A DNA stretch of 64,000 bases from Herbiconiux moechotypicola (lineage in GTDB: Bacteria > Actinomycetota > Actinomycetes > Actinomycetales > Microbacteriaceae), in NCBI RefSeq assembly GCF_024979255.1, contig NZ_JANLCN010000006.1, positions 124,001-188,000 of the forward strand. Direction: 5' to 3'. Below, one piece after another: positions 1 through 64,000 of the stretch. The translations under genes were made by a program, and so were the position numbers. Numbering within the stretch: position 1 is the stretch's first letter; every line of letters starts with the position of its first letter. The notes below the pieces were generated by a model that did no database searches, was not told the DNA's origin, and saw nothing but the letters and a program-made list of their open reading frames with translations.

Positions 1-2
1 GC

Positions 3-2360
3 ATCTCGAAGATCGCGCGCATCCAGATGGCCGTCACCGCCGCCGTCTACCTGCTGCTGCAGGCCGTGAGCATCTGGCTCGACCAGTACGCCACGCTCGC
101 CAACAGCTCGGGGCTCATCACGGGAGCGAGCTACTCCGACGTCAACGCCACCATCCCGGGTCTTCAGATCCTGGCCGGCATCGCGGCCATCGTCGCCATC
201 CTCTTCCTCGTCGCCGCCGTCATCGGCCGCTGGCGGCTGCCCATCATCGGCACGGCCCTGCTCGTGGTGAGCGCCCTCATCCTGGGCTCGCTCGCGCCGT
301 GGGTGGTGCAGCGGTTCCAGGTCGACCCCTCGGAGCGCACGCTCGAGGCCGAGTACATCCAGCGCAACATCGACATGACGCGCGACGCCTACGGGGTCGC
401 CGACGTGGAGGAGACGCCCTACGAGGCCACCACCACGGCCGAGGCGGGTGCGCTGCGCAACGACGCCGAGACCACGGCCAACATCCGCATCCTCGACCCC
501 GCCCTCGTGTCGCGGTCGTTCCAGCAGCTGCAGCAGTTCAGGCAGTACTACCAGTTCCCCGAGCACCTCGACGTCGACCGCTACGACATCGACGGCCAGG
601 TGCAGGATGCAGTGGTCACCGTGCGCGACATCGACATCGACGCCCTGGGCGCCTCGGCCACCTGGTACAACCAGACCGTCGTCTACACCCACGGCTACGG
701 CGTGGTCGCTGCCTACGGCAACCAGCGCTCGGCCGACGGCCAGCCCGTGTTCCTGGAGTCGGGCATCCCGTCGGTGGGCGAGCTCGGCGACTTCGAGCCG
801 CGCGTGTACTTCGGTGAGAACTCGCCCGCGTACTCCATCGTGGGCGGGCCCGAGGGCGGCTCGAACGTGGAGCTCGACTACCCGTCGGGCACCGACGGCG
901 CCTCGCAGACCTACACCACCTTCCAGGGCGACGGCGGGCCGAAGCTCGACAACATCTTCAAGAGGCTCGTCTACGCGCTGAAGTTCCAGTCCGAGCAGAT
1001 CGTGCTGTCGGATGCGGTGAACGACGACTCGCAGATCCTCTACGACCGCGACCCCGCGCAGCGCGTGTCGAAGGTGGCGCCCTACCTCACCATCGACTCC
1101 GACCCCTACCCCTCGGTGGTCGACGGGCGGATCGTGTGGATCGTCGACGGCTACACCACCTCGGCGAACTACCCGTACTCCAAAGTGCAGTCGCTCAGCG
1201 AGTCGATCGCCGACACCTACACGCCCACCCCGGCGTACCCGGTCGACGACATCAACTACATCCGCAACTCGGTCAAGGCCACGGTCGACGCCTACGACGG
1301 CTCGGTCACGCTCTACGCCTGGGACGAGAGCGACCCGCTGCTGCAGACCTGGGAGAAGATCTACCCGGCCACCATCAAGCCGATCAGCGAGATGTCGGGC
1401 GACCTCATGAGCCACGTGCGCTACCCGGCCGACCTGTTCAAGGTGCAGCGGTCGATCCTCGGCACCTACCACGTGACGGATGCGGGCTCCTTCTACTCGC
1501 AGGAGGACGCCTGGACGACGCCCAACGACCCGACCTCCTCGGCCACCAGCCCCACGCTGCAGCCGCCGTACTACCTCACCCTGCAGATGCCCACGCAGGA
1601 CGACCCGTCGTACTCGCTGTACTCGACGTTCATCCCGCTCTCGCAGCAGGAGGCGGAGTCGTCGCGGAGCGTGCTCACGGGCTACCTGGCGGTGGATGCG
1701 AACGCCGGCTCGACCGACGGGGAGAAGTCCGACGACTACGGCAAGCTGAGGCTGCTCACGCTGCCGAAGGACGACACGATACCGGGGCCCGGCCAGGTGC
1801 AGAACAGCTTCTCGGCCGACCCGGCGGTCTCGGGCGCCCTCAACCTGCTGCGGCAGGGCGAGAGCAGCGTGATCAGCGGCAACCTGCTCACCCTGCCCGT
1901 GGGCGGCGGTCTGCTCTACGTGCAGCCGGTGTACGTGCAGTCGCGCGGTGAGACGAGCTTCCCGCTGCTGCAGAAGGTGCTCGTGTCGTTCGGTAACGAG
2001 ATCGCGTTCGAGGACACCCTCGACGGAGCGCTCGACGTGCTGTTCGGGGGAGACTCGGGGGCGTCGGCGGGTGACGGCGACGTGGAGCCGGTCGATCCCG
2101 ACACCGGGACGACCGATCCCGACACGGGGACCACCGATCCGGGCACCGGAACGACCGACCCCGGTACCGGCACCACCGACCCGGGCACCGGTTCGGGCGG
2201 CGCCACCGGCGACCCCGTGCTGATGGCCGCCCTAGCCGACGCCGAGCAGGCGCTCGCCGACCGCGACGCCGCCATGGCGGCCGGTGACTGGGCCGCCTAC
2301 GGCGAGGCCGACCAGCGCCTGAAAGACGCGATCGACCGGGCCATCGCGGCCTCGGAGTAG
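3..2360 (+). CDS. UPF0182 family membrane protein, 5' end outside window
   Basis: The frame is open from the window edge, so the gene is partial: 785 residues are present, and the family is usually close to 1000. The visible N-terminal part has two or three hydrophobic membrane segments (about residues 10-30, 55-75 and 80-105 of the visible part). A long extracytoplasmic domain follows, with the family's Tyr/Asp-rich motifs around [12 protein letters not shown] and the repeated FGENSPAY-like stretch. The C-terminus carries five copies of a DPxTGTT heptapeptide linker and a charged helical tail. Members are conserved in actinobacteria as integral membrane proteins of unknown function. The family assignment is strong; the role is unknown. 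Confidence 0.9.
2094..2198 (+). repeat. 21-bp tandem repeat coding for DPxTGTT linker
   Basis: Five consecutive 21-base units (2094, 2115, 2136, 2157, 2178) lie in frame in the UPF0182 gene. Each encodes Asp-Pro-(Asp/Gly)-Thr-Gly-Thr-Thr with slight decay in the last copy. It is probably a flexible linker before the C-terminal helix and a site of copy-number variation between strains. Confidence 0.85.
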
Positions 2361-2411
2361 CCGCCTGCACGGAGCCGAGTAGCCCGATTCGCTCCCACCT
2401 GAAACCTGTGC

Positions 2412-2417
2412 TAGAGT
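2412..2417 (+). promoter_or_regulatory. Likely -10 element of the initiator tRNA gene
   Basis: TAGAGT lies 12 bases before the mature tRNA 5' end and matches the actinobacterial TANNNT consensus. The -35 region about 17-18 bases upstream (TTCGCT) is weak. Confidence 0.5.
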
Positions 2418-2429
2418 TTTCTCTTGTGC

Positions 2430-2503
2430 CGCGGGGTGGAGCAGTTCGGTAGCTCGCTGGGCTCATAACCCAGAGGTCGCAGGTTCAAATCCTGTCCCCG
2501 CAA
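2430..2503 (+). tRNA. Initiator tRNA-fMet (CAT)
   Basis: A full cloverleaf is visible with anticodon CAT at 2464-2466. Two initiator hallmarks are present. Position 1 (C2430) faces A2502, giving the unpaired C1:A72 end, and the anticodon stem carries the three consecutive G-C pairs (TGGG/CCCA). The T arm is GCAGG-TTCAAAT-CCTGT. The bases after the discriminator A2503 read CGA, so the CCA tail is not encoded and must be added by the nucleotidyltransferase. Confidence 0.95.
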
Positions 2504-2529
2504 CGAAGAAGTCCAGGTCACCTGGCAGA

Positions 2530-2569
2530 AAAGATCCGGCGCAGCCCCCACGGGCTGCGCCGGATCTTT
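2530..2569. terminator. Strong bidirectional terminator hairpin
   Basis: A perfect 18-bp stem (2530-2547 with 2552-2569) with a 4-base CCAC loop. The stem base is AAA on one side and TTT on the other, so it can serve the tRNA from the left and the leftward GGDEF remnant from the right. It lies directly between these convergent units. Confidence 0.9.
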
Positions 2570-2603
2570 GTCGTTGAAGGCTTCCAGCGCGCCTGTGTCA
2601 GGG

Positions 2604-3005
2604 TCAGGGAGCGCCCCGGCGGAGCCGCTTGTCGGCGTAGAGCGCCTCGTCGGCCCGCGCCACCATCGCCTCGAAGGGCGTGAGCCCATCCCACGCCGCG
2701 ATGCCGGCGGAGAACGACTGCGCGGTCAGCCCGCGCACACGGTCGAGAACGGCACGGGCCTGGTCGCCCATCGCGCGTTCCATCACGACCACGAACTCGT
2801 CGCCGCCCACCCGGGCGATCGCATCCGTGCCCCTGATGGCCGACGCCCAGAGCGCCGTGACCTCGCAGAGCAGTTCGTCGCCCGCGCCGTGGCCGTGCCG
2901 GTCGTTCACGAGTGTGAAGTCGTCGATGTCGATGACGATGATCGCCACGGGGCGCCGGGGCGCGACCGCCGGGCGACCGCGGCCCAGAACTGTGGAGCGC
3001 CAGGG
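2604..3005 (-). pseudogene. 5'-truncated GGDEF (diguanylate cyclase) remnant
   Basis: The frame encodes the central and C-terminal part of a GGDEF domain: VDIDDF-type metal-binding strand, NDRHGHGAGD, the active-site RVGGDEF loop and the closing ADEALYADKR helix. The start of the domain (the usual LTGLPNRR helix) is absent, as is any sensor or membrane region. An in-frame TGA at 3006-3008 closes the frame upstream, and the neighbouring gene ends at 3035, so the missing part is not nearby. A GTG at 2948 could start a 114-residue fragment, but a domain lacking its first helix is unlikely to work. I read it as a relic. Confidence 0.7.
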
Positions 3006-3034
3006 TCACGCCCGGCGCCGGCACGACCCGCGGG

Positions 3035-4024
3035 TCACGCCCCCAGCACGGGGAAGCTCCAGCTGCCGTCGAGGATCTCGGGGTGGGGACGGTACAGGCG
3101 CACCAGGTAGTTCCAGCCCTCGGGCGTGGGGATCACGTTGGGTGTGCCCTCCGGGAAGTCGCCGAAACGCACCGTCACCGATCCGTCGTCGTTCTTGACG
3201 GCCGTGATGTCATTGATCGTGTAGGCACTCGAGGCGTTCGGCTCGAAGAATCCGGCCGCGTTGTAGACCGAGATCGACCAGAACCCGTCGACCGGCACAT
3301 CCCGCACCGTCAGTTCGTAGCGGCCGGGGGCGAGCCGCGGGTTGGCCCCGACGTAGACGGCCTCGCTCGTGGGCAGGCCGCCCCAGCCCGCCGCCGTGCC
3401 GATGAGGTGCCGCACCGGGTCGACCTCGTCGGCCGACCCGAACATGCGGGTGTACCCCGTGAGGCGGCTCGCGAGCGTGAGCAGGGCGGATCGGGTCTCG
3501 TCGAAGGACTCCGTGTCGTAGTCGTCGAGCACGAACGGATCCGACGACACCGCCTCGATGAGCAGGCCGTCTTGCACGGCGTGCACCGCCGCGAGGTCGG
3601 CCGGGTCGTTCGGGTCGACGAGCACGCGGGCCGCGACGGTGACGTACCGCGTGCCGTGCTCGGCGGCCGAGAGCGGGTAGCTGCCGGCGTCGTGATAGGT
3701 GCGGTGGATGAGATGGTCTTCGTCGACGATCATCACCGAGAGGTAGCGGTCGCCGTGCTCGGGGACGGTGAGGGTCGCGCCCTCGGCGAGGTCGACCACC
3801 GCGAAGCTGTAGAGGGTGTCGCGGTTGAGACGGATGACCGTCTGCGCGTCGATCGCCGCGGGCGTGCGGTTGTGCGAGAAGAGGTTGACCCCGCCGGCGT
3901 CGCGCTGGAGGTCGTGGAACATGCGGGCGGTCTCGGCACGGACGAAATTGTCGGAGTTCACGGTGATGGCCATGTCTGACTCTGGCACGTCAGGCACTCC
4001 GCGCGCATCCCCGCCGGGCGTCAC
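3035..4024 (-). CDS. DUF1254/DUF1214 domain protein
   Basis: About 329 residues. An N-terminal DUF1254-like half (FVRAETARMF to the VIRLNRDTLYS motif) is followed by a C-terminal DUF1214-like half with the typical GFWSISVYN and VPTPEGWNYLVRLYRP-type ending. Proteins of this family are widespread and their biochemical role is not established. The GTG at 4024 overlaps the stop of the upstream regulator gene by four bases (GTGA), which suggests translational coupling. An ATG at 3973 would give a 312-residue protein that fits the family start better and is a real alternative. No signal peptide is obvious. Confidence 0.8.
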   Translation of the reverse strand: MTPGGDARGVPDVPESDMAITVNSDNFVRAETARMFHDLQRDAGGVNLFSHNRTPAAIDAQTVIRLNRDTLYSFAVVDLAEGATLTVPEHGDRYLSVMIVDEDHLIHRTYHDAGSYPLSAAEHGTRYVTVAARVLVDPNDPADLAAVHAVQDGLLIEAVSSDPFVLDDYDTESFDETRSALLTLASRLTGYTRMFGSADEVDPVRHLIGTAAGWGGLPTSEAVYVGANPRLAPGRYELTVRDVPVDGFWSISVYNAAGFFEPNASSAYTINDITAVKNDDGSVTVRFGDFPEGTPNVIPTPEGWNYLVRLYRPHPEILDGSWSFPVLGA

Positions 4025-5592
4025 TCGTCAGCGGGTGCGTACCCGTGCCGGAGCGCGAGCTCCTCCAACGCCGCCTTCGACCCGACACCGAGCTTGCGGT
4101 AGGCCGACCGCAGCTGGCTCTTGATCGTGTTGCGCGACACGAACAGTTCGGTCGACACCTCGTCGACGCTCGAGCGTGCGACCATGCTGCGCACCACGGC
4201 GAGTTCACGAGGGGTGAGCCCGAGGAACGGATCGGGATCGGACACGACGGCCGCATCGTCGGTGAACAGGGCGCTCTCGACGTCGGCCGGCAGTGTGGCA
4301 CCCGCCGCCACAACGAGATCGCGCAGTTCGGCCGGGGGAACGACGGTGAGCGGGGCGAACAGGCGGTGCTGCGCGGCGAGCGCGACGGCCATGTCGAGGT
4401 GGGTGGCAGCCGTCTCCTCGTCGCCGGATCGGCGAGCCGCGACCGCCGAGACCGCCAGCGCCCCGACCAGCACCCGCGGCGACGCGGTCGACTGACCGAT
4501 GAGGGTGGAGCTGTTGCGTCTCGCGCGGGCCACGTCTCCGGTGACCAGCGCCGCCGCCGCCTTCCAGAGCCGGATGTGGAGGGCCCCGAACTCCGTGCCG
4601 CGCTCGTCGAGATGGATCGTGTCGAGGGCCTCACGTGCAGCCGCCCAGTTGCCGAGGCGCCCGAGCAGCACCGACCGTGCGATCGCCACGAAGGGCGACC
4701 AGGCCCCCTGGGAGACCGCGTCGGCGGGGAGTGTCGCCGCGGAGGAGTCGATCTGAGTGAGCAGGTCGAGACACACGGCGGGATCGTCCTCGATGAGGGC
4801 GAGGAGGTACTTCTGCGCCGGCCAGCGCTCCGGCACGCCGCGCAGACTGATGGTCGCGGCCTCGGCGCGTGCCTCCGAGAGACGGAACTCGTCGACCAGC
4901 AGCTGGGTGCGCGCGAAGCGGGCCGTCACCGCAGCGCGGTTGCCCCACCACTCCTCGCCCACGGGCGGCAGGCGGTCGAGCCACTGCCGTGCCTGGATGT
5001 TGCGGCCGGCGATGGCGTGCAGCCAGGCCAGCGCCCCCGCCGCCGACGCGGTGGCCAGACGGTGGTCGATCGCCACCGCGGAGTCGTAGCTCTCCGCGTA
5101 CTCCTGCGCCGCGCGCTTGCTGTCGCCGGCGTACTCCCACGCCATGCCCCACTGGAATGCGATCTCGGGCAGCGCCTGCCTCAGCGAGGTGCGACTGGTG
5201 TCGTCGGCCTCGTCGAGCAGCGAGCGGGCCTCCGCGGCCGCCTCCACCGCATCCGAGTACCGTCCTCTGGCGCGGCGCTCGGCGATCTTGCTCGTGAGCC
5301 CTGCGAGCAGGTCGAGCAGGCTCACGGGCTCGGGAGTGGGCGAGGTGCCGCGGAAGATCGTGGTGGGGGTCTGCCCGTTCGAGACGAAGCGGTTCACGTA
5401 GTTCGCGGCGAGCGACCAGCGCGGATTCGCCTCGAGCACCGAGGCGGGCAGGGCATTGACCGCGCGCTTGACCGCCTCCGGATCTGCGGAGAGCACTTCT
5501 CCCCACCGATGGTCGAGGATCGCCACCACCGCATCCCAGCGGCCCTCGGTCACCAGGCGGTCGAGCTCGTGCCCCGGCTCTTCCGTGTCCAC
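4021..5592 (-). CDS. LuxR-type helix-turn-helix regulator with long N-terminal region
   Basis: 523 residues. The last 65 residues form a LuxR/GerE DNA-binding domain (LTPRELAVVRSMV, then the recognition region SRNTIKSQLRSAYRKLGV). The preceding 450 residues are Ala/Leu-rich paired helices resembling the TPR-like part of MalT/LAL regulators, but there is no Walker A motif. It is therefore a truncated-type LAL regulator without an ATPase. GTG at 5592 is preceded by GGAGGG at the right spacing. It is coupled to the DUF1254 gene downstream, which is the obvious candidate target or partner. Confidence 0.85.
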   Translation of the reverse strand: MDTEEPGHELDRLVTEGRWDAVVAILDHRWGEVLSADPEAVKRAVNALPASVLEANPRWSLAANYVNRFVSNGQTPTTIFRGTSPTPEPVSLLDLLAGLTSKIAERRARGRYSDAVEAAAEARSLLDEADDTSRTSLRQALPEIAFQWGMAWEYAGDSKRAAQEYAESYDSAVAIDHRLATASAAGALAWLHAIAGRNIQARQWLDRLPPVGEEWWGNRAAVTARFARTQLLVDEFRLSEARAEAATISLRGVPERWPAQKYLLALIEDDPAVCLDLLTQIDSSAATLPADAVSQGAWSPFVAIARSVLLGRLGNWAAAREALDTIHLDERGTEFGALHIRLWKAAAALVTGDVARARRNSSTLIGQSTASPRVLVGALAVSAVAARRSGDEETAATHLDMAVALAAQHRLFAPLTVVPPAELRDLVVAAGATLPADVESALFTDDAAVVSDPDPFLGLTPRELAVVRSMVARSSVDEVSTELFVSRNTIKSQLRSAYRKLGVGSKAALEELALRHGYAPADE

Positions 5593-5701
5593 GCGAGACC
5601 CTCCCGTCGATGGTCCCTGTCGTTCGCCCCGGGACCACCCCTCACCCTAGCCGGGCTCGGCGAACGGATGTGCCGGGCCGACGAGTCCACACCGTGACGG
5701 T

Positions 5702-6193
5702 TCAGGCCTCCAGCTCGCGCCAGAACGCGATCCCGCGCTCGCCCGTGTCGGGATCGGTCTCCGAGAACCCGTGCCGGCGGTAGAACCGCTGCGCCGCCGT
5801 GTCGCCCTCGTCGACGTCGATCTGCACGGCCCCCGCGCCGGAGGCCGCGGCCTCGGCGACGACCCGTGCGAGGAGGGCTCCGCCGAGCCCACGGTCGCGA
5901 TGCGCCGGTGCGACGTAGAGCTCGTCGAGCGAGACGACTGGCCCGTCGTACCAGACGGTGGGCCGCAGGGTCACGAGGGCGAATCCGACGGTGTCGGAGG
6001 GGCGGCCCGGATCGTGGGCCAGGTAGCACCGCACGGCTTCGGGCCGCAGCAACCCTTCGAGACGGTGCTCCAGCACGGTGACACCAGGGGTGGGCACCCC
6101 GAACTCGCGGTTGAAGGCGTCGAGCAGGCGCGCGATCAAGGCGGAATCCGCGGCGGCCGCGCGCCGCACCGGGGGAGGGGGCTGCGCATCCAT
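5702..6193 (-). CDS. GNAT family N-acetyltransferase
   Basis: 163 residues with a full GNAT fold. The acetyl-CoA-binding motif A is visible as LYVAPAHRDRGLGGALLARV (about residues 92-111), and motif B near the C-terminus as AAQRFYRRHGF. The substrate cannot be named. The ATG lies 22 bases from the divergent YbjQ gene, and TAGCGT sits 6 bases before it on this strand, pointing to a leaderless transcript. Confidence 0.85.
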   Translation of the reverse strand: MDAQPPPPVRRAAAADSALIARLLDAFNREFGVPTPGVTVLEHRLEGLLRPEAVRCYLAHDPGRPSDTVGFALVTLRPTVWYDGPVVSLDELYVAPAHRDRGLGGALLARVVAEAAASGAGAVQIDVDEGDTAAQRFYRRHGFSETDPDTGERGIAFWRELEA

Positions 6194-6199
6194 GGCCCG

Positions 6200-6209
6200 A
6201 CGCTATCGT
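6200..6209. promoter_or_regulatory. Overlapping divergent -10 hexamers
   Basis: On the minus strand TAGCGT (6205-6200) is 6 bases before the ATG of the acetyltransferase. On the plus strand TATCGT (6204-6209) is 6 bases before the ATG at 6216. The two hexamers share bases 6204-6205, so the two promoters physically overlap. Confidence 0.65.
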
Positions 6210-6215
6210 GGGCAC

Positions 6216-6539
6216 ATGCTCATCGTCACGACCAACGACGTCCCCGGCCACCGCATCACCGCCGTGCAGGGCGAGGTGTTCGGCCTCACCGTGCGCTCGC
6301 GTCACATCGGCTCGAACATCGGCGCCTCGTTCAAGGCTCTCGCGGGTGGTGAGCTCAAGGGCATCACCGAGCTGCTGCACGAGACCCGCACCGAGGCGCT
6401 GAACCGCCTGGCGGCCGAGGCCCAGCAGAGGGGCGGCAACGCGGTCGTGGCGTTCCGTTTCGAGACCAACGACTACGGCGACACCGGCGGCGTTGAGGTG
6501 TGCGCCTACGGCACCTCGGTCACGGTCGAGCAGGCCTGA
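6216..6539 (+). CDS. YbjQ/UPF0145 family protein
   Basis: 107 residues, the exact usual length of the YbjQ (DUF74, putative heavy-metal-binding) family. Typical features are the start MLIVTTNDVPGH, the SRHIGSNIGASF stretch, the helix ending in RLAAEAQQRGGNAVVAFRFE and the closing CAYGTSVTVE. Family members form pentamers; their function is unproven. The start ATG 6216 is chosen because TATCGT lies 6 bases upstream and because it matches the family N-terminus. Confidence 0.9.
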   Translation: MLIVTTNDVPGHRITAVQGEVFGLTVRSRHIGSNIGASFKALAGGELKGITELLHETRTEALNRLAAEAQQRGGNAVVAFRFETNDYGDTGGVEVCAYGTSVTVEQA

Positions 6540-6547
6540 GCCGAGGC

Positions 6548-7105
6548 GTGAGGTCGCCCTCGTCGACCGTCGTCGTGCTCGCGGGCGCGGTGACGGATGC
6601 GGTGGTGGGCGAGCTGGGCCGGCTGCCCAACGTGCAGGCGCTGCGGCTCACCGGCGAGGGCGCGCCGCCCGTGCGCGAGGTGCTGGGAGCGGCGTCGCGC
6701 CCGTTCCTCGTGCACGACCTCGACCCGCTCGCCGCCGTGGCACGGGCGTGGTCGGGCTACTTCGACGATCCGTCGACGGCCGGCGTGCTGCGTGTGGAGG
6801 TCGCCTCGGCGCTCTCGGCGTTCGCCGCGGGGGAGTCGGTGCTGCCCGACTACTACCTCGTGCTCGGCGCGGAGACGCTCGAACCGCGGGCGGCGGCCTG
6901 GTGGCTCGGGGTGCTCGCGGCCACGGCGCCCGCGCGCGTCGTTCCCGTTGCGGCGACGACCGCCGCAGTGCGGCAGGCTCTCGCCACCCTCCCGGCCGGT
7001 CGCGGCTGGCCCGATCCCGCAGGGTGGCTGCCCGAGCTGCACCTGCGCGTTCCCGACCACGCCGGGCTGGTCGGGCCCGGCGGCGTCACGTCCCTGGCGC
7101 GCTGA
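6548..7105 (+). CDS. Hypothetical protein
   Basis: 185 residues from GTG 6548, nine bases after the YbjQ stop, with GAGG just upstream. The protein begins with a beta strand and a helix (STVVVLAGAVTDAVVGEL) and contains an LRLTGEG turn, but I recognise no domain, no membrane segment and no signal peptide. Codon use matches its neighbours, so it looks like a genuine second gene of the YbjQ transcript rather than a shadow frame. Confidence 0.65.
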   Translation: MRSPSSTVVVLAGAVTDAVVGELGRLPNVQALRLTGEGAPPVREVLGAASRPFLVHDLDPLAAVARAWSGYFDDPSTAGVLRVEVASALSAFAAGESVLPDYYLVLGAETLEPRAAAWWLGVLAATAPARVVPVAATTAAVRQALATLPAGRGWPDPAGWLPELHLRVPDHAGLVGPGGVTSLAR

Positions 7106-7200
7106 CCCTGGCACGCAGACCCTGACGCGGTGACCCGCGCACGCCGAACCCAGGCGCGCCGGCCCGCCCGCTCGCCCCGCGCATCCGGCATGATCGGAGC

Positions 7201-7758
7201 ATGAGCTTCCAGGCGTACCTCGACACCATCCGCGAGAAGACCGGCAAGGGCCCCGACGACTTCCGCGCCCTGGCCGCCGAGCGCGGCCTCGTGGGCCCCG
7301 GGGTGAAAGCGGGCGACGTGGTCACGTGGCTCGCCACCGACTTCGGGCTCGGCCGGGGTCATGCCATGGCCATCTACTCGATCCTCAAAGCCGACGCGGC
7401 ACCCCGCCCGACGGCCGCCGACCGCGTCGACGCCCAGTTCTCCGGGGCGAAGGCGCACTGGCGTCCTGCCTTCGACGCGATCGTCGCCCACGCCCGCACT
7501 CTCGGCGACGACGTCGAGCTCGCCCCCACCGACAGCTACGTGAGCCTCGTGCGCGGGGACCGCAAGTTCGCCATCGTGGCCGTCACGGCCAAGCGACTCG
7601 ATCTGGGCGTCAAGCTCAAGGGTGCCGATCCGGGCGCGCGCTTCGAGCCCGCCGGCTCCTGGAACTCCATGGTCACCCACCGCGCCCGCATCGCCGACCC
7701 CGCCGAGATCGACGCCGATCTTCTCGCCCGGATCGACCAGGCCTACTCCGAGGCGTGA
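7201..7758 (+). CDS. DUF4287/DUF5655 domain protein
   Basis: 185 residues. The N-terminal 60 residues are a DUF4287 domain (MSFQAYLDTIREKTGKGPDDF to a VVTWLATDFGLGRGHAMAI motif). The C-terminal 110 residues match DUF5655, with FVAVTAKRLDLGVKLKG-like strands near the end. Both domains are common in actinobacteria and uncharacterised. CATGAT lies exactly 6 bases before the ATG, suggesting a leaderless message. Confidence 0.85.
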   Translation: MSFQAYLDTIREKTGKGPDDFRALAAERGLVGPGVKAGDVVTWLATDFGLGRGHAMAIYSILKADAAPRPTAADRVDAQFSGAKAHWRPAFDAIVAHARTLGDDVELAPTDSYVSLVRGDRKFAIVAVTAKRLDLGVKLKGADPGARFEPAGSWNSMVTHRARIADPAEIDADLLARIDQAYSEA

Positions 7759-7770
7759 TGCAATAGAGGG

Positions 7771-9108
7771 GTGACGATCGACACCTCCCCGCACCTCACC
7801 TCGGCCGGTACCCGCGGCCCCCTCGACGACGCCGAGGTGTCGCGGCTGCGCGCCGACTTCCCGATCCTCGCGCGCACCGTCAACGGCCACCCGTTGAACT
7901 ACCTCGACTCCGGCGCCACCTCGCAGAAGCCGCGAAGCGTCATCGACGTCGAACGCCGCTACTACGAGGTGAGCAACGCCGCCGTGCACCGCGGCGCGCA
8001 CACCCTCGCCGGCGAAGCCACCGAGCTCTTCGAAGAGGCCCGCGCCACGGTCGCCCGCTTCGTGGGCGCGCGCCCCGAGGAGATCGTCTGGACCTCCAAC
8101 GCCACCGAGGGCCTCAACCTCGTGGCCTACGGCCTCTCGAACGCCTCGCTCGGCCGCGGCGGAGCCCCCGCCGAGCGCTTCCGCCTCGGTGCCGGCGACG
8201 AGATCGTGGTGACCGAGCTCGAGCACCACGCCAACCTCGTGCCCTGGCAGGAGCTCGCCTTCCGCACCGGGGCCACGCTCCGCGTGATCGGCCTCGACGA
8301 CGAGGGGCGACTCCGGATGGACGAGGCGGCCGAGCTCATCGGCCCGCGCACGAAGGTGGTGGCCTTCGCCCACGTCTCCAACGTGCTCGGCGCGGTGAAC
8401 CCCGTCGCCGAGCTGGTCGCCCTCTCGCACGCCGTGGGCGCCCTCGCCGTGCTCGACGCCTGCCAGTCGGCACCTCACCTGCCGCTCGACCTGGTGGCGC
8501 TCGACGTGGACTTCGCGGTGTTCTCGGGCCACAAGATGCTCGCCCCCACCGGCATCGGCGTGCTCTACGGCAAGCAGGAGCTGCTCGACGCGCTCCCGCC
8601 CTTCCTCACCGGTGGCTCCATGATCACCACGGTGGGCCTCACCGAGTCGGAGTTCCTGCCCGCCCCGATGCGCTTCGAGGCCGGCACCCAGCGGGTCTCC
8701 CAGGCCATCGCGCTCGCCACCGCGGTCGACTACCTCGAGGCGGTCGGTCTCGAGCGCATCGAGCGCTGGGAGGCCGAGCTCGGCCGCCGCCTCCACGAGG
8801 GTCTCGAGGCTCTCCCGGGCGTGCGCGTGCTCGGCCCGGGTCCCGCGACCCCAAGCGGCCACGGCGCCGAGCGCGTCGGCCTCGCGAGCTTCGTCGTCGA
8901 CGGCGTGCACGCCCACGACGTGGGCCAGTACCTCGACGACCGCGGCATCGCGGTGCGCGTGGGCCATCACTGCGCCCAGCCGGTGCACCGCCGCTTCGGA
9001 GTGACCGCCACCACCCGCGCGAGCGCCTACCTCTACACCACCACGGCCGAGGTCGACGCCGCGATCGAGGCCGTCGCCGAGGTGCGCGGATTCTTCGGGG
9101 TGGCGTGA
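7771..9108 (+). CDS. sufS: Cysteine desulfurase SufS
   Basis: 445 residues, a group II cysteine desulfurase that takes sulfur from L-cysteine (PLP-dependent) for Fe-S cluster assembly. Visible features are the start region FPILARTVNGHPLNYLDSGATSQKP, the PLP lysine in FSGHKMLAPTG, and the catalytic cysteine in RVGHHCAQP near residue 400. The GTG start is 12 bases after the preceding stop. The stop overlaps the start of sufU (TGATG), so the donor and its partner are translationally coupled. No sufBCD genes are in the window. Confidence 0.96.
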   Translation: MTIDTSPHLTSAGTRGPLDDAEVSRLRADFPILARTVNGHPLNYLDSGATSQKPRSVIDVERRYYEVSNAAVHRGAHTLAGEATELFEEARATVARFVGARPEEIVWTSNATEGLNLVAYGLSNASLGRGGAPAERFRLGAGDEIVVTELEHHANLVPWQELAFRTGATLRVIGLDDEGRLRMDEAAELIGPRTKVVAFAHVSNVLGAVNPVAELVALSHAVGALAVLDACQSAPHLPLDLVALDVDFAVFSGHKMLAPTGIGVLYGKQELLDALPPFLTGGSMITTVGLTESEFLPAPMRFEAGTQRVSQAIALATAVDYLEAVGLERIERWEAELGRRLHEGLEALPGVRVLGPGPATPSGHGAERVGLASFVVDGVHAHDVGQYLDDRGIAVRVGHHCAQPVHRRFGVTATTRASAYLYTTTAEVDAAIEAVAEVRGFFGVA

Positions 9109-9545
9109 TGGCCTCCGCCGAGCTGCAGAGCCTGTACCAGCAGGTCATCCTCGACCACGCCCGTGAGAAGCACGGCTACGGCCTCCGCGAGGGCGCCAGC
9201 GGCACCTCGCACCAGATCAATCCCACCTGCGGAGACGAGGTCACCCTCGCCGTGCACCGCGACGACTCCGGCCGGGTGGAGTCCCTCAGCTGGGAGGGCC
9301 AGGGCTGCTCCATCTCCACGGCGTCGGCGTCGGTGCTGAACGACCTCGTGCACGACCTCGACGACGAGGGCACCGCCGCCCGCATCGACGCGTTCCGCGA
9401 GCTCATGCAGTCCAAGGGCGCCCTCGAGGGCGACGAGGAGCTGCTCGGCGACGCGGTCGCGCTCGGGGGAGTGTCGCGCTACGTCACCCGCATCAAGTGC
9501 GCCATGCTGCCGTGGGTCGCACTCGAGCACGCCCTCCGCGCCTGA
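9108..9545 (+). CDS. sufU: SufU-type sulfur relay/scaffold protein
   Basis: 145 residues. The three zinc-binding/active cysteines of SufU are present in NPTCGD (with the conserved Asp), GQGCSIS and IKCAMLPW. In Gram-positive bacteria SufU accepts the sulfane sulfur from SufS. The ATG at 9108 overlaps the sufS TGA; a GTG at 9105 would add one residue. It is the second gene of the sufS-sufU pair. Confidence 0.95.
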   Translation: MASAELQSLYQQVILDHAREKHGYGLREGASGTSHQINPTCGDEVTLAVHRDDSGRVESLSWEGQGCSISTASASVLNDLVHDLDDEGTAARIDAFRELMQSKGALEGDEELLGDAVALGGVSRYVTRIKCAMLPWVALEHALRA

Positions 9546-9548
9546 CCG

Positions 9549-9563
9549 CGCTCCGCCGGAGCG
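9549..9563 (+). terminator. Weak hairpin after sufU
   Basis: A 6-bp GC stem CGCTCC/GGAGCG with a 3-base loop just after the sufU stop. There is no T-tract, so it is at best a poor intrinsic terminator. Confidence 0.3.
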
Positions 9564-9606
9564 GCGGCGGCGTCGCGCGCCGCAGCCCGAGCCGCTGCCC
9601 CGGCAA

Positions 9607-9612
9607 TACAAT
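9607..9612 (+). promoter_or_regulatory. -10 element TACAAT of the glucosidase gene
   Basis: TACAAT lies exactly 6 bases before the ATG at 9619, the spacing expected when transcription starts at the A of the start codon. No ribosome binding site is visible. Confidence 0.6.
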
Positions 9613-9618
9613 CGCAGC

Positions 9619-12291
9619 ATGACCGCCGAACGCCGCCGTCTCGCCGAGGCCGACGACCCCGACCGACCGGGCGGGCAGCGCACGGCGTGGCGCGACTGGG
9701 GTCCCTACCTCGCCGAGCGCGCCTGGGGCACGGTGCGCGAGGACTACAGCGCCGACGGCGACGCGTGGCGCTTCTTCCCCCACGACCACGCCCGCTCCCG
9801 CACCTACCGCTGGAACGAGGACGGCATGGCGGGCTTCTGCGACCTGCAGCAGAGCTGGTGCCTCGGTCTCGGCCTCTGGAACGGCGTCGACCCCATCCTC
9901 AAGGAGCGGATGTTCGGCCTCGCCGGGCCCGAGGGCAACCACGGCGAAGACGTCAAGGAGTACTGGTGGTACCTCGACGGCACACCCACCCACTCCTGGC
10001 AGCGCTGGCGGTACCACTACCCGCAGGCGGCGTTCCCCTACGAGCAGCTCGTGGAGGAGAACGCCCGGCGCGGTAAGGACGAACCCGAGTTCGAGCTCGC
10101 CGACACGGGCGTGTTCGACGACGAGCGGTATTGGGTGGTCACGGTCGACTACGCGAAGGCGAGCGCCCACGACCTGCTCATGCGCATCCGCGTCGAGAAC
10201 GCCGGGCCCGACGAGGCGACCCTCCACGTGCTGCCCCAGCTGTGGCTGCGCGACACCTGGAGCTGGGACCTCGACACCGGGCCGCGCCCGCGCATCCACC
10301 GCGCATCCGACGGCCTTCTCGTGACGCGACCGGATGCGGCCGACCTGGTGCTGAGGATGGCGAGCGCTCCTGACGGAACGGCCACCGAGACGCTGTTCTG
10401 CGAGAACGAGACCAACCGGGCCCTCCTCTACGAGGAAGACCCCACCACGCCTTTCCCGAAAGACGGCATCGACGACCACGTCGTGAAGGGCACCGCCACG
10501 GTGAACCCGGCAGGGGAGGGCACGAAGGCGGCCTTCCACCGCATCCTCACCGTCCCGGCCGGCGGGGCCGAAGAGCTCTGGCTCCGCTTGACCCCGGCCG
10601 AGGGCCCGGAGGCGCTCGCCGACGGCGCCGCCGGCGACACCGCCGCCGCCTTCGACGGCTTCGCCGAGACGATGGCCGAGCGCGAGGTCGAGGCCGACGA
10701 GTTCTACGACTCGGTGCTGCCCGAGGCCGCAGACGCCGAGGAGCGCAGCATCGCCCGGCAGGCCTTCGCGGGCCTGACCTGGGCGAAGCAGTTCTACCAC
10801 TTCGACGTGCTGCGCTGGCTGCACGGCGACCCCACCTCGCCCCCGCCGCCGCCCGGCCGGGGAGCGGTGCGCAACGGCGACTGGCGGCACCTCTCCAGCC
10901 ACGACGTCATCCTCATGCCCGACCCCTGGGAGTACCCGTGGTTCGCCGCGTGGGACCTCGCCTTCCACTGCGTGACGATGGCGCACATCGACCCCGAGTT
11001 CGCCAAGGTGCAGCTCGTGCTCATGCTGCGCGAGTGGTACATGCATCCCAACGGTCAGCTGCCCGCCTACGAGTGGGACTTCGGCGACACCAACCCGCCC
11101 ATCGAGGCCTGGGCGGCGCTCAGGGTGTTCGAGATCGACGGCAGCCGCGACCACCGCTTTCTCGGCCGCATCTTCCACAAGCTGCTCATGAACTTCACCT
11201 GGTGGACCAACAACAAGGACCACGGCGACAACAACCTCTTCGAGGGCGGCTTCATGGGGCTCGACAACATCGCGCCGCTCGACCGCTCCACGCTCCCGCC
11301 CGAGGTGGGCTGGCTCGAGCAGGCCGACGCCACGGCGTGGATGGCCACCTACGCCTTGCACCTGCTCGACATGTCGCTTCTGCTCACGGCGCACGACCCC
11401 GCCTACGAAGACGTGGCGACCAAGTTCTTCCAGCACTTCCTCACCATCGCGGGCGCGGCCAACGACAAGGGCCTGTGGGACGAGGAGGACGCGTTCTACT
11501 ACGACCTTCTGCACCTGGCCGACGGCCGCGACGTGCCGCTCAAGGTGCGCTCGCTGGTGGGACTCGTGCCGCTCACGGCCTCGCTGGTGTTCGAGCCCGC
11601 GCAGATGGGGCGCCTCGACGAGTTCATCCTGCGCAGCACGCTTTTTCTCGACCGGTACCCGGGTTACCGTTCACTGGTGCACCGACGGGGCGGTCCGGAT
11701 GCGGCGGCCAAGACCCTGCTGGCGTTCGTGGAGCCGGAGCGGCTGGAGCGCATCCTGCACGGCGTGGTCGACCCGGGACGTATGCTGTCGCCGTTCGGCA
11801 TCCGCAGCATCTCGGCCTGGCACCGCGAGCATCCGTTCCGGGTGGAGGTGGACGGGGTGGAGGCCGTGGTCGACTACGAGCCAGCCGAGTCGACCTCGGG
11901 CCTGTTCGGCGGCAACTCGAACTGGCGCGGCCCGGTGTGGTTCCCGCTCAACGTGCTCATCGTGGAGTCGCTGCGGGGCTACGACGAGAGCATCGGCGAG
12001 ACCCACCGCGTGGAGTACCCGGCCGGGTCGGGCGAGCAGCACAGCTTCGGCGAGATCGCCGACGACCTCGCGGGGCGGCTGGTGTCGCTGTTCCGCCGCG
12101 ACGGCGACGCACCGCGACCCTCCGACGCGCGCTACCCGCTGCTCTCGCAGAACCCGCGCTGGCGCGACAACATCGCCTTCTACGAGTACTTCCACGGCGA
12201 CACGGGCCAGGGCCTCGGCGCCTCGCACCAGACCGGCTGGACGGCGCTGGTCGCGCACGTCATCGTCACCCGGCGGAGGAACGCGTCCTGA
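9619..12291 (+). CDS. GH63-like (MGH1-type) glucosidase
   Basis: 890 residues without a signal peptide, so cytoplasmic. It has the hallmarks of the bacterial glucosidase/mannosyl-oligosaccharide-glucosidase-like family: WGTVREDYSADGDAWRFFPHDHARSRTYRW at the start, YEWDFGDTNPP in the (alpha/alpha)6 barrel, and GNSNWRGPVWFPLN near the C-terminus. Characterised relatives hydrolyse mannosylglycerate, glucosylglycerate or related small glucosides; the substrate here cannot be read from sequence. The gene stands alone and its last 26 bases overlap the convergent transporter gene. Confidence 0.88.
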   Translation: MTAERRRLAEADDPDRPGGQRTAWRDWGPYLAERAWGTVREDYSADGDAWRFFPHDHARSRTYRWNEDGMAGFCDLQQSWCLGLGLWNGVDPILKERMFGLAGPEGNHGEDVKEYWWYLDGTPTHSWQRWRYHYPQAAFPYEQLVEENARRGKDEPEFELADTGVFDDERYWVVTVDYAKASAHDLLMRIRVENAGPDEATLHVLPQLWLRDTWSWDLDTGPRPRIHRASDGLLVTRPDAADLVLRMASAPDGTATETLFCENETNRALLYEEDPTTPFPKDGIDDHVVKGTATVNPAGEGTKAAFHRILTVPAGGAEELWLRLTPAEGPEALADGAAGDTAAAFDGFAETMAEREVEADEFYDSVLPEAADAEERSIARQAFAGLTWAKQFYHFDVLRWLHGDPTSPPPPPGRGAVRNGDWRHLSSHDVILMPDPWEYPWFAAWDLAFHCVTMAHIDPEFAKVQLVLMLREWYMHPNGQLPAYEWDFGDTNPPIEAWAALRVFEIDGSRDHRFLGRIFHKLLMNFTWWTNNKDHGDNNLFEGGFMGLDNIAPLDRSTLPPEVGWLEQADATAWMATYALHLLDMSLLLTAHDPAYEDVATKFFQHFLTIAGAANDKGLWDEEDAFYYDLLHLADGRDVPLKVRSLVGLVPLTASLVFEPAQMGRLDEFILRSTLFLDRYPGYRSLVHRRGGPDAAAKTLLAFVEPERLERILHGVVDPGRMLSPFGIRSISAWHREHPFRVEVDGVEAVVDYEPAESTSGLFGGNSNWRGPVWFPLNVLIVESLRGYDESIGETHRVEYPAGSGEQHSFGEIADDLAGRLVSLFRRDGDAPRPSDARYPLLSQNPRWRDNIAFYEYFHGDTGQGLGASHQTGWTALVAHVIVTRRRNAS

Positions 12292-13222
12292 CGGGGCGGC
12301 TCGTGCCGGTGCCCTTGTGCGAGGCAGGCCAGGCGAGCACCACCAGCCCGGCTCCGAGCACCACGAGCCCGGCCAGGGCCAGGGGCGCGAGCTGCTCGCC
12401 GAGCAGCAGGGTGCCGAGCAGCGTGGCCGTGAGCGGTTCGGCCAGCGTGAGGGTGGAGACCGTCGCCGCGGGCAACCGGGCGAGCCCCCAGCCGAACAGC
12501 AGGTAGGCCCCCGCCGTGGTGACGAGCCCGAGCCACAGCGTCATGCCGATGCCCTCGGGGGTGAGCAGCCAGCCCGCACCGGCGACCAGGAGCAGCGGGA
12601 TGCTCGCCACGGCGGCCACCCCGAACAGCGCACCCATCGCGGAGCTCGGCGTCCACCCCTGGTCGAGCAGCGCCTTGCTCGCGAGGGTGTAGACGGCGTA
12701 CGAGCCGCCGGCGCCGACCGAGGCCAGGAGGCCGAGCGGCGAGGTCCCGCCCGCCGACCCCGCCGACGTCGGCCCGGCCGTGTCGAACACGCCGCTGATG
12801 AGCACCACACCCACCGTCGCGACCGCGGTGGCGGCGAACCACCGCGCGCTCGGCAGGCTCCGGCCGAGCACTCCGGCCAGCACCCCCGTGATGACGGGGG
12901 CGGAGCCCAGCGCCACGACGGTGCCGATGGCGACGCCGTTGGCCGCCGTGCCGGCGAAGAACAGCGGCTGGTAGGCCAGTACGCCCGCCGCGCCCACGAG
13001 CACCAGCACCACCTGACGGCCGCTCGGCCGCGGCAGCATGGGCCCATCCGTGGGGGGCCGCCGCCGCGCGGCGAGGGCGATGATCGCGAGCACGGCACCA
13101 CCGACGAGGATGCGCGCGGCCCCGATCGCGAGCGGTGTCGCCCCCTCGGGTGCGAAGGCCTGCGCCGTGCCGGTGGTGCCGAAGCAGACGGCGGCGAGCA
13201 GCACGGCCAGGACAGGGAGCAT
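12266..13222 (-). CDS. EamA/DMT superfamily transporter
   Basis: 318 residues with about ten hydrophobic segments arranged as two EamA repeats, and the opening LAVLLAAVCFGTTGTAQ. Members export metabolites or amino acids; the substrate is unknown. ATG 13222 is chosen over an upstream TTG at 13240, because AACAAT lies 6 bases before this ATG and the longer form would begin with non-hydrophobic residues before the first helix. The 3' end overlaps the glucosidase gene by 26 bases. Confidence 0.85.
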   Translation of the reverse strand: MLPVLAVLLAAVCFGTTGTAQAFAPEGATPLAIGAARILVGGAVLAIIALAARRRPPTDGPMLPRPSGRQVVLVLVGAAGVLAYQPLFFAGTAANGVAIGTVVALGSAPVITGVLAGVLGRSLPSARWFAATAVATVGVVLISGVFDTAGPTSAGSAGGTSPLGLLASVGAGGSYAVYTLASKALLDQGWTPSSAMGALFGVAAVASIPLLLVAGAGWLLTPEGIGMTLWLGLVTTAGAYLLFGWGLARLPAATVSTLTLAEPLTATLLGTLLLGEQLAPLALAGLVVLGAGLVVLAWPASHKGTGTSRPVRTRSSAG

Positions 13223-13267
13223 CCTCGAATTGTTACACAATATCGCTACGAGTTATCGACCGCGCGA

Positions 13268-13666
13268 TCACGGCACCTGCGCCATCCCCACCAGGAGCAC
13301 CGCCACCAGTGCCACCGCCGCGATCGCCCCGAACCCGACGGCGAGCAGCAACAGCCGGGTGCGCAGGCGCCGCACGAGCAGGCGCACCTCGATCATCCCC
13401 ACGTACAGCAGCACGATCACCGCGATGGCGGGCATCGCCACGGCCCCGGTGTCGATGCGCGCGAGGGCGAACAGCAGCACGATCGAGATGACCGCCATGA
13501 TGCCGCCCACCACGAGCCACACCGTGCCCTGCGAGGTGGTGAGGGCCGGCTGCTCCGACATGCGCATCGGATCGTCGCTGGGCGTCGGATCGTCGCCGCG
13601 GTGCGGATCGTCGCCTCGGTGCGGATCGTCGTCGCGGTGCGGTTCGTCGCGGTGCGGGTCGTCCAT
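13268..13666 (-). CDS. Small membrane protein with His/Asp-rich N-terminal repeat
   Basis: 132 residues. The first 35 residues are an extremely acidic and histidine-rich tract built from a six-residue HRxDDP repeat. After the repeat come three hydrophobic segments (about residues 48-68, 75-92 and 108-128) separated by an Arg-rich loop, so the repeat is likely cytoplasmic or a metal- or proton-binding tail. I recognise no family. It faces the same direction as the transporter gene but has its own spacing of about 45 bases. Confidence 0.65.
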   Translation of the reverse strand: MDDPHRDEPHRDDDPHRGDDPHRGDDPTPSDDPMRMSEQPALTTSQGTVWLVVGGIMAVISIVLLFALARIDTGAVAMPAIAVIVLLYVGMIEVRLLVRRLRTRLLLLAVGFGAIAAVALVAVLLVGMAQVP

Positions 13667-13669
13667 GTG
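13568..13669 (-). repeat. 18-bp tandem repeat encoding HRxDDP
   Basis: Four 18-base units (13568, 13586, 13604, 13622) of the type CGGATCGTCGCCGCGGTG, followed by two 15-base shortened copies (13640, 13655). On the coding strand they encode the His-Arg-(Gly/Asp)-Asp-Asp-Pro repeat at the start of the small membrane protein. Confidence 0.85.
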
Positions 13670-13691
13670 CGGCGAGTCTACGCCGCGCCGT

Positions 13692-14738
13692 TCACACCAG
13701 CGCGGGGGTGTTCGCCGGCACGAGCGGGAAGACCTGCTCGGCGATGCGCTCCAGTTCCTCGTGCAGCGGTGACGACTGGATGAGCAGCAGGGTGATGCCC
13801 GCATCCTGGTACGCCCGGATGCGCTCGGCCACCTGCTCCGCCGTGCCGACGAGGTTCGGCCGCAGGCCTCTCGTGCCCACCGAGTACTCCCGCTTGGAGA
13901 GCTCGATGTCCAGGCGCGAGTTGGCCCGGAACTCCTCGAACGAGGCGTAACCTGGCGACGCCGGATCGACCGTGGTGATGCGCTCGAGCTCCCGCTTCGC
14001 CTCGCGCTCGGTGTCGCGCACGATCACGTAGGCCGCCATGCCGAACTCGGCGAAGCCCTCTCCGTGGCGACGGAGCCGCCGTTCGTCGAGGTCGGCGACC
14101 TTGGCACGGACCTCGTCGACGGTGCCGCCGTGCAGCACGTACGAGTCGGCGAAGCCCGCGATGGCCTCGCGGCCGGCCTCGCTCTCGCCCCCGGCGAAGA
14201 TCGGGGGAGCGGTGACGGGCTTGGGGGAGAGCACGGCGCCGTCGACGCTGTAGTACGAGCCGTCGTAGTCGAACGGGGTGCGGCTCCACAGCCCCTTCAC
14301 CACCTCGACGAACTCCCGCGCCTGCTCGTAGCGGTCGTCGTGGGCGGCGAAGGCGCCTCCGTACTGCCTGGCCTCCTCAGCCCACCAGGCGGCCACCAGG
14401 TTGAGGGCGAAGCGGTCGGGCCCGGCGATGTCGGAGATGGTGGCCGAGGTCTTGGCGATCACCGTCGGCAGGTGGAAGCCCGGCCGCACCGCCGTCATCA
14501 CGCGCAGGCGTTCGGTGACCGCGAGGATCGCCGACGACAGCGACCAGGCTTCGAGGCTCGGTGCCTCGACGCCCTTGCGGTCGTTGAGGTAGAGCTCGGG
14601 CACGAGGGTGGTGTGGTACCCCAGCCGGTCGGCCTCGACCGACACCCGCTTGATGTAGTCCCAGGTGGCCGGCATCCCCTCGTCGCCGATGTTGCGGAGG
14701 AATCCGCCGTAGACCGGTGTCCAGTATCCGAAGTGCAT
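13692..14738 (-). CDS. LLM-class FMNH2-dependent monooxygenase (SsuD/SfnG-like)
   Basis: 348 residues of the bacterial luciferase TIM-barrel family. The opening FGYWTPVYGGFLRNIGDE resembles dimethylsulfone and alkanesulfonate monooxygenases, and the downstream GPDRFALNLVAAWWAEEARQ and IFAGGESEAGREA regions are typical FMN-site motifs. Such enzymes cleave C-S bonds with reduced FMN and O2. It lies eight bases before the O-acetylhomoserine sulfhydrylase on the same strand, which fits capture of the released sulfur. The exact substrate is inference. Confidence 0.85.
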   Translation of the reverse strand: MHFGYWTPVYGGFLRNIGDEGMPATWDYIKRVSVEADRLGYHTTLVPELYLNDRKGVEAPSLEAWSLSSAILAVTERLRVMTAVRPGFHLPTVIAKTSATISDIAGPDRFALNLVAAWWAEEARQYGGAFAAHDDRYEQAREFVEVVKGLWSRTPFDYDGSYYSVDGAVLSPKPVTAPPIFAGGESEAGREAIAGFADSYVLHGGTVDEVRAKVADLDERRLRRHGEGFAEFGMAAYVIVRDTEREAKRELERITTVDPASPGYASFEEFRANSRLDIELSKREYSVGTRGLRPNLVGTAEQVAERIRAYQDAGITLLLIQSSPLHEELERIAEQVFPLVPANTPALV

Positions 14739-14746
14739 GAGGTCTC

Positions 14747-16108
14747 CTAGTCGGTGACGAGCGCCGGCTCGCGGGCGGGATCGTGGTCGCGCGCGGCATC
14801 GTCGGCGGGATCGAGCGCGCCTACGAGGTCGAGGGAGCGGGCCAGATCGGCCACGAGGTCGTCGACGTCTTCGAGGCCGATCGAGAGCCTGATGGTGGCG
14901 CGGGAGAAGCCCGCGAGCCGCAGCTGGTCGTCGTCGAGGTGGCTGTGGGTGGTGGTGGCGGGGTGGATGACGAGGCTGCGCGCGTCGCCGATGTTCGCCA
15001 CGAGGGAGAACAGCCCGAGACTATCGACGAAGTTCTCCACGACCTCCTCGCCCCCCGCCAGGTCGAACGAGAACACCGAGCCGGCACCGCGCGGCAGGTA
15101 TCGGCTCGCCGCCTCGTGCCCGGGGTCGCCAGGGAGGCCCGGATGCCGGACGACCGACACCTCGGGGCGCGAATCGAGGAAGGCGGCCACGGTCAGCGCA
15201 CTCGCGCTCTGCCGCGCGACCCTCAGGTCGAGGGTCTCGATGCCCTGGATCAGCTGGAAGCTGTTGAACGGTGACAGCGAGGGGCCGAGGTCGTGCACCA
15301 GCTTGACCTTGGCGTAGACGAGGTAGGCGCTGCCGGCTTGCCCGAACCGCTCCCACAGCACGACGTCGCCGACCCGGGCGAAGGGCTGCGTGAACTGCGG
15401 CCAGCGGGCGGGCTCGGCCCCGAAGTCGAAGGTGCCGAGGTCGACGATCACGCCGCCGAGCGAACTGCCGTGCCCGCCGAGGAACTTCGTGGCGGAGTAC
15501 ACCACGATGTCGGCCCCGAACTCCTTTGGGCGCTGCAGCACCGGGGTCGCCACCGTGTTGTCGACCACGAGCGGAACCCCGGCCTCATGGGCGATGTCGG
15601 CGACCTCTTGCACCCGCAGTACCGAGGCAGTGGGGTTGCCGATCGACTCGGCGAAGAACGCCCGGGTGGTGGGGCGCACGGCGGCGCGCCAGGCCTCGAG
15701 GTCGTCCTGATCGACGAGGGTCACCTCGATGCCGAAGTCGGCGAAGGTGTCGGTGAGCAGGTCGACGGTGCCGCCGTAGAGCTGCCGGGCCGCCACGAGG
15801 TGCTCGCCGTTCTTGGCGAGGGCGAGCAGCGCCACCAGCACCGCCGACTGCCCCGAGGCCGTGGCCAGGGCGGCCACCCCGCCGTCGAGAGCGGCGACGC
15901 GCTCCTCGAGCACGGTCTGGGTGGGGTTGCCGGTGCGGCTGTAGAGATTGCCGCGACGGCGCAGGGCGAAGATGTCCCTCGCCGCCGCGAAGCTCTCGAA
16001 CTCGTAGGCCGCGCTCTGGTAGATCGGCACCACCGCCGGGTTCTGGAACGTCGCCGAGGCGTACCCGCTCCTGATCTGACGGGTGGCGAACTGGGGATCG
16101 GTACTCAC
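14747..16108 (-). CDS. O-acetylhomoserine/O-acetylserine sulfhydrylase
   Basis: 453 residues of the Cys/Met metabolism PLP family. The PLP lysine is in YSATKFLGGHGSSLGG; the N-terminal TRQIRSGYASATFQNPAVVPIYQSAAYEF and the C-terminal GDARSLVIHPATTTH are characteristic of O-acetylhomoserine aminocarboxypropyltransferases. It would make homocysteine (or cysteine) from sulfide or a methylated thiol. GTG 16108 gives the family-type N-terminus; the frame runs up to 16144 but with non-conserved residues. It is the first gene of a leftward unit ending in a sulfonate-type monooxygenase. Confidence 0.92.
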   Translation of the reverse strand: MSTDPQFATRQIRSGYASATFQNPAVVPIYQSAAYEFESFAAARDIFALRRRGNLYSRTGNPTQTVLEERVAALDGGVAALATASGQSAVLVALLALAKNGEHLVAARQLYGGTVDLLTDTFADFGIEVTLVDQDDLEAWRAAVRPTTRAFFAESIGNPTASVLRVQEVADIAHEAGVPLVVDNTVATPVLQRPKEFGADIVVYSATKFLGGHGSSLGGVIVDLGTFDFGAEPARWPQFTQPFARVGDVVLWERFGQAGSAYLVYAKVKLVHDLGPSLSPFNSFQLIQGIETLDLRVARQSASALTVAAFLDSRPEVSVVRHPGLPGDPGHEAASRYLPRGAGSVFSFDLAGGEEVVENFVDSLGLFSLVANIGDARSLVIHPATTTHSHLDDDQLRLAGFSRATIRLSIGLEDVDDLVADLARSLDLVGALDPADDAARDHDPAREPALVTD

Positions 16109-16157
16109 CCGACCAGTGTGGGCGCCGCTCGACACGAGCGGCAACCGTCTTACGTTT

Positions 16158-16169
16158 TGTGTCGGTACA
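16158..16169. promoter_or_regulatory. Candidate operator TGTG-N4-TACA
   Basis: TGTGTCGGTACA sits in the 116-base gap between the divergent sulfhydrylase and hydrolase genes, preceded by TACGTTTT. Related sites occur upstream of the MocR gene (27992-28005), between the third LLM gene and the ABC operon (19435-19446) and before the DUF1684 gene (30334-30345). Confidence 0.45.
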
Positions 16170-16224
16170 TATTGGCGGATGCGTTACTAATGTTCAGAAC
16201 AAATCTCGCGCACAAGGAGAACCC

Positions 16225-17001
16225 GTGAATCAGCACTCGCCCGAATCGCCCCTGCCCGCCGGCACGCCCTGGACCGAGCCCTCGGCCGCCCTCCGAGGCT
16301 CGGTGGTGGTGCTCGCGGGGCGCGGCGAGTCGGCCGCGGTCTACCGCCGGTTCGCCGCCCGCCTGGCCTTCGACGGCTATCGCGTCGCCGTGGTGCCCGA
16401 CGCCAGCCGCGACCTCGCCGAGTCCGCACGGCTCGCCGGCGCCCTGCTCGCCGACCGCGACGACGTGCCGCGTGTGATCGTGGGTTCCGACACCGGCGCC
16501 GCGGCGACCGTCACCCTCCTGGCCGAGGGGAGGCTGTTCTCCGAGGTGGCCGTGCTCGCGGGCCTGCCGGCAGCCGAGCCGGGCGGCTCGGACGCGCTCC
16601 CCGCGGGCGAGTGGGAGAGCGAACTGGAGCTGCGGAGCGCCTGCCCCGTGCACCGGGGAGCCCTGTCGGCCGAAGGAGCCGTCGAGCCGGGGGAGCTCGG
16701 ACGGTTCGACGCCGTGGCCGAGGCCGTCACGCCCGAGCTGGCTTCGCGCATCCTGGTACCCGTGCTCACGGTGCACGGTTCCGCCGATGCCGTCAGCGAC
16801 CCCCTGGCCGCTTCGGCGGTCTACTCCCGCATCCCCGACGTCGAGTCGTACCTGGTGGAGGGTGGCCGCCACGACATCCTCAACGACGTCTCCCATCGTT
16901 CGGTGGCCGCGACGATCGTGCTCTTCCTCGAGCGCCTGCGTGCCCCGGGCCGGCCTCGCGTCGTGGTTCCGGCCGACACCGCGATCCCCGTCCACGCCTG
17001 A
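16225..17001 (+). CDS. Alpha/beta hydrolase
   Basis: 258 residues. GTG 16225 follows a good AAGGAGA site. The alpha/beta-hydrolase frame is seen as SVVVLAGRGES, the nucleophile-elbow region VIVGSDTGAAAT and the C-terminal VLTVHGSADAVSD plus GGRHDILND, whose His is the presumed catalytic base. The elbow reads G-S-D-T-G, so the nucleophile position is Asp rather than Ser, as in haloalkane dehalogenases and epoxide hydrolases. It opens the rightward LLM unit and probably acts on a product or substrate of the monooxygenase. Confidence 0.75.
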   Translation: MNQHSPESPLPAGTPWTEPSAALRGSVVVLAGRGESAAVYRRFAARLAFDGYRVAVVPDASRDLAESARLAGALLADRDDVPRVIVGSDTGAAATVTLLAEGRLFSEVAVLAGLPAAEPGGSDALPAGEWESELELRSACPVHRGALSAEGAVEPGELGRFDAVAEAVTPELASRILVPVLTVHGSADAVSDPLAASAVYSRIPDVESYLVEGGRHDILNDVSHRSVAATIVLFLERLRAPGRPRVVVPADTAIPVHA

Positions 17002-17054
17002 CGCCATCCACGCCTGAACCCATCCACGCCCGAAACAATTCACGCCCGAACCGA
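16991..17054 (+). repeat. Four degenerate 16-bp tandem units
   Basis: Units start at 16991, 17007, 17023 and 17039, all variants of TCCACGCCTGAACCCA. The first unit contains the last codons and stop of the hydrolase gene, so the 3' end of that gene appears to have been amplified to form the spacer before the next gene. Confidence 0.75.
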
Positions 17055-17067
17055 GAGCGAGACCCCC

Positions 17068-18420
17068 ATGAGCACGCGACAGATCAAGCTCGGCGCCGTC
17101 CTCACCGGCACCGGAGGCCCCGGCCACTTCAACACCTGGCACGACCCGGAGGTGCCGGCCGACTCCTCGATCGACATCGCCTGGTACATCGACCAGGCCC
17201 GTCAGGCCGAGGAGGCCCTGTTCGACCTGGTGTTCATCGTGGACAGTCAGTTCATCACCGCCGACTCGCCGCCGCACTACCTCAACCGCCTGGAGCCCCT
17301 GACGCTGCTCTCGGCGCTCGCCGTGTCGACCCGTCGCATCGGCCTGGTCGCCACCCTCACCACGAGCTACAACGACCCGTTCAACACGGCACGCCGCTTC
17401 GCCTCGCTCGACCTCATCTCGGGCGGTCGCGCGGGCTGGAACGTGGTGACCAGCGGAGACGCCGGCACCGCGGCGAACTTCAGCCTCGACCAGCACTACG
17501 ACTACGACACCCGCTACGGCCGCGCCCTCGAGCACGTGCGCACCGTGCAGGGCCTGTGGGACTCCTACGAGGACGACGCCTTCCCGCGCGACCGCGCCAC
17601 GGGGGTCTTCCTCGACCCCGAGAAGCAGCACCGGCTCGACCACGAGGGCGAGTACTTCAGCGTGGCCGGACCGCTCAACATCTCGCGTTCGCGGCAAGGG
17701 CAGCCGGTCATCTTCCAGGCCGGCGACTCCGCCCAGGGCCGCGACCTCGGTGCCGAGATCGCGGAGGGCGTGTTCACCCACGCCGCCTCGCTCGAGGCCG
17801 GGCAAGCCTTCTACACCGACATCAAGGCGAGGGCCGCCGCTAAGGGGCGTGACCCCGAGCACGTGCTCGTGCTGCCGGGCGTCTCGGTGTTCGTGGGAGA
17901 CACTGACGAGGAGGCCAGGGAGATCGAGCTCGCCACTCAGCGCGCCGACGGCGGCTTCGAACAGTCGCTCGCCGAGTTCGGGCGCGCCTTCGGTTGGCAC
18001 GACTTCAGGCAGTACGAGCTCGATGCGCCGTTCCCCTCCGGCGTGCTGGCGTACTCCGAGCGCAGCTTCCACACCCAGGCGAAGCAGATCGTGGCGCTCG
18101 CCGAGTCGCGCGGCCTCACCCTGCGGCAGGTGGTCGAAGCCGTCTCGAGCCCCAGGCGCACCCCGTTCGTGGGCTCACCCGAGACGGTGGCCGACGAGCT
18201 CCAGCGCTGGTTCGAGCTGCGCGCGCTCGACGGCTACAACATCCACGTCGGCCACCCGGCGCAGTTCCGCCGGCTGGTCGAGGAGGTGCTGCCGATCCTG
18301 CGCGAGCGCGGGGTGCTGCGCACCGAGTACGAGGGGTCGACCCTGCGCGAGAACCTCGGCCTGCCGTTCGTCGAGAACCGCTACACGGCCGCCCGGAGGG
18401 TGCTCGAGCCCGCTCGGTGA
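17068..18420 (+). CDS. NtaA/SnaA/DszA family FMN-dependent monooxygenase
   Basis: 450 residues. The family pattern is clear: IKLGAVLTGTGGPGHFNTWHDP at the start, SGGRAGWNVVTS with the typical N-V-V-T-S, and DYDTRYGRALEHV; PVIFQAGDSAQGRDLGAEIAEGVFT follows. Relatives oxidise nitrilotriacetate, dimethyl sulfide (DmoA), dibenzothiophene sulfone (DszA) and similar compounds using FMNH2 from a separate reductase. It has a GAGAGCGAGA ribosome site and follows the hydrolase gene. The 3' end overlaps the convergent LLM gene by 40 bases. Confidence 0.9.
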   Translation: MSTRQIKLGAVLTGTGGPGHFNTWHDPEVPADSSIDIAWYIDQARQAEEALFDLVFIVDSQFITADSPPHYLNRLEPLTLLSALAVSTRRIGLVATLTTSYNDPFNTARRFASLDLISGGRAGWNVVTSGDAGTAANFSLDQHYDYDTRYGRALEHVRTVQGLWDSYEDDAFPRDRATGVFLDPEKQHRLDHEGEYFSVAGPLNISRSRQGQPVIFQAGDSAQGRDLGAEIAEGVFTHAASLEAGQAFYTDIKARAAAKGRDPEHVLVLPGVSVFVGDTDEEAREIELATQRADGGFEQSLAEFGRAFGWHDFRQYELDAPFPSGVLAYSERSFHTQAKQIVALAESRGLTLRQVVEAVSSPRRTPFVGSPETVADELQRWFELRALDGYNIHVGHPAQFRRLVEEVLPILRERGVLRTEYEGSTLRENLGLPFVENRYTAARRVLEPAR

Positions 18421-19421
18421 GTCGCTTCCGCGCCCAGCGGCAAGCGGGGGTAGAGCTCCTCGGCGATGGCGCGGAGGCCGTCGCCGAACTCGGCCGACTC
18501 GTTCGGCAGCGGGATGCTGAACAGGTAGTCGGTCGAGCGCGCCACGGCCTCGTCGTCGCCGAGCCTCTCCGCGATCTCGTCGACCGTGCCGTAGTAGACG
18601 TTCGAGCGCTGCAGGTACTCCTCGGGCGAGGCCGCTCCGAATCCGGTGTACTGCACGGGGTTCTTCGCGAAGTCGGAGCGCACCAGGGCCAGCGCGTCGG
18701 CGCGGGAGGCTGCCGGCAGCACCGAGCGCGACACTCCGATGCGCGGTTCGGCTCCGGCGGGGAGGGCGTCGAGATAGCGGTCGACGAGCGCAGCCTGCAC
18801 GGGCCCGGTCTCTCCCTCGAAGGCCAGGCGGTGCAGCAGCAGTCCGTCGCCGGCCCGCCCGATGGCGGCCGCGTTGGTGCCGGTGGCGGTCGCCTGCCAC
18901 ACCCGCGTGAGCAGGGCACCGGGTGGCGGATAGACGTGCAGGGCCTTCTCGCCCCCGTCGATCACGCCGTGGAGCGCTTCCTTGAGCGCGGCCAGCGTCG
19001 TGTCGTAGAGCGCGTCCTTGTCGCTCTCGTCGAGCCGGAAGGCCGCGAACGCCGAGGTCGAGAAGCCGCCCCCGTTGCTCTTGCCGACCCCGAACTCGAT
19101 CCTCCCTCCGCTCAAGAAGTCGGCGACGGCGGCCGTCTCCGCCAGCCGGATGGGGTGGTCGAACACCAGCGGCACCACGGCGGTGCCGAGCCGGATGCGC
19201 GTGGTGCGCTGGGCGGCGGCGGAGAGGAACGCCAGCGCCGAGGGCAGGCCGATCGGCGCGAAGTGAGCCTCCGCGATCCAGGCCGTCTCGTAGCCGAGCC
19301 GCTCCGCGGACTCGATCGCCCCCAGCGCCTGGGCGTACGAACGGCCGGGATCGGCCTCGGGGGGAGTCTGCAAGAAGATCGACAACCCGGGCTGCGACGA
19401 GAGCTCTGTGCGTGTGTTCAC
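18381..19421 (-). CDS. LLM-class flavin-dependent oxidoreductase
   Basis: 346 residues of the luciferase-like family with LSIFLQTPPEADPG near the N-terminus and the FMN-binding GYETAWIAEAHF and SGGRIEFGVGKSNGG motifs. It is of the shorter MsnO8/luciferase-alpha type and different from the two long NtaA-type enzymes here. GTG 19421 is used; longer frames upstream run through the promoter region. It is transcribed divergently from the ABC importer. Its substrate is unknown. Confidence 0.85.
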   Translation of the reverse strand: MNTRTELSSQPGLSIFLQTPPEADPGRSYAQALGAIESAERLGYETAWIAEAHFAPIGLPSALAFLSAAAQRTTRIRLGTAVVPLVFDHPIRLAETAAVADFLSGGRIEFGVGKSNGGGFSTSAFAAFRLDESDKDALYDTTLAALKEALHGVIDGGEKALHVYPPPGALLTRVWQATATGTNAAAIGRAGDGLLLHRLAFEGETGPVQAALVDRYLDALPAGAEPRIGVSRSVLPAASRADALALVRSDFAKNPVQYTGFGAASPEEYLQRSNVYYGTVDEIAERLGDDEAVARSTDYLFSIPLPNESAEFGDGLRAIAEELYPRLPLGAEATHRAGSSTLRAAV

Positions 19422-19434
19422 GGCACCGACGATA

Positions 19435-19446
19435 GGGACCGACACA
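19435..19446. promoter_or_regulatory. Candidate half operator TGTGTCGGT
   Basis: On the minus strand TGTGTCGGTCCC repeats the left half of the site at 16158. Nearby, 19477-19468 (minus strand) gives TACGTTTTGT, a 10-mer also found at 16151-16160. Both lie in the divergent gap between the LLM gene and the ABC operon. Confidence 0.4.
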
Positions 19447-19573
19447 TTGTTCAGCGCGGTCGGGGCAACAAAACGTAGCAAAGCCCGACTCCGTTCGTAA
19501 CAAAAAACGACGCGGAGTTCCACCGTGTCAGCATCGGCACCACCGAACGCACGACCCCGACCCTTGGAGACCC

Positions 19574-21145
19574 ATGAAGACCACAACGATCGCCTCGCGA
19601 GGCCTGGCCCTGGCGGCGACAGCCGCCCTCGCCGCGGTGGCGCTCACCGGCTGCTCGACCGAGAGCAGCTCGGCGGGGACGACGCCCGGCGCGACCGAGG
19701 GCGGCACGATCACCTGGGCCTACACCAGCGCACCCGTCAACTGGGACCCGCTGGTGATCGGCGGCACGGCCGGCACCTACCTCACCACCCCGATCTTCGC
19801 GTCGCTGTTCACCATCGACGAGAACAAGCAGATCGAGCCGGGGCTGGCCAGCGGCTACGAGTACAACGAGGCCGGCGACGCCATCACCATCACGCTGAAG
19901 CCCGACCTCACCTTCCAGGACGGCACGCCCGTGAACGCCGAGGCCGTGAAGTTCAACATCGACCGGGTCTTCTCGCAGACCAACTCGGCGCTCAAGGCCT
20001 CCTACGCCAACGTGGAGCAGGCCGTGGTGGTCGACGACCTCACGGTGCGGCTCGACCTCAAGCAGCCCGACTTCCAGATCCCCTACATCCTGGCCGAGAA
20101 GACCGGCGAGCTGCCGAGTCCGACCGCCGTGGCCGCCGACCCGACCGCGTTCAACGCCGCGAGCCCCGTGGGTGCGGGCCCGTTCATCGTGGAGGAGCTC
20201 GTGCCGAGCGACCACATCACGCTGAAGAAGTGGGACGGCTACTGGGATGCCGACAACATCCACATCGACACCATCCGCATCAACTTCGGCATCAGCCCCG
20301 ACACGGTCATCTCGGCGCTGCAGTCGGGCGTGGCCAACTTCGCGGTCATCACCCCCGATCTCGTCGAGGCGGCGGAGGCGGCCGACCTCAAGGTGCTGAG
20401 CGGCACCGACCGGCTGTGGGGATCGAGCTTCTTCAGCGTGAACCGCAACCAGGCGCCGTTCGACGACCCCGCCGTGGTCGAGGCCATCCGGGCCGCGATC
20501 GACCCCGACCAGTTCATCCAGCAGCTGGCCTTCGGGCAGGGCGAGGCCAACAACCAGCCGTTCCCGCAGGGGCACCCCGACTTCGTGGAGTCGCTCGTGG
20601 GCGACACCGTCTTCGACCCGGAGAAGGCGCAGGAGATCCTCGCCGACGCCGGCTACCAGCCGGGTGACATCTCCTTCGAGGTGCAGGCGCTCAACACGAA
20701 CGGCTTCGACAAGGTCGCCGAGATCCTGCAGTCGCAGCTGTCGCAGGTGGGGATCACCACCACCATCAACGTGGTCGACTTCACGACCTGGAGCAAGGGC
20801 TACTACGGCAAGACCTACCCGGCCTCGCTCTTCGGCTGGGTGGGCCGCGACTCGGCCGTGCAGGGGCTCTCCGACCAGTACGACAGCCTGGGCGTGCTGA
20901 ACCTCAGCTCGCCCTACGTCTCCGACGAGTTCAGCGCGGCGCTGTCCACCGCGCGCTCGACGCCGCTCGACTCGCCCGACTACGAGAAGAACCTGCAGGC
21001 GGCGGCGGAGATCGGCTACCAGACCGGCAGCAACATCTCGCTCTACACCTACGCGACGCCGCTCGCGCTGGCGCAGAACATCTCCGACCTGCCCAAGATC
21101 GACGGGTTCATCGACTGGACCGGCGTCACCATCGGCGGGAACTGA
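19574..21145 (+). CDS. ABC transporter substrate-binding lipoprotein (SBP family 5)
   Basis: 523 residues with a lipoprotein signal peptide ending in the lipobox VALTGC (Cys about residue 27). The mature part is a family 5 peptide/nickel/opine-type binding protein (GGTITWAYTSAPVNWDPL, the family's ANAEAVKFNIDR motif near residue 120, and SPVGAGPF). It is the first gene of a five-gene ABC operon and is followed three bases later by the permease. In this context the ligand is likely the compound attacked by the neighbouring monooxygenases. Confidence 0.93.
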   Translation: MKTTTIASRGLALAATAALAAVALTGCSTESSSAGTTPGATEGGTITWAYTSAPVNWDPLVIGGTAGTYLTTPIFASLFTIDENKQIEPGLASGYEYNEAGDAITITLKPDLTFQDGTPVNAEAVKFNIDRVFSQTNSALKASYANVEQAVVVDDLTVRLDLKQPDFQIPYILAEKTGELPSPTAVAADPTAFNAASPVGAGPFIVEELVPSDHITLKKWDGYWDADNIHIDTIRINFGISPDTVISALQSGVANFAVITPDLVEAAEAADLKVLSGTDRLWGSSFFSVNRNQAPFDDPAVVEAIRAAIDPDQFIQQLAFGQGEANNQPFPQGHPDFVESLVGDTVFDPEKAQEILADAGYQPGDISFEVQALNTNGFDKVAEILQSQLSQVGITTTINVVDFTTWSKGYYGKTYPASLFGWVGRDSAVQGLSDQYDSLGVLNLSSPYVSDEFSAALSTARSTPLDSPDYEKNLQAAAEIGYQTGSNISLYTYATPLALAQNISDLPKIDGFIDWTGVTIGGN

Positions 21146-21147
21146 CC

Positions 21148-22182
21148 GTGACCGCCTCGACCATCACCACCCCTCGGGGGATCGCCCAGGCGGCGGTCCC
21201 CCGGGAGGGGATCGTCTGGCACCGGGTCAGGCGCGTGCTCGTGTCGATCGGGCGGCCGCTCAGCATCTTCGTGCCGGTCTTCTTCCTCGGCACCCTGTTC
21301 ACCTTCCTCCTCGGAGCTCTCAGCGGCCGCAGCCCGGCCGCGCTCCAGCTGGGAGACGCGGCCACCCCGGAGGCCGTCGCCGTCATCAACCAGCAGTACG
21401 GACTCGACCGGCCGTTCTTCGTGCAGTACTTCGACTGGCTCGGCACCCTGTTCACCGGCAGCTTCGGCAACAGCTGGGCGAACGGGGTGCCGGTGGCCAC
21501 CCTGCTCGGCGACCGGGCCGTCGTGAGTCTCTCGGTGGCGGGCCTCGCCCTCGTCATCGGCGTGGTGTTCGGATTCCTCTTCGGCGTGCTGGCGGCGAGG
21601 TTCCACACCACGTGGATCGACCGTGCCATCACCACCGGAACCACCGTGTTCTCGGTGCTGCCGCCCTTCGTGGTGGGGATCGCCCTCATCGCGGTCTTCG
21701 CGGTGGGACTGCGGTGGCTGCCGGCCGTCGGCTTCGTGCCCCTCCAGATGGGTTTCTGGCCCTGGTTCAGCCACCTCATCCTGCCCGCGGTCGCGCTCAG
21801 CTTCGACACCGTCTCCGACGTGGCCCGTCAGCTGCGCACCGGGCTCGTCGCGGCGTCGCGTGAGAACTACGTGATCGGTGCGCAGGTGCGCGGGCTCAGC
21901 CCCCGACGCATCTTCTTCGGTCACGTGCTGCGCAACGGCGTGGCTCCGGCGCTCTCGGTGCTCGGCCTGAAGTTCCCGGCGCTTCTCGGCGGGGCCGTGC
22001 TGATCGAGGCCATCTTCGGCCTTTCCGGCTACGGCACCTTCGCCGCCCAGTCCGCGGTCACCGGCGACGTGCCCTCGGTGCAGGCGGTGCTCGTCATCTC
22101 GATCGTGCTCGTGGTCGTGTTCAACCTGCTCGTGAACGTGGGCCTGAACCGCCTCATCCCGTCGGCCTCCAGGGGAGTGTGA
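21148..22182 (+). CDS. ABC transporter permease, DppB type
   Basis: 344 residues with a GTG start. The first transmembrane helix is followed by the DppB-type periplasmic loop (YGLDRPFFVQYFDWL), then the core permease helices and the EAA loop (AASRENYVIGAQVRGLSPRRIFFGHVLRN, about residues 230-258). It forms the translocation pore with the next gene product, whose start overlaps its stop by four bases (GTGA). Confidence 0.93.
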   Translation: MTASTITTPRGIAQAAVPREGIVWHRVRRVLVSIGRPLSIFVPVFFLGTLFTFLLGALSGRSPAALQLGDAATPEAVAVINQQYGLDRPFFVQYFDWLGTLFTGSFGNSWANGVPVATLLGDRAVVSLSVAGLALVIGVVFGFLFGVLAARFHTTWIDRAITTGTTVFSVLPPFVVGIALIAVFAVGLRWLPAVGFVPLQMGFWPWFSHLILPAVALSFDTVSDVARQLRTGLVAASRENYVIGAQVRGLSPRRIFFGHVLRNGVAPALSVLGLKFPALLGGAVLIEAIFGLSGYGTFAAQSAVTGDVPSVQAVLVISIVLVVVFNLLVNVGLNRLIPSASRGV

Positions 22183-23117
22183 CCGTGGTCAAGACCGTCC
22201 TCAAGCTGCCGAGCGCACGCATCGCGCTCGCCATGCTCGCGTTCATCCTGTTCCTCACCCTGTTCGGGCCGCTGCTGGCCCCCTACGATCCGCTCGAGAA
22301 CACCGCGCTCAACTTGGCACCCCCGTCGGCCGCGCACTGGCTCGGCACCGACTACCTGGGGCGCGACGTGCTGAGCCGCATCCTCGCGGGCGCCCCCCTG
22401 AGCGTGGCGAGCACGGGGCTGGTGGCGGCGATCGCCCTGGTGGTGGGCGCGATCCCCGGCATCCTCTCCGTCTACCTCACCTCGGTGTTCGAGTGGATCT
22501 CGCTGCGGGTGGTCGACACCTTCATCGCGCTGCCCTTCCTCGTGTTCGCGGTCGCGATGACCGCCCTGCTCGGCAACGGCATCACCCAGGCGATGATCGC
22601 GGTGGGCCTGCTGGTGTCGCCGCTGTTCTACCGGGTGGCCCGGTCGGCGACGCTGTCGGTCGCGAGGTCGCAGTACGTGGAGGCGGCCATCCTCGCGGGC
22701 GCCACGACGGGATGGATCGTGCGCCGGCACGTCTGGTCGAAGGTGCTGCCCCCGATCGCCATCTCGCTGGCCACGACCCTGGGCGTGGGCCTCGTGGTGA
22801 TCTCGAGCCTGCAGTTCCTCGGCATCGGGGTGCAGCCGCCCACCCCGACCTGGGGCGGCATCCTCGCCTCCGACCTCGGCTACCTGCAGCAGCAGCCGTA
22901 CGCCCCCGTCTTCCCGACCGCGCTCATCCTCATCACCGTGCTCGCCTTCAACCTGCTCGCCGACGCCATCCGCGACGCGGCGGGGGAGACGGGCCGCGCC
23001 CTGATCGGCTCGCGCGCGGCCAAGGCCTCGAAGGCCCGGCGCCTCGCGGCCGCCGCTCAGGCCGCCGTCTCACCGGTCTCGACCACCGCAGCACCCACCC
23101 CTCAGGAGCAGCCATGA
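22179..23117 (+). CDS. ABC transporter permease, DppC type
   Basis: 312 residues; hydrophobic N-terminal helix, the LGTDYLGRDVLSRIL motif characteristic of DppC/OppC proteins, and the EAA loop around YVEAAILAGATTGWIVRRHVW. The Ala-rich C-terminal tail of about 30 residues is unusual but in frame. Start GTG 22179 overlaps the previous stop, and the stop overlaps the next ATG (ATGA), so all the transporter genes are translationally coupled. Confidence 0.93.
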   Translation: MTVVKTVLKLPSARIALAMLAFILFLTLFGPLLAPYDPLENTALNLAPPSAAHWLGTDYLGRDVLSRILAGAPLSVASTGLVAAIALVVGAIPGILSVYLTSVFEWISLRVVDTFIALPFLVFAVAMTALLGNGITQAMIAVGLLVSPLFYRVARSATLSVARSQYVEAAILAGATTGWIVRRHVWSKVLPPIAISLATTLGVGLVVISSLQFLGIGVQPPTPTWGGILASDLGYLQQQPYAPVFPTALILITVLAFNLLADAIRDAAGETGRALIGSRAAKASKARRLAAAAQAAVSPVSTTAAPTPQEQP

Positions 23118-23962
23118 CCACCACCCACGACGACATCGTGCTCGAGCTCTCGGGCGTCACCCTGCACAACGACCTCGGCGACGAGGAGCTCGTGCACGGC
23201 GTGAGCTTCTCCCTCCGCCGCGGCGGGGTGATCGGCATCGTCGGGGAGTCCGGCAGCGGCAAGAGCCTCACCTGCCGGGCGATCCTCGGTCTCCTTCCTC
23301 AGTACCTCGAGGTGTCGGGAGGTCGCATCGAGCTGTTCGGGCGGGATGCGGCGAGCCTCACGCCGAAAGAGTGGACCCAGGTGCGCGGCACGCGCATCTC
23401 GGCCGTCTTCCAAGACCCGGCCTCGTACCTCAACCCGTCCATCCGGGTGGGCAAGCAGGTGCAGGAGGTGCTCCGTGTGAAGCGCGGCCTCGGCCGCCGC
23501 GAGGCCAAGGCGCGCACCCTGGAACTGTTCGACGCGGTGCAGCTGCGCGACCCCGCCTACGTCTATCAGCAGTACACGCACGAGCTGTCGGGCGGCATGC
23601 TGCAGCGGGTGCTCATCGCCTCCGCGATCGCGCTCGAGCCCGACATCCTCATCGCCGACGAGGCCACCACCGCGCTCGACGTGACCGTGCAGGCGGAGAT
23701 CCTCGAGTTGCTGGCGAGCCTCAAGGAGAGCACGGGCCTCTCGCTGATCGTGGTGTCGCACGATCTCGCGGTTGTGGCCCAGCTCTGCGACGAGGTGCTC
23801 GTGATGAAGGACGGCTCGGTGGTGGAGCACGGGGTCACCCGCGACATCCTCGAGAACCCGCAGCACGAGTACTCGCGACTGCTCATCTCGGAGCACGAAC
23901 AGTACGGCCTCGAGCGGTACCTCGTGGAACCGATCGGCGAGCGGGAGTTCGACTATGTCTGA
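23114..23962 (+). CDS. ABC transporter ATP-binding protein, DppD type
   Basis: 282 residues. Walker A is GESGSGKS, the signature is LSGGMLQR, Walker B is ILIADEATTALD and the switch His is in VVSHDLAVV. Q-loop VFQDPASYLNP is present. It has no C-terminal oligopeptide-transporter extension with the Cys cluster seen in iron-sulfur type DppD proteins. It pairs with the next ATPase, whose start lies eight bases before its stop. Confidence 0.93.
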   Translation: MTTTHDDIVLELSGVTLHNDLGDEELVHGVSFSLRRGGVIGIVGESGSGKSLTCRAILGLLPQYLEVSGGRIELFGRDAASLTPKEWTQVRGTRISAVFQDPASYLNPSIRVGKQVQEVLRVKRGLGRREAKARTLELFDAVQLRDPAYVYQQYTHELSGGMLQRVLIASAIALEPDILIADEATTALDVTVQAEILELLASLKESTGLSLIVVSHDLAVVAQLCDEVLVMKDGSVVEHGVTRDILENPQHEYSRLLISEHEQYGLERYLVEPIGEREFDYV

Positions 23963-24785
23963 GCTCACCACGCCCGGGCTCACCGTGCCCGACCTCGCCC
24001 CCGCGCTCGAGGTGCGATCGCTCGACGTGCACTACGGCCGTGGCCGCTCGCGCAAGAAGGTCATCGACCAGGTCTCGTTCACGGTGGCCGCCGGCGAGGC
24101 GGTCGGGGTGATCGGCGAGACCGGCTCGGGCAAGTCGACCATCGCGCGTTCCGTGCTCGGGCTCGTGCAGCCCGACGCCGGGTCGTCGGTGCGGGTGGCC
24201 GGGCGTGAGGTGACCGGGCTCTCGTCGCGAGCCCTCCGCGCCTTCCGCCGCAGCGGGGTCGTGCAGTACGTCTTCCAGGACCCGCAGCGCAGCCTCGACC
24301 CCGACGTCTCGGTCGGGCAGTCGGTCGCCGAGCCCCTGCTCATCCAGGGCGTGCTCGGCCGGGCGGCCGTGCGGGATGCGGTGCGTGCGCAGTTCGAGCA
24401 GGTGCAGCTCGATCCCGCGTTCGCCGACCGGTTCCCTGCGGAACTCTCCGGCGGTCAGCGCCAGAGGGTCGCCATCGCCCGTGCCCTGGTGACCAAGCCC
24501 CGCCTGCTCATCCTCGACGAGCCCGTCAGCGCTCTCGACTCGGCGAACCGCGTGCGCATCCTCGAGCTCCTGGGGCGCCTGCGCGGCGCCGACGTCGCCC
24601 TCCTGTTCATCTCGCACGACCTCGGTTCGGTGGCGGGGGTCACCGACCGCACCCTCGTGCTCTACCGCGGAGAGCTCGTCGAGGTGAACGCCACCTCGCG
24701 CATCGTCAACGAGCCCGCCCATCCCTACACCCGGGCCCTCATCGGTTCGGCTCCCACCATGCGCGCGAAAGGCACCACCCCATGA
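23955..24785 (+). CDS. ABC transporter ATP-binding protein, DppF type
   Basis: 276 residues, second ATPase of the importer. Walker A GETGSGKS, Q-loop VFQDPQRSLDPDVSVGQ (a DppF hallmark), signature LSGGQRQR, Walker B LLILDEPVSALD and H-loop FISHDL are all intact. It overlaps the first ATPase gene by 8 bases and the following monooxygenase gene by 4 bases, which physically ties transport to catabolism. Confidence 0.93.
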   Translation: MSELTTPGLTVPDLAPALEVRSLDVHYGRGRSRKKVIDQVSFTVAAGEAVGVIGETGSGKSTIARSVLGLVQPDAGSSVRVAGREVTGLSSRALRAFRRSGVVQYVFQDPQRSLDPDVSVGQSVAEPLLIQGVLGRAAVRDAVRAQFEQVQLDPAFADRFPAELSGGQRQRVAIARALVTKPRLLILDEPVSALDSANRVRILELLGRLRGADVALLFISHDLGSVAGVTDRTLVLYRGELVEVNATSRIVNEPAHPYTRALIGSAPTMRAKGTTP

Positions 24786-26134
24786 CCGGCAAGCAGGTCC
24801 ACCTCACCCTCAACCTCCAGTCCACAGGGCGGCACGACGCCGCCTGGAAGACCCTCGACCCCGCCGGCACGGGGTTCGCGAGTGACTGGATCGATGGCAT
24901 CGACTACTTCACGCGCATCGCGCAGATCGCGGAGCGGGGCCGCTTCGACGCGATCTTCATCGCCGACCGCCTCGGCGGCCTCGACCGCACCGGGAGCGTG
25001 CGCCCGTGGCGGGGCCTCGACCCCACCGTGCTGCTGGCCGCCCTGGCCCGCGAGACCTCGCACATCGGGCTCGCCTCGACCAATCCGGCGATCCACGGCA
25101 ATCCCTTCCTGCTCGCGCGGCAGATCGCCTCGCTCGACCACGTGAGCAAGGGGCGCGGCGCCTGGAACATCATCACCAGCCAGGAGCCGACCACCTTGCG
25201 CGCTCTCGGCAAGAGCGCCGTGCTCGACGCCGAGACCCGCTACCGGGCGGCCGACGAGTTCGTCTCGATCGTCGACGCCTTCTGGCGCTCGTTGCCGCCC
25301 GAGGCGATCGTGGCCGACGCCGAGGCCGATCTCTACATCGACGAGACACTCACCCGCCCCGTCGACATCGCGGGAGAGTTCTTCTCCGGGGCGGGTGTAC
25401 TCCCGCTCACGGGCGGCTACCGCGGCAACCGTCCCGTGCTGTTCCAGGCCGGCACCTCCCGCGCGAGCAAGGAGTTCGGCGCCCGTTGGGCCGACGCCCT
25501 GTTCACCTCGCAGCGGCTGCCCGAGCTCGGACGCGCCTTCGCCGACGAGGTCAAGGGGCTCGCCGAGGCGAACGGGCGTTCCCGCGACGAACTTCTCGTG
25601 CTTCCCGGTCTCTACGTCGTGCTCGGTGACACGGAGCAGGCAGCCCAGCGGCGCAAGGCCGAGCTCGACGAGCTGCTGGCCCTCGAACCGCTCATCGGCG
25701 ACCTCTCCGACTACCTCGAGTTCGACGTCTCGGGCTTCGACCTCGACCAGGAGCTGCCCTACGGCGAGCTGGCGGGCCGCGCGAGCAGCTCGCACCAGAC
25801 CGTGCGGCGGCACCAGATCGTGGCCGACGCCAAGACGCGCGGCCTCACCATCCGCCAGCTGCTGTTCAACAACCTCTCCGGCGGCCAGCGCGTCATCGTC
25901 GGCACCCCCGAGCAGGTCGCCGACGACATCGAGACCTGGGTCGACCTCGGCGCCGCCGACGGCTTCACCATCAACATCGACGTGCAGACGGCGGGCTTCG
26001 AGGCCTTCGTCGACGGCGTCGTCACCGAGCTGCAGAACCGTGGCCGCTTCCGGCGCGAGTACGAGCACGACACCCTCCGCGGTCACCTCGGGCTCGCCGC
26101 CTCGGCTCCCACCGGGCAGCTCGTGGGCGCCTGA
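24782..26134 (+). CDS. NtaA/SnaA/DszA family FMN-dependent monooxygenase
   Basis: 450 residues, paralogous to the enzyme at 17068. Family motifs include LTLNLQSTGRHDAAWKTLDP, KGRGAWNIITSQEPTTLRALG and NRPVLFQAGTSRASKEFGARWADALFT. Reduced FMN must come from a reductase not encoded nearby. It is the sixth gene of the ABC operon (ATGA overlap), so its substrate should be the imported ligand or an early metabolite. Confidence 0.9.
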   Translation: MTGKQVHLTLNLQSTGRHDAAWKTLDPAGTGFASDWIDGIDYFTRIAQIAERGRFDAIFIADRLGGLDRTGSVRPWRGLDPTVLLAALARETSHIGLASTNPAIHGNPFLLARQIASLDHVSKGRGAWNIITSQEPTTLRALGKSAVLDAETRYRAADEFVSIVDAFWRSLPPEAIVADAEADLYIDETLTRPVDIAGEFFSGAGVLPLTGGYRGNRPVLFQAGTSRASKEFGARWADALFTSQRLPELGRAFADEVKGLAEANGRSRDELLVLPGLYVVLGDTEQAAQRRKAELDELLALEPLIGDLSDYLEFDVSGFDLDQELPYGELAGRASSSHQTVRRHQIVADAKTRGLTIRQLLFNNLSGGQRVIVGTPEQVADDIETWVDLGAADGFTINIDVQTAGFEAFVDGVVTELQNRGRFRREYEHDTLRGHLGLAASAPTGQLVGA

Positions 26135-26196
26135 GAGCACACCCGCACCCACCCGCGCGCCCGCACCGCGCATCCGCACGTCACGAAAGAGAGACC

Positions 26197-27960
26197 ATGA
26201 CCACCTCCTCCGCCCGCTATTCCACCGGCCACCACGCCACCGACCGCACCTGGGTCGACCGCTTCGAGTTCCCCCGCAGCACACCTCCGCAGCAGATCGA
26301 GGTGCTCATCGTGGGCGCCGGACCCTCGGGGCTCGGCACCGCGCTCGAGCTCACCCGGCACGGCGTCTCGGTCGCCGTCGTCGACTCGGCCACCGAAGCC
26401 ACACTGGTGCGCGCCGGCGCCGCGGGGGTGAGCGCCCGGAGCGTGGAGATCTTCCGCACCTGGGGCGTCGCCGAGCAGATCCGGGACAACTGGACCGTGC
26501 CGCCGGAGTGGAACAAGGGCAACGTGCTCGTCACGAGCGTGGTCGGTCACGTGCTCGGCGGCAAGGCGCCCGACGCGTTCTCCCGCTCAGCGGGCGGCCC
26601 GGTCTCGCGTGAGGACGGGGTGCGACGGCCGCAGACCGTGTTCCAGAAGGTGTTCCTCGACCGGCTCGCCGAGCTGGGGGTGCCCGTGGCGGGCGGCTGG
26701 CGGGTGGAGGCGGTCGATCAGGATGCGGACGGCGTGACCTCCGCGGTCGTGCACGTCGAGAGCGGGGAACGCCGTGAGATCCGCTCCGCCTACGTGGTCG
26801 GCGCCGACGGCTCGAAGAGCACGGTGCGCGGGCTCGCCGGCATCGGGCGCTCGGGGGAGTACGCCACCGAACGGCACTGGCGCTACGTCGTGCGCACCGT
26901 CGGCGGGGTGCCCGCCGAGCTGGGTCCGGCGCCGAGCGCGAGCAACATCGTGTTCAACGACCACTACTCGGGGTTCGTCTCGGCCCTCAACGAGACCGAC
27001 TGGCGCGCCTATGCCGGCCCGTTCCCGGTCGACTACGTGCCCTCGGAGGAGGAGCTGATCGAGGGCGCACGCAAGGGGTTCGGCTTCGACGCCGACCTCG
27101 AGGTGGTGAGCCTCACGGGGTACTACAAGAGCACCCGGATCGCCGACCGGTTCGTGAGCGGCCGCATCGCGCTGGTGGGCGACGCGGCGCACGTGCGCAC
27201 GCCGGGCGGCAACCTCTCGGAGGGCTTCGGCGACGTCGCCAACCTCGGCTGGAAGCTCGCGGCCGTGCTTCAGGGTGCCGGAGGCGCAGGCCTCCTCGAC
27301 TCCTACGACCAGGAACGCCGGGTGCACAACGAGCGGGTCGCCGACCACGCCCTCGCCCGGGCCATCGCCAATGACGAGGCGCTCGCCGAGGTGCGTGCCG
27401 TCGGAGTGCCGGCCGACGACGACACGAGCGCCGAGGCGGCCGAGCGGCGCGCCGAGGTGGGCCGCATCCTCGCCCGGGACTTCGCGTTCGCGCTGGGGGT
27501 CGTGTTCGACGAGCGCTACGACGCCTCGTCGGCGATCGTCTACGACGAGGGGCAGCGCACGGCCGAGCGGCCGTGGACGCCCGACGTCTACGTCGACGAC
27601 GCCCGCCCGGGTCACCGCGCCCCCAACGGCGCGATCGAGGCGTCGGGGGTCACGCTGTACGGCCGGCTCGGCAGTGCGCCGGCGCTGCTCGTGCTCACCG
27701 ACGACACCACCGCCGTGGACGACTTCGCGCGGGCCTCGCGCGAGAACGGCCTCCCGCTCGACGTGCTGCACCTCACCGAGCCCGAGGTGCGCGCGCTGTA
27801 CGGCGCCGACTACGCCCTCGTGCGGCCCGATCACCACGTGGCCTGGCACGGGGTCGGTCAGTCGTTCGACGCCGCCGAGGTGCTCGCGACGGTCTACGGC
27901 CACCGCGATGCCCTCGAGGCCGGCCACGAGCCCGAGGAGTCCGCACTCCAGAACGCCTGA
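26197..27960 (+). CDS. FAD-dependent aromatic-type monooxygenase
   Basis: 587 residues. N-terminal FAD-binding VLIVGAGPSGLGTALELTRHG, the DG fingerprint VVGADGSKSTVRGLAG, the GDAAHVRTPGGNLSEGFGDVANLGWKLA motif that binds the FAD ribityl and pyrophosphate, and a C-terminal thioredoxin-like domain of about 150 residues. This is the flavin hydroxylase (PheA/MhpA) class. It has its own AGAGAG ribosome site and lies 62 bases after the LLM gene in the same direction, so it probably belongs to the same operon. Confidence 0.9.
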   Translation: MTTSSARYSTGHHATDRTWVDRFEFPRSTPPQQIEVLIVGAGPSGLGTALELTRHGVSVAVVDSATEATLVRAGAAGVSARSVEIFRTWGVAEQIRDNWTVPPEWNKGNVLVTSVVGHVLGGKAPDAFSRSAGGPVSREDGVRRPQTVFQKVFLDRLAELGVPVAGGWRVEAVDQDADGVTSAVVHVESGERREIRSAYVVGADGSKSTVRGLAGIGRSGEYATERHWRYVVRTVGGVPAELGPAPSASNIVFNDHYSGFVSALNETDWRAYAGPFPVDYVPSEEELIEGARKGFGFDADLEVVSLTGYYKSTRIADRFVSGRIALVGDAAHVRTPGGNLSEGFGDVANLGWKLAAVLQGAGGAGLLDSYDQERRVHNERVADHALARAIANDEALAEVRAVGVPADDDTSAEAAERRAEVGRILARDFAFALGVVFDERYDASSAIVYDEGQRTAERPWTPDVYVDDARPGHRAPNGAIEASGVTLYGRLGSAPALLVLTDDTTAVDDFARASRENGLPLDVLHLTEPEVRALYGADYALVRPDHHVAWHGVGQSFDAAEVLATVYGHRDALEAGHEPEESALQNA

Positions 27961-27991
27961 GGCGGGGAGTTTGTTCTTCTGGACTATCGTT

Positions 27992-28005
27992 TGTGTACCG
28001 GCACA
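27992..28005. promoter_or_regulatory. Candidate operator TGTG-N6-CACA before the MocR gene
   Basis: TGTGTACCGGCACA is a dyad about 40 bases before the MocR start, in the position expected for autoregulation. It shares the TTTGTGT...CACA pattern with the site at 16158. Confidence 0.45.
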
Positions 28006-28042
28006 TGTTCGTGCGCCGGCCCTGTGAGAGGGAGCACAAGCG

Positions 28043-29431
28043 ATGTCAACGGTTCTCGGTGCGGGGAGTCCGGCTACGGCGGAGACCATCACCTCCGACT
28101 GGATCGTCGACCGTGTGCCGGGTCGCACCTCTCAGGAGCTCGGTGATGGACTCGAGGCGCTGATCCGCTCGGGAGAGCTGCCCATCGGCAGTCAGCTGCC
28201 CACGATCCGGCGCCTCGCGTCGGCAGCCGGGGTGAGCATCGGCACCGTGCTGGCAGCCTGGAACCACCTCCGCGAGCGCGGCCTCATCGAGACCCACCGC
28301 CGGGGCGGCACCCTCGTGACGGCTCCCGAAGAGCGCAGCACGGCGTCCGCGGCGGCCACGGTGTGGTCGGAGATCGACCTGCAGAGCGGCGCCCCCGACA
28401 TCGCACTGCAGCCCGACCTGCGCGACGCCGTGCTCGACAGCCTCACCGCGAGCGACCTCAACGTGTTCGGCCGCGACTTCATGACCTCCCGGCTGCAGGA
28501 GGCCGTGCTCGGCACCTGGCCGTTCGCCGCCCGTTCTTGGGCCACCGCCGGCGGCGGCACCGAGGCGCTGCTGCTCGCCACGGCGGCCGCGGCCCCGCCC
28601 GGCTCGGTGGTGGCCGTCGACGAGCCCGTGAGCCCGGGCTACCTCGACACCCTGCGCGACCTCGACCTCTCGCCGATCGGCGTGCGGGGCGATGAGCACG
28701 GCCCGACCGTGGAGTCGCTGCGTTCGGCTCTGGAGCGCGGTGCCGTCGCCTTCATCGTGCAGCCGGGCGCACCGTTCGCCGTCGATCACGCGCTCTCCCC
28801 GGAACGCGCCGCCGACCTCGCGGCGCTCCTGGCCGCGCATCCCGGGGTCTGGGTCATCGAGGACGACTCGATCGGGCCGCTCGCCGAGGCGGAGCCGCCC
28901 ACGCTCGGCACCGCGCTGCCCGACCGGGTGCTGCGCGTGCGCAGCTACTGCAAGGCCTACGGCATCGACGTGCGCACCTCGGTGCTCGGCGGCAGCGTGG
29001 AGCTGGTCGAGCGCAGTATCCGTCTGCGCAGCCACGGGGTGGGGTCGAACAGCCGCATCCTGCAGAACACACTCGCCCATCTCATCGCGAGCCCGGGTGC
29101 ATCGGCGGTGGTGGGCCAGGCCAGGGCGGCGTACGGCACCCGGCGAGGAGCGCTCCGCGACGCGCTCGAGCGGCGGGGCGTGCGCGTGCACTCGGGGCCC
29201 CACGGCATCGTGCTGTGGGTCGAGGTGCGCAACGAGACGGATGCGCTGCTGGGCCTGGCCTCGAAGGGCGTGGTGGTGGGAGCGGGCAGCAAGGCCTTCG
29301 TGGTGCCGCCGGCTCAGCCGCTCATCCGCGTGTCGCCGCTGCAGCTGCCCGACGATCCCGCCGCGATCGAGCAGCTCGCCGGTTGGATCGCCGAGGCCTC
29401 CAGGGGCAGCGTGCGGGAGTTCTTCGACTGA
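28043..29431 (+). CDS. MocR/PdxR-type GntR regulator with aminotransferase domain
   Basis: 462 residues. An N-terminal GntR winged helix (ELPIGSQLPTIRRLASAAGVSIGTV, about residues 45-75) is fused to a fold-type I aminotransferase-like domain; the candidate PLP lysine is in RSYCKAYGIDVR. MocR proteins sense an amine or PLP adduct. ATG 28043 follows an AGAGGGAG site. It sits at the end of the importer/monooxygenase block and is the most plausible local regulator. Its gene and the convergent DUF1684 gene share one terminator. Confidence 0.88.
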   Translation: MSTVLGAGSPATAETITSDWIVDRVPGRTSQELGDGLEALIRSGELPIGSQLPTIRRLASAAGVSIGTVLAAWNHLRERGLIETHRRGGTLVTAPEERSTASAAATVWSEIDLQSGAPDIALQPDLRDAVLDSLTASDLNVFGRDFMTSRLQEAVLGTWPFAARSWATAGGGTEALLLATAAAAPPGSVVAVDEPVSPGYLDTLRDLDLSPIGVRGDEHGPTVESLRSALERGAVAFIVQPGAPFAVDHALSPERAADLAALLAAHPGVWVIEDDSIGPLAEAEPPTLGTALPDRVLRVRSYCKAYGIDVRTSVLGGSVELVERSIRLRSHGVGSNSRILQNTLAHLIASPGASAVVGQARAAYGTRRGALRDALERRGVRVHSGPHGIVLWVEVRNETDALLGLASKGVVVGAGSKAFVVPPAQPLIRVSPLQLPDDPAAIEQLAGWIAEASRGSVREFFD

Positions 29432-29457
29432 CCGGCGGCGACACCACCGGTCAGTCG
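29425..29457. terminator. Shared terminator spanning two convergent stop codons
   Basis: An 11-bp perfect stem (CGACTGACCGG at 29425-29435 with CCGGTCAGTCG at 29447-29457) and an 11-base loop. The left arm holds the MocR stop codon and the right arm the stop of the opposing DUF1684 gene. It lacks long T-tracts. Confidence 0.6.
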
Positions 29458-30296
29458 TCGGCGGCCCGCGGGTCTCCGTGCGGGGTGCGCTCCCCGGCCT
29501 CGATCGCGACCGGCAGGCGGTTCTGCGCCGGTGCGAGCGGGCAGGGCGAGTACGGCGTGTAGGCGCACTGCAGATTGCTCGTGCGTGTGAAGTCGAGCAC
29601 TACGCGTGAGTCGTCGCCCACCTCGAAGCCGTGCAGGGCCCGGCTCGCGGGGTAGGTGCTCACCCCGCTGGTGGCGTCGGTGAACACCGTGAACAGGCTG
29701 CCCGGCGTCGGCCCGCCCTCGAACACGACCAGCGAGAGCTCGACCCCGTCGATCGTGAACTCGACCACACCGGGCGAGGTGTGCGTGTGCACGATGCCGT
29801 CCACCGCCGCGTCGATGCTGAGGTCGCGCGGCTCGTCCCAGGGCACGAACAGGCCCTCCACCACCCAGCGCGGGTCGGGCTCGAACGTGGGGGTTCCGAG
29901 GTAGCCGGTGCGGCGGGGGCTCTCCGGATGCACGGGGCGCAGCAGGTCGTGACCGCCCCGTCGCGAGAGTTCGAGCACCGCGTCGCGCCAGGTCGCCCGC
30001 CGACGCTGCCGCTCCTCGAGCGGGCCGAAGCCGTGGGCACCCGTGATCGTGATGCCGTCGAGCTCGATCGTCTCACCCTCGGGCAGGTCGACGCGGGGGC
30101 CGTCCGGTCCGGTGCTCCAGAGGCCTGGCGCGCCGTCGATGGCGCGCGGCGTGCCGTCGAGCAGGGTGATGGACGAGTACGCGAGGAAACCGTGCGGGTC
30201 GCGCCGGGAGCGCTCGAGCTCGTCGTGCCAGGCCTGCCAGTCTGCGGTGAACGCGGTGGCGGGCTCGGTGGGGAGGGTGCTGAGCGGTGTGGTCAT
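29451..30296 (-). CDS. DUF1684 domain protein
   Basis: 281 residues. The conserved core runs from WHDELERSRRDPHGFLAYSSITLLDG through PRRTGYLGTPTFEPDPRW and VVFEGGPTPGSLFTVFTDATSG to the C-terminal DFTRTSNLQCAYTPYSPCPLAPAQNRLPVAIEAGE. The function of the family is unknown. ATG 30296 is the family-type start; longer frames run into the promoter region. A TGTG-N4-CACA dyad lies 38 bases upstream. Confidence 0.88.
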   Translation of the reverse strand: MTTPLSTLPTEPATAFTADWQAWHDELERSRRDPHGFLAYSSITLLDGTPRAIDGAPGLWSTGPDGPRVDLPEGETIELDGITITGAHGFGPLEERQRRRATWRDAVLELSRRGGHDLLRPVHPESPRRTGYLGTPTFEPDPRWVVEGLFVPWDEPRDLSIDAAVDGIVHTHTSPGVVEFTIDGVELSLVVFEGGPTPGSLFTVFTDATSGVSTYPASRALHGFEVGDDSRVVLDFTRTSNLQCAYTPYSPCPLAPAQNRLPVAIEAGERTPHGDPRAADD

Positions 30297-30333
30297 GGCC
30301 CGATCCTGCTGCGGGGCGCGTTCTGTTCGCCAC

Positions 30334-30345
30334 TGTGCTGACACA
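30334..30345. promoter_or_regulatory. Candidate operator TGTG-N4-CACA
   Basis: TGTGCTGACACA in the divergent gap between the DUF1684 and M28 peptidase genes. On the minus strand it reads TTTGTGTCAGCACA, close to the site at 16158. Confidence 0.4.
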
Positions 30346-30457
30346 AAGCGAGACAAAACTCCTTTGTGCTCACGTTTCCATCGTGTTTCCCCTTGCCGCC
30401 TGACCCCCGTTTGCGGGTATATTTCAGCCAACGTTCACGCGACCAGGGGAGATCCAC

Positions 30458-32176
30458 GTGAAGAGACGTCATCGGAGACTTGCAGCGATCGGGTTGGGCA
30501 CGGGGGTGGTGATCGCGGGCGCGGCCGGTTTCGGCAGCGCGGCCTACGCGGTCGATCCCGCCGACCTGGAGAGCCGCGTCACCGTCGCCGGGGTGATGGC
30601 CCACCTCGAGGCACTGCAGGCGATCGCGGAGGCCAACGACGGCAACCGCGCGCTCGGCACCTCGGGCTACGAGGCGAGCGGCGCCTACGTGGAGGAGGTG
30701 CTGACCGCGGCCGGGTACATCCCGGAGCGCCAGGAGTTCATCGCCACCACCCAGTCGATCGACGAGTACTCCATCACCCTGCTGGGCACGACGCAAGACC
30801 TCGAGACCGAGGAGCTCGACCGCATCCCGATGGAGGGCACCACGGCCACGCCACCCGAGGGTCTCACGGGACTCGAGCTGGTCGAGCCGGCCGTCCTGGT
30901 CGCCTGCACGCCTGAGGCCTGGGACGGCGTCGACGTGGCGGGCAAGGTCGCGCTGGTGAGCCGCGGGGAGTGCGCCTTCGCCGACAAGTCGCTCGCCGCC
31001 TCCGCCGCGGGCGCCGCCGCGCTGCTGGTCTACAACAACGAGCCGGGTCCGCTCGCGGGCACCCTGGGCGAGCAGGTGCCCGAGTACGTGCCGACCGTCG
31101 GCCTCTCCCAAGAGGAGGGAGCCGCCGCCGTGGCCGCGCTCGAGGACGGCCCCGTCACGATCGATCTGCAGCTGCAGGAGACCACGACGAGCGTGGAGAC
31201 CTTCAACATCATCGCCCAGACGCCGTCGGGCGACCCCGGCAACGTGGTGATGCTCGGGGCGCACCTCGACTCGGTGCAGGAGGGCGCCGGCATCAACGAC
31301 AACGGCAGCGGCTCGGCCGCCATCCTCGAGACGGCGGTGCAGCTGGCCGCCTCGGGCGAGCTCAACAACGCGGTGCGCTTCGCGTGGTGGGGCGCCGAGG
31401 AGGTGGGCCTGGTGGGTTCGACCCACTACGTGGAGCAGCTCGCGATCGCCGACGAGGAGCTCCCCGAGGGCGAGGTCGGCGAGCTCGACAAGATCGCCAC
31501 CTACCTCAACTTCGACATGGTGGCCTCGCCCAACTACGTCATCAGCGTCTACGACGCCGACGAGTCGACGTTCCCGGCTCCGGTCGAGGTGCCCGAGGGC
31601 TCGATCGCGACGGAGAAGGCGCTGACCGACTACTTCGACGCGAACGGCCAGCCGTGGATCGACACCGCCTTCGACGCCCGGAGCGACTACGACGCGTTCA
31701 TCGCCTACGGCGTGCCCGCATCCGGTCTGTTCACCGGCGCCGACGACGTGAAGACCGAGGAGCAGGTGGCGCTGTTCGGCGGCACCGCGGGCGTCACCCA
31801 CGACCCGAACTACCACTCCGCAGCCGATGACATCACCAACGTCAACGAGGAGGCGCTCGGCATCATGGTGGGCGCCATCGCCTCGGTGACGGGCTCGCTG
31901 GCGAACGACACCTCGGCCATCAACGGCGTGGTGCCGCCGTCGCCCGAACCCACCGAGGCCCCGTCGCCCACGCCCGACCCCACTGCGAGCCCATCGCCCA
32001 CCACCGCACCCGGGGCCGGCGACGATTCCCAGCTGGCCGCCACCGGCGCCGACCTCGGCGCGCTCGGCGGGGCGATCCCGGTGGCCGTGCTGCTCATCGG
32101 GGCGGGGGCCGTGCTCGCGGCGGTGCGGATGCGCGCGGCGGCCGCGGACCGGAGCAGGGCCGGATCCGACCGGTAG
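30458..32176 (+). CDS. Secreted, wall-anchored M28 family aminopeptidase
   Basis: 572 residues from GTG 30458. A signal peptide (about residues 1-31, ending near GSAAYA) is followed by a PA-domain insert (CTPEAWDGVDVAGKVALVSRGECAF) and an M28 zinc peptidase domain. Zinc-site motifs are MLGAHLDSV, GINDNGSGSAA, WWGAEEVGLVGS, LNFDMVASPN and the late HDPNYHSAADD. A Pro/Thr-rich stretch then leads to LAATGAD, a 20-residue hydrophobic helix and an Arg-rich tail. This is a class E-sortase-like LAxTG wall-anchor signal. It likely releases N-terminal amino acids outside the cell. Confidence 0.92.
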   Translation: MKRRHRRLAAIGLGTGVVIAGAAGFGSAAYAVDPADLESRVTVAGVMAHLEALQAIAEANDGNRALGTSGYEASGAYVEEVLTAAGYIPERQEFIATTQSIDEYSITLLGTTQDLETEELDRIPMEGTTATPPEGLTGLELVEPAVLVACTPEAWDGVDVAGKVALVSRGECAFADKSLAASAAGAAALLVYNNEPGPLAGTLGEQVPEYVPTVGLSQEEGAAAVAALEDGPVTIDLQLQETTTSVETFNIIAQTPSGDPGNVVMLGAHLDSVQEGAGINDNGSGSAAILETAVQLAASGELNNAVRFAWWGAEEVGLVGSTHYVEQLAIADEELPEGEVGELDKIATYLNFDMVASPNYVISVYDADESTFPAPVEVPEGSIATEKALTDYFDANGQPWIDTAFDARSDYDAFIAYGVPASGLFTGADDVKTEEQVALFGGTAGVTHDPNYHSAADDITNVNEEALGIMVGAIASVTGSLANDTSAINGVVPPSPEPTEAPSPTPDPTASPSPTTAPGAGDDSQLAATGADLGALGGAIPVAVLLIGAGAVLAAVRMRAAAADRSRAGSDR

Positions 32177-32228
32177 GCCAGATTCGACCAGTAGAAAGTA
32201 CTCAGGCCGGGCGGCGGCTGCGGGAGCC

Positions 32229-32234
32229 TAGCGT
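32229..32234 (+). promoter_or_regulatory. -10 element TAGCGT of the beta-amylase gene
   Basis: TAGCGT lies exactly 6 bases before ATG 32241, supporting a leaderless message and that start over the GTG at 32235. Confidence 0.55.
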
Positions 32235-32240
32235 GTGGGG

Positions 32241-33794
32241 ATGAAATCCCAGATCCCCACGCGCGGCCTCGCGGCCGCCGCTCTGCTGTGCGGTGCGGCG
32301 CTCTCCGTGTCGCCCCTCGTCCCGCTCGCCTCGGCGTCGGCCGGCACCGGAGCCGCCCGCACCGTGAACCTCATGGCCCCCCTGTTCATCGACGACTGGG
32401 CGAGCTCCGGTCCGCAATGGCGCGCCTTCACCTCCTCGCTCGCCGTCGCCGACCGGCAGGGAGTCGACGCCGTCGCCGTCGACGTCTGGTGGGGCACCGC
32501 CGAGCCCGAGCGCGGCGTGTTCGACTGGAGCTACTACGACAAGGTCTTCGCCGCCATCACCTCGGCCGGGCTCGACCTGGTGCCGCTCATGTCGTTCCAC
32601 GAGTGCAAGAGCAACGTCGGCGACGTGTGCGACATCTCGGTGCCCGACTGGGTGTGGGAGCCCTACCAGATCTGCGGCGTGACCGGCTGGTGCTCCGAGG
32701 TGCCGGTCGAGAACTACTACGTCAGCGAGTACGGCAACGTCAACAAGGAGGCACCGGCGCCCTGGGGCACGGGCAACGACCGCGCCCTGGCCGACATGCG
32801 CGGGTTCATGAACGCCTTCGAGGAGCACTACACCCAGGGCGCCACCGACTACCGCGGGCGGGTGCAGGAGCTCTCCATCAGCACCGGTCCCGCGGGTGAG
32901 CTGCGCTATCCGTCCTACAACGCGCACGACAAGTCGGTGCCGGGCAACCCGGCCGGGTACCCCAACAGGGGAACCTTCCAGAGCTCCAGCCCGGCGGCCG
33001 TGCGGTCGTTCGCCGACTGGGCCGTGGCCCGCTACGGGTCGGTCGCCGGCGTGGCCGCGGCCTGGAGCATCCCGGGGCTGAGCTACGCCGCCATCACGCC
33101 GCCCACCGACCACGAGCGGTTCATCACCTCGGGCTCGTACCACTCGCTGCGCTACGGCCGCGACTTCACCCGCTGGTACCACGAGAGCCTCCTGCAGCAC
33201 GGCCGCGAGGTCATGCGCCAGGCGGTCGGGGCGTTCGACGAGGGGTTCGCCTCGGTGCCGCTCGGCTTCAAGATCCCCGGCGTGCACTGGCAGACGATGG
33301 CGACGAGCCCGATGCGGCGTGCGCCCGAGATCGCGGCGGGGATGCTCCACACCGACCAGGACTACAACGGCTCGTCGACCGACTTCGGGTACGACGGCAT
33401 CGTCTCGCTCGCCCGCGAGCTGCGGTCGGAGACCGACGGCGGCAGGGCGCCCGCCCACGCCGTCACGCTGCACTTCACGGCCCTCGAGATGCCCGACGGC
33501 CGGGAGTGGGACGGAGCCGATCACGCCTACTCCGACGCCGCGTCGCTCGTGCGCTGGGTCGGGGCGGCCGCGGGCAAGTCGGGCGTGACGCTCAAGGGCG
33601 AGAACGCGCTCGCCGACAACCTGGGCTCCGCGGGCACCCCGTCGACGGTCGGCTGGTCGCACATCCGCGACGCCTTCTCGGGCACGCCGTCGGCCTACTC
33701 GGGTCTCACCGTGCTGAGGCTGCCGCAGGTGACGGGCAGCGCGACCTCGACCGGTCGGGTGGAATTCGAGCGGTTCCTGCGCGACTTCCATTGA
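32241..33794 (+). CDS. Secreted GH14 beta-amylase
   Basis: 517 residues with a signal peptide (cleavage near ASASA, about residue 33). The GH14 barrel is recognisable from VDAVAVDVWWGTAEPERGVFDWSYYD, LVPLMSFHECKSNVGD and ISVPDWVW. The two catalytic glutamates are Glu220 in GPAGELRYPSY (acid) and Glu454 in LKGENAL (base). It hydrolyses starch from the non-reducing end to maltose outside the cell. No starch-binding domain follows, unlike Bacillus enzymes. GH14 is uncommon in bacteria. Confidence 0.92.
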   Translation: MKSQIPTRGLAAAALLCGAALSVSPLVPLASASAGTGAARTVNLMAPLFIDDWASSGPQWRAFTSSLAVADRQGVDAVAVDVWWGTAEPERGVFDWSYYDKVFAAITSAGLDLVPLMSFHECKSNVGDVCDISVPDWVWEPYQICGVTGWCSEVPVENYYVSEYGNVNKEAPAPWGTGNDRALADMRGFMNAFEEHYTQGATDYRGRVQELSISTGPAGELRYPSYNAHDKSVPGNPAGYPNRGTFQSSSPAAVRSFADWAVARYGSVAGVAAAWSIPGLSYAAITPPTDHERFITSGSYHSLRYGRDFTRWYHESLLQHGREVMRQAVGAFDEGFASVPLGFKIPGVHWQTMATSPMRRAPEIAAGMLHTDQDYNGSSTDFGYDGIVSLARELRSETDGGRAPAHAVTLHFTALEMPDGREWDGADHAYSDAASLVRWVGAAAGKSGVTLKGENALADNLGSAGTPSTVGWSHIRDAFSGTPSAYSGLTVLRLPQVTGSATSTGRVEFERFLRDFH

Positions 33795-33833
33795 TTCGCG
33801 AGCTCGACAGCGGGCTCGGATCGCCGCGTCGAC

Positions 33834-33884
33834 AGCGGGCTCACGCCCCAGAGGTGTCGCGCCTCAGAGGTGCGTGAGCCCGCT
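33834..33884. terminator. 12-bp inverted repeat between convergent genes
   Basis: AGCGGGCTCACG (33834-33845) pairs with CGTGAGCCCGCT (33873-33884) across a 27-base loop holding the stop of the GAP gene. The first 9 bases of the left arm also occur at 33808. It is a possible bidirectional terminator without T-tract. Confidence 0.45.
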
Positions 33885-34622
33885 GCCGATGATGACCGTG
33901 GCGAGCACGAACACGACGATGGTCGTGACCATCGCGCTGTTGCCCTCGATCCACACCCTGGTCTCTTCGAGGGGGCGCTTCATGCGGGCGGGGTCGAGCA
34001 GCGTGAAGATGATGGGTGCCGCCAGGGTCGAGAGGCCGAGCACCACGTACACGGCGACCGCCACCGCCATCTCGCCGACCGACACCCCGCCGGTCGCGAT
34101 GGCGACGCCCGCCGCGATGGTGAGCAGCAGGTTCTTGGGCCTCAGCATGAGCACGAAGCCCACACCGAACGAGGGCACCGGTCCGAGTCCGGTGAGCCGG
34201 GTCATCCACACCGGCGGGCCGTGCGAGACGTCGTCGTCGAGGATGCTCAGGGCCGGGTCGGGCCCGGCAGCGGTGTCGGCGGCCCGCATGCCGCCCACCA
34301 CCCGGGCGGCACGCACTCTGTTGCGGTGCCGTGCCCGAACGAACCGCACCACGGCCAGGGCGAGCAGCGCCACGCCGAGCACGATCTCGATCGCCGCCAC
34401 CTCGGGGCTCTCCTTCGAGGCCGGCAGCGGGGGCAGCAGACTGGCCGCGGCCGTGAACCCCACCGTGAGCGCCGAGAGACCGACGACGGTGCCCACGAGG
34501 TACGACAGGCTCGCCCACCGGCCGCGGGGCGAGAGCAGGATGAGCACCATCACGACGATCGGCACCGAGCTCAGGGCCACCCCCACGGCGAGCGGAAGGA
34601 GGTGCCCGATGATCCCCGCCAT
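33864..34622 (-). CDS. GAP family membrane protein
   Basis: 252 residues with six hydrophobic segments split by a polar loop of about 50 residues in the middle. The pattern LLPLAVGVALSSVPIVVMVLILLSPRGRWASLSYLVG and the later FVLMLRPKNLLLTIAAGVAI are typical of the actinobacterial GAP/Sap family, whose best-known member assists export of glycolipids (mycobacterial Gap, Sap). TAGAAT lies 6 bases before the ATG. It is divergent from the adenylating-enzyme operon by 44 bases. Confidence 0.85.
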   Translation of the reverse strand: MAGIIGHLLPLAVGVALSSVPIVVMVLILLSPRGRWASLSYLVGTVVGLSALTVGFTAAASLLPPLPASKESPEVAAIEIVLGVALLALAVVRFVRARHRNRVRAARVVGGMRAADTAAGPDPALSILDDDVSHGPPVWMTRLTGLGPVPSFGVGFVLMLRPKNLLLTIAAGVAIATGGVSVGEMAVAVAVYVVLGLSTLAAPIIFTLLDPARMKRPLEETRVWIEGNSAMVTTIVVFVLATVIIGSGLTHL

Positions 34623-34654
34623 GCCGCCATTCTAGGAGCACGGCGCGGCGTGCG

Positions 34655-34660
34655 TATTCT
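34655..34660 (+). promoter_or_regulatory. -10 element TATTCT of the four-gene acyl operon
   Basis: TATTCT lies exactly 6 bases before GTG 34667. No ribosome site is visible, so translation probably begins leaderless. Confidence 0.6.
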
Positions 34661-34666
34661 GGGACT

Positions 34667-36028
34667 GTGAGCCGAGCCGTGGGGGACCGTGTGCGTTCGC
34701 TCCTGCTGCTCGCCCGCTTCGCCCGCGCGAGATGGGGGCTTCGATTCCGCTCACGCGCGCGGCTCGAGGCCTGGCAGTCGCGCCGGGTTCGACAACTCTT
34801 CCGCAGGGCTGGGCGCACGAGTTTCTACCGCCGTCTCCCGTCACGGCTCGAGTGGTTCCCCGTCATCGACAAGTCGGTGCTGCTGGCCGAGTTCGATGGG
34901 CTCAACACGCGCGGCCTGAGACTCGTCGACGCCCTCGCCGTCGCCCTCGAGGCCGAACGCAGCCGGGACTTCACACCCGTCGTCGACGGCGATGTCGTGG
35001 TGGGCCTCTCGAGCGGCACCTCGGGCACTCGCGGAGTCTTCCTCGTCGACCCCCGCGAGCGCGCGCTCTGGGCGGGTACCGTGCTCGGCCGACTGCTCGG
35101 CCGGCCAGCGCTCCGGCTCGCGCTCGACCGCCGCCGTGGCCCGCTGCGCATCGCGTTCTTCCTCCGCGCCGGCGGCGGTCTCTACGAAGCGGTCGGCAGC
35201 AACCGCGTGGACTTCTCCTGGTTCGACCTCACCCGCCCGATCGAAGACCACGTCACAGCCCTGCGCGATGCGGTCGCGGCAGGCCGGCCGCCCCACCTCC
35301 TCGTCGCGCCCGCCTCGGTGCTCGACGCCCTCGCGCGCGACGCCGTCGCCGACGAGTTCCGCCCGCTGCAGGTGATCTCGGTGGCCGAAGTGCTCGAGCC
35401 CGACATGGAGACCCGCATCGTGGCGGCGTGGGGCCGGCCGGTTCGCCAGGTGTACCAGGCCACCGAGGGCCTCCTCGCCCTCAGCTGCGAGCGCGGCTCC
35501 CTCCACCTCAACGAGGAGTCCGTCCTCGTGGAGCGCGAGTGGCTCGACGACGAGCACACCCGGTTCCGCCCCGTGGTCACCGACTTCGAGCGGCGCACCC
35601 AGCTCGTCATCCGCTACCGCCTCGACGACGTGCTCCGGATCGAACCCGCTGCCGAGGGCGAACGCTGCGCCTGCGGCCGGGTCACCGCCGTGATCGCCGC
35701 GATCGACGGGCGCGACGACGCCGTGCTCCACCTCCCCGCGGCCAACGGGCGGAGCGTGGTCGAGCTGTTCCCCGACGCCGTGCGCCAGGCGATCGCCGCC
35801 GCGCCCACCCCGCCGGGCGCCTACCGCGACTGGGCCCTCCGCCAGCACGGTCTCGAACTGCGGCTCTCCCTGCAGAACCCGGCGCCCGATGCGGAGCGCG
35901 TCGTGGCCGAGGCGCTCGCCGGCCTGCTGGACAGGTACGGATGCGCGGGCGACGTCGTGCCGACCGCCTGGGTCGAGCGCGACCCCGCGGCCAAGCTCCG
36001 CCGCATCGTGCGCGAGGCGGCCGCATGA
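34667..36028 (+). CDS. F390 synthetase-related adenylate-forming enzyme
   Basis: 453 residues. The phosphate loop of ANL/PaaK-type enzymes is visible as VVGLSSGTSGTRGVF (about residues 105-120), with the aromatic-Glu motif QVYQATEG (about residue 265) and a zinc-like CACGR motif near residue 325. It belongs to the small clade annotated as F390-synthetase-related putative adenylate-forming enzymes. It should activate a carboxylate as acyl-AMP for transfer to CoA or another thiol. It opens a four-gene operon with an SDR, a KAS III and a P450. Confidence 0.82.
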   Translation: MSRAVGDRVRSLLLLARFARARWGLRFRSRARLEAWQSRRVRQLFRRAGRTSFYRRLPSRLEWFPVIDKSVLLAEFDGLNTRGLRLVDALAVALEAERSRDFTPVVDGDVVVGLSSGTSGTRGVFLVDPRERALWAGTVLGRLLGRPALRLALDRRRGPLRIAFFLRAGGGLYEAVGSNRVDFSWFDLTRPIEDHVTALRDAVAAGRPPHLLVAPASVLDALARDAVADEFRPLQVISVAEVLEPDMETRIVAAWGRPVRQVYQATEGLLALSCERGSLHLNEESVLVEREWLDDEHTRFRPVVTDFERRTQLVIRYRLDDVLRIEPAAEGERCACGRVTAVIAAIDGRDDAVLHLPAANGRSVVELFPDAVRQAIAAAPTPPGAYRDWALRQHGLELRLSLQNPAPDAERVVAEALAGLLDRYGCAGDVVPTAWVERDPAAKLRRIVREAAA

Positions 36029-37020
36029 CCGCCTCGACCCCTCTGCGCGTTCTCGTCACCGGCGCCTCGGGGTTCGTCGGCGGGGTGCTCTTCGCCCGTC
36101 TGGACCATGACGCCGGGTTCGAGGTGAGCGGCATCGGCCGACGCCCGGGATTCCATCCCGCATACCGGAGTCTCGATCTCTCCGCGCCCGAGGCCGCAGC
36201 CGCACTCGACGACGTTCTCGCCGACCTCGCACCCGACGTCGTGGTGCACGCCGCCGCGCGCAGCGAGCCCTGGGGCACCGTTGAGCAGTTCACCGCGCAG
36301 AACGTCACGGCCACGACGCGGATCGTGAGGGCCGCGGCGCGGGCGGCGCGGAGGCCCCGGATCGTGCACATCTCCTCGGCCTCGGTGCTCTACGACGGTC
36401 ACGACCGGATCGGGGTGGCCGGAGACGCCGCTCCGGCGCGTGGTCTGGGCATCTACGCCCGCACCAAAGCGGCCGCGGAGTCCGTGGTGCGCGAATATCC
36501 GGGGGAGTGGGTGGTGCTGAGGCCCCGCGCGGTGTTCGGAGCCGGAGACACGACCCTCGTGCCGCGCCTCCTCGACGCCGCCCGTCGTGGACGCCTGCCC
36601 CGCTTCGGACAGGGGCCCGCAGGCCCGGCGCTGAGCGACCTCGTGCCTGTCGACACCCTCGTCGAGTACATCGTGCGCGCCGCGACGGCTCCGGGCGCGC
36701 GAGGCCGCACCCTGGCGGTGACGGGCGGCGATCCTGTCCGTCTCGAGCACGAAGTGTTCCGGCTGCTCGAACGCGAGGGCATCCCCCTCCCGCGGCGTAC
36801 GATTCCCCGATCCGCCGCCCTCGCCCTCGGCGCCGCGTCGGAGGCGGTCTGGCGGCTCGCACGCCGTTCGGGTGAACCCCCCGTCACGCGGTACACGGTC
36901 GCCGCCTATGCGTATTCGTTCACCTTCGACGCCCGCCCGACGGTCGACCTGCTCGGCCCGCCCCTCGTCACCACCCGCGACGGCCTCGACGCGCTGCAGC
37001 TCCGGGAGGCGGTCTCGTGA
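36025..37020 (+). CDS. NAD(P)-dependent epimerase/dehydratase (extended SDR)
   Basis: 331 residues. Rossmann motif VLVTGASGFVGG at the N-terminus, active-site Ser in HISSASVLYDG and the YxxxK pair in GIYARTKAAAE. Overall it looks like the 3-beta-hydroxysteroid dehydrogenase-like branch, which also includes OleD. ATG 36025 overlaps the previous stop (ATGA). Reduction or dehydrogenation of the beta-keto product made by the neighbouring KAS III is a reasonable inference. Confidence 0.87.
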   Translation: MTASTPLRVLVTGASGFVGGVLFARLDHDAGFEVSGIGRRPGFHPAYRSLDLSAPEAAAALDDVLADLAPDVVVHAAARSEPWGTVEQFTAQNVTATTRIVRAAARAARRPRIVHISSASVLYDGHDRIGVAGDAAPARGLGIYARTKAAAESVVREYPGEWVVLRPRAVFGAGDTTLVPRLLDAARRGRLPRFGQGPAGPALSDLVPVDTLVEYIVRAATAPGARGRTLAVTGGDPVRLEHEVFRLLEREGIPLPRRTIPRSAALALGAASEAVWRLARRSGEPPVTRYTVAAYAYSFTFDARPTVDLLGPPLVTTRDGLDALQLREAVS

Positions 37021-38045
37021 GCGCCGCGCGCATCCGGGCCAGGCTCGCCGACGTCGAGACCTTCCTGCCACCCGTCACCCGCTCGGCCGACGAGACCGAG
37101 CAGTGCCTGCGCGCCGAGAACCCCGATCTCAAGCTGCCCACCGGCCTCATCGCGCGGCTCACCGGCGTCGACCGGGTGCACCTGCGGCCCGAAGGCTGGC
37201 AGACCTCCGACCTCGCCGCAGCCGCGGCCCGGCCGGTGGCCGAGCGCGCCGGCGGTCCCGTCGACCTACTGCTGTTCGCCTCCGCGAGTCAAGACCTCAT
37301 CGAGCCCGCCACCAGCCACATCGTCGCCTCGAAGCTGGGGCTCGACTGCCCCGTGATGGACGTGAAGAACGCCTGCAACAGCGTCATCAACGCGATGGAG
37401 GTGGCGACGGCCCTGATCGAGAGCGGGCGGTACCGCCGCGTGCTCGTGGCGTCGGGGGAGCAGCCCTCGCACGCGGTGCGGTGGCGCCTCGACGGCCGGG
37501 AGCAGTTCCTGCGCAGTTTCGCGGGCTACACCATGAGCGACGCCGGGGCGGCCGTGCTGCTCGAGGCCAGTGAGGCCAGTGAGGCGGCCGCGGCCCCCGC
37601 CGGCGTGCTCGGCAGCCGTTTCGTCGCCCGCTCCGAGCACTGGCAGGTGGGCACCCTGCCCACCGGCGGCTCGGTGAACCCGCACGCGGTCGGCGGCAGC
37701 TACTTCGACATGGACGGCGCCGCCCTCCAGCGGGCCTTCGCCCGGGTGGGCGTCGGTCTGGTGCAGGAGACGCTCGACCAGCTCGGCATCGACCGCTCCG
37801 AGCTCGACTTCGTGGCGATCCACCAGGTGGCCGCCGCCTACCACGGCACCATCGTCGAGGCGCTCGGCGTCGACGTGGAGCGCACCCTGCTCACCGTCGC
37901 GGAGCACGGCAACCTGGCGTCGGTGACGCTCCCGCTGCAGCTGAGGCTCGCCCTCGACCGCGGGCTGGTCGGCGAGGGCTCGCTCGTGGCCCTCATCGGC
38001 CTCGCCGGGGGCATCTCGCTCGGGGCGATGGTGGTGCGACTGTGA
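37017..38045 (+). CDS. 3-oxoacyl-ACP synthase III family condensing enzyme
   Basis: 342 residues of the thiolase-fold KAS III family with an intact catalytic triad: Cys120 in DVKNACNSVINA, His269 in AIHQVAAAYH and Asn299 in EHGNLASVTLP. It should condense an acyl thioester with malonyl-ACP or another acyl thioester. GTG 37017 overlaps the SDR stop by four bases. A short in-frame duplication encodes EASEASEA near residue 183. The active-site surroundings differ from housekeeping FabH, so a secondary pathway is likely. Confidence 0.88.
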   Translation: MSAARIRARLADVETFLPPVTRSADETEQCLRAENPDLKLPTGLIARLTGVDRVHLRPEGWQTSDLAAAAARPVAERAGGPVDLLLFASASQDLIEPATSHIVASKLGLDCPVMDVKNACNSVINAMEVATALIESGRYRRVLVASGEQPSHAVRWRLDGREQFLRSFAGYTMSDAGAAVLLEASEASEAAAAPAGVLGSRFVARSEHWQVGTLPTGGSVNPHAVGGSYFDMDGAALQRAFARVGVGLVQETLDQLGIDRSELDFVAIHQVAAAYHGTIVEALGVDVERTLLTVAEHGNLASVTLPLQLRLALDRGLVGEGSLVALIGLAGGISLGAMVVRL

Positions 38046-39286
38046 CCGGCTCGACTGCGACGGGGGCGACGCCGCCCGGCCCCGAGCGGCGCAGCCCCGT
38101 GCGGCGCAGCCTCGAGCCGCTCGGCCTCGAGCGACGCTGGGAGGAACGGGTGCAGCGCGCCGCGCATCCGCTCGTCTACCCGCTGCTCTCCCGTGCACGC
38201 CGCCCCGTGCTGCGGGTGCCGGGCGTGGGCGTACTCGTCACCGACGCCGAGGTGCTGCGCTCGGTGCTGCTGCGGCCGGCGGCGTTCACGAAGACCGGCC
38301 CGGGGTCGCCGAGCGACCTGTGGACCCCGGTGCTCGGGCCCTCGGTGCTGCTCAACATGGAGGGCGCCGATCACCTGGCCCTGCGCAGGCGGCTGTCGCC
38401 GCTCTTCTCGCCCGCCGTGGTGAGCGAGCTCACCCGGTCGACCCTGTCCGTCGAGGCCGACCGGATGCGCCGCGCGCTCGCCGCGGGAGAGCCGGTCGAC
38501 CTCGTGGCGACGGTGCGCGAGTTCGCCGGGCGCATGATCAGCGGGCTGGTGGGCCTCGACCGCGAGGTGGTGGGCGAGGAGCTGTTCGCCAGGGTCTCGC
38601 GCATCACCGGCTACGTGCGGCTGTCGCGCCCGCGCCTCACCGACGCGCAGGTCGCCTCCGCGCGCGCGGTGCTCGACGAACTCACCCGAGGTGCCCGGGG
38701 CGCCTACCACGCCGAGGCCGACACGGTGCCGGCGAGGATGCGGGAGCTCGGCCTGAGCGAGGAGGAGGCGATGGGAGCGGTCGGCGCCTTCGTGCTCACC
38801 GGTACCGAGACGCTCGTGTCGTACCTGCCGCGGCTGATCGCCGTGCTGGCCGACACCGGCTGGCTGAGCCGTCTCGCGGCCGACCGCACGCTCGTGGCCG
38901 CCGCGGTCGCGGAGGGTCTCCGGGTGACCACGCCCTCGCCGGTCATGCTCCGCAGCGTCGTGGCCGAGGCCGACGTCGGCGGGGTCGTGGTGCGTCCGGG
39001 CGAGCGGCTCGTGCTGGCGACGTTCCTGGCCAACCGTGCCTCGGGCGCGTTCGACCCGGTGGGCAACCCGTCGGCCGACCTCAAACAGCTGTGGTTCGGT
39101 GCCGGTGCGCACTTCTGTCTCGGCGCGCCGCTGGCCATGGCGCAGATCTCGCTGGTGCTCGACGCGGTGCTCGACGCCGAGCTCGAGTCGGGCGGGGCGG
39201 GCCGGCCGCTCCGGCTGCTGAGGCGGTCTGCCCAGCGCGGTGTGCTCATCCCGGGCTACCGCCGGCTGGTGCTCGGCGCCGGCTGA
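38042..39286 (+). CDS. Cytochrome P450
   Basis: 414 residues of the soluble bacterial type. The haem ligand is Cys359 in FGAGAHFCLGAPLA. The I-helix carries LTGTET (acid-alcohol pair intact, first Ala replaced by Thr), and the K-helix ExxR is EGLR. There is no membrane anchor. The GTG start overlaps the KAS III stop (GTGA), so this is the last gene of the four-gene operon, and it probably oxidises the acyl product. A partner ferredoxin is not in the window. Confidence 0.92.
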   Translation: MTGSTATGATPPGPERRSPVRRSLEPLGLERRWEERVQRAAHPLVYPLLSRARRPVLRVPGVGVLVTDAEVLRSVLLRPAAFTKTGPGSPSDLWTPVLGPSVLLNMEGADHLALRRRLSPLFSPAVVSELTRSTLSVEADRMRRALAAGEPVDLVATVREFAGRMISGLVGLDREVVGEELFARVSRITGYVRLSRPRLTDAQVASARAVLDELTRGARGAYHAEADTVPARMRELGLSEEEAMGAVGAFVLTGTETLVSYLPRLIAVLADTGWLSRLAADRTLVAAAVAEGLRVTTPSPVMLRSVVAEADVGGVVVRPGERLVLATFLANRASGAFDPVGNPSADLKQLWFGAGAHFCLGAPLAMAQISLVLDAVLDAELESGGAGRPLRLLRRSAQRGVLIPGYRRLVLGAG

Positions 39287-39350
39287 GCGCCGAGCGGATT
39301 CGGGCGGGTGCCGGTGCGGGGCGAGCGCGGCCCGTGCCGCGGGGGTTCGG

Positions 39351-39356
39351 TAGAGT
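39351..39356 (+). promoter_or_regulatory. -10 element TAGAGT of the alcohol dehydrogenase gene
   Basis: TAGAGT lies exactly 6 bases before ATG 39363; the dehydrogenase thus has its own promoter apart from the P450 operon. Confidence 0.55.
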
Positions 39357-39362
39357 CGCAGC

Positions 39363-40400
39363 ATGCGCGCTCTGCTCTTCCACGCCGCCGGTTCGGTCTC
39401 GGTCGACGACGTTCCCGACCCGGTGATCGAGGCGTCCACCGACGCCGTCGTGCGTGTGGTCTCCACCTGCGTGTGCGGTTCCGACCTCTGGTACTACCGC
39501 GGGGAGTCCGACCGCGCTCCCGGCAGCCGCATCGGCCACGAGTTCGTGGGCGTGGTGGAGGCGGTGGGCACCGACGTGGGCACGCTGCGGGTCGGCGACT
39601 TCGTGGTGGCCCCGTTCATGTACAGCGACGGCACCTGCCCGCACTGCGTGCACGGGGTGACGAGCGCCTGCCTGCACGGGGGCTACTTCGCCGCCAAGGG
39701 CGTCGACGGCGGCCAGGGTCAGTTCGTGCGGGTGCCCCAGGCCGACGGCACGCTCGTGGTGGTGCCCGGTGGGCGGCCCGACGACGCGCTGCTGCCGCAC
39801 CTGCTCGCGCTCTCCGATGTGTACTGCACGGGCTACCACGCCGCGGTGAGTGCGGGGGTGGTTCCGGGATCCACCGTCGCCGTGGTGGGCGACGGGGCCG
39901 TGGGGCTGAGTGGGGTGCTCGCCGCGAAGCGCCTCGGCGCCGAGCGGGTGATCGCCTTGAGCCGCAACCCGGCCCGGCAGGCTGTCGCCCTCGAGTTCGG
40001 GGCCACCGACCTGGTGGAGGCTCGGGGCGCCGACGCCGTCGAGACCGTGATCGAGCTCACCGGGGGAGTGGGGGCGGATGCGACGCTCGAGTGCGTGGGC
40101 ACCGCCGAGGCGTTCTCGACGGCCTTCGCGGTGGCCCGGCCGGGCTCGAGGGTGGGGTTCGTGGGCATGCCGCACGGCATCGAGTTCCCGATCGGCATCG
40201 CCTTCTTCAACAACGTGGGCCTGGCCGGCGGCCTCGCTCCTGCCCGGCACTACCTTCCCACCCTGCTCGAGGAGGTGCTCGACGGCGTGCTGCGGCCCGG
40301 GTCGGTCTTCGACCTCACGGTCGGCCTCGAGCAGCTGCCCGACGCCTACGCCGCGATGGATGAACGTCGCGCGATCAAAGCGATGGTGAGCGTCTCGTGA
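39363..40400 (+). CDS. Zinc-dependent alcohol dehydrogenase family protein
   Basis: 345 residues. Catalytic zinc ligands are in VCGSDLWYYRG (Cys) and GHEFVGVVE (His-Glu). The structural zinc loop is reduced to CPHC plus one more Cys (GTCPHCVHGVTSACLHGG), which still gives Cys residues at the usual places. NAD(P) binding is GDGAVGLSGVLAAKRLGA. Oxidation of an alcohol is expected; the substrate is unknown. Its last 33 bases form copy 1 of a tandem duplication with the next gene start. Confidence 0.9.
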   Translation: MRALLFHAAGSVSVDDVPDPVIEASTDAVVRVVSTCVCGSDLWYYRGESDRAPGSRIGHEFVGVVEAVGTDVGTLRVGDFVVAPFMYSDGTCPHCVHGVTSACLHGGYFAAKGVDGGQGQFVRVPQADGTLVVVPGGRPDDALLPHLLALSDVYCTGYHAAVSAGVVPGSTVAVVGDGAVGLSGVLAAKRLGAERVIALSRNPARQAVALEFGATDLVEARGADAVETVIELTGGVGADATLECVGTAEAFSTAFAVARPGSRVGFVGMPHGIEFPIGIAFFNNVGLAGGLAPARHYLPTLLEEVLDGVLRPGSVFDLTVGLEQLPDAYAAMDERRAIKAMVSVS

Positions 40401-40471
40401 GCGCCCGGCTCGGTTGTGCACAGCGCGCGATCAAGGCGATGGTGAGCGTCTCGTGAGCGCCCGGCTCGGTT
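40368..40471 (+). repeat. 48-bp direct duplication at a gene junction (56-bp period)
   Basis: Copy 1 is 40368-40415 and copy 2 is 40424-40471, identical except A40379/G40435, with 8 bases between. Each copy contains the end of the dehydrogenase coding sequence, its TGA and the overlapping GTGA start. A 19-codon hybrid frame (MSARLGCAQRAIKAMVSVS) runs from GTG 40397 to TGA 40456 and again overlaps the GTG 40453 of the next gene. Confidence 0.9.
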
Positions 40472-41265
40472 TCGGCGTCGCCGTGGCGCAGTTCGCCCCC
40501 GGCCCCGGCAAGACGGAGAACCTCGCCACGATCACCCGGCTCGCCGAGGAGGCCGTGCGGCGAGGGGCATCGCTCGTGGTGTTCCCCGAGTACTCCTCCT
40601 ACTTCTCCGATCCACTCGGACCCGCCCTGGTCGAGAACGCGGAGCCGCTGGACGGCCCCTTCGTGACCGCCCTGTCGGCCCTCGCGAACCGTCTCGACGT
40701 GCACCTGGTCGCGGGAATGGTGGCCACGGCTGCCGACGCCGACCGCTTCGCGAACATCCTCGTGGCGATCTCGCCGGTCGACGGCATCGTGGCCCGCTAC
40801 AGCAAGCTGCACCTCTACGACGCGTTCGGTTCGCGTGAGAGCGACTGGGTGGAGGCCGGCGCGATCGAGCAGCCGGAGACCTTCTCGATCGAGGGTGTGA
40901 CCGTCGGACTGCAGACCTGTTACGACATCCGTTTCCCCGAGGTGTCCAGGCGACTCGTCGACGCCGGGGCCGACCTCGTGGTGGTGCCCGCCGAGTGGGT
41001 GCGCGGCCCCCTCAAGGAGCACCACTGGCGCACCCTGGTGACGGCCCGGGCGCTCGAGAACACGATCTATGTGGCCGCCGCCGACCAGACCCCGCCGATC
41101 GGGGTGGGCGCGAGCCTCGTGGTCGATCCCATGGGTGTCACGCTGGCGTCGCTCGGCGAGCGCGAAGACGTGGCCGTGGCCGAGATCGATCCCCGCCGTA
41201 TCGACGAGGTGCGCCGGGTGAACCCCGCGCTCGCGCTCCGCCGTTTCGACGTCACGCCGCGCTGA
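40453..41265 (+). CDS. Carbon-nitrogen hydrolase (nitrilase superfamily)
   Basis: 270 residues with the complete nitrilase triad: Glu46 in VVFPEYSSYF, Lys118 in RYSKLHLYD and Cys156 in LQTCYDIRFPE. It resembles Nit/omega-amidase-like enzymes that hydrolyse short amides such as 2-oxoglutaramate or deaminated glutathione. GTG 40453 is the start that matches the family and lies in the second copy of the 48-bp duplication; the original GTGA coupling was at 40397. It converges on an aminotransferase, a combination seen in the transaminase-omega-amidase pathway. Confidence 0.9.
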   Translation: MSARLGFGVAVAQFAPGPGKTENLATITRLAEEAVRRGASLVVFPEYSSYFSDPLGPALVENAEPLDGPFVTALSALANRLDVHLVAGMVATAADADRFANILVAISPVDGIVARYSKLHLYDAFGSRESDWVEAGAIEQPETFSIEGVTVGLQTCYDIRFPEVSRRLVDAGADLVVVPAEWVRGPLKEHHWRTLVTARALENTIYVAAADQTPPIGVGASLVVDPMGVTLASLGEREDVAVAEIDPRRIDEVRRVNPALALRRFDVTPR

Positions 41266-41281
41266 CAGCCGTCACGCGGCG
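41255..41281. terminator. Inverted repeat over convergent stop codons
   Basis: CGCCGCG (41255-41261) and CGCGGCG (41275-41281) can pair around a 13-base loop that holds both opposing stop codons. The region is also a near-direct repeat of GTCACGCCGCGCTGAC. A weak terminator candidate. Confidence 0.4.
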
Positions 41282-42480
41282 CTGACCGCCAGCCCCGCGA
41301 GCTGCGCGGCGGCCCGCTCGAGCACCTCGGTCTTCTTGCAGAACGCGAAGCGCACGAGGCTCGAGTACTCCCCGGCCAGCCGCGGGTGGCAGAACGCGCT
41401 GATCGGCACCCCCACCACTCCGGCGAGCGAGGGGAGTTCGCGGCAGAACGCCGCCCCGTCGTCGTAGCCGAGCGCCGCCGCATCCGCCACCACGAAGTAG
41501 GTGCCCTTCGGCACGGTGACCTCGAAGCCCGCCGCCCGGAGCCCCTCCGAGAGCAGGTCGCGCTTGCCCTGCAGGGTGGCCGCGATGCCCGAGTAGAAGT
41601 CGTCGCCGAGGCCCAGGCCCAGCGCGACCGCGGGCTGGAACGGTGCGCCGTTGACGAAGGTGAGGAACTGCTTCACCGCGAGGATCGCCGTGACGAGCTC
41701 GGGCGTGCTCACGATCCAGCCGGTCTTCCAGCCCGTGGTGCTGAAGGTCTTGCCGGCAGACGAGATCGTGACGGTGCGCTCCCTGGCTCCCGGCAGCGTG
41801 GCGACCGGCACCACGGGCACCCCGTCGAACACGAGGTGCTCGTACACCTCGTCGGTCACGATAACGGCGTCGTGGCGCTCGGCCAGCTCGACGATCAGCT
41901 CGAGGGTCTCCTTCGGCAGCACGCTGCCGGTGGGGTTGTGGGGGTTGTTGACCAGGATGAGGCGGGTGCGGTCGGTGACGGCGGCGCGCAGCTCGTCGTG
42001 GTCGGGCACGAAGCCGGGCAGGCGCAGCGGCACCGTCTTGTGCACGCCGCGGGCGAGGGAGATCAGCCCGCCGTAGGCGTCGTAGAACGGTTCGAAGGTG
42101 AGCACCTCGTCGCCCTCGTCGACGAGGGCGAGGATGGTGGCGGCTAGCGCCTCGGTGGCCCCCGCAGTGACGAGCACCTCGCGGTCGGCGTCGACCTCGA
42201 GGCCGTAGAAACGGCGCTGGTGCTCGGCGACCGCCTGGCGCAGCACCGGCATGCCGATGGCCGGAGGGTACTGGTTGAGGCCGTCGGCGATGGCCTCGCG
42301 CGCCGCCTCGAGCACGACGGCCGGGCCGTCCTCGTCGGGGAAGCCCTGACCCAGGTTGATGGCTCCGGTGGAGACGGCGAGGGCGCTCATCTCGGCGAAG
42401 ATGGTGGAGGCGATCCTGCCGTCGGTGCCGAGAAGTCCGGCGCCCCGGGCCGTGCGCTGCCAGGATCCTGTAATGGTCAT
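41272..42480 (-). CDS. PLP-dependent class I/II aminotransferase
   Basis: 402 residues, fold-type I. Motifs: AINLGQGFPDEDGP, LNQYPPAIGMPVLRQAV, VNNPHNPTG, the PLP lysine in SSAGKTFSTTGWKTGW, and the C-terminal Arg region LVRFAFCKK. This pattern is that of the kynurenine/glutamine/methionine aminotransferase and N-succinyl-diaminopimelate aminotransferase group. Placed tail-to-tail with an omega-amidase-like hydrolase, a glutamine- or methionine-type transaminase is a sensible guess. Confidence 0.9.
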   Translation of the reverse strand: MTITGSWQRTARGAGLLGTDGRIASTIFAEMSALAVSTGAINLGQGFPDEDGPAVVLEAAREAIADGLNQYPPAIGMPVLRQAVAEHQRRFYGLEVDADREVLVTAGATEALAATILALVDEGDEVLTFEPFYDAYGGLISLARGVHKTVPLRLPGFVPDHDELRAAVTDRTRLILVNNPHNPTGSVLPKETLELIVELAERHDAVIVTDEVYEHLVFDGVPVVPVATLPGARERTVTISSAGKTFSTTGWKTGWIVSTPELVTAILAVKQFLTFVNGAPFQPAVALGLGLGDDFYSGIAATLQGKRDLLSEGLRAAGFEVTVPKGTYFVVADAAALGYDDGAAFCRELPSLAGVVGVPISAFCHPRLAGEYSSLVRFAFCKKTEVLERAAAQLAGLAVSAA

Positions 42481-42657
42481 GCGGGTCTCCGATTCGGGTC
42501 GTCGCCATTGTACGGGCGCGGAACGGTCGGGATGCTCGGGGCGAGAGCGCGCCCGCTCACGGCTCGGTCATAAGCACACGGCAGTCGGTGCTCAGCCTGG
42601 TCATAGAGAACGCTCAGCTTGGCTGGCGAGGCTAGCGAGTGCTTGGAAGGAGCACTC

Positions 42658-44376
42658 ATGTCAGACAGCACCGGGAACTCGGGCAGCACGAACCCAGACC
42701 ACATCTCGGATGACAGCACCGGCATTCCCGCCACCCCTGCCACCACCCCAGACACCACTCCGGCCGACACGGCCCCCACGGAGAACCTCGGCCCGGCACC
42801 TGTGCCGACCGAGACCCCCGTCCCCACCGAGAACCTCGGTCAGGCCCCGGCCCCGGTCGAGCCCACCGCTGCGGCCATCGTCTCGCCGATCCCCGCACCG
42901 GTCGCTCCGGTCAACCACACCCCCACGAACCCCACCACCCCCTACCCGGCTCAGGGCTACGGCGCCCCCCAGCAGCCGGCCCCCCAGCAGCCGGCCCCTC
43001 TGCAGCCCGCCCCCCAGCAGCCCTACTACGGCAACGGCGCCTTCGGCTCCCCGGTTCAGAGCTACACCGCTCCCGACCCCGCGTTCAACTCGGCGATGTA
43101 CGCCGCATCAGGGGCTTACGTCAACCAGGCCACCGCCCCCAAGCCCCCGAAGAAGCGCCGCGGCGGAGTCGCCCTGGTCGCCGCCCTCGCGATCGGCGCC
43201 CTCATCGGAGGCGCCTCGGGCGCCGGGGTCACCGCCTGGGTCGTCACCCAGAACGACTCGGGAACCACGACCTCCGCCTCGAGCCCCACCAGCATCACCG
43301 TCAACAACCCCGACAGCGCGAACCTCATCACGGCGGTCGCCGCGAAGGCCTCGCCCTCGGTGGTCACGATCTCGGTGCAGAGCGACAGTGCCGCGGGCAC
43401 CGGCTCCGGCGTCATCCTCTCCGAGGACGGCTACATCGTCACCAACACGCACGTGGTGACCCTCGACGGCGAGACCAACGACCCCTCGATCAAGGTCGAG
43501 ACCAACGACGGCAAGATCTGGGACGCCACGATCATCGGCACCGACCCGGTCGCCGACCTCGCCGTCATCAAGCTCGACGACGCCTCCGGGCTCACCCCCA
43601 TCGAGTTCGCCGACTCGTCCAAGCTCAACGTCGGCGACGTGACGATCGCCATCGGCGCCCCGCTGGGCCTGGCCGGCACCGTCACCAACGGCATCGTGAG
43701 CGCGCTCAACCGCAGCATCACGGTGGCCTCCTCGGCCGCCCCCGACGACACCGAGACGAACCCCACGCCCGACCAGGGCGACGGCGAGCAGGGCCCGTAC
43801 GACTTCTGGAACTTCGACATCCCCGGCCAGGAGGAGCAGTCCACCCCGCAGCAGACCACGCAGCAGCAGTCGATCTCGCTCTCGGTCATCCAGACCGACG
43901 CCGCGATCAACCCGGGCAACTCCGGCGGCGCGCTGCTCGACTCCGAGGGCAAGCTCATCGGCATCAACGTGGCGATCGCGAGCGCCGGCTCGAGCTCGAC
44001 CGAGGCCGGCAACATCGGTGTGGGCTTCTCCATCCCGGTCAACCTGGTCAAGCGCGTGACCGACGAGATCATCGAGAACGGCACCGCCACGCACGGCCTG
44101 CTCGGCGCCACCGTCGGCGACGCCGCCTCGGCCGAGGGCAGCACCACCGCCGGCGCCCTCATCCAGTCGGTCACCTCCGGGGGAGCGGCCGAGAAGGCCG
44201 GCCTCGCCGCCGGCGACGTGGTGACCGCCCTCGACGGGCTGCCCGTCACCGACTCGATCGACTTGACCGCGCTCGTGCGCACCCAGGCGGCGGGTTCCGA
44301 GGTGCAGCTCACCTACCTGCGCGACGGCGACTCGCACACCGTCGACGTGACCCTGGGGCAGCTCGCCGCCCAGTAG
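42658..44376 (+). CDS. HtrA-type membrane-anchored serine protease with PDZ domain
   Basis: 572 residues. A Pro/Gln/Thr-rich cytoplasmic N-terminal region of about 160 residues precedes a basic stretch (PKKRRGG) and one membrane helix. The trypsin-like domain has the triad His265 (VTNTHVV), Asp300 (VADLAVIKL) and Ser422 (NPGNSGGALLD). A C-terminal PDZ domain begins near residue 485 (GALIQSVTSGGAAEKAGLAAGDVV). It is an extracytoplasmic quality-control protease. ATG 42658 has an AAGGAG site. Confidence 0.94.
   Translation: MSDSTGNSGSTNPDHISDDSTGIPATPATTPDTTPADTAPTENLGPAPVPTETPVPTENLGQAPAPVEPTAAAIVSPIPAPVAPVNHTPTNPTTPYPAQGYGAPQQPAPQQPAPLQPAPQQPYYGNGAFGSPVQSYTAPDPAFNSAMYAASGAYVNQATAPKPPKKRRGGVALVAALAIGALIGGASGAGVTAWVVTQNDSGTTTSASSPTSITVNNPDSANLITAVAAKASPSVVTISVQSDSAAGTGSGVILSEDGYIVTNTHVVTLDGETNDPSIKVETNDGKIWDATIIGTDPVADLAVIKLDDASGLTPIEFADSSKLNVGDVTIAIGAPLGLAGTVTNGIVSALNRSITVASSAAPDDTETNPTPDQGDGEQGPYDFWNFDIPGQEEQSTPQQTTQQQSISLSVIQTDAAINPGNSGGALLDSEGKLIGINVAIASAGSSSTEAGNIGVGFSIPVNLVKRVTDEIIENGTATHGLLGATVGDAASAEGSTTAGALIQSVTSGGAAEKAGLAAGDVVTALDGLPVTDSIDLTALVRTQAAGSEVQLTYLRDGDSHTVDVTLGQLAAQ
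42968..43022 (+). repeat. Short CCCCAGCAGCCGG tandem repeats
   Basis: Four imperfect 12-15-base copies encode the QQPAP linker of the HtrA protein's cytoplasmic tail. Confidence 0.6.
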
Positions 44377-44596
44377 TCGAGCAACTCGGTAGCCGAGCAC
44401 CCCAGTAGTCGAGCAGCACCCCACCCGCGCTGCGCCTCCACGAGGCGCCTCGCCACGAGGCTGGTAGGCTCGGCGTCGCTGTCCCGCGACGTCGGCCTGC
44501 CGGCCTCGACGCATGCCCGGCCGCTCTTCCGGCCGTGGTCGACGCCGCACCGACGACGACGCAGCAACGACGATGCACGAACGACGAACGGATGCG
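44377..44596. other. Intergenic region with short repeats
   Basis: This 220-base gap has a 13-base direct repeat (CAGTAGTCGAGCA at 44371 and 44403), a 12-base palindrome CGAGGCGCCTCG near 44449 and a GGCCG...CGGCC hairpin near 44518. A TAGGCT hexamer at 44465-44470 may be the -10 of the glycosyltransferase operon. No gene is seen. Confidence 0.4.
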
Positions 44597-45667
44597 ATGA
44601 CCGACTCCCCGACGACCCGGTCGGCCCAGCCCGCCGGGGCTCTGCCCGGGGTCTCCTACGTGATGCCGGTGCTCAACGAGGTCACCCATGTGGAGGCGGC
44701 GATCGCGAGCCTCCTCGACCAGGACTACACGGGCCCGTTCGACGTGATCGTGGCGCTCGGCCCGTCGATCGACGGCACCACCGAACTCGTGGAGCGGCTC
44801 TCGAGGGTCGACCCGCGCATCCGGGTGATCGAGAACCCCACGGGTTCCACCCCGAGCGGTCTCAACGTGGCCATCGAGGCCTCGCAGCACCCGATCGTGG
44901 TGCGGGTCGACGCCCACTCCCTGCTGCCCCGCGACTACACCCGCATCGCGGTGGCGACGATGCTGCGCACCGACGCGGCGAACGTCGGCGGCATCATGAA
45001 GGCCGAGGGCACCACGCCGTTCGAGTCGGCGGTCGCTCTCGCCTACGGCTCCAAGGCGGGGCTCGGCGGGGGAGCGCACCACGTCGGCGGGTCGGAGGGA
45101 CCGGCCGAGACGGTGTACCTCGGGGTCTTCCAGCGCGAGTGGCTCACCCGGGTGGGACTCTTCGACGAGGACATCCGCCGCGGGCAGGACTGGGAGCTCA
45201 ACCGCCGCCTGCGCGACGCGGGGGGAACGGTCTGGTTCACTCCGGAGCTCGTCGTGGTCTACCGTCCTCGTCCCAGTCTGGAGCGGCTGGCGCGGCAGTT
45301 CTTCTCCACCGGCCTGTGGCGGGGGGAGCTGGCCCGGCGCTTCTTCTCGGCGAACGCGCTGAAGTACTTCGTGCCGCCCGTGATGGTGCTCGTGGCCGTG
45401 CTCGGCGCCGTCGTGGGCGTGGTGGGTGCGATCGTCACCGGGCTCGGCGGAGCGGCCGGGCCGTGGCTCCTGCTCGGCTTCGTGGTGCCGGGGGTGTACC
45501 TGCTGTTCGTCGCCGTGTCGGCGCTCGCCGCCGGTCTCAGGGCGGGCGCGCGAACCGGGGTATGGTTTCTCGTGGTGCTGCCGTGCATCCACTTCAGCTG
45601 GGGTCTGGGCTTTCTGCTCGGCTTCGGCAAGCTGACCTCGAACATCACGGCCCACAACGGACGGTGA
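44597..45667 (+). CDS. Glycosyltransferase family 2
   Basis: 356 residues. GT-A domain with VSYVMPVLNEVTHVEAAIASLL, the DxD-like VRVDAHS and the acceptor-side GQDWELNRRLRDAGG (ED/QDxxL type). Two or three membrane helices follow (about residues 260-350). It would transfer a sugar from a nucleotide donor on the cytoplasmic side. First gene of a four-gene envelope-polymer cluster; the next gene starts within its stop (GTGA). Confidence 0.9.
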   Translation: MTDSPTTRSAQPAGALPGVSYVMPVLNEVTHVEAAIASLLDQDYTGPFDVIVALGPSIDGTTELVERLSRVDPRIRVIENPTGSTPSGLNVAIEASQHPIVVRVDAHSLLPRDYTRIAVATMLRTDAANVGGIMKAEGTTPFESAVALAYGSKAGLGGGAHHVGGSEGPAETVYLGVFQREWLTRVGLFDEDIRRGQDWELNRRLRDAGGTVWFTPELVVVYRPRPSLERLARQFFSTGLWRGELARRFFSANALKYFVPPVMVLVAVLGAVVGVVGAIVTGLGGAAGPWLLLGFVVPGVYLLFVAVSALAAGLRAGARTGVWFLVVLPCIHFSWGLGFLLGFGKLTSNITAHNGR

Positions 45668-46551
45668 CTGTGGCGAGGAGGGCACCGGTGACGAACGACG
45701 GTGCGGGAAAGGTGACTGTGGCGAACGAGACCGGGGCGAACGACCAGACGATGCCGAACCACGGCGCGCCCCGCTCCATCGCCGAGTTGAAGGCCGTCGC
45801 GCAGCCGCCCGAGGTGCGCGGCCGCCGCAACGCCGAGCACTGGACCGCGTCGCTCTACCTGCGGCGCATCTCGCCCTACCTCACCTGGTTGCTGCTGAAG
45901 ACCTCCATCTCGGCCAACGGTGTGACGGGCCTCATGATCCTCACCGGCTGGGCCACCGCCGCCGCGCTGCTCATCCCCGGCATCGCCGGTGCGGCGCTCG
46001 CCCTGGTGCTCGGGCAGCTGCAGATGCTCGTGGACTGCTGCGACGGCGAGGTGGCCCGCTGGCGCCGCACCTCGTCACCCGCCGGGGTGTTCCTCGACAA
46101 GGTGGGTCACTACACGACCGAGGCGCTCATCCCGATCGCCCTCGGCATCCGCGCGGCCGGCTACCCGTTCGAGGCCCCCGCCGACTTCCTCTGGACCACG
46201 CTCGGACTGCTGCTGGCCCTCGTGATCGTGCTCAACAAGGCCCTCAACGACATGGTGCACGTCGCCCGCGCGAACGCGGGGCTCGAGAAGCTCGCCGACC
46301 GCAAAGGCGAGTCGGAGCCCTCCCAGGCGCTCGTCGCCCGGCTGCGCCGCGCCGCCCGCTTCGTGCCGTTCCACCGGCTCTACCACTCGGTCGAGCTCAC
46401 CATGCTCGTCTTCGTGTTCGCGGTGGTCGGGCTGTTCGTGGGCGGGGTACTCGCCGACCGCATCCTGCTCGGCGCGCTCGTGCCGCTGTCGCTGCTCGCT
46501 CTGGTGGGGCACTTCGTGGCCATCATGGCCTCGAAGCGGGTGCGCTCCTGA
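45664..46551 (+). CDS. CDP-alcohol phosphatidyltransferase family protein
   Basis: 295 residues with about six membrane helices. The CDP-alcohol signature is D-x2-DGxxAR-x8-G-x3-D-x3-D; here it reads DCCDGEVARW...G...D followed by KVGH, so the fourth acidic residue is His. GTG 45664 overlaps the previous stop; a 13-base repeat (GTGACTGTGGCGA) places a second GTG at 45712 in the same frame. It should move a phospho-alcohol from CDP onto a lipid or glycan acceptor for the polymer built by the neighbours. Confidence 0.85.
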   Translation: MTVARRAPVTNDGAGKVTVANETGANDQTMPNHGAPRSIAELKAVAQPPEVRGRRNAEHWTASLYLRRISPYLTWLLLKTSISANGVTGLMILTGWATAAALLIPGIAGAALALVLGQLQMLVDCCDGEVARWRRTSSPAGVFLDKVGHYTTEALIPIALGIRAAGYPFEAPADFLWTTLGLLLALVIVLNKALNDMVHVARANAGLEKLADRKGESEPSQALVARLRRAARFVPFHRLYHSVELTMLVFVFAVVGLFVGGVLADRILLGALVPLSLLALVGHFVAIMASKRVRS

Positions 46552-46594
46552 GCGCGACAGGCCGGGGCGGCAGCGGATGCGCGGAGCGGGTTCG

Positions 46595-47464
46595 ATGAGC
46601 GCACCCACCGTCGGCGTGGTGCTGCTCACGCAGGGCACCCGGCCCGCCGATCTGCTGCGCGGCGCGGAGTCGCTGCTCGCCCAGACCGGCGTCACCCTCG
46701 ACATCGTCTGCGTCGGCAACGGCTGGGCGCCCGCAGGCCTGCCGGAGGCGGTGCGCACACTGGAGCTCCCCGAGAACCTCGGCATCCCCGCCGGCCGCAA
46801 CGCCGGAGCCGCCGTGGTGCAGGGCGACTACGTGTTCTTCCTCGACGACGACGCCAGCCTCCCCGACCCCCGCTTCCTCGCCGACGCGATCGCGCTGCTC
46901 GGCCGTGACGGCGGCATCGGCCTGCTGCAGCCCCGCGTGGTCGACCCCTCCGGCGCCGAGAACCCGCGCCGCTGGGTGCCGCGCATCCGCAAGGGCGAAC
47001 CCGACGCCTCGGGGAACGTGTTCTCGGTGTGGGAGGGCGCCACCCTGCTGCCCCGCTCGGTGTTCGACCGCACCGGCGGCTGGGCAGCGCCGTTCTTCTA
47101 TGCCCACGAGGGCATCGAGCTGGCCTGGCGGGTGTGGGACCAGGGACTGCGCACCTGGTACGCGGGCGGCCTCGTCGCGAACCATCCCGCCATCGAGCCC
47201 ACCCGGCACGCCTACTACTACCGGCTCAACGCCCGCAACAGGGTGTGGCTGGCCAAGCGCAACCTGCCCTGGCCCCTGGTGCCCCTCTACGTGGGTTCGT
47301 GGACCGCGATCCAGGTGCTGCGCTGGGCGAGGCGCCCCGCAGCGTTGCGGGCCTGGTTCGGCGGCTGGGCCGACGGCTGGCGAACGGATGCGGGGGAGCG
47401 GCGCCCGATCTCGTGGCGCACCGTGCTGCGCATGACCGCCGCCGGGCGCCCTCCGATCGTCTGA
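46595..47464 (+). CDS. Glycosyltransferase family 2
   Basis: 289 residues, soluble GT-A type. GVVLLTQGTRPADLLRGAESLL at the start, LPENLGIPAGRNAGAAV, the metal-binding FFLDDDAS and HEGIELAWRVWDQG in the acceptor region. It is like rhamnosyl- or galactofuranosyl-transferase-type GT2 enzymes. ATG 46595 is 43 bases after the previous gene. Part of the envelope-polymer cluster. Confidence 0.9.
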   Translation: MSAPTVGVVLLTQGTRPADLLRGAESLLAQTGVTLDIVCVGNGWAPAGLPEAVRTLELPENLGIPAGRNAGAAVVQGDYVFFLDDDASLPDPRFLADAIALLGRDGGIGLLQPRVVDPSGAENPRRWVPRIRKGEPDASGNVFSVWEGATLLPRSVFDRTGGWAAPFFYAHEGIELAWRVWDQGLRTWYAGGLVANHPAIEPTRHAYYYRLNARNRVWLAKRNLPWPLVPLYVGSWTAIQVLRWARRPAALRAWFGGWADGWRTDAGERRPISWRTVLRMTAAGRPPIV

Positions 47465-47562
47465 GGCCCGCCCGCACGGCGTACCTCGCCCGGCAAGGTC
47501 ACGATTGCCTAAAGAACCGCTGCACACCCGCTGATCCGGCCGGGTCGCGACGAGGGTCTGGC

Positions 47563-47568
47563 TAGCCT
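47563..47568 (+). promoter_or_regulatory. -10 element TAGCCT of the TagF-like gene
   Basis: TAGCCT lies exactly 6 bases before GTG 47575, suggesting an internal leaderless promoter. Confidence 0.5.
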
Positions 47569-47574
47569 GGAAGC

Positions 47575-48867
47575 GTGGGATGGGTGAACGACGCGAAACT
47601 GGGCCTGGGTGCCGTGCGCGAGCTGCTCGCTGCCCGCGCGGTGCGCTCGAAGCTCGCGCGCCAGTTGGCGGCGCGGGGCGAGCTGCCCCGGCTGCGCTAC
47701 GAGATCGGCGTGTACTTCGCCGACCCCGAGGTGAACCTGTACCAGATGCGACAGTGGTACGGCCCGCTCGCCGAACTCGACCGCACGCATCCGGTCGTGG
47801 TGCTCAGCCGCAACCCCGGCGGCAGCAGCGCGCTGCTCGAGGAGTCGCCGGTGCCGGTGGCGCACGTGCGCACGGTGCGCCAGCTCGAGGACTTCATCGA
47901 CGCCCAAGAACTCAAGATCGTGCTCTACGTGAACCAGAACGCGCGCAACTTCCAGATGATGCGCTACGGCCGTCGCTGGCACGTGTTCGTCAATCACGGC
48001 GAGAGCGACAAGATGTACATGACCACCAACCAGTTCAAGGCGTACGACTACGCCCTGGTGGCCGGCGACGCGGCCCTCTCCCGGCTGAAGCGCGTGCTCT
48101 GGGACTACGACTTCGACAAGCGCGCCCTCCCGATCGGTCGTCCGCAGGCCGACCACCTGGCCGGTACGGTGCCCTTCCCGCGCGACGGCCGCACCGTCGT
48201 GCTCTACGCGCCCACCTGGGAGGGCGACCGTGCCGCCGCCCACTACGGCTCCATCGCCAGCCACGGCGTCGCGCTGGCGCGCGACGTGCTGAGTTCGCCG
48301 AACCACCGGCTGGTCTACCGCCCGCACCCGCGCAGCGGGGTGCTCGACCCGGCTTATGCGGCGGCGAACCGCGAGATCGTGGCCGCCATCGCCGAGGCGA
48401 ACCGGGCAGACCCCGGTGCGCATCACGTGCACGACACGGGGGCCGAGCTCGGCTGGCAGCTCGCGGTGGCCGACGTCGCGATCGTCGACGTCTCCGCCAT
48501 GGTCTACGACCGCCTCGCCACCGGCAAGCCCCTGCTCGTCACCCGGCCGGCCGACCCGGCCGCCGAGATCGACACCGGAGGCTACCTCTCCGATGCGGAG
48601 TGGCTCGACAGCACCGAGGCCTCCACCGTGCTCGAGAGACTCGACGAGCTCGACCACGACTCGGCCGCGGGGGTGCGCCTGCACCGCTGGGTGGAGCACT
48701 ACTTCGGCGACACCTCGCCCGGTGTCGCCACGGCCCGCTTCCACGCCGCGATCGAGCACCTGCTCGCGGAGTGGAACCGCCACGCGGCCCTGCACGCCCA
48801 CGACGGCCCGGTGGAGCTCCGCGAGTCGGCGCGCACCGCTCAGGGCGGCACCCACGACGAGGTCTGA
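47575..48867 (+). CDS. CDP-glycerol glycerophosphotransferase family protein (TagF-like)
   Basis: 430 residues with the GT-B-like teichoic acid polymerase core: FVNHGESDKMYMTTNQFKAYDY (first active-site His region), VVLYAPTWEGDR, YRPHPRSG (second His) and VAIVDVSAMVYDRLATGKPLLV. It would polymerise or attach glycerol-phosphate or a related polyol-phosphate. There is no membrane helix, only an amphipathic N-terminus. With the two GT2 enzymes and the CDP-alcohol transferase it suggests a wall or lipid-anchored phosphoglycan. Confidence 0.88.
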   Translation: MGWVNDAKLGLGAVRELLAARAVRSKLARQLAARGELPRLRYEIGVYFADPEVNLYQMRQWYGPLAELDRTHPVVVLSRNPGGSSALLEESPVPVAHVRTVRQLEDFIDAQELKIVLYVNQNARNFQMMRYGRRWHVFVNHGESDKMYMTTNQFKAYDYALVAGDAALSRLKRVLWDYDFDKRALPIGRPQADHLAGTVPFPRDGRTVVLYAPTWEGDRAAAHYGSIASHGVALARDVLSSPNHRLVYRPHPRSGVLDPAYAAANREIVAAIAEANRADPGAHHVHDTGAELGWQLAVADVAIVDVSAMVYDRLATGKPLLVTRPADPAAEIDTGGYLSDAEWLDSTEASTVLERLDELDHDSAAGVRLHRWVEHYFGDTSPGVATARFHAAIEHLLAEWNRHAALHAHDGPVELRESARTAQGGTHDEV

Positions 48868-48942
48868 CGGCGCGAGCGCGGCCAGCACAGGAACGCGCGC
48901 TTGACACGCGGGGATCTGTGCCGCCCCGGGCCGGACTCGATC

Positions 48943-49251
48943 TCAGCTGTGGCGCGAGCGGGCCAGCGCGTACTTCGCCACCAGCACCGCCACACCGGCG
49001 ATGACGAGAAAGACGGCGGCGGTGACGAGCATCGGCGTGAAGTCGTAGCCGGTCTGCGCCAGGGCGGGAGGCGCGGCCTCGTCGTGTGAACCGGCCCAGC
49101 TCGAGGCCTGAGCGGCGATCGCGGCGCCGAACACCACCGATGCCAGGGCGAGCATCGCCGAGAGCACGACTCCACCGACGGCCGGGAAGACACGGCCCGG
49201 GAAGACACGACCCGGGGCGACACGACCGGGGGCGAGGCGACGGATGCGCAT
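48943..49251 (-). CDS. Tiny LAQTG wall-anchored protein
   Basis: 102 residues. An Arg-rich n-region made of four (A/F)PGRV pentapeptides leads into a signal helix (FPAVGGVVLSAMLALASVVFGAAIAAQA). Only about 20 mature residues (SSWAGSHDEAAPPA) separate it from LAQTG, a hydrophobic helix and the basic tail KYALARSRHS. This is a minimal cell-wall sorting substrate of the LAxTG type. No function is known. Start ATG 49251 follows an AGGAAAGGGGG ribosome site. Confidence 0.7.
   Translation of the reverse strand: MRIRRLAPGRVAPGRVFPGRVFPAVGGVVLSAMLALASVVFGAAIAAQASSWAGSHDEAAPPALAQTGYDFTPMLVTAAVFLVIAGVAVLVAKYALARSRHS
49181..49240 (-). repeat. Four 15-bp tandem units in the small anchored protein
   Basis: Units start at 49181, 49196, 49211 and 49226 (type CCCGGGAAGACACGA) and encode PGRV(A/F) pentapeptides in the n-region of the signal sequence. 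Confidence 0.8.
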
Positions 49252-49357
49252 TCTGCCCCCTTTCCTGGCTCGGCCAGCCGGCGGGTGGCTCCCGCTCGAC
49301 ACCACCAGGGTACCACCGGCCTGCCGCCGCGCCCTCGTGCCAGATGCGGATGTCGAC

Positions 49358-50218
49358 TCAGATGCGGATGTCGTGCACGGGCGGCCCGCCCGCATCCCCG
49401 CCGTCGCCCGGCGAGCCGGCACGGCCCCGAACGCCCGGCGCCTCCACGATCTCGCGCCGGCGCCTCGGCAGCAGCTTCTTCACGCCCCGCCGCCCCGTCG
49501 CGTCGTCCGCTCCTCCCTCGCCCACGGACCGTGGCGCCTTGACGGTCACCGCGAGCACTGCGGGGAACGTGAACGGCGCCGGCCCGAACGCGCTGCGGGC
49601 GCTCTGGATGACGGTGCGCCCGAGCAGCAAGTTGCCCACACCGCCGATCGCGGCGCCGATGCCGAACGGCACCATGCGGCCGATGACGTTGGTGCCCTGG
49701 CCCACCGCGAAGTGCTTCACGAACTGCTTCTTGAGCTGATCGGCGATCGGCCCCACCACGAACGACGGGAGACTCGAGGTCACCACCTGACCCCAGTACG
49801 CGCTCCGCGGCATCCCTCCTGCGGCCTGCCCGGCGATCTGCTTGAGCAGGTCGCTGCCGGCCTTGCCCATGAGGAGCGTCATCACGAGGGCGCGGGCGCG
49901 ATCGGGGTCGTCGATCGCGATGCCGTGCACCTCGGTGACCGACTGCGCGAACAGGGCGGTGGTCTCGAGGAAGCCCGCGGTCTCGACCGCGCTCAGCCCG
50001 AGCGAGATGCCGGTGCCCACGAACGGCAGCATCGAGCTCGCCCCCACCGCCGCACCACCGGTGGTGACCGCAGCGACGTAGCGCCTCTCGAGAATGACCA
50101 GCAGCTGCTCGGGCGAGGCGTCGGGGTGGAGCTTGCGGATGCCTCTGAGGTGCGCGAGCACGACGGGCCGGTGCACGCTCAGGAGGCGGTCGACGTTGCG
50201 TTCGAGTCGGGTGGGCAT
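49358..50218 (-). CDS. EcsC family protein
   Basis: 286 residues. The EcsC-like core is seen as AAVTTGGAAVGASSMLPFVGTGISLGLSAVETAGFLE, SVTEVHGIAIDDPDRARALVMTLLMGKAG and VIGRMVPFGIGAAIGGVGNLLLGRTVI. EcsC accompanies the Ecs ABC transporter in Bacillus but stands alone here; its role is not settled. The C-terminal 60 residues are a basic, Gly-rich tail. CAGAGT lies 6 bases before the ATG. Confidence 0.85.
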   Translation of the reverse strand: MPTRLERNVDRLLSVHRPVVLAHLRGIRKLHPDASPEQLLVILERRYVAAVTTGGAAVGASSMLPFVGTGISLGLSAVETAGFLETTALFAQSVTEVHGIAIDDPDRARALVMTLLMGKAGSDLLKQIAGQAAGGMPRSAYWGQVVTSSLPSFVVGPIADQLKKQFVKHFAVGQGTNVIGRMVPFGIGAAIGGVGNLLLGRTVIQSARSAFGPAPFTFPAVLAVTVKAPRSVGEGGADDATGRRGVKKLLPRRRREIVEAPGVRGRAGSPGDGGDAGGPPVHDIRI

Positions 50219-50308
50219 GGTTCCACTCTGGACCGTCAGGCTGGACGACGGGTGCAGACACGGTCAGCCGGCTGCGACGGGTGGGGAAGGATGGGGCAGA
50301 ATCGCTGC

Positions 50309-51067
50309 ATGAGCCAACACTCCTCCGACGGCGCAGCGGGATCGCGTGCCGAGAAGGCCGTCGAGCAGTTCTCGCTGGTCAACGCGCTCGTCGTGGGCCT
50401 GTTCGACGGGGTGTACTCGGTGCAGGAGGTCGCCCGCCGCGGCGACCTCGGGCTGGGGTGCGGCGACCACATGGACGGAGAGCTGGTGCTCGTCGACGGG
50501 GAGTTCCGACTCTTCCACGGCGACGGCACCGTGACGGTGCTGGGTGCCGACGATTCCCTGGCGTTCGCCGAGGTGGTGCGGTTCGAGCCCGAGATCGTGA
50601 CCGACGTCTTCGGGGTGACCTCGTTCGGCGAGCTGGTGGAGCGCATCCGGGGTCTCGTGGTGAGCGACAACCTCTTCCATGCGGTGCGGATGCGCGGGGT
50701 GTTCGAGGGCGTGGGGCTGAGGGAGGCGAAGCGGCAGTCCAAGCCGTACCTTCCGCTGGCCGAGGCCGTGCGTGATCAGCGCGAGGTGACGGTGCCGCGG
50801 ATGAGGGGTACCCTCGCCGGCTTTCTCGCACCGAGGGTGTTCCAGGGCATCAGTGTGGCGGGCCCGCACCTGCACGTGGTCGACGAGTCGGGCCTGGTGG
50901 GCGGGCACGTGCTCGGGCTGGCGTCGGCCGAGGGCGTGCTCGAGATCGAGAGCTACTCCGCGGTGACGGTGCGGCTGCCCTCCTCAGAGGACTACCTCGC
51001 CGCCGAGCTCGCACCCGAGGGCGCCGACGCCGCCATCCGCCACGCCGAGTCGGACCACCAGCGATGA
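50309..51067 (+). CDS. budA: Alpha-acetolactate decarboxylase
   Basis: 252 residues. It converts (S)-2-acetolactate to (R)-acetoin. The family fold is evident from FSLVNALVVGLFDGVYSVQEVARRGDLGLGCGDHMDGELVLVDGEF. The zinc ligands are His187 and His189 (GPHLHVVDE) and His200 (GGHVLG). CAGAAT lies 6 bases before the ATG, suggesting leaderless expression. Acetolactate synthase is not adjacent; the next gene, a MOSC protein, overlaps it by four bases. Confidence 0.92.
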   Translation: MSQHSSDGAAGSRAEKAVEQFSLVNALVVGLFDGVYSVQEVARRGDLGLGCGDHMDGELVLVDGEFRLFHGDGTVTVLGADDSLAFAEVVRFEPEIVTDVFGVTSFGELVERIRGLVVSDNLFHAVRMRGVFEGVGLREAKRQSKPYLPLAEAVRDQREVTVPRMRGTLAGFLAPRVFQGISVAGPHLHVVDESGLVGGHVLGLASAEGVLEIESYSAVTVRLPSSEDYLAAELAPEGADAAIRHAESDHQR

Positions 51068-51699
51068 GCCGCGGGTTACCCGCCGAGGCGCCGAGCGAGT
51101 TCGGCGAGCTGCGCTTCGCCACCGACGTGGAGATCGTACGGCTCGTGGTCTCGTCGATCCATCGCTACGAGGGCCGGCCTGCCGACGGTCCGCTGCCCCG
51201 CCCGCTCGACGCCGAGGGCGTCGCCGAGGCCGAAGCGCGCGACAGCGTCGAGATCCGCGCTCGCCTCGGCATCGTGGGCGACCGCTACTTCGGGCACGGC
51301 GCCCACCGCTCGGCCGCCGTCACGCTCCTCGCCGCCGAGTCGCTCGACGAGGTGGAGTTCGCGCTCGGCCTCGCGCATCCGCTCGACCCGGTCGCGGCCC
51401 GGCGCAACGTCGTGCTGCGGGGCGCCGACGTCGACGCCCTCGTGGGCCAGCCCTTCAGCCTCGACAGCGGCGAAGGGCCGGTGCCGTTCCAAGGGCACCG
51501 CGCCGCGAACCCGTGCGGCTGGATGAACGTGGTGCTCGCCGACGGGGCCCACCGTGCGCTGAGGGGCCGCGGCGGCGTGCGCTGCGAGCCCCTCGGCGAC
51601 GGCCGGCTCTCCCTCGGCCGGGCGGTGCTGAGGACGGCCGTCCCCGTCACGCGCCCCGACTCCGGTCAGCTCTCGTTCGAGGCCAGCGTGCGGAAGTAG
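51064..51699 (+). CDS. MOSC domain-like protein
   Basis: 211 residues. The MOSC-type pattern is visible as GIVGDRYFGHGAHRSAAVTLLAAESLDEV, RRNVVLRGADVDALVGQPFSL and a late Cys in NPCGWMNVVL. MOSC proteins bind sulfur or molybdenum cofactor-related ligands through a conserved Cys. The assignment is by pattern and is moderately firm. ATG 51064 overlaps the budA stop (ATGA). The 3' end overlaps the convergent oxidoreductase gene by 34 bases. Confidence 0.7.
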   Translation: MSRGLPAEAPSEFGELRFATDVEIVRLVVSSIHRYEGRPADGPLPRPLDAEGVAEAEARDSVEIRARLGIVGDRYFGHGAHRSAAVTLLAAESLDEVEFALGLAHPLDPVAARRNVVLRGADVDALVGQPFSLDSGEGPVPFQGHRAANPCGWMNVVLADGAHRALRGRGGVRCEPLGDGRLSLGRAVLRTAVPVTRPDSGQLSFEASVRK

Positions 51700-52535
51700 T
51701 CGACCAGCGGCTGGGTGGGGTGCCCGATGAGCTTCGACAGGGTGCCCGGGGTGTGGCCGAGCAGCCCGTCGCGGATGTTGCCGTCGAGCGCCACCACGAA
51801 GCCCGCGGTGCCCTCGTCGAGACCGGCGGCCGTGAGCAGGGCGAGGTGCTCCTCGGGCGTCACGCTCGAGAACACGATCTCGCGGCCGAGGGCCTCGCTC
51901 GCGGCGGCGGCGAAGCCCGCACCGTCCCAGGCGGTGTCGCCGGAGAGCTCGTACACGGCACCCTCGTGACCCTCGCTCGTGAGCACGGCGGCGATCGCCT
52001 CGGCGTAGTCGCTGCGCGCCGCGCTCGAGACCCGGCCCTCACCGGTGGAGGCGGTGTACACGCCCGAGGCGGAGGCTTGGGCGAACGAGCCGGCGTAGTT
52101 CTCGTGGTACCAGCCGTTGCGCAGCACGATGGCGGGCACGCCGCTCTCGGCCAGGGCGCGCTCGGTGAAGGCGTGGTCGGGGGCGAGGATGAGGGCGGTG
52201 TCGGTGGCGCTCGGTGCGCTGGTGTAGACCACGCGGGCCGCGCCGGAACGCTGCACGGCGGCGATCACGTTCGCGTGCTGCGCCTCGCGGCGGCCCACCT
52301 CGCTGCCCGACACGAACACGACCGAGTCGGCGCCCGCGAACGCCGCGTCGAGCGACGAGGGGTCGCCGAAGTCGGCGACCGCGGTGCGCACCCCGGTCTG
52401 CTCGGCGACGACGGCGAGCTTCTCGGCCGAGCGGCCGACCGCCACGATCCCGTCGGCGGGCACGCCGCGGGCGAGCAGGTGGTCGATGGCGAGGCGCCCG
52501 AGGTGGCCGGTGGCTCCGGTGACGGCGATGGTCAT
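51666..52535 (-). CDS. NmrA-like NAD(P)H-binding oxidoreductase (Qor2 type)
   Basis: 289 residues, atypical SDR. NADP motif MTIAVTGATGHLGRLAIDHLL, then VAVGRSAEKL, SVVFVSGSEVGRR and VLRNGWYHENYAGS, typical of quinone oxidoreductase 2 (YtfG/QorB). ATG 52535 has an AAAGGA site. It is divergent from an HxlR-type regulator, the same layout as Corynebacterium qor2-qorR, where the regulator represses both genes and responds to thiol oxidants. Confidence 0.9.
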   Translation of the reverse strand: MTIAVTGATGHLGRLAIDHLLARGVPADGIVAVGRSAEKLAVVAEQTGVRTAVADFGDPSSLDAAFAGADSVVFVSGSEVGRREAQHANVIAAVQRSGAARVVYTSAPSATDTALILAPDHAFTERALAESGVPAIVLRNGWYHENYAGSFAQASASGVYTASTGEGRVSSAARSDYAEAIAAVLTSEGHEGAVYELSGDTAWDGAGFAAAASEALGREIVFSSVTPEEHLALLTAAGLDEGTAGFVVALDGNIRDGLLGHTPGTLSKLIGHPTQPLVDYFRTLASNES

Positions 52536-52615
52536 GATGCAGTCCTTTCGTGCCCGCCGGTGCGAGCTCTGTGAGGGGCAACCGGGGTCTCGCGGCTTTA
52601 CTTCCCTGTCGAAGG

Positions 52616-52631
52616 TACCCACTTTTTGGTA
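52616..52631. promoter_or_regulatory. Candidate HxlR operator TACC-N8-GGTA
   Basis: TACC (52616-52619) and GGTA (52628-52631) flank CACTTTTT in the divergent gap. The right arm overlaps TAAGTT (52630-52635), the -10 hexamer 6 bases before the regulator start, so bound protein would block its own promoter. Confidence 0.45.
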
Positions 52632-52641
52632 AGTTAGGGGC

Positions 52642-53040
52642 ATGAGCGACGACACGCCGGGGAATGACATCTGGACGAGCATCCGGAGCGACCGCCCCGC
52701 GACGCCCTTCGCCTCGGGGTGCGCGAGCCGCGTCGTGCTCGACCACGTCACGAGCAAGTGGGGCGTGCTCGTGCTGGCCTCGCTCGCCGAGCGCCCGCGG
52801 CGCTGGGGCGAGCTGCACCGGCACGTCGAGGGCATCAGCGAGAAGATGCTCGCGCAGACGCTGCGCGCCCTCGAGTCCGACGGCTTCGTGCTGCGCGACT
52901 CGCATGGCACCGTGCCCCCGCGCGTCGACTACAGCCTCACGGCCCTGGGCGAAGAGCTCGCCGAGCTGCTCATCCCGCTGGTGCGCTGGGTGGGCGAGAA
53001 CGTCGGCCGCACCGGGGTCGTGCTGGGGGCCGCGAGCTGA
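52642..53040 (+). CDS. HxlR family regulator (QorR-like)
   Basis: 132 residues. The single winged helix shows the HxlR pattern: GCASRVVLDHVTSKWGVLVLASL, RRWGELHRHVEGISEKMLAQTLRALESDGFV and DYSLTALGEEL. Cys27 lies in the N-terminal arm where QorR/YodB/HypR regulators carry their thiol sensor. The ATG follows a leaderless-type -10 (TAAGTT). It is expected to repress itself and the divergent quinone oxidoreductase under reducing conditions. Confidence 0.92.
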   Translation: MSDDTPGNDIWTSIRSDRPATPFASGCASRVVLDHVTSKWGVLVLASLAERPRRWGELHRHVEGISEKMLAQTLRALESDGFVLRDSHGTVPPRVDYSLTALGEELAELLIPLVRWVGENVGRTGVVLGAAS

Positions 53041-53055
53041 CGGTGCCGGGGCCCG

Positions 53056-53091
53056 GCGCTCAGCGGCCGGGTAGCTCAGCGCTCAGCGGCC
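53056..53091. repeat. 13-bp direct repeat between convergent genes
   Basis: GCGCTCAGCGGCC occurs at 53056-53068 and 53079-53091 (period 23). The second copy includes the last codons and stop of the class IV aminotransferase, so the spacer looks like a small duplication. Confidence 0.6.
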
Positions 53092-53994
53092 CAGCTCGTC
53101 GTTGAGTTTCGCCGTGAGGTCGTGGTCGACCTCTCGTTCGGCCCTGTCGAGGCGCGTCACCGGGACGGCCCTCCGGATGCTCGAGAGCAGCCAGATGCCG
53201 TCGGCCTCGGTGAGTGCTGCGACGGGCAGCGCCTCGGATGCGGTGGTGTGTCCCAGCCGCTCGAGCACCTCGAACGCCCGGCGCACCGTGGTGCCCGCCA
53301 CGATGCCCTGTGATGAGCCGCCGCCCTGGCCCGCATCCGGGGTCGTGAAGCGGTCGCCGTGACGCAGCAGCACGCTCGACGTGGTGGCCTCGAGCACGTA
53401 ACCGTCGCTGCTCACGAAGACGGCGTCGTCGGCGCCCCGGCGGGCGGCTTCGCGAAGGGCGGCCGAGTTGACCTCGTAGGACAGCGTCTTCGCGGCCGCG
53501 GGGAGCCAGGGCGAGCGGCTCCCGAGGTCGTGCGGAACCCCACGGTCGAGCGTGATGACCCGCAGGCCGCGGCGGCGCAGCTCGGTGAAGTCGGGCGCCT
53601 CGCGTGCCGTCACCCACGCCGTCGGCCGCTCGGTGCCCTCGACGCCCCGGGTGAGTACGAGCTTCACGGCGAGCAGGCCGACCCGCGGATGCGCGGCGAC
53701 GGCGGCGGCCACGGCGTCGCGCCACACCCCGAGATCGAGCGGGGGGAAGTCGAGCGCCGCCGCGGAGCGACTCAGGCGGGCCAGATGCGCCTCCAGGGCG
53801 GGCGCGTTTCTGTCGCTCACCATCACGGTCTCGAACACGCCGTCGGCGCGGGTGACCCCGAGGTCGAACACGCTGAGCTGAGGCGCCGAGGGATCGGCTG
53901 CGGCGAACCCCGGAGACGACCCGTCACCGTTCCGACGCCCGCCCGACATGCCGAGCAGCGGGCGGTCGACCAGAATGAGTACGGGAGCGGCCAC
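53083..53994 (-). CDS. Class IV aminotransferase (aminodeoxychorismate lyase-like)
   Basis: 303 residues. Fold-type IV: opening FDLGVTRADGVFETVMV, the PLP lysine in AAAKTLSYEVNSAAL, the Glu-containing DGYVLEATTSSVLL and the phosphate loop GIVAGTTVRRAF. It is of the PabC/branched-chain aminotransferase type. An actinobacterial PabC role in folate synthesis is likely but not certain. GTG 53994 follows TACACT at 5 bases, suggesting a leaderless message. Confidence 0.85.
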   Translation of the reverse strand: MAAPVLILVDRPLLGMSGGRRNGDGSSPGFAAADPSAPQLSVFDLGVTRADGVFETVMVSDRNAPALEAHLARLSRSAAALDFPPLDLGVWRDAVAAAVAAHPRVGLLAVKLVLTRGVEGTERPTAWVTAREAPDFTELRRRGLRVITLDRGVPHDLGSRSPWLPAAAKTLSYEVNSAALREAARRGADDAVFVSSDGYVLEATTSSVLLRHGDRFTTPDAGQGGGSSQGIVAGTTVRRAFEVLERLGHTTASEALPVAALTEADGIWLLSSIRRAVPVTRLDRAEREVDHDLTAKLNDELGR

Positions 53995-54045
53995 GCCTCA
54001 GTGTAGGCACCGCCCCGCAGCGGCAGGGAACAGCAGGGAGCATGC

Positions 54046-55881
54046 ATGGCGCAGAAATCCGACGGCAGTGCCGACACCAGCACGAACGAGTCCGGCACTG
54101 ACCGCGCCAGCACGACCCGCGCCAGCGCACCCCACACCAGCACACCCCGCACCCGCACACCCCACACCAGCACCGTGGAGATCGAGCGCAAGTACGAGGT
54201 GGAGGCCGGAACCCCGCTGCCGACCCTCGACCTGAGCGCCCTTCCCGGACTCGCCTCCGCCGGCACCGGCGCGATCGCCGCGGGCGCGCCCACGCTCGAG
54301 CAGCTCGAGGCCGTGCAGCTCGAGGCCGTCTACTTCGACACGCCCGATGCGGCCCTCGCCCGCGCCCGCGTCGCGCTGCGACGGCGGGTGGGCGGCCACG
54401 ACGAGGGCTGGCACCTCAAGCTGCCGGCCGTCGAGGGCCGCCGTGAGCTGCAGTGGCCGCTCGGCGACGGCGCACCCGGACTGGTCCCCGACGAGGTGCT
54501 CGACCAGGTGCGGGTGCACGTGCGCGACCGCCCCGTCACCCCGCTGGCGCGCATCTCGACCTCGCGCCGCGTGACCCTCGTCCGAGACGCCGACGGAGGC
54601 CTCGTGCTCGAGGTCGCCGACGACGCGGTGTCGACCGCCGACCTCCGGGGCGGCACGGAGCGCTCCTGGCGCGAGTGGGAGGCCGAGCTCGGTGCCGCGG
54701 CACCCGGAACCCGCGACCAGCGCGCGGAGCTTCTCGACGCCGTGGAGCGGCAGCTGCTCGCGGCAGGAGCTCGAGTGTCGCCGAGCGTGTCGAAGCTCGC
54801 CCAGGCCCTCGGCCGCACCGGACTCGGGCGCACCGAACCGGGCACCACCGCGCCCGGTCGCCCGGAGTCCTCGCCGGATGCCGTCACCCCGGCGGAGGCC
54901 GCACCCGCACCCCACACCTCCGATCCCGCCGCCGACATCGCCGCCCGCGCCGCCGATCCCGCCGCCGTACGGGTGCGCGCCGGGATCGCGGCGCTGGTGG
55001 CCCGCATGATCGAGCTCGATCCCGAGGCCCGTGCCGACCGGCCCGACGCGGTGCACGAGTACCGCGGCACCGTGCGGCGGTTGCGCACCGCTCTCGCCGT
55101 GCACCGGGGGCTCTTCGACGCCGACGAGGTGGACACCCAGCGCGACTCCCTCGCCCGGCTCGGGGCAGCGCTCGGCGAGGTGCGCGACCTCGAGGTGCGT
55201 GCGGCGTGGGCCGCGCACGCCCTCGACCAGCTCGAAAGCGATCGCGGCGTCGACGATCCGGATGCGCGACGCCGCCTGGTCGACCAGACCCGCGCCGAGC
55301 ACGACGAGGCGCACCGCCGGCTCGTCGCCACACTCGGCCGGGTGCCCTACTTCCGCCTCCTCGACGGACTGGAGCGCTTCGTCGCGGACGCGGTGCCCGG
55401 AGAACCGCCGGTGAAGGGCGGGAAAGCGACTCGCCGCGCCGCCAAGAGAGAGGCCAGGCGCACCCTGGCGCGCGAGGGCCGCCGCGCACTCCGGCGGGCC
55501 GCGGCGGGTGCGCACGCCCGCAAACACCTCGACGGCGATGCCTCCGAGTCGGCGGTCGCCCTCGCCACGCTGCACGCCTCGCGCACCGGCGCCCGGCGAC
55601 TGCGGCAGGCGGCCGAGTTCGACACCGAGGGCCCCGCGGCCGTTCTCGGCGGGTCGGCCGAGCGCACCGCCGCCGCGGCAGAGGCCTTGCAGGATGCGCT
55701 CGGCGAGCATCGCGACGCCGCGCTCTTCGCCGAGTTCGTGCTGCTCACCTCGCGCCGGGCCGACGCGGAGGGGGAGTCGAGCTTCACCTACGGCGTGCTC
55801 TACCAGCGGGCGATCGATCAGGCCGAACGAGCCCTCGACGTGGCCGACGAGGCTCGGGAGGCGCTGGCCCGCGCAGTCTGA
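54046..55881 (+). CDS. CYTH-CHAD domain protein
   Basis: 611 residues. A low-complexity Thr/Pro/His lead of about 45 residues is followed by a CYTH domain (VEIERKYEV ExExK motif, later WHLKLP and SRRVTLVRD). After an Ala/Pro linker comes the helical, His- and Arg-rich CHAD domain (DAVHEYRGTVRRLRTALAVHRGLF, KHLDGDASESAVALATLHASRTGARRLRQAAEF). CYTH binds triphosphates and CHAD binds polyphosphate. GGGAG precedes the ATG. The protein is cytoplasmic and linked to polyphosphate metabolism. Confidence 0.92.
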   Translation: MAQKSDGSADTSTNESGTDRASTTRASAPHTSTPRTRTPHTSTVEIERKYEVEAGTPLPTLDLSALPGLASAGTGAIAAGAPTLEQLEAVQLEAVYFDTPDAALARARVALRRRVGGHDEGWHLKLPAVEGRRELQWPLGDGAPGLVPDEVLDQVRVHVRDRPVTPLARISTSRRVTLVRDADGGLVLEVADDAVSTADLRGGTERSWREWEAELGAAAPGTRDQRAELLDAVERQLLAAGARVSPSVSKLAQALGRTGLGRTEPGTTAPGRPESSPDAVTPAEAAPAPHTSDPAADIAARAADPAAVRVRAGIAALVARMIELDPEARADRPDAVHEYRGTVRRLRTALAVHRGLFDADEVDTQRDSLARLGAALGEVRDLEVRAAWAAHALDQLESDRGVDDPDARRRLVDQTRAEHDEAHRRLVATLGRVPYFRLLDGLERFVADAVPGEPPVKGGKATRRAAKREARRTLAREGRRALRRAAAGAHARKHLDGDASESAVALATLHASRTGARRLRQAAEFDTEGPAAVLGGSAERTAAAAEALQDALGEHRDAALFAEFVLLTSRRADAEGESSFTYGVLYQRAIDQAERALDVADEAREALARAV

Positions 55882-55973
55882 CTGCACCGGATGCGCGTCA
55901 CGCCGTCGTGCAGTTCGCGACGGCTTTCGTCGCTCCCGCGACATCTGGCGGCGCTGGGACCGGTGGGGCGGGT

Positions 55974-56005
55974 GTGAATGCCGACACTCGAGTGACGACA
56001 TTCAC
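55974..56005. promoter_or_regulatory. 32-bp nested palindrome upstream of the SipW-type operon
   Basis: GTGAATG (55974-55980), CACTCGAGTG (55985-55994) and CATTCAC (55999-56005) are arranged symmetrically around 55989.5, so 24 of 32 bases are dyad-symmetric. The centre is 72 bases before the ATG of the first exported protein. An outer GAATGCCG/CGGCATTC pair extends to 56016. It looks like a regulator site or an mRNA hairpin. Confidence 0.6.
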
Positions 56006-56061
56006 TCACGGCATTCCGCCGCACAGCAGCGCCGAGCAGATCGTGCGCGAAAGGATCACGC

Positions 56062-56649
56062 ATGAACAAGCTCGCCAAGGGCGCCATCGCCGGCGCCGCC
56101 GGCCTCGTCCTCCTCCTCGGCGGCGCAGGTACCTTCGCCTACTGGAACTCGACCGCCGACATCGCCGGTGGCACCATCACCGCGGGCAACCTCCTGGTGG
56201 AGAACACCGGTGGCGCAGGAGTCTGGACCGACCAGAACGGCACCACCATCAACATCGCCACCTACCGCATCGTGCCGGGCGACACCCTCACCTACACCGA
56301 CACCCTCACCGTCACCGCGGTCGGCAACAACCTGGTGGCCGAGCTCGCGCTGGGCCCCGAGTCGATCGCACCGGCCGACGGTGGTGTGCCGGCCGACGTC
56401 GCCCTGGCGGGCTTCCTCGAAGACGGCGCGGTGCTGACCGCGACCGGAACGGGCATCTCGGGCGCGAGCCCGACCTACACCGTCACCGCCGGAACGGCCG
56501 GTGTGAGCTCGGTGGTCACGGTGGCCGTGACCCTCGCGTTCCCCAACGCCAACACCGCCGGTGCCGAGAACACCGCCAAGCTCGGAGCGGTCGACCTCAG
56601 CGACATGACGCTGACGCTCACGCAGACCGCGCCCGCCGTCACTCCGTGA
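56062..56649 (+). CDS. Alternate-type (SipW) signal peptide protein, TasA-like
   Basis: 195 residues. The N-terminus is MNKLAKGAIAGAAGLVLLLGGAGTFAYWNSTADI, with the TFAYWN motif of SipW-dependent signal peptides found on TasA, camelysin and alternate-signal actinobacterial proteins. The mature part is an all-beta Thr/Val/Gly-rich domain (GTITAGNLLVEN, VPGDTLTYTDTLTV) without Cys. It is likely a secreted fibre or surface subunit. AAAGGA precedes the ATG. First gene of a five-gene operon that ends with the signal peptidase. Confidence 0.9.
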   Translation: MNKLAKGAIAGAAGLVLLLGGAGTFAYWNSTADIAGGTITAGNLLVENTGGAGVWTDQNGTTINIATYRIVPGDTLTYTDTLTVTAVGNNLVAELALGPESIAPADGGVPADVALAGFLEDGAVLTATGTGISGASPTYTVTAGTAGVSSVVTVAVTLAFPNANTAGAENTAKLGAVDLSDMTLTLTQTAPAVTP

Positions 56650-56666
56650 CCCCCGGGAGGGGCCGC

Positions 56667-57257
56667 GTGACGGGCACTGCGGGGCGACACGCTCCCACGC
56701 GCCGGCACGCGGCCCCATCCCGCGCGCTCCGCCGCCTCGGGCTCGCCCTCGCCGCTGCCTCGGGCGCGGTGGTGCTCGCGGTCGTCGCGTCGGGCGGCAC
56801 CTACGCGCTGCTCAACTCCAGCGCGACGGTGCCGGGTGCGGTCGTGCGGTCCGGCACGGCCACGCTCGCGGTCACGACGGCCCTGAGCCTGCCCACCACG
56901 GTGCTCTACCCGGGCATCTCCATCTCAGGATCGGCGATCGTGCAGAACACGGGGAACGTGCCGCTGTCACTTCGGATCGCCGGCCTCAGCCGCACGAGCT
57001 CCGCCACCGACTTCGCCTCGTCGCTCACCGTCGGGGTCTCCACGGTCGCCACCTCCGCATCCTGCCCCGCCGTCTCGACCGCGTGGACGGGCACCTTCGC
57101 CTCGGCCACCCCGACCGACCTCTCCGTCCGCCTCGCGCAGAACGGCTCCGTGCGCGTCTGCGTGAGCGTGAGCCTGCCGGTCGGTGCGCCCGCCACCGCC
57201 AACGCGAACGCGGCGACGACGTTCATCCTGAGCCTCGACGGCCGACAGGTCGCCTGA
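56667..57257 (+). CDS. Exported beta-rich protein, SipW-operon member 2
   Basis: 196 residues from GTG 56667, which has GGGAGGGG upstream; a GTG at 56646 overlapping the previous stop is an alternative. An Arg/His-rich n-region and a long hydrophobic stretch (LGLALAAASGAVVLAVVASGGTYALLNSS) give an alternate-type signal with TYALLNSS at the TFAYWNST position. The mature part resembles gene 1 in beta-strand pattern (PGISISGSAIVQNTGNVPLSLRIAGL) and has two Cys residues. A second surface subunit is likely. Confidence 0.75.
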   Translation: MTGTAGRHAPTRRHAAPSRALRRLGLALAAASGAVVLAVVASGGTYALLNSSATVPGAVVRSGTATLAVTTALSLPTTVLYPGISISGSAIVQNTGNVPLSLRIAGLSRTSSATDFASSLTVGVSTVATSASCPAVSTAWTGTFASATPTDLSVRLAQNGSVRVCVSVSLPVGAPATANANAATTFILSLDGRQVA

Positions 57258-57258
57258 C

Positions 57259-58206
57259 ATGCGGCGCACCACCCGACCCGGCCTCTGGCACACCGCCGTG
57301 AAGTGGGCCGTGCTCGCCTTCGTCGCCGTCTTCGCGATCGGGGTCTCCGGGTGGGCCGCGCACGCCTCCTGGACCGCGGCCACCGTCAGCTCGGGCACGG
57401 CGACCGCGAACGCCGCGACCGCCTCGGTGAGCGCCACCGGCACCGCCGCCCTCACGACCACCTACCAGGTGCCCGTGGTGAGCCCCGGCACCAGTGCGAC
57501 GCGCATCGCGCCGATCAGCTTCACTAACACCGGCACGGCGCCACTCACCCTCACGATGGCCATCGCCAACACGAACTCGACCCTCGCGGCCAACATCACG
57601 CTCACCCTGTGGAGCCAGGCGAGCTGCGGCACGACCATCCCGTCGAGCGGCACCGTGGCCGGCACCCTCAACGCCCCGCCGTCACTCCCCTCCGGGGCGG
57701 CGAGCGTCGCGGTGGGGGCCACGGCGACGCTCTGCGTGGCCACCACCCTCGCCACCACGACCGCGGCGTCGCAGGGGCAGACGGTGACCGCGACCCTCAC
57801 GCTGACGGGCCGGGTCGGCACCAACTGGGTCGCCACGTCCACCGCGCCGACCCTCACGCAGAGCGTCTACCGGGTGGCCGATCCCACGCCGATCACCTGT
57901 GTCGACGGAACCGGACTCAACGTCGGCACCGTCACGCTCTCCTGGCCCCAGGTCACCAATGCGAGCCAGTACCGCGTGGTGAAACCGGGCCCCCCGGTCA
58001 CGATCGTGAAGGCCGCCTTTACGCCCGCGAACCCGGCCGCCCCCTCGGTGACGGTGAACGGCACCGAGGCGGGCATCCTGAGTCTCGGCACCATCCCCGT
58101 GCTCGTGCAGTCGATCGACGCCACCTACGGCACCATGTCGGCCGGCACCCAGGTCAACCTGCGGGCGGTCGTCGTGTCGCTGCTCGGGCTGAGGTGCCCG
58201 CTGTGA
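57259..58206 (+). CDS. Exported beta-rich protein, SipW-operon member 3
   Basis: 315 residues; ATG one base after the preceding stop. The signal region WAVLAFVAVFAIGVSGWAAHASWTAATVSSGTATA again ends in an Ala-Ser-Trp-Thr-Ala motif like SipW tags. Two beta-sandwich-like parts follow: the first with SFTNTGTAPLTLTMAIANTNS, the second beginning near residue 215 (ITCVDGTGLNVGTVTLSWPQVTNASQYRVV), which looks fibronectin type III-like. A larger, possibly adhesive or tip subunit is suggested. Confidence 0.75.
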   Translation: MRRTTRPGLWHTAVKWAVLAFVAVFAIGVSGWAAHASWTAATVSSGTATANAATASVSATGTAALTTTYQVPVVSPGTSATRIAPISFTNTGTAPLTLTMAIANTNSTLAANITLTLWSQASCGTTIPSSGTVAGTLNAPPSLPSGAASVAVGATATLCVATTLATTTAASQGQTVTATLTLTGRVGTNWVATSTAPTLTQSVYRVADPTPITCVDGTGLNVGTVTLSWPQVTNASQYRVVKPGPPVTIVKAAFTPANPAAPSVTVNGTEAGILSLGTIPVLVQSIDATYGTMSAGTQVNLRAVVVSLLGLRCPL

Positions 58207-59126
58207 GGCCCTCGGCCCGGATGCGCGCGGCCGGGATGCGCGCGGCCGGAACGCGCGCGGCTTGGACGCACGCGGCCGGGCTGGCGGCGGGCCTCGCCGT
58301 GATGGCGGTGGTGGGTGGAGTCGCCGTCCCTGCAGCGGCATCGGCTGAGATCGTGGGCTCTGTGGGCTCTGTGGGCTCTGCGGGCACGGTGGGGTCCGTG
58401 GGGTCTGCGGGGTCAGCCGGTTCCACCGGATCCGGAGGCGTCGAAGTCAGCGCCGACGGCCACACCTTCACGACCTCGATCGACAGCCCGCTCTTCGCCG
58501 ATCTGCCGGTCGTCGTACCCGGCGACAGCGTGAGCGCCACGCTGTGGGTGCGCAACGGCGGCGTGCAGGCGGGAGCGGTGCGCTTCAGCGCGAGCGACGG
58601 ATGGTCGACGAGCGCCGCCTTCGCCGACCACCTTCTGGTGTCGGCGTCGCCGAGCGACCCGGTGGTGGCCCCCGGCGCGGAAGTGCCGCTCGGCTCCGTC
58701 GACGAGTGCGCGCTGCTGTTCGCCGGACCGGTGCTGCAGCCCGGCGAGAGCATCCCTCTCCTCGTCACGCTGGCCTTCGCGCCGACCGTCGGCGGCCGGG
58801 ACGGTGCCGGCGCGCGGGCCGGTCTCGACTTCGTCGCCGCCCTGCGCGATCCCGCCGACCCGGCCTCGCCGACCGCCGACTGCTCGGGTGGGACCGTCAT
58901 CCCGGGCATCCCCGACTCGGGCGACGGGGGCAGCGTGCCGCGCGCGGATGCGATCGCCGCCACGGGTCTGGTGCCGATCGGCGCCGCGATGCTCGGGGCG
59001 ATCGTGCTGGTGGCCGGGATCGCCCTGTTCGCCTCGGGCCGACGGCGCTCGCCGCGGGACGCGAGGGAATGGGAGCGCAGCGAGGTCGCCGAGACGGGCG
59101 GCAGTCACGACAGGGGCGCGACGTGA
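58203..59126 (+). CDS. Exported protein with IAATG-type anchor, SipW-operon member 4
   Basis: 307 residues, GTG overlapping the previous stop. The n-region is a triple MRAAG-type repeat, the signal helix ends near PAAASA. A Gly-Ser-Val repeat region of about 28 residues precedes a beta domain (GHTFTTSIDSPLFADLPVVVPGDSVSATLWVRNGG). The C-terminus has IAATG, a hydrophobic helix and SGRRRSPR, a variant of the LAxTG wall-anchor signal. It could be the base that ties the assembled structure to the wall. Confidence 0.75.
   Translation: MRPSARMRAAGMRAAGTRAAWTHAAGLAAGLAVMAVVGGVAVPAAASAEIVGSVGSVGSAGTVGSVGSAGSAGSTGSGGVEVSADGHTFTTSIDSPLFADLPVVVPGDSVSATLWVRNGGVQAGAVRFSASDGWSTSAAFADHLLVSASPSDPVVAPGAEVPLGSVDECALLFAGPVLQPGESIPLLVTLAFAPTVGGRDGAGARAGLDFVAALRDPADPASPTADCSGGTVIPGIPDSGDGGSVPRADAIAATGLVPIGAAMLGAIVLVAGIALFASGRRRSPRDAREWERSEVAETGGSHDRGAT
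58353..58430 (+). repeat. 9-bp tandem repeat encoding GSV/GSA
   Basis: About eight degenerate copies of GTGGGCTCT encode a Gly-Ser-(Val/Ala/Thr) linker just after the signal peptide of operon member 4. Confidence 0.75.
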
Positions 59127-59767
59127 CCACCACCGCCCTCCGCGAGGGGCGCCACCGTGCCGCGACCGGCCCGCACGCCCCGAAACCTCTGCAGCACGTG
59201 GGCCTCCCCGCCGCAGGAGCGAGTCTGCTGCACTACCTGGCCGTGAGCCTCAGCGCCGCCGCCCTCATCCTGGTTCTGCTGCTCGCGGTCGCCACCGTGC
59301 TCGTCCCCGCGGCCGTCGGCGGACGCCCGCTCACCGTGCTCACCCAGTCGATGGAACCGACCCTCCCGCCCGGCACCCTCGTGATCGTGCGGCCCGAGGC
59401 GGCAGCCGACATCCGCCTCGGCGACGTGCTCACCTACCAGCTGGTGTCGGGGGAGCCGGCCGTGGTGAGCCACCGCGTCGTGGGGAAGACGGTCTCCACC
59501 GACGGCTCCACCACCTTCGTCACGCGGGGCGACAACAACGACGTCGCCGACGAGAAGCCGGTCCAGGAGGTGCAGATCGTGGGCACGGTCTGGTACAGCG
59601 TGCCCCTGCTCGGGTGGGTGAACACCGCCGTGAACGGGGAGGCGCGCGGCGTCATCGTGCCCGTCGCCGTGGCGCTGCTGTTCGGCTACGCGGGCTGGAC
59701 CGTGCTCTCGACGGTTCTCGAACGACGGCGGCGACGACGAGAGCGGCCCGTCACCCTGCCCGTCTGA
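59123..59767 (+). CDS. sipW: SipW-type (S26B) signal peptidase I
   Basis: 214 residues. One N-terminal and one C-terminal membrane helix flank a peptidase S26B domain. The nucleophile is Ser76 in LTQSMEPTLPPGTLVIV, and the general base position is His117 in VSHRVVG, the archaeal/ER/SipW pattern, rather than the Lys of ordinary LepB. The GDNN box (RGDNNDVADEKPV) is present. GTG 59123 overlaps the gene 4 stop (GTGA). It should process the alternate-type signals of the upstream proteins. Confidence 0.93.
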   Translation: MTTTALREGRHRAATGPHAPKPLQHVGLPAAGASLLHYLAVSLSAAALILVLLLAVATVLVPAAVGGRPLTVLTQSMEPTLPPGTLVIVRPEAAADIRLGDVLTYQLVSGEPAVVSHRVVGKTVSTDGSTTFVTRGDNNDVADEKPVQEVQIVGTVWYSVPLLGWVNTAVNGEARGVIVPVAVALLFGYAGWTVLSTVLERRRRRRERPVTLPV

Positions 59768-59768
59768 C

Positions 59769-59801
59769 CGACCTGGCGGCTTTCAGCCGGGCAGGTCGTT
59801 T
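59769..59801 (+). terminator. Terminator of the SipW-type operon
   Basis: CGACCTG (59769-59775) pairs with CAGGTCG (59792-59798), with an inner CGGCT/AGCCG pair around a TTC loop and TTT after the stem. It lies two bases after the signal peptidase stop. Confidence 0.7.
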
Positions 59802-59824
59802 CGGCTGGCTATGATGTCCAGGCC

Positions 59825-61999
59825 ATGAAGTCGTCCCTCCGTCACGACGTGCAGGGACTCCGTGCCCTCGCCGTCGCCGCCGTCATCCTCTGTCACGTCA
59901 CCGGCTGGCCGCGCGGCGGCTTCGCGGGGGTCGACGTGTTCTTCGTCGTCTCCGGGTTCCTCATCACCGGTCTCCTGCTGCGCGAGGCCGACGACACGGG
60001 CCGGGTGTCGCTCGGCGCCTTCGCCCTGCGCAGATTGAAGCGCATCGCTCCGGCATCGCTGCTCGTCATCGCCGCCACCCTCGCCGCGGCCTGGTTCCTG
60101 TTCAACCAGGCGCGCTTCGCGTCGACCCTCGCCGACGGCGTCTCGGCCGTGCTGCTCGTGTCGAACTGGCGCTTCGCCCTCGAGGGCACCGACTACTTCG
60201 CGTCGGAGGCGGCGGTGTCGCCGCTGCAGCACCTCTGGTCGCTCTCGGTCGAGGAGCAGTTCTACCTCGTGCTGCCCCTCGTGGTGCTGGCGGTGGTCGC
60301 GCTCACTGCGCCGGTGCGGGATGCTCGCGGCCGGCGGCGGGCACGGGGTGTGGCGCTCGGTGCGGTGGTCGGGATGCTCGTGGCCGCGTCGTTCGGGTTC
60401 GCCCTGTGGCAGAGCGCGTCGGCGCCCACGGTCGCCTACTTCTCCACCCTCACGCGCGTGTGGGAGCTCGGAGCGGGCGCGCTGCTCGCCGTCGTGGCCC
60501 CGGCGGTCGCCTGGGTGTTCGGTCGCGTCGGCACGGCGGGGCGAGCCGTCGTCGGCTGGGCGGGGTTCGCGGGCGTGGTCGCGTCGTTCGTGCTGCTCGA
60601 CGAGACGGTGCCGTTCCCGGGCCCGTGGGCGCTCGCGCCCGTTCTCGCGACCCTGGCCGTGCTGGCGGCCGGCATCGGCGCATCCGCTCACCGCTACCTG
60701 CTGCCGATCGCCAACCCGGTCACGACGGCGGTCGGCACCCTGTCGTACTCGCTGTACCTGTGGCACTTTCCCGTGCTCGTGTTCCTTGTCATGCTGCTCC
60801 CGGCCGGCACGCAGACGACGCTCATCGTGCTGGGGGTGACCGTGGTGGTGTCGGTGCTCGGCTACCTGCTGGTCGAGCAGCCGCTGCACCGGATGCCCGT
60901 GGGGCCGTCGAGGGTGCGGCTCGACCGGGGCGACGCCGCGGAGCGATGGGTGGCGTGGCGCGAGCGCTTCGGTGCCCAGGTGATGCTCTCGGGCGCGGCG
61001 CTCGTGGTGGTGGTGATCGCCTCGACCGTCGTGGTGCAGCTGGCGCTCAAGGGGGAGGGACCGCTCCAGCTGGCCTCGCCCGCCCAGGCCGTGCCCGCAT
61101 CCGGTGCGGGGTCGGGTGCGGGCGGCGCGGCGCCCGCTCCAGCCGAGAACCCCGAGGTCGCGCTGCAGGCGGAGCTCTGGGCGGCGGCCTCGGCGACGGC
61201 CTGGCCCACCGATCTCTCGCCCTCGCTCGATGCAGCGATCGCGGAGACCTCGAGCCGCAATCCGGCGGCGGGTTGCTTCGACGTGGGGTCGACTCCGGAT
61301 GCGTCGGCCTGCACCTGGGGGAGCGGCGACGCCCCGCACCGGCTCGTGCTCGTGGGCGACTCGACGGCGCTCGCCTACGCTCCGGCGTTCCGGCGGATCG
61401 CCGACGACAGCGGTGGGCAGTGGCGGGTAACCGCCGTGGGGCTCTACGGCTGCCGGTTCACGACGGTCGACGTGCAGAACGACGGTGCCGGTGTGACCGA
61501 GGCCTGCCCGCAGCGGAAGGCCGATGTGGCGGCGATGGTGCGAGACCTGCAGCCCGATCTGGTGGTGGTCTCGAACGCCTTCGCGCTCGGTACGAGCACC
61601 GCCCGGCAGCCGCTCGGAGTGGGCGATCTCGTCTCGGCGACCCTGGCCGAGACCGCGCAGTACGGTCTGCCCGGCCGTGTCGTCTACCTCGCGCCTCCGC
61701 CGCTCGGGGCCGACCTCGGCACGTGCTACTCGCCCGTCAAGAGTCCGCAGGACTGCAACGCGGGTATCGACCAGACCTGGTACGACTTCGAGTCGGCCAC
61801 GGAGGCGGCCGTCGCCGCGGCGGGCACCGGCGACCATGTTGTGGGATCGCTCGGCTTCAGTTGCGCGGAAGGCTATTGCCCGGCGTTCGCGGGCACGGTG
61901 CCCACCAAGTACGACAGCGTGCACATCACGCCGGAGTATGCGGAGCGGATCGCCTCCTCGATCCGGTGGGAGCTGGTGCAGCAGGGGTTGATGCAGTAA
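59825..61999 (+). CDS. Membrane acyltransferase with C-terminal SGNH domain (OatA-like)
   Basis: 724 residues. Acyltransferase-3 domain with about ten helices: HDVQGLRALAVAAVILCH, GFAGVDVFFVVSGFLITG, LQHLWSLSVEEQFYLVLPL. A linker of about 60 Ala/Pro-rich residues leads to an extracytoplasmic SGNH hydrolase domain with Ser513 in LVGDSTALAY and Asp697-x2-His700 in YDSVHIT. Such proteins O-acetylate peptidoglycan or surface polysaccharide. TATGAT lies 9 bases before the ATG. It follows the SipW operon terminator, so it is a separate unit. Confidence 0.92.
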   Translation: MKSSLRHDVQGLRALAVAAVILCHVTGWPRGGFAGVDVFFVVSGFLITGLLLREADDTGRVSLGAFALRRLKRIAPASLLVIAATLAAAWFLFNQARFASTLADGVSAVLLVSNWRFALEGTDYFASEAAVSPLQHLWSLSVEEQFYLVLPLVVLAVVALTAPVRDARGRRRARGVALGAVVGMLVAASFGFALWQSASAPTVAYFSTLTRVWELGAGALLAVVAPAVAWVFGRVGTAGRAVVGWAGFAGVVASFVLLDETVPFPGPWALAPVLATLAVLAAGIGASAHRYLLPIANPVTTAVGTLSYSLYLWHFPVLVFLVMLLPAGTQTTLIVLGVTVVVSVLGYLLVEQPLHRMPVGPSRVRLDRGDAAERWVAWRERFGAQVMLSGAALVVVVIASTVVVQLALKGEGPLQLASPAQAVPASGAGSGAGGAAPAPAENPEVALQAELWAAASATAWPTDLSPSLDAAIAETSSRNPAAGCFDVGSTPDASACTWGSGDAPHRLVLVGDSTALAYAPAFRRIADDSGGQWRVTAVGLYGCRFTTVDVQNDGAGVTEACPQRKADVAAMVRDLQPDLVVVSNAFALGTSTARQPLGVGDLVSATLAETAQYGLPGRVVYLAPPPLGADLGTCYSPVKSPQDCNAGIDQTWYDFESATEAAVAAAGTGDHVVGSLGFSCAEGYCPAFAGTVPTKYDSVHITPEYAERIASSIRWELVQQGLMQ

Positions 62000-62018
62000 C
62001 TTAGCCGTGTGGCTAAGT
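61997..62018. promoter_or_regulatory. ArsR autoregulatory palindrome on the start codon
   Basis: ACTTAGCC (61999-62006)-GTGT-GGCTAAGT (62011-62018) is a perfect 8-bp inverted repeat. It overlaps the -10 hexamer TAACTT (61997-62002, partly the stop codon of the previous gene) and the GTG start at 62009. This layout fits simple autorepression by the encoded ArsR protein. Confidence 0.75.
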
Positions 62019-62419
62019 ATGTGGCGGAAGCCGGGGAAGTCGATCGAGCAGTCGATCTCGACCGAGTCTTCGGCGCGCTCGCCGATCCCACTCGCCGGGC
62101 GGTGGTGCGGAGGCTCGGCCGTGGTTCGGCCAGCGTGACCGAGCTGGCGGAGCCGTTCGGCATGGCGCTGCCGTCGTTCCTCAAGCACGTGCAGGTGCTC
62201 GAGCGCAGCGGATGCATCGCCACGCGCAAGGTCGGGCGCACGCGTGTGTGCACCCTCGAGCCGAGGGTGGTGGTCGTCGCCGAGGACTGGCTCCGGCGCG
62301 AGCGGGCCGACTGGGAAGCCCGCACCGATCGTCTCGAGCACTTCGTGCTGGGCGAGCTGGCCGAGCTCGGGCAAGGTCAGGCTTCCGATGCATCCGCCGA
62401 CCGAGAGGACACCCCATGA
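62009..62419 (+). CDS. ArsR family transcriptional regulator
   Basis: 136 residues. Winged helix with VFGALADPTRRAVVRRLGRGSASVTELAEPFGMALPSFLKHVQVLERSGCIATRKVGRTRVCTL. It lacks the paired Cys of metal sensors and belongs to the group coupled to SRPBCC (AHSA1) proteins. GTG 62009 lies 6 bases after TAACTT, so it is probably leaderless. Its stop overlaps the SRPBCC gene start. Confidence 0.92.
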   Translation: MAKYVAEAGEVDRAVDLDRVFGALADPTRRAVVRRLGRGSASVTELAEPFGMALPSFLKHVQVLERSGCIATRKVGRTRVCTLEPRVVVVAEDWLRRERADWEARTDRLEHFVLGELAELGQGQASDASADREDTP

Positions 62420-62907
62420 CCAACCCCGCACCGCTGCACCCCGTCGACCCGGAGCGCGACCTCACGATCTCGCGCCTCATCCGCGCACCGCGTGCATCCG
62501 TGTGGCGGGCCTGGGCCGATCCACGTCGCCTGGAGCAGTGGTGGCTGCCGGCGCCGGCGACCTGCCGGGTGGAGGAGCTGGAGCTCTGGCCCGGCGGGGC
62601 GTTCGAGACGCGCATGAGCGACGACGGCCGGGAGTTCGGGCCGCACATCAGCGGCTGCATCCTCGTCGCCGAGCCCGAGGAGCGGCTCGTGTTCACGAAT
62701 GCGCTGACGGGTGGCTGGCGGCCGGCGCAGGGGTTTATGACCGCGGTGATGACGTTCGAGGCGGTGCCCGAGGGAACGATCTACTCGGCGCGGGTTCTGC
62801 ACGGCACGAGGGTCGACCGCGACCTGCACGCGGAGGCGGGATTCGCCGAGGGGTGGGGCACTGTGCTCGGGCAGTTGGCCGAACAGCTGGAGGGGCGGAC
62901 GGACTAG
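62416..62907 (+). CDS. SRPBCC (AHSA1-like) domain protein
   Basis: 163 residues. The START-like fold shows LTISRLIRAPRASVWRAWADPRRLEQWWLPAPATC at the front, EELELWPGGAFETRM in the middle and GWGTVLGQLAEQLE as the closing helix. This family binds hydrophobic ligands; the ligand is unknown. ATG 62416 overlaps the ArsR stop (ATGA), a recurring ArsR-SRPBCC pair in actinobacteria. Confidence 0.92.
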   Translation: MTNPAPLHPVDPERDLTISRLIRAPRASVWRAWADPRRLEQWWLPAPATCRVEELELWPGGAFETRMSDDGREFGPHISGCILVAEPEERLVFTNALTGGWRPAQGFMTAVMTFEAVPEGTIYSARVLHGTRVDRDLHAEAGFAEGWGTVLGQLAEQLEGRTD

Positions 62908-63003
62908 CGGCCGGGCGGGCCGGTGAAGCGGGCGGCGGTGTGACGGTAGGCGGTGTTGGCGGTCGGCGGTCGGTCGACCTGCCCCGCGCGACGCGCCCAT
63001 GCG

Positions 63004-63657
63004 CTAGCGGGTGGGGTCGGCGGCACCGGCGCGGCGAGCGGCGCGGCGTTCTCGTCGTGACATCCGCCGCCATCGTTCCTGTTCGGCGGCGAGCGCGTCG
63101 GCGGCTCGTCGTGAGCGCTCCGATCGGCGGTCGCGCCAGGCGGCCACCTCGGTCTCGACGTCGCGGGTGGGGGTGATGACCGGTGGGCCGCCGAGCAGCT
63201 GGCGGCGCGCCTCGATGACGCGGCGGTTGAAGTCGTGGAGGGTGTCTCGCACCTCGCGCTCGGTGTGGAGGCGGTCGAGCCGGTCGTCGAGTTCGGCGTG
63301 CTCGGTGCGGAGGGTGAGGGCGGGTGGTCCCAGGCCGGTGAGCTGCTCGCGTTCGATCTTGCGGCGGATCCACCAGTCGGGATCGTGGCTGGGCCCCAGC
63401 CCGGTGAGGGGTTTCCCGGCGCCGGGGAGGTCGTCGAAGTCGCCGCGGCGCATGGCCTGCCGGATCTGGATCTCCACGAAGTGGGCTCGCTGATCGGCGG
63501 TGGGGGAGCCTGCTTGGCTGCCGATCGGCTCGCGGGCGTCGGGTGCGGCCGCGTCGCCGGTCGCCTCTGTGCTGGAGCTCGACTCGTGGTCGAGTCGCGT
63601 CACCCGGTATCGCGCGGCGTGGAGGCGCGAGTCGCAGGGTTCGCGCGGTGCGGCCAT
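63004..63657 (-). CDS. DUF1992 (DnaJ homologue subfamily C28-like) protein
   Basis: 217 residues. The conserved DUF1992 block is FVEIQIRQAMRRGDFDDLPGAGKPL...DPDWWIRRKIERE (about residues 60-105). A charged helical region then runs to the C-terminus (HDFNRRVIEARRQLLGGPPV), ending in an Arg-rich tail. The function is unknown. TAGGCT lies exactly 6 bases before the ATG. Confidence 0.88.
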   Translation of the reverse strand: MAAPREPCDSRLHAARYRVTRLDHESSSSTEATGDAAAPDAREPIGSQAGSPTADQRAHFVEIQIRQAMRRGDFDDLPGAGKPLTGLGPSHDPDWWIRRKIEREQLTGLGPPALTLRTEHAELDDRLDRLHTEREVRDTLHDFNRRVIEARRQLLGGPPVITPTRDVETEVAAWRDRRSERSRRAADALAAEQERWRRMSRRERRAARRAGAADPTR

Positions 63658-63769
63658 GTCTCCAGCCTAGGTCGGCGGAGTGGGTCGTGGTCTCGGGTGG
63701 GTCAGGAATCACCGGATGCGGATGCGGATGCGGGGCCGGGGGTGGGGCGGGTCGGCTCCCGGGTGCGGG

Positions 63770-64000
63770 TCACGCCGGAGTGCCTCGCAGGTAGGCATCG
63801 ACCAGGAGCGGCCCACGGATGTCGCGCACGGTGTCGATCAGCCGTTCGACGAGACGTTCGGACACCGTCGAGGCCGCGAGGTCGAACGGACCGAGCAGGG
63901 GGAGCCCACCGCAGCGGATGCGCACCACCTCCCAGCCGACCGCGCGCAGCAGGCGGTCCTTGCGTCGGTCGACAGGCAGCCGGGAGCCGAGATGCTCCAG
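63770..64000 (-). CDS. Unidentified protein, C-terminal 76 residues only
   Basis: The frame is open from the window end to the TGA at 63770-63772. The visible part reads SRLPVDRRKDRLLRAVGWEV followed by VRI and a long C-terminal helix. The RRKDRLLRAVGWEVVRI pattern is like the closing part of DUF559/Vsr-type PD-(D/E)XK nuclease-like proteins, where D-x-x-R-x(3)-L-x(3)-G-(W/Y)-x-V-x-R is conserved. This is only a suggestion, since the catalytic part lies outside the window. Confidence 0.5.
   Translation of the reverse strand: MEHLGSRLPVDRRKDRLLRAVGWEVVRIRCGGLPLLGPFDLAASTVSERLVERLIDTVRDIRGPLLVDAYLRGTPA

Follow-up and report, generated by a model that had tools for sequence, protein, structure and literature searches.

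A five-gene operon in Herbiconiux moechotypicola that looks like a fibre kit distantly related to the Bacillus biofilm fibres

Results and Discussion

A putative fibre operon with its own signal peptidase

The window analyzed here (the whole stretch of 64,000 nucleotides from Herbiconiux moechotypicola, contig NZ_JANLCN010000006.1) carries five genes, g1 to g5 (Table 1), that look like a full fibre kit, with subunits, a head, an anchor and a cutting enzyme, distantly akin to the Bacillus biofilm fibres. We consider it fairly probable that the five genes specify a surface or matrix fibre within the TasA superfamily, for which g5 would be the dedicated SipW-type peptidase, g3 the head and g4 the anchored base. 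An earlier note on this DNA had proposed a fibre or surface-layer system, an idea supported by the co-conservation of the genes and by sequence-profile ties to the TasA/camelysin superfamily.

Table 1. Genes and features of the putative fibre operon (positions in the window)
Feature	Position	Strand	Description
g1	56062..56649	+	195 aa; TFAYWNST; TIGR04089; no cysteine; probable main fibre subunit
g1 signal segment	56062..56139	+	to presumed SipW cut after Ala26; TIGR04088 match
g1 Trp28 to Ala41	56143..56184	+	presumed donor arm into SG-x-L strand; from A-to-G spacing
g2	56667..57257	+	GTG start; 196 aa; TYALLNSS; second TasA/camelysin-like subunit; two conserved cysteines
g3	57259..58206	+	315 aa; HASWTAAT; TasA-like N-domain and Fn3-like C-domain; probable head or starter
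g3 C-terminal Fn3-like domain	57874..58203 (approximate limits)	+	g3 profile versus Fn3 structures
g4	58203..59126	+	GTG start; 307 aa; ordinary AxA signal; TasA-like domain; sorting-type tail at the C-terminus; probable anchored base
g4 IAATG motif	58953..58967	+	before C-terminal hydrophobic segment; from sequence
g5	59123..59767	+	214 aa; SipW-like (ER-type) signal peptidase; TIGR02228
g5 Ser76 codon	59348..59350	+	presumed nucleophile (S-M-x-P); 70/70 aligned g5 proteins
g5 His117 codon	59471..59473	+	presumed general base (H-R); 69/70 aligned g5 proteins

The tight linkage described in the earlier note was re-read from the sequence in full, with gaps of 17 (g1-g2) and 1 (g2-g3) bases and GTGA overlaps at 58203 (g3/g4) and 59123 (g4/g5), and the motifs it had quoted (TFAYWNST, TYALLNSS, HASWTAAT and IAATG) are all present. 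The g2 start at 56667 is preceded by GGGAGGGG; an alternative in-frame GTG at 56646, taken for the window g2 by the start-calling script of our operon survey, would give a GTGA overlap with g1 as well. Between 56062 and the next gene start (59825), a scan found no promoter-like site and no terminator-like site on the + strand, which is uninformative in a genome of high GC.

The g5 protein matches TIGR02228 with 87.1 bits (cut-off 51.85) and is the sole match to this family in the window genome. The Ser-His dyad pointed out in the earlier note is kept throughout nearly the whole family alignment (Table 1; the window protein and those of 69 of the 71 relatives, the remaining two being short and therefore omitted). 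As g5 scores 67.2 bits against NF046067, the SipW equivalog of bacilli, below the cut-off of 190, it is best called SipW-like and not a Bacillus equivalog.

Conservation of the operon

The scan of named loci retained the best 80 of 192 relatives, and thus leans to close relatives. Within this set it yielded 79 loci, 74 of which parse as g1-g2 operons; g5 is found in 71 of the 74, the other three running to contig ends, and the complete five-gene set in 37. Co-conservation, one of three points on which the earlier note had let its idea stand or fall, was thus borne out. Gene order and linkage are repeated across genera, which argues that the arrangement is not due to chance. Left out were five of the 79 loci (L118, L129, L136, L143 and L155), in which the next hit after g1 was something other than a g2 lying within 2200 bases; g2 and g5 are nevertheless seen at four of these loci. 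One locus (L044) has g1 with no g5 within 13 kb, and two Herbiconiux operons (L090 and L092) have no g3. Gaps within 20 bases were counted for g2-g3 in 65/65 cases, g3-g4 in 34/36, g4-g5 in 41/44, g3-g5 in 20/26 and g1-g2 in just 21/74, counts that are biased towards linkage since start codons in the survey were picked partly by closeness to the upstream stop; the stop positions and the gene order are independent of this choice.

The family of g1 is already named by NCBIfam (TIGR04089, exp_by_SipW_III), although this name gives no function. The window g1 aligns over the full model (positions 1-179 of 179) and scores 146.3 bits against a cut-off of 60, whereas the window g2, g3 and g4 fall outside the model. 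TIGR04089 occurs in 53 of 120 sampled genomes of one actinobacterial family, about half, and TIGR02228 in 51 of these 53 versus 36 of the 67 others (Fisher p 7e-8); one genome of the same genus (G093) has neither. The 36 genomes with the peptidase family and without TIGR04089 show that this family also serves other clients. A linkage to glycogen genes, weighed as a clue, is kept as an observation, since the window is without it.

Export signals and a presumed donor arm

The signal of g1 is of the SipW type and ends in A26-Y-W28; A26, W28 and G42 are invariant in 62/62 aligned g1 (window plus 61 of 74). With 35.3 bits against TIGR04088 (cut-off 19), it is the single over-cut-off SipW-type signal of the window genome. 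The earlier note had proposed three such signals; at the level of the model this holds for g1, whereas the window g2 stays at 13.1 bits and the window g3, which matched no family, hence matched no SipW-signal model either. Among 54 aligned g2 (window plus 53 of 74), 12 match TIGR04088 at E<=0.01, and it takes the family alignments to see the A-x-W/L motif of g2 and g3 clearly.

In alignment columns, the distance from the alanine of A-x-W/L to the glycine of SG-x-L is 16-17 residues in 59/62 g1 and 53/54 g2, the two families for which it is established. This resembles TasA of Bacillus subtilis, where the corresponding distance from the mature start would be 15 if the cut falls after residue 27 and where, according to PMC9674648, the donor strand comprises residues 28-38. 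The motif and its distance to SG-x-L, both nearly fixed, bear on a quite improbable alternative, that the operon makes a non-polymerising coat, i.e., monomeric adhesins or an S-layer-like cover exported by SipW, with a TasA fold and without donor-strand fibres. A plain mature N-terminus would not need such spacing, which counts against a coat, even though the TasA monomer is soluble and stable according to the same paper (PMC9674648), and no fibre of an actinobacterial member, nor any named actinobacterial SipW fibre system, appears among the literature matches listed (open-licence papers).

A common domain related to TasA and camelysin

Based on profile comparisons, one domain is common to all four exported proteins, with the g2 profile as the link. 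The mature g2 profile matches those of the mature domains of g1 (2.5e-8), g3N (5.8e-16) and g4 (4.3e-10); column-shuffled controls gave 0/40 in each of four pairs, and comparisons with g5 or g3C, used as negative controls, were null. Direct pairs without g2 were weak for g1-g4 (30%) and g3N-g4 (8.8%) and null for g1-g3N (0.7%). For these comparisons g4 was trimmed at residue 78, so that they are no test of a missing arm.

The same g2 profile is also the bridge to the TasA/camelysin superfamily, to which g2 is tied strongly and g1, g3N and g4 indirectly through it. The four best PDB matches of this profile are two of the archaeal filament protein AbpX (9SJ2, 9RHP; with E about 0.04 the resemblance is remote and marginal) and two of TasA (E 0.038-0.06 over the four, each marginal alone). 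Mature g2 scored 19.2 bits against the N-terminus of TasA, with 0/2540 scored shuffles as high, and mature g1 an unconvincing 4.1 bits, with 10/2926 scored shuffles as good (3000 shuffles per profile, of which 2926, 2540 and 1781 gave a score). The g1 profiles retrieved no TasA structure from the PDB (0 matches at E<=10 for one, four unrelated matches for the other), and g1 is therefore tied to TasA via g2 and via the matches of its relatives to PF12389, found at E<=0.01 in 10/62 g1 and in 25/54 g2 (best 7.3e-8). Unlike TasA itself, the window proteins are below the cut-offs of PF12389 (22.5; g1 14.2 and g2 15.3 bits) and of the TasA family NF046066 (450; g2 10.2 bits), and a PF12389 search of the window genome gave no match at E<=0.001.

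PF12389 is named 'Peptidase_M73', and these matches, weak in the window g1 and g2 and stronger in relatives, could be read as pointing to a secreted camelysin-like protease. Such a system is very improbable here: the window matches cover the N-terminal part only (g1 2-49, g2 23-98), and neither the window g1 nor the mature g2 has a histidine, hence no HExxH motif. PMC9674648 notes that TasA is regarded as a descendant of the camelysin metalloproteinases.

The putative head and anchor proteins

The g3 profile matches Fn3 structures over its positions 190-285 (best E 1.8e-4). Among 67 proteins at the g3 position (the window protein, 64 of 65 named g3, and the long L131 and L135 proteins, labelled g2 by the script), Pfam assigns a ricin-type lectin domain to 28 and fn3 to 22, the lectin domains lying at the C-terminal end. 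The class of 300-residue g3 was aligned separately (32 proteins). The combination of an arm motif and a TasA-like domain with variable Fn3 or often lectin domains behind suggests that g3 may start the fibre and sit as a head at its free end.

The g4 signal is an ordinary AxA one and, in the alignment (window plus 37 of 44), the short N-terminus mostly leaves no room for a donor arm. At the other end, the IAATG seen in the earlier note as a wall-anchor-like tail is present and is followed by a hydrophobic stretch and GRRR. A pattern [LIVM][APS]xTG lies within the last 75 residues of 31/45 g4, a count in which the window protein is scored by its last match, VAETG, past the hydrophobic stretch (IAATG fits too), and in which the match of L152 (VSNTG) is doubtful. 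At E<=0.01, sorting-signal models match g4 as LAVTG in 16/38, LAXTG in 7 and LPXTG in 7; none matched the window g4. With this and with 14/45 g4 lacking the pattern, wall anchoring is not general. A class E sortase, which g4 may use, is present in the window genome (234.9 bits). The TasA-like domain and AxA signal of g4, the exchangeable Fn3/lectin ends of g3 and the NCBIfam name for g1 are absent from the earlier note.

A model for fibre assembly

In the model that we propose, g1 (main subunit), g2 (second subunit) and g3 would leave the cell by means of SipW-type signals, which g5 would remove by cutting directly after the alanine of the A-x-W/L motif. The cut would free a hydrophobic N-terminal arm, which may then, as in TasA, fill the groove of the following subunit as its donor strand. 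The g3 protein would start the fibre and remain at its free end as a binding head, while g4, with an acceptor domain, no SipW-type signal and a sorting-type or membrane tail, would receive the final donor strand and so keep the fibre attached to the cell. Its fullest version, put forward tentatively, is an actinobacterial donor-strand pilus complete with g4 as acceptor-only anchored base, a g1/g2 shaft and a donor-first g3 head with interchangeable Fn3/lectin domains, each donor strand being primed by the SipW cut. In chaperone-usher pili the tip subunit is an acceptor and not a donor; a donor-strand pilus of this kind, if true, would have the opposite polarity.

Less likely, though the strongest of the alternatives, is a released matrix fibre like those of TasA or BsaA, in which g1 and g2 co-polymerise. 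The lectin g3 and the anchored receptor g4 would then belong to the superfamily and be expressed along with the subunits, but as surface proteins and not as head and base. Among the best 80 of 192 relatives, g4 was not found in 27 of the 71 g5-bearing operons (Microbacterium, Curtobacterium, Clavibacter and others) and g3 is missing in a few, as this alternative would have it, and parallels exist in the mixed TasA/CalY filaments that Bacillus cereus makes by a sortase-independent system (PMC13082335) and in BsaA of Clostridium perfringens, which depends on SipW for its export and polymerises alone when produced in E. coli (PMC7395162). Yet g3 and g4 share the subunit domain, both are encoded after the fibre genes and ahead of the peptidase gene, and g4 mostly lacks the very arm that an end subunit would lack. 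We thus retain the fibre with a head and an anchored base as the preferred reading.

Comparison with known fibre systems

Like tapA-sipW-tasA of B. subtilis, the operon combines a dedicated SipW-type peptidase, SipW-type signals and a profile-related subunit, but the peptidase gene is last here and in the middle there. It is further set apart by its pair of small subunits, by the modular Fn3/lectin protein and by a TasA-like protein that has an ordinary signal and a tail of the sorting type. No TapA-named family was among the matches of the five proteins, in libraries that possibly lack a usable TapA model. In B. cereus (sipW-tasA, calY, CapP), two TasA-superfamily subunits and SipW are likewise joined by a wall-associated helper; according to PMC13082335, however, CapP has a separate transcript and no sortase is needed by the system, whereas g4 lies within the operon and bears a sorting-type tail. 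The sipW-bsaA locus of C. perfringens shares the dependence of a polymer-forming protein on SipW, and the BsaA family TIGR04090 matches 10/54 g2 at E<=0.01; gene content and order differ, and the excerpted source (PMC7395162) describes no lectin head or same-fold anchored subunit.

TasA-type fibres have been described in Bacillus, and related ones in clostridia and archaea. The operon would extend this range to an actinobacterial family, and would add an example in which the anchor is encoded alongside a head that is exchangeable and in many cases sugar-binding. Simple genetics could then be used to ask how fibres of this type begin, terminate and are held on the cell.

Operon composition and family assignments

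The earlier note proposed that a SipW-type operon in the window encodes a fibre or surface-layer system, and its five plus-strand genes, together with the motifs, gaps and overlaps quoted for them, are borne out by the sequence at 56062-59767. Family searches of the window proteins assign g1 over its full length to TIGR04089, with the SipW-type signal of TIGR04088, and g5 to the ER-type signal peptidases of TIGR02228; g2, g3 and g4 matched no family above cut-off. In the genome of origin (given as 99.89% complete), g5 is the single TIGR02228 match, and the single TIGR04088 match over cut-off lies at this operon, the only other one at E<=1 being g2 (13.1 bits). The g1 family is already named in NCBIfam, with no function given, and the matches listed in the open-licence literature name no actinobacterial SipW-TasA system, which is not proof of absence.

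Coordinates of the operon and neighbouring features in the window
Feature	Position	Strand	Place or proposed role	Basis of name
CYTH/CHAD-like protein gene	54046-55881		upstream of operon	reading of translation, not family search
g1	56062-56649	+	probable main subunit	
g2	56667-57257	+	second TasA/camelysin-like subunit	
g3	57259-58206	+	head candidate	
g4	58203-59126	+	anchored-base candidate	
Gly/Ser-rich low-complexity stretch	58356-58439		near presumed mature start of g4	
g5	59123-59767	+	SipW-like peptidase	
OafA-like acyltransferase gene	59825-61999		downstream of operon	reading of translation, not family search

Conservation and gene order

TIGR04089 is present in 53 and TIGR02228 in 87 of 120 genomes of the window's family, the latter in 51 of the 53 genomes with TIGR04089 versus 36 of the 67 without it (p 7e-8). 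The two TIGR04089 genomes devoid of TIGR02228 are drafts, one of 190 contigs and 90% complete, the other of 290 contigs and 66% complete, and G093, from the same genus as the window, has neither family. A phylum-wide draw gave matches at E<=0.001 in 5 of 296 genomes, two of them over cut-off and both from the window's family.

For the named scan, the best 80 of 192 relatives were taken, corresponding to 79 loci, mostly from Microbacteriaceae (Herbiconiux, Cryobacterium, Microbacterium, Curtobacterium, Clavibacter, Salinibacterium, Naasia, Schumannella, Leifsonia and others) plus one Rarobacter and one Arachnia; within it, g1 has its closest named relatives in Herbiconiux (identity up to 77%). 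Seventy-four of these loci parse as operons, with g2 in 74, g3 in 65, g4 in 44, g5 in 71 and the complete five-gene set in 37; the three operons lacking g5 (L117, L122, L148) all run into contig ends. In a second set of 55 stretches, one of which is the window, 53 have g5, the exceptions being L061, which stops at a contig end, and L044. The latter has g1 and no g5 inside the 13 kb fetched, and a second locus of the same genome G008 (L045) carries g5. Other arrangements include g1-g2-g5-g4 and g5-g1-g1, and four Cryobacterium loci (L116, L119, L121, L134) hold two g1/g5 sets in tandem, which suggests parallel systems in one genome. Judging from translations, some relatives have glycogen-metabolism genes near the operon: of the 80 stretches, 16 contain a glgP-like gene and 19 a glgE-like one, with both at 13 loci (L096, L100, L104, L127, L141, L149-L152, L157, L158, L161, L166) and neither in the window.

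Relationship of the exported proteins to each other and to TasA

When profiles of the mature proteins, signals removed, were compared, that of g2 matched g1 (E 2.5e-8), the N-terminal domain of g3 (E 5.8e-16) and g4 (E 4.3e-10), and in four pairs so controlled, none of the 40 column-shuffled profiles per pair reached the real score. Profile comparisons involving g5 or the C-terminal domain of g3 were null. Directly compared, g1 and g4 (30%) and the g3 N-terminal domain and g4 (8.8%) match weakly, and g1 against the g3 N-terminal domain is null (0.7%).

Against 177,635 PDB sequences, the top four matches of the g2 profile are AbpX (twice) and TasA (5OF1, 8AUR), at E 0.038-0.06; singly these are marginal, and the weight of this sequence-based comparison lies in all four coming from one superfamily. 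The alignment with TasA covers the SG-x-L strand and PG turn, and a second, sub-threshold stretch spans the C-terminal T-Q strand. Against the TasA N-terminus, mature g2 reaches 19.2 bits (best shuffle 5.6; 0/2540 as good), the g3 profile 4.5 bits (0/1781 as good) and the g1 profile 4.1 bits (10/2926 equal or better). PF12389 is matched at E<=0.01 by 25/54 aligned g2 and 10/62 aligned g1, and the BsaA and TasA models by 10/54 and 5/54 aligned g2. Counting against a TasA relation, neither of two g1 profiles hit a TasA structure in the PDB.

Presumed N-terminal arms

In TasA fibres, residues 28-38 are described as entering the next subunit, with hydrophobic contacts by F29, I32 and F39 (PMC9674648), residues that fit the 8AUR sequence provided that its first residue is 28. 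In and around the presumed arm of g1 (Trp28 to Ala41), A26, W28, G42 and L44 are invariant (62/62), residue 39 is always I, V or L (62/62), and 59/62 have an A-to-G distance of 16 or 17. The same distance holds in 53/54 g2, where A+2 is W or L in 52/54, and the 300-residue class of g3 has A-x-W in 32/32. We infer a double role for the invariant W, within the cut site and as the residue that first anchors the donor strand.

The g4 signal is of AxA type. By a rule-of-thumb assignment, its last AxA lies at most 8 residues before the conserved first-strand serine in 26/38 and at most 10 in 31/38, with a linker before the first strand in some copies, including the window's. This signal and short distance make g4 look like an acceptor without an arm. 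The Gly/Ser-rich stretch of g4 weakly matches HxsA4 and collagen models and is probably a linker.

Head and anchor candidates

Pfam detects ricin-type lectin domains (PF14200 in 28, PF00652 in 27) and fn3 (22) among 67 g3-position proteins. The window's g3 by itself matched no Pfam family; its class has an Fn3-like C-terminal domain, the profile of the class matching structures of Fn3 domains with a best E of 1.8e-4. Four of the 67 also match CDtoxinA, most likely through the common ricin-type beta-trefoil fold rather than as toxins. Within the genus group, dN/dS values, rough because synonymous differences are large (pS 0.36-0.59), are 0.49, 0.96 and 0.72 for g3, the highest of the operon in two of three comparisons, g4 exceeding it in the third (L091); five comparisons gave 0.25-0.54 for g1, 0.34-0.52 for g2, 0.45-0.61 for g4 and 0.29-0.40 for g5. 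Herbiconiux loci L090 and L092 lack g3: like L144, they are g1-g2-g4-g5 operons with no space for it, so the head candidate is a gain/loss module.

The last 75 residues of g4 contain [LIVM][APS]xTG in 31/45 copies, the remaining 14 showing either a near-miss or a simple membrane-type tail. The genome encodes two sortases, both on contigs other than the operon's, one of class E (234.9 bits, cut-off 160) and one scoring 53.4 on that model; 'class E sortase' and 'LAXTG' both occur in the abstract of PMC5148588.

Proposed assembly

Related systems offer parallels: export of BsaA in C. perfringens is reported to be SipW-dependent, and BsaA to polymerise (PMC7395162), and in B. cereus TasA and CalY are reported to co-assemble with wall-associated CapP (PMC13082335). 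Donor strands are also described for archaeal threads, where cleavage by signal peptidase I comes first (PMC9715654). In the most likely scheme, g1-g3 would be exported via Sec and cut by g5, and each freed arm would complete the sandwich of the next subunit, such that these proteins may polymerise. With its arm motif and C-terminal head, g3 would begin the fibre and end outermost; since in B. subtilis the first donor strand is suggested to come from TapA (PMC9674648), g3 would resemble TapA as a starter, one that carries a head. The g2 protein may act as a second subunit or as an adaptor, and g4 would accept the last arm and tether the fibre to the membrane or wall.
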